DNA of 23,297 nt, from the NCBI GenBank assembly GCA_000310025.1, contig FN649758.1, forward strand, positions 3,980,852 to 4,004,148, given 5' to 3'. This document shows, piece after piece, positions 1 to 23,297 of this stretch. The notes under the pieces were generated by a model, which made no database searches, had not been told where the DNA came from, and was given only the letters and a program-made list of their open reading frames with translations. Position 1 is the first letter of the stretch, and every line of letters begins with the position of its first letter. The position numbers and the translations under genes were made by a program. The stretch is from Ectocarpus siliculosus. Lineage: Eukaryota > Sar > Phaeophyceae > Ectocarpales > Ectocarpaceae.

Positions 1-2317
1 AGGAGGAGGGGGAGGAGGAGGAGGAGGTGGTGGTGGTGGTGGAGGAGGAGGAGGAGGAGAGACAGCGCGTGGCCGTTGGTGTCAGCGGGAGCGTGACGAC
101 GGCTGGTGCTGTCTGTTGTCGGTGCCGCCAGGCGACGCGGCTGCTGGCGAGACTTGTGCGAGGCCTCCCCGGGGAGACGCCGGCGGTCGTGGTGCGGCAC
201 AGCGGGCTGCGGAGCGTGGTCCAGATCCTCGAGGACGGCGCGGCGGAAGCAAAAGCGGCGACGGAGGGCACCGGCGGAAGGATTCCGACGGCGACGGAGG
301 CGGCCGTTCGCGAGGCGCTGGAGGTGAGGTTGTCGTTGTTGTTGCTTTTTGTGGCTGTTTTGTGACGGTGATGTCGTCCTCCCATGTGGCCGAGAGCATG
401 ATTACACCCTGAGAAAAAGCTCTCCCCGCTGTCAGCTGCCCCCCGTCCATCGTCGTCATGTGTACACATTGTCCCGAACACACGCCACCCGCCATCTTTT
501 GCGCGTGCTGCTCCAAAATTTCTCTCACTCACTACCAGCTCTTCGTCGCGCTATCGGAGCAAAAGCCGCACCGAGGGGCGCTGGCGGACCTCCCCGGGCT
601 AGCGCGCTCCGCGAGCTCCTACATCGTGTCCGCCACCACCGCGAGCACGTCCTCGTCGTCTCCGCAGGCCGGTGAGGACTCCTCGGCGGAGGAGTCGGCC
701 TTCCGGCTGCTAGCGAACCTTGCCTTCGCCGACGCCCCGCGCCGCCGCGTCTTGGAGCTCGACGGCCTCGTGCTCGCGTCGGCGCGCGCGTTGTCCGCCT
801 CCGCTCTGGCGCTGGCACCACCTACACAGAAGGAAGCACCTGCTGCTGCTGCTGCTGCGTTGGCGGTGGCCGTGGGTGCCGGCGAAGCGGCGGCGGCGCT
901 CTTGTGCCGGCTGTCCCCCGTCCTCGGGGCGGATGGGGGCGAGGAGGAGCTGGTTGCCGCCGGGGAGGCTCTTTCGGCCGCGGTCGCGGCCGTTTCCATG
1001 GCGGCAGCTGGGCGTGACTTCACCGCCGCTACCGCCGGCGGTCTGGCGAGCGAAGCGCTCTACGCGCTGCTGGTCCTATCGTGGGCGGACTCGAGCTCAC
1101 TCGACGCCGCCGCCGCCGTCGACGGCTTCGTCACCGACTCCCGCTTCGCGGACAGCGTCGTCTCCCTCTGGCGGCGAGGAATGGCACCGTCCGCCTCCTC
1201 GGGCTTCGGGGCGCTGTCCGAGACCGCGCTGGCGACGATGTCCAGCATCGCCGCTCGCCCGACCGGGAGGAAGTCGCTGGTCGCGGCGGGGGCGGCGTCC
1301 GCCGTTGTCGACGTCGCCCTCGGGCGACAAGGCGGCGGCGGAGACGTGGCCGGAGACAGCGAGGGAGGTTGTTCGCAGACGATGATGATGGCGCCACAGC
1401 TAAGCGTCTCTGAACGCGGGGAGATCATCCGGCTGCTGTGCGTCCTGTGCGCCTCGCCGGCGCACCGTGGCGCCGTCAGGTCGTCCTTGATGGCGAAGCG
1501 GGGGGTCGAGTCGGGGGGAGACGACACAGAAGAGGCGGCCGTCGAGGCGGCGATCGTGCGTATCCAGGGCGGCAGGGGCGGCGGCGGCGGCGGCGAGGAG
1601 TGTCGCGCCGGTGCTCGCCGTCTCGCACTCCTGCTGGGCGTGTCCCCGCCGTCCCGCCGATCATCGCAGCACCGGGGTGGGACAACCGCCGGCGCCGGCG
1701 CCTTCGCCGCCGAGTATCTTTCCTCGGGGGACCACCGAAGAACCCCGTTCCGGTCTCCCCCGACCGGGGACGCAGTAATAAAGCGGAGGTCGACTTCTAC
1801 AACGACTCGCTCGCCTTCCCCTCCTCCCCCGCCGGCTTACGCTGGCGATAGCAGAGCCGCAGCGGCAGGGCTCGAGGACGATATTGCATCGTCCGTGGAC
1901 CTGGAGGAGGCGCTGTTCCCGACGGCAACGGCAACGGCAGTGGCGCACTTGGGGTCGCCCGGGGCGCGGGATACCTTGTCCAGAGCAGCCGTCGCCGTTG
2001 CCCCCGTCGCCTCGGCTCGGGCTCCCGCGGCGGGGCGGAGAGATCACGCGCTGTTGACGTTCCCGGCGCCGAAGAATGGGCGGTCCGACTCGGAGGAGAG
2101 CTTGCATCGGCTGCTGTCGATGATCGCAAACGAAGATAATAGCAGTGCCGCCGCGGCTTCGGCAACGGCGAATGGTAGCTTGAGCGGTGCCGTGGTGGGG
2201 GCCGAAGAGAGGGACGATAAGATCGCGTGCGAGTCCTGCGGGAAGCTCGTGTTTGCGCCGACGGGCTTCGATCTCGCCCTCATCGAGTGCCCGCACTGCC
2301 AGAAGCCGATGGGGTGA
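1..2317 (+). CDS. Armadillo-repeat protein with C-terminal zinc ribbon (5' partial)
   Basis: Two exons are visible: one from the window edge to 323, and 539-2317 (592 codons, stop TGA). The first exon has no ATG and is open to the left edge, so the 5' end is missing; CAG at 128-130 could also be an acceptor, which would make the GGA/GTG repeat intronic. Donor GTGAGG at 324 and acceptor CTACCAG at 538 join in phase 0. Helical stretches fit armadillo repeats: one across the splice junction (GLRSVVQILEDG, then LFVALSEQKPHRGALADL), RLLANLAFADAPRRRVLELD near 695-760, ALATMSSIAARPTGRKSL near 1230, and IIRLLCVLCASPAHRGAV near 1426. ARM proteins are alpha-solenoid scaffolds for protein binding. The middle and C-terminal half is Ala/Ser/Gly-rich with a Pro run (near 1820) and is probably disordered. 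The protein ends in a four-cysteine motif, listed separately. The partner and role are unknown; the ARM call is moderately firm and the exon 1 start is uncertain. Confidence 0.72.
324..538 (+). other. Intron of the armadillo-repeat gene
   Basis: A 215-nt GT-AG intron. The donor reads GAG|GTGAGG and the acceptor follows a pyrimidine-rich stretch ending CTCACTACCAG. Both flanks are in phase 0 and the helical ARM-like sequence runs across the junction. An ATG at 458 lies inside the intron in the frame of the downstream exon, so an ORF finder would wrongly start the protein there. Confidence 0.65.
2228..2299 (+). other. C-terminal zinc-ribbon motif, C-x2-C-x16-C-x2-C
   Basis: The last residues of the armadillo-repeat protein contain CESC and CPHC separated by 16 residues, just before the stop. 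This spacing is typical of a small treble-clef or zinc-ribbon fold binding one zinc ion. Zinc binding and any function (protein or nucleic-acid contact) are inferred from the cysteine pattern only. Confidence 0.6.
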
Positions 2318-5300
2318 TGAAGACGAATGGTAGCAAACAAACCCACACCTTTTTCTTGTTTCTCTTTGTCGTCTATGTGCGTGGTGTTTGACTTGTTCGG
2401 AGTGTTGTTGATTGTAAATCGTTTCCCCCGGTGTGTAAGGTTGGCCCTATGGACTGCTAACGTTATGTTGGTTGTCGGGAACGCAGGGGCGCAACGGGTC
2501 AATCTCGATCTGTTGTTTTTGGGATGTTGTTGTTGGCCGCCACGCGGTTGGTGTCCTCGTGTGAGATGTCCCCCCTCCTACCCTAGCGTGCAGTTTTGTC
2601 CCTGGCGTTGGTTCCCTGGGCTGTCCAGCGGCCTTGTATGCCGTAACGCTGTAGATCTTTGTTCAGCACTTCACGCCACCAAATGGAGGGGGCTGGTCGG
2701 GAAGCTCGACCACACGGGTTTCATGCATCCGGCGGCTGGTGCGTGTTCGTATTTTGTACCGCTGCATACATACCTGTACCGTAGGCAGCACGCCTGTTTC
2801 CGACTTGCCGATCGGGCGCACGGCAGATGGGTTCGAGGGTCATCGAACTTCGAGCGACGTTCTTGGCTGGCCGCAATGGTGCTTGTTGCTATGCGTAGGG
2901 CGAGAGTTTTATGGGGGGCTTCCTTCCTCGGAACAATGCTCGGAACAATGCGGCCTCGAGGTAAAGTGTTCCGAAACAAGAACCCCAAGACTGAAAGCGT
3001 TAGTCTACTTGTTTTGGGTTTTTGTCTCGTGTGTGTGTGTATGTTTTCGTGCCATAATCTCTTTCCGTGCGCCAGTGGCTTCACCTTCGGCATGTATTTG
3101 ATGTATCGGCCGGGGTCATCCAGGAGGAAGTCAGCACAGGGAGGGTGACGTATTGTTGTTTCTGTCCAGCTTGTTTTGGGTGCGGTAGCTCATCAGAGGC
3201 CGACAGAAAAAGAAGGTTGACTCAAGAACTTTGTTGCTTAAAGAGTGGGAGACATGCGGCAGGCAACACGATCGCCATGTAGCATGTCCATCAATACATA
3301 CCATCCGCGTATCCCCCGGAGGCCCCGTAGACAGTATACTCTGCCGAGCACCCCAAACACCGTTAGGTCCCCCTGCGGTTCTTGCCTTCGATGTTTTGTG
3401 CGCGAGGGGTTCAGCAGCCCCGTCGCTCTCAGCTTTCGTGCAGGAACTTTTTTCCGCAGCGCCCATGTGTGACGAAGCGTATCCACCATTATGGGAGCCC
3501 CGGGTGGTGGGAGACAGGTACACGAGGGCTATTGTCCCCAAAGGCTTTCCAGAAGCGACACGTACCCTCGTTGGACAACCACTCCCTAGAACCAGGCCAG
3601 ATCGTGCTCAAACGACCCCTGGGCGTTGCCTCAATCTCCATAATTTTTATGATGCCGTCAGCGACGTAGACGGACCGTTTTGCCCAGTTCGGTTGTGGTG
3701 TAATGAACCAAACATCTAGCTCGACCAGGACGCCTCAGAGCATGAAAAGCCGGGCCGTATACCATCTGTGGACAGACATGTCCCCAGTAGTATTGCAGAG
3801 CGTTCGCTCCAACTTCCAAGCTCTAATAGTCGGCGTTGAGCGAAGGTGCAGATGAAACACGGGCATCACTGCAAGGAGTTGCTGTGTCATTGCGAGGAAG
3901 AAGAGCTTCGGGCGAAACGAGACAACACCTTTTCCATATCACGAGACTATTAATCAATGCAAGAGTTTCTCCCACCAAAAGCTAATATTTCCAATGTCTC
4001 TCGCCTATTTGGGTGACAACTTTCAAGTAAACCGCCGCGAGTGAAACGACATGGCAACTTATAGTAGCTTCGGGCTGTTCCGTGCGTATCAGCAAAACTG
4101 AAAATAATCATCCTCTCAACAAACGCGCATTCTTTTGTGGAACCTTCCCCCTAAGAATCCAAGGCTTTTGCAACGATCGTCCCGGGTTTGAAAGGTCACA
4201 ACTTCTGCGGTCAGGCCACAGGTGAGGTTCGGAGAGCCCAAGAATTTCATAGGGCAGGTCAGGTCGGGAGAATCGAGAATGACAGGTTAGGGTCGGTCAT
4301 GAACGGCTGGCTAATTCACGGGTCACTTCACAAGTCAAATGAACAAAACAACCCATTAGCTGCACAGCTGCTCTGCTCCGACATGGTCGGTCGACCGAGA
4401 CCCCCCCCCCCCCTCTCATCCATTTGTCTGTGTCGCCCCCCGCCCCGAATCTTCGTCTGTCACACATTTCTGTGCCCCCCCCCTCACACAGTAAAGAGGG
4501 TGGCTACAGACGCCTCCGTCCTCCGTCCTCCTCCTTCGCTTTCCATAAAAGGTGAGAAACGAGGACTTGTCTTGGTGCCCGTGGCAGGGATAAAAGGTGT
4601 ACACTACATATATTGGTACATGGAAGACGTCACGCCATAGACACACAAGTCACACTTGGCCATTCGTTGTAACCGGTTCGAGTTCCAGTGGTAACGCTCA
4701 CAGGGGGGGTGTTTTGAAGTACTTCGGGCGTCGATTGAAACATATGCTGTGCAAGGTTGCCGTTTTAGGAAGACGAAGGGCGGTGACCGGCTTCGATGCC
4801 CGCGTTATGCTCTCGCGGCTGTGCGGCGTGCTGTAGCTCCGCGCAGGTCATTTCGGCCTCGGAAACGATACTTTCTTTATTTTTCTTCTTCTCTGTTACT
4901 TTTAAGAAATAATAGAAACACACACAGAAAGACTACCCATTCGAGATATACCCACAGTCGAACGGGATGTGGTGGAGTCTTTTCAGTGAGTTTTGAAACC
5001 TCGCATGAACGGGTACATTGTGTGTTGCTTCTCGAGAGAGGTGGGGACACACACACGAGAAGGCACGTGGACGCTGACTTTTGTTTTGCTTGTGATTTCT
5101 TGTGTGCGCAGAAGCCAGTAAGAGGATGCGACCAAACTCACATTCGCATCTAAGATAATGCACAGATACTCACAACACGACCAGGCAGGTCGTCATGAGT
5201 TACTCCGCAACAACACACGACCCCCCAAAGTCAGTCCAAAGGTCCAAACGACGCTGGTTTGTACCATTTGATCTCTTCCTAGAGGACACCGTTGGGAGAG

Positions 5301-6270
5301 AACTGGTCCACTGTGGTTGATGGAAGCGCAGCAAGCGCGCACCGGTGGCGTTTTTAGAACGCACGACCTCGAGGTGGTAGTGTTCGGCCCACCAACCATG
5401 GGCATGAGTGATGCTGTAGGTTGCACCGAGAAAGGAACGTTGTTCCCAATGATGGGTTATCGCTGCATCTGAATGTTCCCGCTGTGGTGGGTATCGCAGC
5501 TGAAAAGGGCCACGACACTACATACATATGTCGAGATACCTACCCTTCGACCCCCGACATCCAACACGATGTGTCGACCTATCGGATCGGGTGGTACCGT
5601 CAATAACGACAAGATAGCGATATCGACACATATTGTACGTGTTGATGATGAATGCAAGCAGACGTGAATGAGTCTTGCCAGAGAAAATGAATGTGCAGCG
5701 CACAAAATGTTTCTGGCGATTTCAATACTCTCGCGTACGCGCAAAGCATGCATGCATGGCCGCGTGAATCCTCCTTGCGTCGACAGTGTGAGTACGGGTT
5801 ACTACTGTGTGTGTGGCGATCATGATTCACACCCTGGATTTCAAACATTGCTACGTATAAAAAGGAGAATGTTGGTGTGTGTATACCCTGAACGTATGTA
5901 GTAGGTCTTGACCACTTGCGATGTTATTCACTTCGCTTCTCATGTCATACCAGGTTGTGCTTCACATGATGTCGGATTCGGGCGGCGCGGGTGCGCGTCC
6001 AATCGTGCAAGGCGAAACAACAACGGGAGAGGCTGCGACGAGGACAAGGCGGGTGGATAAACGATATCTATAATGTACATGTACCGTAGTTCATGGCAAT
6101 CAGACAGGCAGTAACAGTGTATAGTTTTATGGAGGGCAGTAGGTGACCGGCCCGAAGGCATTTCAGGAAGCTCAAAAGCCTCGCTATAATAGGGAACGCT
6201 CTGACTCGCATACAGGATCTTTATTGTTTCCGTCTGGTCCTTCCTACAACAAAAAGATCTCCTCACTACT
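2318..6270. other. 3' UTR and intergenic DNA, no gene supported
   Basis: Open frames here (for example 2327-3148 and 4188-4640) are biased in composition, lack recognisable domains and show no splice or codon pattern like the neighbouring exons. The first part is probably the 3' UTR of the armadillo-repeat gene, but no polyadenylation signal can be assigned. Small features are a 12-bp tandem copy (CTCGGAACAATG) near 2928-2951 and C-runs at about 4402-4413 and 4474-4482. Confidence 0.5.
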
Positions 6271-7555
6271 GGTGTCGCGTTTGAAGGTGTCTGCTGTTCT
6301 GTTGCCTCACGGAATAGGAACCCCCACGCCTATAAAGGGTTAACACAAGGATCCGTTCGATTGGTAGGCTGACAACTCCCTTGTTCCCTTGTATCCTGGA
6401 CTGCCGTATCTACGGATAGAGATGAGTTTTGTGTTGTTTTCGAAAGAAACAGCTGGATACAACCCCCCCACATACAACGAGAAAAGAAGGGTGAAACAGT
6501 GTAACCATTGTCAAAACGCGACCGAGGGTTCATCGAACCAATCCGCGTGAAACGATCCCAGCTAATTCCTCCACGCCGACGTTCGCCTTGCCGTATCACA
6601 GATCATAGGAAGCCTGGGGGTATATACCCTGCCACTCTTTGACAATGTGCACATGATTTTCGGAAAAATACGCTGGCCTTCGGGCAATGGGATCCTTCCT
6701 TTGCGCTACTTTCTCCGCAGGAATCATTTTCCGTTCCAACAGCCTTCACACGAGTCTTCCAGCTCCAAACAAACGATGACAAACAACATCCGAGACACGC
6801 TCCATGGTTGAAGGCAGCATGGTTGGTGGCCACCGTTTGTTTGGGACTGGACGATTCGTGTTCTTGATTTCCTTCGGTTGGAGCTTAAAGTGGTTCCTGT
6901 GAGGAGAACATGGCCCAAGAAAGGGTCTCATTGCCCGTCGAGTCAGGGTACACTCCCGAAGTACCATTCCAATGAGCGACCGAACCAGGTTACTGTGACA
7001 CGGCACGGTTGAACGTGGGGGTCGACGACTCAGCTGGGTTCATTTCAGGCTAATGTGAAGCATGTATTCTCAGTCGCATTTTGTCCAGGGTATACCACAT
7101 GCTGTGCCGCTTACCCGAATTACTATCACATTGTCACAAAACAGCTTTGTTCGAAACCTTTCCATCAGCGCTACACTAGCTGCCCACATGCGCGGGATAG
7201 AGATGAGTGTGTGCTGTTCCTCTCCCCCCTGGGAACGCCATAAACAATGAAGAAACATCCATCAATGTAGCCGCTCCACTTGCAACACTCTCTCTCGTCC
7301 TTCAAACCTCTCTTCATAGCATCATGCTTCAGACTGCCTTGTTGTATAGATTATGTTCGGCGGCAAAGCACGCCAGAGAAAAAACTCATATCGGACATCA
7401 TGGGGGCACGGTGTCTTGTGAATAGGACCTCTTGACGTGCCCCTACATGGTGTTGGCATTGCCATGATCTTCTATTCTCTCGTACAACGGGAGTGCGAAA
7501 TGCGATACATGGCTGGCTGTGTGGCCGAGTCTAGCTGGCTCCATACAGCTTTGTT
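6271..7555. repeat. Tandem repeat unit A (about 1.3 kb, non-coding)
   Basis: First of three head-to-tail copies. Anchors shared with unit B include GGATCCGTTCGATT (6350) with GGATCCGTACGATT (7632), CAGCTAATTCCTCCACGCC (6559) with CAGCTGATTCCTCGACGCC (8008), the stretch around TCCGAGACACGCTCCATGG (6789/8231), GGGATAGAGATGAGTGTG (7193/8611), and ACTTGCAACACTCTCTCTCG (about 7278/8696). Offsets range from 1282 to 1450, so unit B carries extra sequence. Stops occur in all frames and no coding capacity is evident. The left limit is blurred by divergence. Confidence 0.7.
6435..7160. repeat. Imperfect foldback (inverted repeat) in unit A
   Basis: Left-arm segments reappear as reverse complements on the right, with one almost constant centre near 6797. 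GTTTTCGAAAGAAACAGCTG (ends 6454) mirrors CAGCTTTGTTCGAAACC (7142). The CCCAGCTAATTCC block (6557) mirrors the CAGCTGGG block (ends 7038). The stretch ending CGCGACCGAG (6526) mirrors CTCAGTCGCATT (7069). CTCCAAACAAAC (6763) mirrors GTTTGTTTGGGA (6835). Arms are about 360 bp and clearly diverged. Confidence 0.65.
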
Positions 7556-9107
7556 GATATCACGTTTTCATGCGTCCGTTGTTAGCGTGGCGGAACAGGT
7601 ATCCCGAAGACCTTAAGAGGGACTAGGACGAGGATCCGTACGATTCCTAGACCGACCAGATTCATGTGGAAGAGCCCATGTTCCGTTTGCTAAGCAAGTG
7701 CTTCGCCGACATGCAGTAAATATGATGATTCTACGACTCGTGTTTGTGCGGTGGTTGATAACCCACCAAATATTTGGAGGACGCCATGCCTTTGGTTTGC
7801 AGCGAGTGCTTGGTTCTTTATGTACATAGCTGAAAATGCGAGCTTACCGTTTTTTCACCCTGGGCCATGTACTGATAGAGATATGCTTGTGTTAACTATG
7901 CGAGAAACAGCCAGAACGAGGAAAGGAAGGCTAAACGACGCAACAGGGTAAACCAAGGACGGAACGTGGCCGAGGAAATGTAGTTCGAAATAGCGCGAAA
8001 ATATCCCAGCTGATTCCTCGACGCCAAATTCACGTCGCCGTGTCACAAAAAGCCCGGGGTGTACCCGGCCGCTATCTGGAAAAATCACTGCTACTCGAAA
8101 ATGTATCTTGACCTGGTGGAAGTTAAACCTTTCCGACCTCCGATTTCTTCACAGGAATCACTTGACGCTCCAACAAAAGGACACCATAAACACGAGTCTT
8201 CCCGTTCCAAACAAACGATGGCAACCGACATCCGAGACATGCTCCATGGTTGAAGGCGGCATGGTTGGTTGCCATGATTTGTTTGGGACTAGTGTGGAGT
8301 CCTTTGATTGAACCGGAAAGAGCTTCCTGCGAAGATTATCGCCCACGAAAGGGTCTCATCGCCGTCAGGTCAGAGTACATTCTCGAAGTACCATTCCAAT
8401 GAGCGACCCGGGTTTCCGTGACTCGACAGGGTAGAACGTGGGCGTCGACGACTCAGCTAGGCTCATTTCAGGCTGACTAGCAGCATGTTTCTGAGCCTCC
8501 TTTTGTCAAGGGAATACCGTGCTGTGCCGTTTACCCATACCATCACATTGTCGCAAAACAGCTCTGTTCCGAAGCCTTTTCGTCTAATTTCCACCAGCTG
8601 ACCCCACTTGCGGGATAGAGATGAGTGTGTGCTGTTCCTACCCCCCCCCGGAAACTCAATTGACAATGAGGAGAGACCCGTCGTTGCAGCGCTCCACTTG
8701 CAACACTCTCTCTCGTCCTTCAAACCACTCTTCATACCTGATTTTTACAGGTTGTGTACTGTAGCACGTGTTCGACGATAATTCACGCCAGAGAATGAAC
8801 GCACCTGTCGGCGTCGTGGGTGGGGTCACGGTGAATACTGTTTATGAAGCTACTGACGTACCCCTACATAGTGATGGGTTCTTTCTCTCGTGCAACGGAA
8901 GTGCAAGATGTGATACAAGGCGTGCTGTCTTCGGCATTTACTTGCTGGTTTCGCCCTCCCTGGGATTAGACTGCCCGAACGGTCACGCTTGACACACGCA
9001 TCACCACCCATGCGTGAGCTCAGCCTCAAAACCCGTGCTTCCTGTGTTTGGGTGGGTGTCAGTGACTGTGGGGGTGTGGTCTAACTCACTCGAAATACAG
9101 CTTCGTT
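7556..9107. repeat. Tandem repeat unit B (about 1.55 kb, non-coding)
   Basis: Second copy of the unit, starting at GATATCACGTTTTCATGCGTCC and ending where the nearly identical GATATCACGTTTTTATGCGTCC (9108) opens unit C. Relative to unit A it holds about 170 extra bp between 7632 and 8008 and about 130 extra bp between 8900 and 9100. No protein-coding segment is recognisable. It may be a decayed non-autonomous transposable element or a local segmental duplication. Confidence 0.7.
7901..8570. repeat. Imperfect foldback (inverted repeat) in unit B
   Basis: Same architecture as in unit A, centred near 8234-8246. The innermost arms, 8204-8226 and 8267-8289, match at 20 of 23 positions (core CCAAACAAA and ATGGCAACC). 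Further out, CCCAGCTGATTCC (8005) mirrors the CAGCTAGG region (8454), and CGAGAAACAGCC (7901) mirrors CAGCTCTGTTCC (8559). It could form a long hairpin. It resembles foldback or long-TIR non-autonomous transposons, but ends and target-site duplications were not identified. Confidence 0.65.
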
Positions 9108-9270
9108 GATATCACGTTTTTATGCGTCCTTTGTTAGCGCGGCGGACAGGAACCCCTCATACCTGTTAGGGACTAGGACGAGGATCCGTACGATTCTTAG
9201 GCTAACCGGTTCATGATGAAGACCATGTTCCGTTTGATAAACGAGTGCGTCGCCGGCATGATTATACATA
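9108..9270. repeat. Tandem repeat unit C, truncated copy
   Basis: About 160 bp matching the start of unit B (7556-7720). It includes the shared 20-mer GACGAGGATCCGTACGATTC and the later CCATGTTCCGTTTG. Similarity stops near 9270, upstream of the unrecognised gene. Confidence 0.7.
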
Positions 9271-9643
9271 CATAGGTTATCTCCACATTATCTGCCCCTT
9301 TTTCTAGTCGTGTTCTTGGACTCGGGACAGAGAATATATCTACGGGTACCAGAACCTGACCGGCTGGCGGCGCGTCAGTCACTTCTTTACAGTTGTCTGT
9401 GTGTAATTCGACAGTTTTCTTAAGTCCACTATGTCGTTTCAATTTCCACTCGTTCGAACATCTTCTTTTAAATTTATGGACGACACAACATTACCCCCAA
9501 GCGGAAGTTTTTCCCTCGCTCTTGCCCAGCTCAGCGGTCGTCTGTTTCCAACCGTTGTCTGTGTTTGACCCCGTTCGATTGTGGCCCCTCGCTTCTTCCA
9601 TGCCCGTGTTCCGCTTCTGGCTTGGCTCTCTTTTGCCCCGCAG
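9271..9643. other. Unassigned stretch before the first exon of the unrecognised gene
   Basis: No coding exon is supported. The last part is pyrimidine-rich and ends TTTTGCCCCGCAG (9631-9643), a strong splice acceptor, so this is probably the end of an intron whose upstream exon was not found. An open frame from 9393 runs into the exon but shows no protein-like character before 9644. Confidence 0.4.
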
Positions 9644-9996
9644 CAAACATGCGTTGAAGCTCATGAAACGCGTTGAGAACATGATACCCTTGGAGGATCA
9701 AGCGAAAGAAACAAACCGATGGCCCGTGTTCAACCTCGACGACACCGAGAAGGTGGACTACCATGTCCATGGCAAAACGTGAGCGTCGAGGTTTCTTGGT
9801 GTGCTAACCCGCGCATTTACTCTATTGACACGTTTCCAGTGTCCTGGACGAGACACCAGCATGGACGCCCCCACGGCTGCTGTAAGCACGGAAGAGCCCT
9901 ACTGCATATCAATGTTCCCGGGCTACCACAAGTAGTGAACGACATTGTCGGAGTGCGCTCATAAATTTGACCATTGTACACAGAGCGAGCGAGAGG

Positions 9997-10083
<87 letters not shown>

Positions 10084-10970
10084 CGTAACAGAAGAAGGGA
10101 AAACATACTTGTAACTCTATATGATCATGGGAGAGAAGATGCAGGGTAGGTCTCAGAAAGGTTTCTCGTACGTAATAAACAAATGACAACACCAAATTGC
10201 TAGCCTACCCCTCCTCTTTGCCCATGACGCAGAATGACAAAAGCTATTGAGGAGCAACTGCGGCACTGGAAAACTTCCCGGATGGCGAAGCGGGTAACCA
10301 AGAGAGGGGAAGTGCAAGCAGGCCCGCGAACGGACGCGGACTGTAGCAACACAAGCAGTATCAATTGCAACAGTAGCAGAAGCAGCAGCAGCAGCAGCAG
10401 TGAGAGCGCTACCAAAGGTGGCGGGTGCAAACATGAGACCCCCGATATGCTCGACGCCACCGCCGCCTCCTCCTCGTCAGCCGTCACCGCCTGCATGCCC
10501 CTAAAGGCCCTAAAAGGGGTCCTTGAGCCCGTTTTTTTCCCAGCTTCTGGCGCTCCAGCTTCGACCGGCGAGAGTCTCGCCCAGTCGGGCCAGATCAAGA
10601 CCGGCGTTAAGGCCAACGGGATGCACGGGAGGGTGGTGGGTTCGGTGGGGGCTACGGGGGCGTCTTCGGAGGGCGGGGTGTGCGGGCAGGCGGCTGCAGA
10701 AAATTGTAAGGAGAGGAAGGAAGGTAGCGAGGCGAAGGGTCTCTCGGAGGAGAACCCCGAGGTGGAGGTGGGGGATGGTTTCGACGCAGGGGCGGAGGCA
10801 GAATTGTCGAGGGCGGTGACGGAGCGGGACGTCGAAGGTGACGGCGATAGTACCGTGGGGCTGAAGGGGGAGAAGGGCGCTGACTCTGACTCGGTGGCGC
10901 CTCGTCAAGCTGGAAAGTTGCTCAAGACGGAACAAGGCAAATCCTTTCGCTCGGATAACAAGGGAATCAC
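9644..10970 (+). CDS. Unrecognised multi-exon protein (partial model, three exons)
   Basis: Three exons fit in phase: 9644-9778, 9840-9881 and 10233-10970. Acceptors are GCCCCGCAG, GTTTCCAG and CATGACGCAG; donors are AC|GTGAGC, CT|GTAAGC and AC|GTAAGC. Every junction is in phase 2. The joined product begins KHALKLMKRVENMIPLEDQA (first ATG 9663), continues VDYHVHGKTVLDETPAWTP through the 42-nt micro-exon, and then reads MTKAIEEQLRHWKTSRMAKR. The rest of exon 3 is Ser-rich (AGC repeat near 10380) followed by Gly/Glu/Ala-rich sequence, probably disordered. I recognise no family. The first intron is only 61 nt; the second holds a GA/GACA microsatellite. The gene continues past 10970, and the phase fits either 11567 or 11893 in the FNIP region. 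True 5' and 3' ends are unknown. Evidence is splice logic only; a pseudogene cannot be excluded. Confidence 0.5.
9996..10082. repeat. Compound microsatellite (GC)n-(GA)n-(CAGA)n
   Basis: A short alternating GC tract (to 10010) runs into about 26 GA dinucleotides (10011-10062) and then CAGA tetranucleotides to 10082. It lies in the intron between the 42-nt exon and the large exon of the unrecognised gene. Length polymorphism is likely. Confidence 0.95.
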
Positions 10971-11566
10971 GTAAGCACACGCTGAGAGAGAAATAGCATG
11001 GACTGAAGCAATCTCGTTATCGAGACTAGCGGATGTCGGCAGAGGTTCTTGCTTACATGTAGTTCTTGTTAACCCCAAGACAAGCTCGAAAACGTCAGAA
11101 TCGGGGGTCAGCTACCTAGAGACGATATAGGTGACCCCCTCTCCTCCCTTGCCACAGCCCTGATGGTAGGGAACGTCTCCGTGTTCGAAACCTGACGGGT
11201 TTATCAATTCGGCAGAGCGTTGGTAGAGAAAACGGGCGCGTTAATCCGCCACCCCCGTTACATCACCCATGTCCTCCTCTCCGACATACATCTCTCCGCC
11301 TACTTGCACTTCGTATCAATTCAACGAAAGCATCTGCCGCGCCGGGGGGGGGGATAGGACACGCAGCTTAATCAACTCACCTACACCTTACCGCACGCGC
11401 TCGTCAACCAAACTCACGACCCGCGGACAGAGCCTTGGGGCCAACCGCCGTCTAACTTTGGAGCCGAAGAAGGTTCACGAAGAATGATCTGTTTGTCCTT
11501 TTGACCCTGTCTCATTCCGTCTCTTCGCTGGCCACCTTGCCAATGTGTTTGTTGCACTGTAAACAG
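10971..11566. other. Probable intron or spacer between the unrecognised exons and the FNIP region
   Basis: It opens with a good donor (GTAAGC) and ends with the plausible acceptor TTGCACTGTAAACAG at 11566. Nothing recognisable is coded inside. A short G-run lies near 11343-11352. Confidence 0.4.
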
Positions 11567-12841
11567 CGTCATGGAGGCGGCCCTCATGATCGTGATTCAA
11601 CAGCTTTATGTGTGGACCAGGGACCTTCAGTGCTCGTCACTGACGCTCAACGAAGCATGCCGGCGCGCACCGACTTTGGTGGTGATGGTTGGTGGAGGCT
11701 ACATGCCACTCGAACGCCTGGCTGGCAGCAAGAAGAACCACGAGGCCGGAGTGCCCCCGGCTATGGCCGGCGACATGATGACCAGGCCAGGCCTCATGCC
11801 GGAGTCAAAAAGGGTACCTCAAATACTTCCGCGCGGTCTGGTGTGGTGCCTGCCCCTGGAGGCGTTCGGACAGGGTGACGTTGACCTCCCAGTTGTGCGT
11901 ACCTTCGACTCACCGAGGCAGCCTATCTGCCGGACGACTTGAAGTTGCCGGCGTCTATTGAGCACCTGGACGTTGGGGACGAGTTCGACCACTCCATCGT
12001 TGGAGTGAAGCGGCCGGCAGCCCTGAAGCGGCTCGACTTCGGTATTGCTTTCGACAAACCTATCGTCCAAGTCGCGTGGCCAGCCTCCCTACTGCGCCTC
12101 CAGTTCGGTAGTCATTTCAATCAATCCCTGGCCGAAGCCGCGTGGCCGGACTCGCTGCTGCAGATCGAGTTCGGGTATGCGTTTAACCAGTCGATCGCAG
12201 TCGACTGGCCGGCGTCGTTGTGCGAGCTAACCTTGGGGTCTAACTTCGACCAACCAATTGCCGGAGTCACGTGGCCGCCTTCGCTACACCGGCTCCACTT
12301 GGGTGGTGATTTCGACCAATCGCTCTTGAAGGTTGTGTGGCCACCCACACTGTAGCGCCTCCAATTCGGGTATGGCTTCAACAAGCCTATCGCCGGAGTC
12401 GCCTGGCCATCTTCTCTGCAGCGCCTCCAGTTCGGCAGTTATTTCAACCAACCGCTCGTGGCGGTTGTCTGGCCGACCTCACTGCTGAAACTCGAGTTTG
12501 GGGAATTTTTCAATCAGCCCCTCGCCGGAGTCACATGGCCCTCGTCGCTACAGGACCTAGAGTTCAAAGTTGAATTCAATCATTCCCTCGCCGGAGTCGT
12601 GTGGCCGCCTTCCCTGAAGCGGCTCAAGTTCGGTTTCTACTTCAATCATCCAATAATCGGAATCGGATGGCCTTCATCCCTACAGCACCTAGCGTTCGGT
12701 GGGGGATTCCACCAGTCAATCGAACGAGTTGCGTGGCCGCGCTCGGCCCTTGTTCTGAAAATGACCATTTGGGATAAGTGGCCGCCCTCGTTACCATCTC
12801 TGTTGTTTAACGGCGAGGTTTTTCACGAACCAGAAACGTAG
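11567..12841 (+). pseudogene. FNIP-repeat protein region, interrupted by in-frame TAG
   Basis: From 11939 one frame encodes about 12 repeats of 22 residues with consensus near SLQRLQFGSYFNQPIAGVTW; FN, FD or FH followed by Q/K/H and then P or S marks each repeat. This is the FNIP repeat (leucine-rich-like, named from Dictyostelium), a probable protein-interaction solenoid. The frame is stopped by TAG at 12353-12355, where neighbouring repeats read CTG CAG CGC CTC CAG; the same frame then runs open through six more repeats to TAG at 12839-12841. A C-to-T change of one CAG codon would explain the break. Upstream, this frame is closed by a TGA near 11880; an acceptor (GACCTCCCAG, 11892) or a frameshift must link it to the other frame open at 11571-11942. 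Alternatives are a genuine gene ending after six repeats, an allelic nonsense variant, or a sequencing error. Confidence 0.6.
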
Positions 12842-14932
12842 GAATGGCAGGAATTCACGTCCTTCTTACCCCTAGTGTTCATTGCAGCTTTTCGACACGG
12901 TCTACTGGGCTACACAATGAAGACTACGGCTTTAGACTTCAAGGTAATATTACTGGATGATCGACCGACCTATGCAATAGTCCTGGAGGTGGTGGAAGCG
13001 CTGAAGAATCACTACCATAAGCGTTACCATGGCAGCGTCTGGGGACAAGGGCGGTCGGGTGGCAGTATAATGAGAAGGACTAGCCAGCCGCTTTTGTTGG
13101 TATGGCGGACAACATGATCGCGATGTTTGCGTGCCGCCACCGAGCATGTCGAGCAACGCCACCTGTACCATCACCTCCCATCATATCCTTCCACGCCTGC
13201 TGTATCTACTGGATCGGCTCGCGTAACACTTACAAAAGTGTCCGCATTGTGATAGCGTATCCAACACGAAAACAACACGCCACGACCTGCTCGCTCCAGC
13301 AGCCCAGGTCAAGGACGCATTCAGACTGGAGGCCTTGAGAGCAGCACCTGCTGCCATCAACAGCACCTCTTTCTGTCACGTGGCCAAGTAGATACTCAGA
13401 TTGTGCACGTGGTGTACCGATAACCAACGAAGTTGGCACTAACACAGGCAGCCGCTGTGGTGTCAATCGGGATGCGAGGATTGCTTTGAATGTATTGATA
13501 TGTTGAGACATGAGGATAGTTGAATGGAGCTCAAAGGTTTTATTGGGATTCTCTTAGAATGAAAGACGGTGTGGTGTACATATGTAGATGAATTCTAGTG
13601 GATCTATTGTACAGTATGCATACATGAAACTACGGGGAACGATTGCCCCCCCGCCCCTCAGTGGCCAGCACGGGCGGGGTGGCGGCGGCGGTTCGATAGT
13701 CAGAGGAAGTAGATGCGATGGTGACATCGCTAAGCAAGAAAGGTAAACTAAGTTGGCTTTCCACAACGTCCGTTGCGTGGATAGGTGGTTCCGGCAAAGG
13801 AAAAAACGAATGGATTTGTCGTGGAAAGGCCGATGCCCGATCAACAAACGTAAAGCGGACGGAAGACCGGGGTGGGAAAAGTTGTGAGAAGGGAATTGGG
13901 AAAAGACGAAAAGACGACGCTCAATGAAAGTGATGACAATAGGTACGGGACCGTTGTCAACGGTGGTTCTGTCGGCGTGAGTGAAGTTTGCGGCGGTGTC
14001 CTTACGTGCGACAGGGGTACGCGCATTCGCTACAGTAGTGACAGCACATGCCCAAGCGTCGCAGTGGTCCTACGTGAATGTAGAGAAAGCATACACATGT
14101 GTACAAACGTTAAGGTAATCGTACTTTCATTGCATTGCGTCTAATTGTTGGATGTGCTTGATGCACATCGCAGATGAAAAAAGGCTGTGGCGAATATATA
14201 CGTAGGGGCGCTAACTGCTGTACGGTGTCGTGAAATACTCCGTACACTCACGTACTGTATGCCGTTACACAAAGGTACCAGTAGTATTCAATCATTGGGG
14301 TAGGTCCTGAGCAGTAAACACATTGTCCTTGAAAAGAGCGAGATCCGCTGTTTTTTTGCAGGATTATAAAAGGATGAAAGAAAGGCGCAGTCGGCGCAGT
14401 CCTGTGTACAAGTGCTGGTATTACTGTAGATACAGCAGTGGTTTGGCCAGCTGGCGCTACACCGCGACACCGAGGGGCCCTTACTGTAACTGGAGAGACG
14501 TCAGAACGATTTGATGCCAAAGTTCAAACGCCATGAGCCCATCAGCCAAGCATCAGCACAACAGATGCCCCATCGTAACGTACGAGTCTCGCTGCTCGGG
14601 ACGTTAATTGCGCCGCTTTCCCCGAACCGGCACACCGGCACCACAAGAGAGGCCCCGCGACCATTCGGCCGCTGCACCCCCCCCCAACTCCTGTATCCGT
14701 CGACGAACCACATCTTGTTGCCATTGCATCTGCCGTCAGTTGTGTGCTGGTTTGTCTAGGCCTGCCACTACCCAAGCTGATCGCTACTTCCTTTGCGACG
14801 TGACCAGCTGCGTACCTTTAGCCCCAGCGTTGGCAAGCCATTCGAGCGCTCGCCGACGTGAGCGACGGAAGAGGAGGAGAGCAAGGACACGCAGCAGGCA
14901 TCATCGATCAGCAGCTGCAGAAGCGGGCAAGG
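12842..14932. other. Intergenic DNA and probable 5' UTR of the TUG-PUB gene
   Basis: No supported exon. Short open frames at 12875-13117 and 13718-13927 have no recognisable similarity. There is a C/G-rich patch near 13648-13692 and a C-run near 14679. The last roughly 100 bases before 14933 are open and GC-rich, consistent with a 5' leader, but no promoter element can be assigned with confidence. Confidence 0.45.
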
Positions 14933-16164
14933 ATGAGCAGCACCGCGCTCACCATCCTGCACGGTGGCCACCGCAAGGTCACGCGTATCGGGGCCAATGA
15001 CAGCATGAGCACCGTCGTGCAGGTAGGTGTGTTGTTGCACGGCCCATCCCGCAACAACGGCCCAGTCAGTTTTTGAATCAGTCTCAGGGCAGCGAAATTC
15101 CGCCGCAGGACGAATTTCCTGTGTTTCTGTCGATCTCGATCGGAGCGGTTCTATGATCATGGCAATTAGGCAGGGGAGCTAATGCCTGGAGAAGGTGGTA
15201 TGGAGATCGACCCTCCCAAAAGCACTTGTCTTGTTAGGTTAGAAAGGTCTATTCCCGAAACTAAAGTAGTCACCTATCCCTATTAGGACAAAAGTTTTCA
15301 TCACTGTCAACTGCTGGGGACTAGACTATGTTCTGCTGGTTGCATACCGATTTAGATCTACAGAGTACTTGGCTTCTGAATGCTGGAAAATATACGCTCG
15401 AAGCAGTCCCGATTCATTGACACCTGTCAGGTAGTTGGCTTCATTGAGTCTGTTGACGTCCTTACAATGTAAGACCCGATACTACCAGCCGCGGATTGGA
15501 TGTATGTTTGGATGCTAAATATGTGTTAAGGGTTAGCATTGACCGCGAATACCTAACGGCTGACCAAATGCAAGAAAGAGGCGTGAAAGCCCTCCGGTTC
15601 GAGAAGGGAAAGCTCTCGGCATGATGTTTCCGAATCCACCCTTTATTTCGGGATCGTGCCCTCTTTGTGGTGGAGAGTGTAGCGTTGGAAGCAGGTCTAG
15701 AAAGGTGTGCCGTCGCTCACAAACTTGGTCCAGAGAGCATGCACGCGGAATACAGTAGTCACGATATACATACCCGATCTCCGCAGATCAATGTGCCAAA
15801 ATCAGCTGGAGGGCATGGTTGCTATCAATGTTATTGATTTGCGTGTATGGTTGTGCGACAGCGACGCGATGCGAGGGGTCACAACTCCGCACACCAACCC
15901 AGCCAACACACGGAGCAGACTGTCACACAGATTGTCGGCGGCAAGGCAAAACTATGCGGGGAAGTTTGTACGCCTCTCCCCTATCGCCTCGCTCACTGCC
16001 TTCCGCCTCTTCATGTGCACTTGGTCGTGCAGATGGCCTGCAGAGAGTTCGGACTGGACACCGGGAGTCCCAACTGGGTTCTCAAGCACAAGCGGGTGGT
16101 GGTGGACCTGAGCCAGCCGTTCCGCTTCACCGGCATCCCCCAAAACGCTACCCTAGAGCTTACG
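14933..16164 (+). other. TUG-type N-terminal ubiquitin-like domain (UBL1), exons 1-2
   Basis: Exon 1 gives the first beta-hairpin (TALTILHGGHRKVTRIGAND) and ends VVQ. After a 1010-nt intron, exon 2 continues in phase 0 with ACREFGLDTGSPNWVLKHK, then VVVDLSQPFRFTGIPQNATL and ELT. The order beta-hairpin, helix with C-x3-FGL, a K-x2-VVDLSQPFRF strand and LPNNA-like IPQNATLEL is the signature of the first UBL of TUG/ASPSCR1. Exon 2 ends ACG|GTGAGA. Confidence 0.85.
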
Positions 16165-19100
16165 GTGAGAAATCCCTTGGTGTCAGAAAGCAACCCGGCA
16201 TATAGAAGCCGAAATCAAACCAATAGACTAGTTGGCCATGCACATGACCGCTTTCTAGAGGAGCACTCGTTGCAGGGCGTCGGTTTCGCTAGTGTTTGGG
16301 GAGCGAATGTCGGACAGGTAGAGACTTGCATAACGTCGTTGATTCCGGCAGAGCACTTGCGTTCCTACTTCTGGCCTTCAAGCGGTAGAGCGACCAAGAG
16401 ATGTTTCTTTCGGAGAACACGCATCTTGGAGTGAGGCGTGGTGGTCGGGACGTCGGATACGTTTTTTACTTTCGAGATTTGACGGGAGTTCATGAAAGGA
16501 AGCGGCCCTCGCCGAAGCATTCCTTTAGCGCCTGCCGTTCATCCCCCCTCCTCCCCAAGATGTGTGTACCTTTTGCCGATTTTCTGGAGGGCATGCGTAC
16601 AGGAAGCAGCCCTGTCGGAAGCACGTAGGCGTCACTAGCTAGCGTCCATGCGCCCACCCCGAGTCTTTAGTTGCTCCCTCACGTTCGCACACGGTTTGTT
16701 TGTTGGGGGCGCGGTGGTGAATATCCACTGACAGGAAGAAGCCCCGGTGAGGCGAAAAGCGGCGGGCTCCACGTCTGCTGGGGGTCAGGTGAGTGTCTCC
16801 CGCTGCTGTTGTTCTTGTCGTTGGTGAGCAGGTGGAAATTGAGTTGCTTCATGCTTCCAACCCAGGTCCAACACGTTAAGATGGCACACACGGTCTCCCT
16901 CAAGTTGCTGGGGGCGCTTGGTTATTGTGGAAGGGTGCCTGTTGTGGTTGCATTTTGGTTGTGCTGCGCACACAAAGATCGCACTACTGTAGCTGTATCA
17001 TTTTGGTTGTGTTGCGCACACAAAGATCGCACTACTATGCGGGCATTCAGCAGTTGTAGCACGCATGCTCGCACGGCGTGTGTGTTGTCCTGAAGGCGCG
17101 TCGGCACGTTCCTGTTGGTTGTTTCTATAATTTTGGCCCATGTTTTTTATCATTCACGGGGAAGGTGAGGGTTGCGATGCGACTACCCGGGGGGGGGCGG
17201 GTCCAGGCGCCATTTTCGGCGGACACTTCCCTGCTGGGCCTCCTGCAGTGGTGGGCCGGCCGAGGAGAGCTAGACGCAGGTATGTACGTCGCCGTTTGGT
17301 GGGTTGGTGTGACCGTGTGTCCCGCCTATGCTTGGACGTCGCCCCATTTTTTTTTTTCGTGAATATGTAAATATTACTTGATTGAGTACACAACAAACCC
17401 ATTTCTATCCATAGGTACTTGTAGGGGTCTAGGATGTTGTATGTTGTGTTTCCATGAAAGCAACGGCGCAGTTAAATTAAGTATCTCGTACCCCCCCCTC
17501 CCCCCCCCCGCGCGCGCGTTCGGTCCGTTCTGTGTGTCTCGACGACGACCCCGCTTTTGCTGTCTGTCCCTCTTTCACGTCTTGCTTTGCTTTCGGAAGG
17601 CGTCCTCCAACAGGGGCCCTCGCTGCAGTTCATGCGCACGGCGTACGGCGCCGGAGACCTTGACGCGACCACCCTCCGCTCTATCGGGCTAGTCAGGTGA
17701 GAAGTTGCTTGCCTATCATCCCGTTGCTGATTGACGGTGGAGATGTGATGGCGCTGCTCCCGTGTTTTGGGTGGTGCCAATGCTTGCGGTGCTGCTGGTG
17801 CTATTTGTCGGCTACTTATATGGAAGTGATGAACTACAGGTCTTGTTGCTGCTATTAGGGGTTTGACACAGCAGTCTGCGACGACCCCTTCGGCCGCTTT
17901 TCCCGTAAGTTCTGACCAAGGCTGCTGTACTCCCGCTCCCCCCTCCCCCCTTCCCCATGTTCTCTTCTTCCTCTTTCTCTCTCTCTCTCTCTCTCCCCCT
18001 CTCTCGCTCTTTCTCGCCCATCCCTCCATCAGAGGATCTGCGATGTTCACCCTCAGCCTGTCTTCTCCAGGCGCCGCCGGCGCTGCAGCAGTACCGCTAT
18101 CATCATCATCATCCAGCGCGGCTGCGTTGCCACCGCCCCCCGGCGCTGGTGCTGATGCTGGTTCAAAGGCGAGCGCTCGGGCCAACCTTTGCCTTTGTTT
18201 TTTCCTCGCCCTGCTGTCAGTCAACTCATTCCCTAGTTTGCTGTGATTTTTTTTTATGTTGCGGATTATCTGTGTCCGTTTGATTTTGTATGGGGACCGT
18301 GCGCGAAAACGGTCGCTGCGTGACTCGAATCGAATCCATTGGTGATTTCCTTTCTCCTATTGTTGCCCTCTTTTCTTGACGTGCGTACGCGATCGGTCAC
18401 GTCAACTTGGTCTTGATCTTGATCTTCTTTTTTCGCCAAAAGCCCACCTTTTCACCCTACGACACACGCATCCCCCCCCCCCCCCCCCGCCTGACCGCAA
18501 AAAAATGACCGCTGGTCGAAAGCAGCAGGAGGAGGCGGACCTTCGTGAGGCAATCGCCCGCAGCGCGGCCGAGGCGCACCCCACAACGGCGAACGCGATC
18601 GGCGGCGGCGGCGGCGGCGGCGGCGGTGCGTCAACGACGAAGGCGGCCGTTACACCGCCAGCATCGTCGCCGCTGTCGGGGATGGCGGGCAAGGAGGCGG
18701 CGACGTCACGGGCGGCCCCAGCCGCTGCCGGTGTTAGTACGGCAGGCGCTCCACCGTCACCAGCAGCAGCAGCAGCAGCAGCAGCTGCAGCTGCAGCAGG
18801 CGCGAGCGCAGTCACTCAAGGCGTCGCGGCGGCGGTGACGGCGGGGGGGGAGGGGGGGCGGCAGGCGGGGGCGGGCGGTAGTGCGCAGGGAGAAGCCGGC
18901 CAGGCGGACGCTATGGAGGTTGACCAGCCGTCTGTTCCGGCCATGGGCGTTGAGTGAGTGTAGAGCACCCTGCATGGACTCATGTTGTTTGTCCCATAGC
19001 CTTTTTTTGGTTGTTTTTGAAAGCAGGACATTAATATTATTCATGGCCATCAATATTTTGAGGTAAGAGTCCAGGGTGCATTTGCGATGAGTTCATGTTT

Positions 19101-22100
19101 TTTTATCTGGCACCTACCTGTGGCTGTACCACCCTCCCGCAAGCAACACACATACTTTTTGGGATTTGTTGTTGTATCGGGGTGAAGCCAGAGCGGCCGA
19201 AAAAGTCGCCGTTGCCTGGTGCTTTTGAGATGGACGTTGGGGGAGGTATTTCAGCGAAAGCGCTTGAAGTGATGGTTCGGGGCCACAGAGGATGACAGCC
19301 AGCTATCAAGAGGCTTGCACGATGCGCTTGTCCATTCTACGCTACGTTTGACTGTCCCAGGTGTCATGTCTATTTATACAACTTGGGGGTGCAGACCGGT
19401 CTAGGGTGCCCTCTGCAGTGTTTCTTTCACCCCTGCGGAGTGTTTTTTTTTCAGTTGTCAGAGTGCAGGGGGACTTCAGTGGTGGGGCAATATTCCGATG
19501 GTGAAGCCCGGGGTGATGGGATGGCCTGTGTGATGTACGCCTCGTGTGTTTGGGTAAATAAGACACGCACTCACGGAACAGCAAACACCGAATGTTGCAT
19601 GTATCCCTTTTTTTAGGGTATTTTTGTATCTTTCGAGCGGGGTGATGGACTACTGTGTGTTTGGATGATTAGAGCGCACCCACAACAGGAAGAACCGAAT
19701 GATTGCGTGCGTTCATCCCTATCTTTGTTGTAATGGAGAACGGCTCGTTGTTGTTCCTCCGGAATGCGTAACGTCTGCCCCCCCCGTGTTCCCAGCGTGT
19801 GTCGGGCTGCGCTGGAGGCCATGGCGGCGGGACACTTCGACGCGGACAGCGAGGCCTGCGTGACAACGCTCGCCAAGGTCATCGACAACGTCGTTCACCG
19901 TCCTGGGGACTCTCGGACGCGGCAGATTCGCTGCGGGAACGCGGCGTTTCAGCACAAGGTATTTTGTGTGTATGCAGGTGTTCGGCAAAGGTGTGTTGTG
20001 TTGTGTTGTTGTTGTTGTTGTTGTCGTCGATGGCGGTGTGTGATATTCGGAAAGGGGACGGTGCCGGCGCTGCCGTATTTTATGCCTTTACTTTTCGATT
20101 GATGTTTATGGCGTTCGTCCAAGACCCAGAGTTGGTGGTTGAGGTGGGGAAACGCGGCGTTTCAGAAAAAAAGGTATTGTGCATGCATGTGAATCGCGGG
20201 TATTGGTCGGCAATTGGAACTCAAACTGCCGTTGCCCTTGTTCCTTTGTTGTTTTATCGATGTCGATGTGATATTTTTTTCGAAGAGGCGCATACACACC
20301 CGCGCTGCCGGGTCATTTTTTGACAGATTTTTTGGACATTCGTCTAGACCTAAAGGCTTGAAGCGGTGTGTGTGTGTGACCGATGCCAGCAGGGAACCTC
20401 CTCACGCGATTTGTTTTGTCGCGGAAGTCAGTCTTCGTTCAATCAACTCCCAATGATAGAGATAGCAGGTGGCGCGGTCGTTTAACAGCAGCAGCAGCAG
20501 CAGCAGCACACAGCAATAGCAGCAGCACCAGCAGCGGCAGCAGCACCACCAGCACCACCAGCAGTATTGCGTGCTTATTTCATGATTTCGGCCTTGCCAT
20601 GCTGTTTGTTTTGCGTGTACCCGCGCGAATGGTGTAGGTAGGCCGCATCACCGGAGGCATTTCGTTCCTAGAAGGCGTCGGGTTCGTGTCCCGAGAAGAC
20701 GGACCGCAGCAGCAGCAGCAGCAGCAGCAGCTCTTGAGCGGTGGCGACGGCCGCGGCAGCGCGGGGGACAGGTGAGTTTTGCTGCTGACTGATGGGGGAG
20801 TGATTTGATTCTCCACGTTATTGTTTTGTCGAGAATACATCAAGCTGAACAACACCCCGACCAGTGTGTTTTCTCTCGAATGCAGCGGCTATTTTCCAGT
20901 ACAGTAGAGCTGCTCCGCCCCCTGTCATTTACCGTAGGGGACACGAGATGTCACACCTCCTCTAGGTCGATCTTTTCGAAGCTCGATTACTCCTCAGCAC
21001 AGAGTGCGGCGGTGCTGAAAATGGCGGCGTTGGAAGCGTATCGTCGAGAGCTTTCCGAAAAGGTATCGTTTGACTTTGGCATCCACCCTCTTCTTCGTCG
21101 TGGAGTACCTGACCCTTGAAAACCGGTTCAGGTCAGGGTGTGTGGTATTTTGTGTCACCTGCGGCAGTAGTTGAGGGGCGCGAGGTCATCGACCAGACGA
21201 CCGAACGGGTTGCCCAGGGAATAGGCCCGCGCCGCAGGGTATCTCTCTTGAAGCGGTATGTAGTAGTCTAGTTGGCTACAGCTCCGGTCAATCTTGCTTG
21301 TGTAGCAGGTTATCTTGAGGCATGAAAATGTCCACCTCGCTGTACTGCTGAAGGCTCCGTACAACCTTGTTTGTGCACCAGGCTCATCAAAAAGGGTGCT
21401 CACGATGTAGTCAAGTTCGGGACGGCGAGAGGGCCCCGGTCAAGCGTTGTTTCTTCCGCTTCTTGTCGCTCACGCTTTCTTTAGGTTTCTCGTTCTCCCA
21501 CCCGAGCGCGAGGACGCTGGTCTCCTGAAAGCGGCGAGGGACCTCCTGTCCAAGCAGGCGGAGGCGCTGGGGGTGCCCCGGGAGCGCATGCCTCAGCCGC
21601 CTCGGGTTCGTACTTCTCCGCCGCCGCGTTCCGCGGGGCAGGCGTCTGCTGCTGCTGCGTTTGACCCGTACAAGGTGGGGCTGGTTTTGTCGTTGCTGTT
21701 GCTGCTGTTGTCGTCCATCGTTCCTTGTGCTTGTTTCCGTCGCCGTTTTGCCGATTGATTGACGCTGCTTTTGCCAGTTCAAGGCGTTTGGTTCGGCCGG
21801 TGCCCTATAGCCTTCGATCCGTGGATCTGTCTTTGGGTATCAGCGGCGGTCATCTCTGATGGGTCGAGGCATTCTCTCTCGACATAGCCGTCTGGCCTCT
21901 TCTTGTGTCAAGAACCACCAACGACAGCAGCAGTACCTCTCTTGAGGGCACCGCTGTTGTCTCCGTCCCTGTGCTGCCGGTGCCACCTGTGCAACCTGTC
22001 GCCGATATACCTACTCAAGCACCATTCTATTTTCATGCCCCTCGCGTGCTGCTCTCTCCGCTCCTCCCCACCCACGCGATGAAAACGTCTATTTTCCCCG

Positions 22101-23297
22101 CGCGACGATTTCACACGGGTCTGTTGTTGCATCGCCCAGCCCTACCCGCCAACGCCGTACATCGTTCCTTCCCTCTCCGTCCCCCCTTTTGCTCACCGAA
22201 ATCCGCTGGAATGCTCTCGGGGGGTGGTGCGCATGGATCATTCAGCCCTTCATGACGTCCACGGCGCCCACTCCGAAGGGCCCCCAGGAGTCATCCCTAA
22301 CGGAGAAACGCCTGCAGGAACTCCTCGCCAAGAGGGCGGCGGTGGTGTCCGGGGGGGCGCCGCAGGATCGAAACATTCAGGCGAGGAGACAGACGTCTTG
22401 GGTGCATGTATCGCTGCTTGTCAGCAAAGCGAGCGGTAGGGGATTGTGTGTGTGTGGAGGGTACTGATGTCTTGGATGCCTTTGCTGCTCGGCCGTTTAC
22501 CACCCACGTCCTCGAGAGGTGAGAGACAGTCATCTAGGTATCTGTCGCTAGTTGTCAGGGCGCGTGCAAAGCTTGCAAGCACGGTGAGGGAATGCATAAA
22601 AATTGAGAGGACGGGTGGGGGCATGGCGTCGCGTAGTCATGATTTGCGTGCCTTGGTTGTTTAGACTAAATACATGTTGACCACACGCGTCCTCGAGAGG
22701 ACTGAGCCGGAGGGGGAATAGCTGAACAAGGGGGCGAGTGGGGAGAAACCCCTACTTCCTCGCCATCGAAGGCAGACGTGGTGCTGTCGAGGCGTTCTTG
22801 ACCTGACCTAGGGCGAGAAGCGAGTGCTTCGTTTTGTTTCTGGCGGAGCGTACCCTTCCAACAGCAGTGTACGTACGAAAACTGCTGTCGCCGATGTTTG
22901 TTCGGCACCAGTATGGTGCGTATCAGAGTTGCCATCGCGCGCGGGGTGGGTGTGCCAGAACCTGGATGATGCAATTCGTTTTTAGCGCGCACGTGTCGCG
23001 CGAGTCGTGTCGCATGCGTGCGGGGGCAGGACGAGGGACGAACTTTTTTTTTGTAAAGGATCGCACCCTCTATGGTATGCGAAAACCTGGAACAGAACTG
23101 TTCTCGAGAATCCTTGTGTTTTTTGGCGCAGACTGCTTGTGAGACCATCCTTCCGGCTGCTGTCTCTACTACATATTCCATTCCCCATCCCGTTCCGTCT
23201 TCCGTCCCGTCCCACGACACCTACCCCCATGTTCTTTATTCTCTTCTGCGTACCCCCCCCCCCCCCAACCCACCCCCTAGTTGTAATTCCCTTCCAG
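14933..23297 (+). CDS. TUG/ASPSCR1-like p97 adaptor with UIM and PUB domain (3' partial)
   Basis: Ten exons join with consistent phase: 14933-15022, 16033-16164, 17165-17279, 17600-17696, 18033-18168, about 18526-18953, 19796-19958, 20638-20771, 21485-21674, and 22246 to about 22380. This gives about 540 residues. The start is the ATG at 14933 (MSSTALTILHGGHRK), placed as in other TUG proteins. Order: UBL1 (residues 5-74), UBL2 (75-155), Ser/Pro/Ala linker, UIM-like helix (about 192-206), Ala/Gly-rich linker, PUB domain (about 333-465), Pro-rich linker and a basic helix. TUG/ASPL proteins and PUB proteins are known partners of the AAA ATPase p97/VCP (Cdc48) in the cytosol. This product is therefore inferred to be a p97 cofactor that may also bind ubiquitin. 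The window ends on an acceptor, so the C-terminus (a UBX domain would be expected) is not visible. Two introns appear to use GC donors. The gene is isolated, with no overlapping neighbour. Confidence 0.85.
15023..16032 (+). other. Intron 1 of the TUG-PUB gene
   Basis: GT-AG, 1010 nt, phase 0 (CAG|GTAGGT to CGTGCAG). I see no embedded gene or RNA. An open frame at 15847-16032 is only the read-through upstream of exon 2. Confidence 0.75.
16165..17164 (+). other. Intron 2 of the TUG-PUB gene
   Basis: GT-AG, 1000 nt, phase 0 (ACG|GTGAGA to GGGGAAG). It contains the 48-bp tandem duplication listed separately. A repeated AGGAAGC phrase (near 16497, 16609 and 16733) recurs without clear meaning. 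Confidence 0.75.
16951..17036. repeat. 48-bp tandem duplication in intron 2
   Basis: CATTTTGGTTGTGCTGCGCA at 16951 recurs at 16999 as CATTTTGGTTGTGTTGCGCA; both are followed by CACAAAGATCGCACTACT. The period is 48 bp with one mismatch over the 38 bases compared, so the duplication is recent. Confidence 0.95.
17165..18100 (+). other. Second TUG ubiquitin-like domain (UBL2), exons 3-5
   Basis: Exon 3 encodes VRVAMRLPGGGRVQAPFSAD and LLGLLQWWAGRGELDA. Exon 4 (phase 1, GGC split codon) encodes PSLQFMRTAYGAGDLDATTL and RSIGLV. Exon 5 (phase 2, AGA split codon) closes the fold with GSAMFTLSLSS. The pattern V-R-V-A-x-x-L, then TLRSIGLxxGSA, matches the second ubiquitin-like region of TUG/ASPSCR1. 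Phase agreement over two junctions supports all three exons. Confidence 0.82.
18526..18953 (+). other. Exon 6: UIM-like helix and Ala/Gly-rich linker
   Basis: The exon opens with QEEADLREAIARSAAEA, which fits the ubiquitin-interacting motif pattern (acidic start, then L-x2-A-I-x2-S-x2-E). The rest is low-complexity: a Gly run from GGC repeats (18601-18627), an Ala run from CAG/GCA repeats (about 18762-18798), and a Gly-rich segment. The acceptor lies after a 17-C tract; AG at 18522, 18525 or 18528 all keep phase 0. The donor is GA|GTGAGT at 18954 (phase 2). Ubiquitin binding is inferred from the motif alone. Confidence 0.62.
18954..19795 (+). other. Intron 6 of the TUG-PUB gene
   Basis: GT-AG, 842 nt, phase 2, with a C-run and CCCAG acceptor. 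An open stretch at about 19190-19290 (GAFEMDVGGGISAK) lacks a usable donor and was not called an exon. Confidence 0.7.
20146..20190 (+). repeat. Near copy of the exon 7 / intron 7 junction
   Basis: GGGGAAACGCGGCGTTTCAG followed by A-rich AAG|GTATTGTGCATGCATG closely follows the real junction at 19935-19979 (GGGAACGCGGCGTTTCAG, CACAAG|GTATTTTGTGTGTATG). The copied donor sits at 20174, 215 bp downstream of the real one. This suggests a short local duplication that carried a splice donor. Confidence 0.7.
20485..20564. repeat. Imperfect CAG/CAC microsatellite in intron 7
   Basis: CAG units with CAC, CAA and CGG interruptions over about 80 bp. It resembles the CAG runs that are translated as Ala in exon 6 and Gln in exon 8 of the same gene. 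Confidence 0.9.
20772..21484 (+). other. Intron 8 of the TUG-PUB gene
   Basis: GT-AG, 713 nt, phase 2 (GACAG|GTGAGT to CTTTCTTTAG). It contains a 97-nt exon-like segment (20966-21062) with good splice sites that would shift the frame; see the findings. Confidence 0.72.
21675..22245 (+). other. Intron 9 of the TUG-PUB gene
   Basis: GT-AG, 571 nt, phase 0 (TACAAG|GTGGGG to GATCATTCAG). A GCTTTTGCCAG acceptor at 21778 would give FKAFGSAGAL and then a TAG stop, so it was not used in the model, though a short isoform ending there is possible. Confidence 0.65.
22246..22380 (+). other. Exon 10: linker and basic helix before the missing C-terminus
   Basis: The acceptor GGATCATTCAG continues exon 9 (FDPYK) in phase 0 with PFMTSTAPTPKGPQ, then a helix TEKRLQELLAKRAAVV. 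F-D-P-[FY]-K followed by P is a common linker motif after PUB domains. The end is uncertain: CAG|GCGAGG at 22381 would be a GC donor; GTs at 22402, 22407 or 22436 are weaker or less consistent alternatives. Confidence 0.6.
22381..23297 (+). other. Intron 10 of the TUG-PUB gene, ending at the window edge
   Basis: It starts at the putative GC donor after 22380 and runs to the final base. The end is a 14-C tract (about 23252-23265), a second C-run, and TTCCCTTCCAG, a strong acceptor whose last G is position 23297. No other exon is supported inside. Confidence 0.6.

Follow-up and report, generated by a model that had tools for sequence, protein, structure and literature searches.

The UBX proteins TUG/ASPL and UBXD1 have a common UBX-lariat unit and both inhibit p97, with ASPL disassembling p97 hexamers and UBXD1 opening the ring through the use of added tethers (PMC10716044). 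For TUG, the structured domains that have been named are UBL1, UBL2 and UBX, and UBL1-UBL2 is described as associating in trans (PMC12218103). PUB domains bind their tail ligand with the motif YxxN(x)9Y, whose tyrosines have been called essential (PMC6995525). Proteins that unite PUB with UBX are already known (UBXD1, PUX2 and LiPUB3), as are proteins that unite TUG UBLs with UBX. The presence of TUG UBLs and PUB in one protein finds no mention in the titles and abstract beginnings listed by searches of the open-access literature, a source ill suited to finding domain arrangements.

We analyzed a stretch of 23,297 nucleotides (the window, C33:3980852-4004148) from the 189-Mb genome of Ectocarpus siliculosus, which is assembled in 492 contigs. 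The window stops exactly at the start of a stretch of 1,100 N, and it contains no match to Rfam families or tRNAs. We consider it reasonably probable that the exons described below, together with two that lie beyond the N run, form one TUG/ASPSCR1-family gene that carries a PUB domain inserted before UBX and extends from position 14933 of the window to position 4970 of L002. This reading is favored because parts of TUG type flank the PUB domain, because all parts lie on one strand, and because their phases are compatible. The protein would then have the order UBL1, UBL2, UIM-like helix, disordered linker, PUB, UBX and WLK tail, with its stop codon about 3.5 kb past the N run.

The exon series upstream of the N run

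The gene was read from AG/GT splice sites and phase, beginning at the ATG at position 14933, whose frame is open from 14822 and is preceded there by a stop. A phase-compatible series of forward-strand exons extends from 14933 to about 22401 and encodes, in a joined protein of 590 residues, UBL1 and UBL2 followed by a UIM-like helix, a linker rich in Ala, and the PUB domain. GC3 of the coding sequence is 0.73, and the GC content of the introns is 0.52. Exon 1 (14933-15022) carries the start codon and the initial part of UBL1, whose remainder is encoded by exon 2 (16033-16164; AG/GT sites, phase 0). Exon 3 (16735-16788), placed by its sites and phase only, encodes a short linker between UBL1 and UBL2. 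The first and second halves of UBL2 lie in exon 4 (17165-17279) and exon 5 (17600-17696), respectively, and exon 6 (18033-18168) contributes the end of UBL2 and a linker rich in Ser, Ala and Pro.

The downstream portion of the series begins with exon 7 (18526-18953), which encodes the UIM-like helix and a linker rich in Ala and Gly, and which has an in-frame ATG just 5′ of it at 18505. Exon 8 (19796-19958) holds the PUB core with residues V379, N382, T392 and N399, and exon 9 (20638-20771) continues the domain (GGISFLEGVGF) with a run of Gln. Both of these exons are open and in phase with their neighbors, with GC3 values of 0.81 and 0.80. The end of PUB (FLVLPPEREDAGLLKAARDLL when joined to exon 9) and a linker ending in FDPYK are found in exon 11 (21485-21674). 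Exon 12 (22246 to approximately 22401, its donor not being fixed) reads PFMTSTAPTPKG...EKRLQELLAKRAAV and is a candidate for the lariat helix region.

Three parts of the gene model are uncertain, namely the junction between exons 6 and 7, exon 10, and the acceptor of exon 11. Exon 6 as given is followed by a GC donor after 18168, and a GT-AG alternative that ends the exon at 18160 and starts the next at 18443 also keeps phase. By its GC3 of 0.49, exon 6 is not coding-like. The possible exon 10 (20966-21062) is doubtful: without it, exon 9 splices in phase to 21485 to give GDRFLVLPPEREDAGLLKAARDLL, and the PUB match improves, from 57.6 to 60.7 bits in score and from positions 4-62 to positions 4-72 of the 82-position profile in coverage. 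This segment may be skipped, may be used alternatively, or may be a false, non-coding exon. Where it is used, exon 11 starts at 21507; an acceptor at 21485 directly after exon 10 was rejected since it yields a stop.

Pfam assigned two families to the joined protein at E values up to 10, and no others. TUG-UBL1 (PF11470) was found at residues 9-73 with 69.2 bits (E 3.3e-19, cut-off 23.3), and PUB (PF09409) at residues 369-431 with 54.5 bits (E 1.1e-14, cut-off 34.3). In a preliminary description of this DNA, the series of UBL1, UBL2, UIM-like helix, linker and PUB had been read from phase-consistent exons, and a failure of the PUB exons to match the PUB profile had been named in advance as grounds for abandoning it. 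Splice sites, phase and Pfam confirm that series, with both the TUG-UBL1 and the PUB profiles matching above their cut-offs. At the genome level, PF11470 gave a single match at E up to 1, which lies at exon 2 (60.8 bits; C33:3996869-3997012, window 16018-16161), in a search that included 14 control genomes, among which E. coli gave a match below the cut-off. In a search of this type, a missing match does not equal absence. PF09409 likewise matched exon 8 directly (38.8 bits, cut-off 34.3; C33:4000699-4000830, window 19848-19979), with the match extending 21 bases into the intron.

A search of the PDB with the joined protein (E up to 10) returned 12 sequences, including one TUG entry on UBL1 (2al3, 3.4e-4) and, on PUB, three of UBXD1 (best 1.3e-4) and five of PNGase (best 0.0065); the other three are unrelated, with E values of 0.74 or more. 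UBL2 gave no Pfam match at E up to 10, but it aligns by BLASTP with a stretch of UBL2 from human TUG (27 of 86 residues identical, E 2e-7 for this one comparison).

The sequence of the UIM-like helix, EEADLREAIARSAAE, agrees with the strict consensus Ac-Ac-x-x-h-x-x-A-h-x-x-S-x-x-Ac, which arose in 4 of 20,000 shuffled versions of the protein. By itself, the loose UIM core motif means little, because it is present in 782 of 5,000 shuffles. This short motif gave no Pfam family at E up to 10, either as a 25-residue piece or within the whole protein. This consensus is listed for PUX7, 8, 9 and 13, which bind ATG8 (PMC8181520). Because the helix fits it, ATG8 would be a candidate partner no less plausible than ubiquitin.

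A probable UBX half beyond the N run

The first exon past the N run lies 314 bases after it (L002 1764-1881), has a clear acceptor, and reads FELYVSPPRVVLKAASSLSDAGLVPAALVYVSWREVPPTG. A second exon (L002 4726-4970) joins to it in phase and ends with GKPSWLKIN followed by a stop. When a 54-residue piece from this region (FELYVSPPRVVLK..GLVPAALVYV..) was compared with the 177,635 sequences of the PDB (E up to 10), all four matches were to PUX1 or TUG, with E values of 0.02 to 0.2. A 120-residue piece gave seven matches, led by PUX1 (0.014) and including TUG three times (0.37 to 0.44); the remaining three are unrelated, two of them with E values close to those of TUG (0.44 and 0.72). An aligned profile of three pieces found its own members PUX1 and TUG, followed by p47 (0.02 at best) and UBXD1 (1).

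Two further features are consistent with this relationship. The GKPSWLK stretch aligns with KPKWFK in the tail of PUX1 (PUX1 238-250), an alignment that is not significant on its own, and TUG presumably has a C-terminal tail of the same K-P-x-W-L/F-K type. In addition, the UBX loop reads SPPR, resembling TPPK of TUG and PUX1, and the corresponding S3-S4 loop of UBXD1 is serine-glycine-glycine (PMC10716044). Together with the modest scores given above, these features suggest that the region encodes half of a UBX domain of TUG/PUX1 type.

A UBX domain downstream, which the preliminary description had allowed for, is supported in part, by a C-terminal half of this type and not by a match to the UBX profile. 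Pfam reported no family for the piece beyond the run, where only half a UBX is present, and an exon-wise search of the genome with PF00789 gave no match at this locus. Such an outcome would be expected if the N-terminal half of UBX lies within the N run and the C-terminal half is short. Elsewhere in the genome, PF00789 had two matches at E up to 0.001 and four at E up to 10 (on C16, C2, C6 and C20), all over the bit cut-off. A lariat was sought with an 88-residue piece of exons 11 and 12, for which the PDB gave no match (E up to 10); part of the region that might contain it falls in the N run. We also looked for a separate UBXN6 gene and did not establish one. Among the contigs with the 13 PUB and four UBX matches of the genome, C6 alone carries matches to both domains, separated by about 154 kb, in a type of search where exon splitting can hide a PUB or UBX match.

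The PUB pocket and the CDC48 tail

The best PDB match of the PUB domain is the PUB of UBXD1 (E 2.1e-5). Alignment of the two is gapless across the pocket, and its numbering agrees with the published residues K180, Y181, N184, K193, Y194, K198, N201 and R207. Relative to UBXD1, the pocket carries Y181V and Y194T and keeps N184 and N201. The YxxN(x)9Y motif accordingly reads V..N..T (V379, N382, T392), with both tyrosines replaced, and, among the pocket and rim residues V379, N382, R391, T392, R396, N399 and K405, the two asparagines are preserved, as is the rim charge. In UBXD1, the KD of 13.8 µM rises to 111 µM (Y181A), 28.4 µM (Y181F), 53 µM (Y194A) and 141 µM (Y194F) upon mutation of either tyrosine, and a K50A/Y51A variant of PNGase continued to bind in a qualitative pulldown (PMC6995525).

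A CDC48 gene on C11, located with a p97 piece, ends in DNDDDVDDLYG and hence has the canonical DLYG tail. Another C-terminus resembling that of CDC48, on C241 (E 0.045), ends in EDEDEDLFG. Because both motif tyrosines are replaced while CDC48 keeps DLYG, binding of the CDC48 tail by this PUB domain is doubtful. Weak binding may nevertheless occur, because the PNGase double mutant still bound.

To place the pocket in context, we aligned nine rows, comprising this PUB, that of UBXD1 and seven of the 12 other PUBs of the genome, the five omitted being partial or containing a stop. All nine rows keep the two asparagines. At the first tyrosine position, Y is present in UBXD1 and two genomic PUBs (L004 and L010); the other six, our gene among them, have V, I or M. 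At the second, Y is present in UBXD1 and two different genomic PUBs (L003 and L005), F or V in five, and T in our gene only. No aligned row from the host genome has both tyrosines, and one of the omitted PUBs (C15:962945, L008) carries the full motif: YLRNVLNHPDDVKY. Because pocket changes thus appear common among the PUBs of this genome, any special meaning of the change in our gene is weakened; the doubt about tail binding is not.

The protein most likely acts like TUG/ASPL and PUX1, in that its UBX domain would dock on the N domain of CDC48/p97 by way of the PP loop. If a lariat helix is encoded in the unread portion, inhibition or disassembly of the CDC48/p97 hexamer could follow, and the UBLs might promote self-association or tethering. 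With both pocket tyrosines gone, the PUB domain is unlikely to grip the CDC48 tail as PUBs normally do. It more likely binds another ligand, like the PUB of SPATA2, or holds the tail weakly. Of the dual engagement of p97/VCP that had been suggested, UBX-driven binding of CDC48 remains likely given homology, the PP loop and the half UBX downstream, and contact between PUB and the C-tail does not fare as well.

Competing readings and known systems

The exons could instead belong to two adjacent genes, one encoding a UBL1-UBL2 protein that ends at a stop near 18246 and the other a UIM-PUB-UBX protein that starts at the ATG at 18505. Consistent with this division, the unspliced frame of exon 6 is open to the stop at 18246, the exon has low GC3, an in-phase junction with exon 7 requires either the GC donor or the Pro-rich 18160/18443 alternative, and PUX1 is an example of a TUG-like UBX protein without UBLs (PMC8181520). 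However, both options for the junction keep phase, the downstream UBX half and tail are of TUG/PUX1 type, and TUG-UBL1 has no further match in the genome at E up to 1, and we regard two genes as quite unlikely. It is highly improbable that the PUB exons are nested within a TUG gene, or are a decayed insertion, and so lie outside the protein. At three of the 13 PUB places in the genome a stop does interrupt the match, perhaps through reading into introns, but the frames of exons 8 and 9 are open and fit those of their neighbors, and both exons are high in GC3 and score above the PUB cut-off. We continue to favor one TUG-family gene, and infer that a single transcript spans the N run.

The function first proposed for such a protein was that of a composite adaptor whose UBX sits on the N domain and whose PUB simultaneously holds the CDC48 tail, with the UIM binding ubiquitin. 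UBXD1 offers a precedent by gripping p97 with VIM, PUB and UBX together (PMC10716044), and the retained asparagines, the basic residues R391, R396 and K405, and the DLYG terminus of CDC48 would all suit this arrangement. The loss of both tyrosines, whose mutation weakens binding in UBXD1 (PMC6995525), makes the complete set of contacts unlikely. From that proposal, the domain series, now with half a UBX downstream, persists under the reading we prefer, and the grip of PUB on the C-tail is the doubtful component.

Searches for relatives covered viral and prokaryotic collections and few eukaryotes, and have no bearing on how widespread this architecture is. Pattern matches were obtained in the viral collection (with PUB, UBL1 and UBX-half queries) and in the prokaryotic collection (with UBL2 plus PUB and a two-row UBL1 alignment), none of which was confirmed. 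Tentatively, this gene may represent a single protein that unites the UBX-lariat families of TUG and UBXN6, either as an ancestral relict or as a lineage-specific graft, with its PUB freed to bring another ligand to p97. A TUG frame with PUB in one protein raises the questions of whether PUB tethering decides between ring opening, as by UBXD1, and ring dissolution, as by ASPL, and of whether the TUG and UBXN6 families share an ancestor. The lost pocket tyrosines provide a clear and inexpensive prediction.

Among known systems, animal TUG (ASPSCR1, ASPL, UBXN9) resembles the gene in its TUG-UBL1, UBL2, disordered middle and, probably, TUG-type UBX half, and the gene differs by adding PUB and the UIM-like helix between UBL2 and UBX. 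UBXD1/UBXN6 likewise has PUB followed by UBX, and is not known to have TUG UBLs. It also differs by its VIM (PMC10716044), its serine-glycine-glycine UBX loop and its YxxN(x)9Y pocket. Arabidopsis PUX1 is the best match of the UBX half, but is described as having no additional domains (PMC8181520). The same source gives Arabidopsis PUX2 PUB and UBX domains and a segment that resembles the lariat of PUX1/ASPL, as well as a zinc finger and an exceptional S3-S4 loop motif that set it apart from our gene. LiPUB3 of Leishmania infantum (LinJ.36.0140), likened here by its description only, also pairs UBX with PUB (PMC7403338). Finally, the PUB of SPATA2, another protein known to us from its description, has valine at the first pocket tyrosine (PMC6995525), as does the PUB encoded in the window.

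PUB matches and CDC48-like tails in the genome

A search of the E. siliculosus genome with the PUB profile (PF09409, cut-off 34.3 bits) yielded 13 matches, 10 of which exceed the cut-off, and a stop interrupts the matched stretch in three of the 13. Both pocket tyrosines of YxxN(x)9Y, the motif that grips the p97/CDC48 C-terminal tail, occur together in none of the eight aligned PUB rows from this genome; L008 (C15:962945), a PUB locus outside that alignment, has both. The tails themselves differ between two CDC48-like C-termini, ending in DLYG at L016 (C11:5453697) versus DLFG at L017 (C241:520086), the latter a candidate for a copy that might be plastid-associated.

Repeats within the window

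Long simple repeats of GC, GA and GACA occupy 9990-10085. LRR/FNIP-like tandem repeats of the type FNQPLAGVxWPxSLxxLxFG were read by eye at 11900-12850, where an apparent in-frame TAG was also seen at ~12353.

A PUB gene on contig C1

By-eye frame reading of the minus-strand PUB gene L005 (C1:338800-347800) suggests that a ubiquitin-like domain is followed by the PUB, then by STI1-like Asn-Pro repeats and finally by a UIM-like C-terminus. The putative protein ends in the UIM-like EDELIAEAIRRSMED followed by a stop. Its product seems to resemble a ubiquilin with a PUB domain inside.
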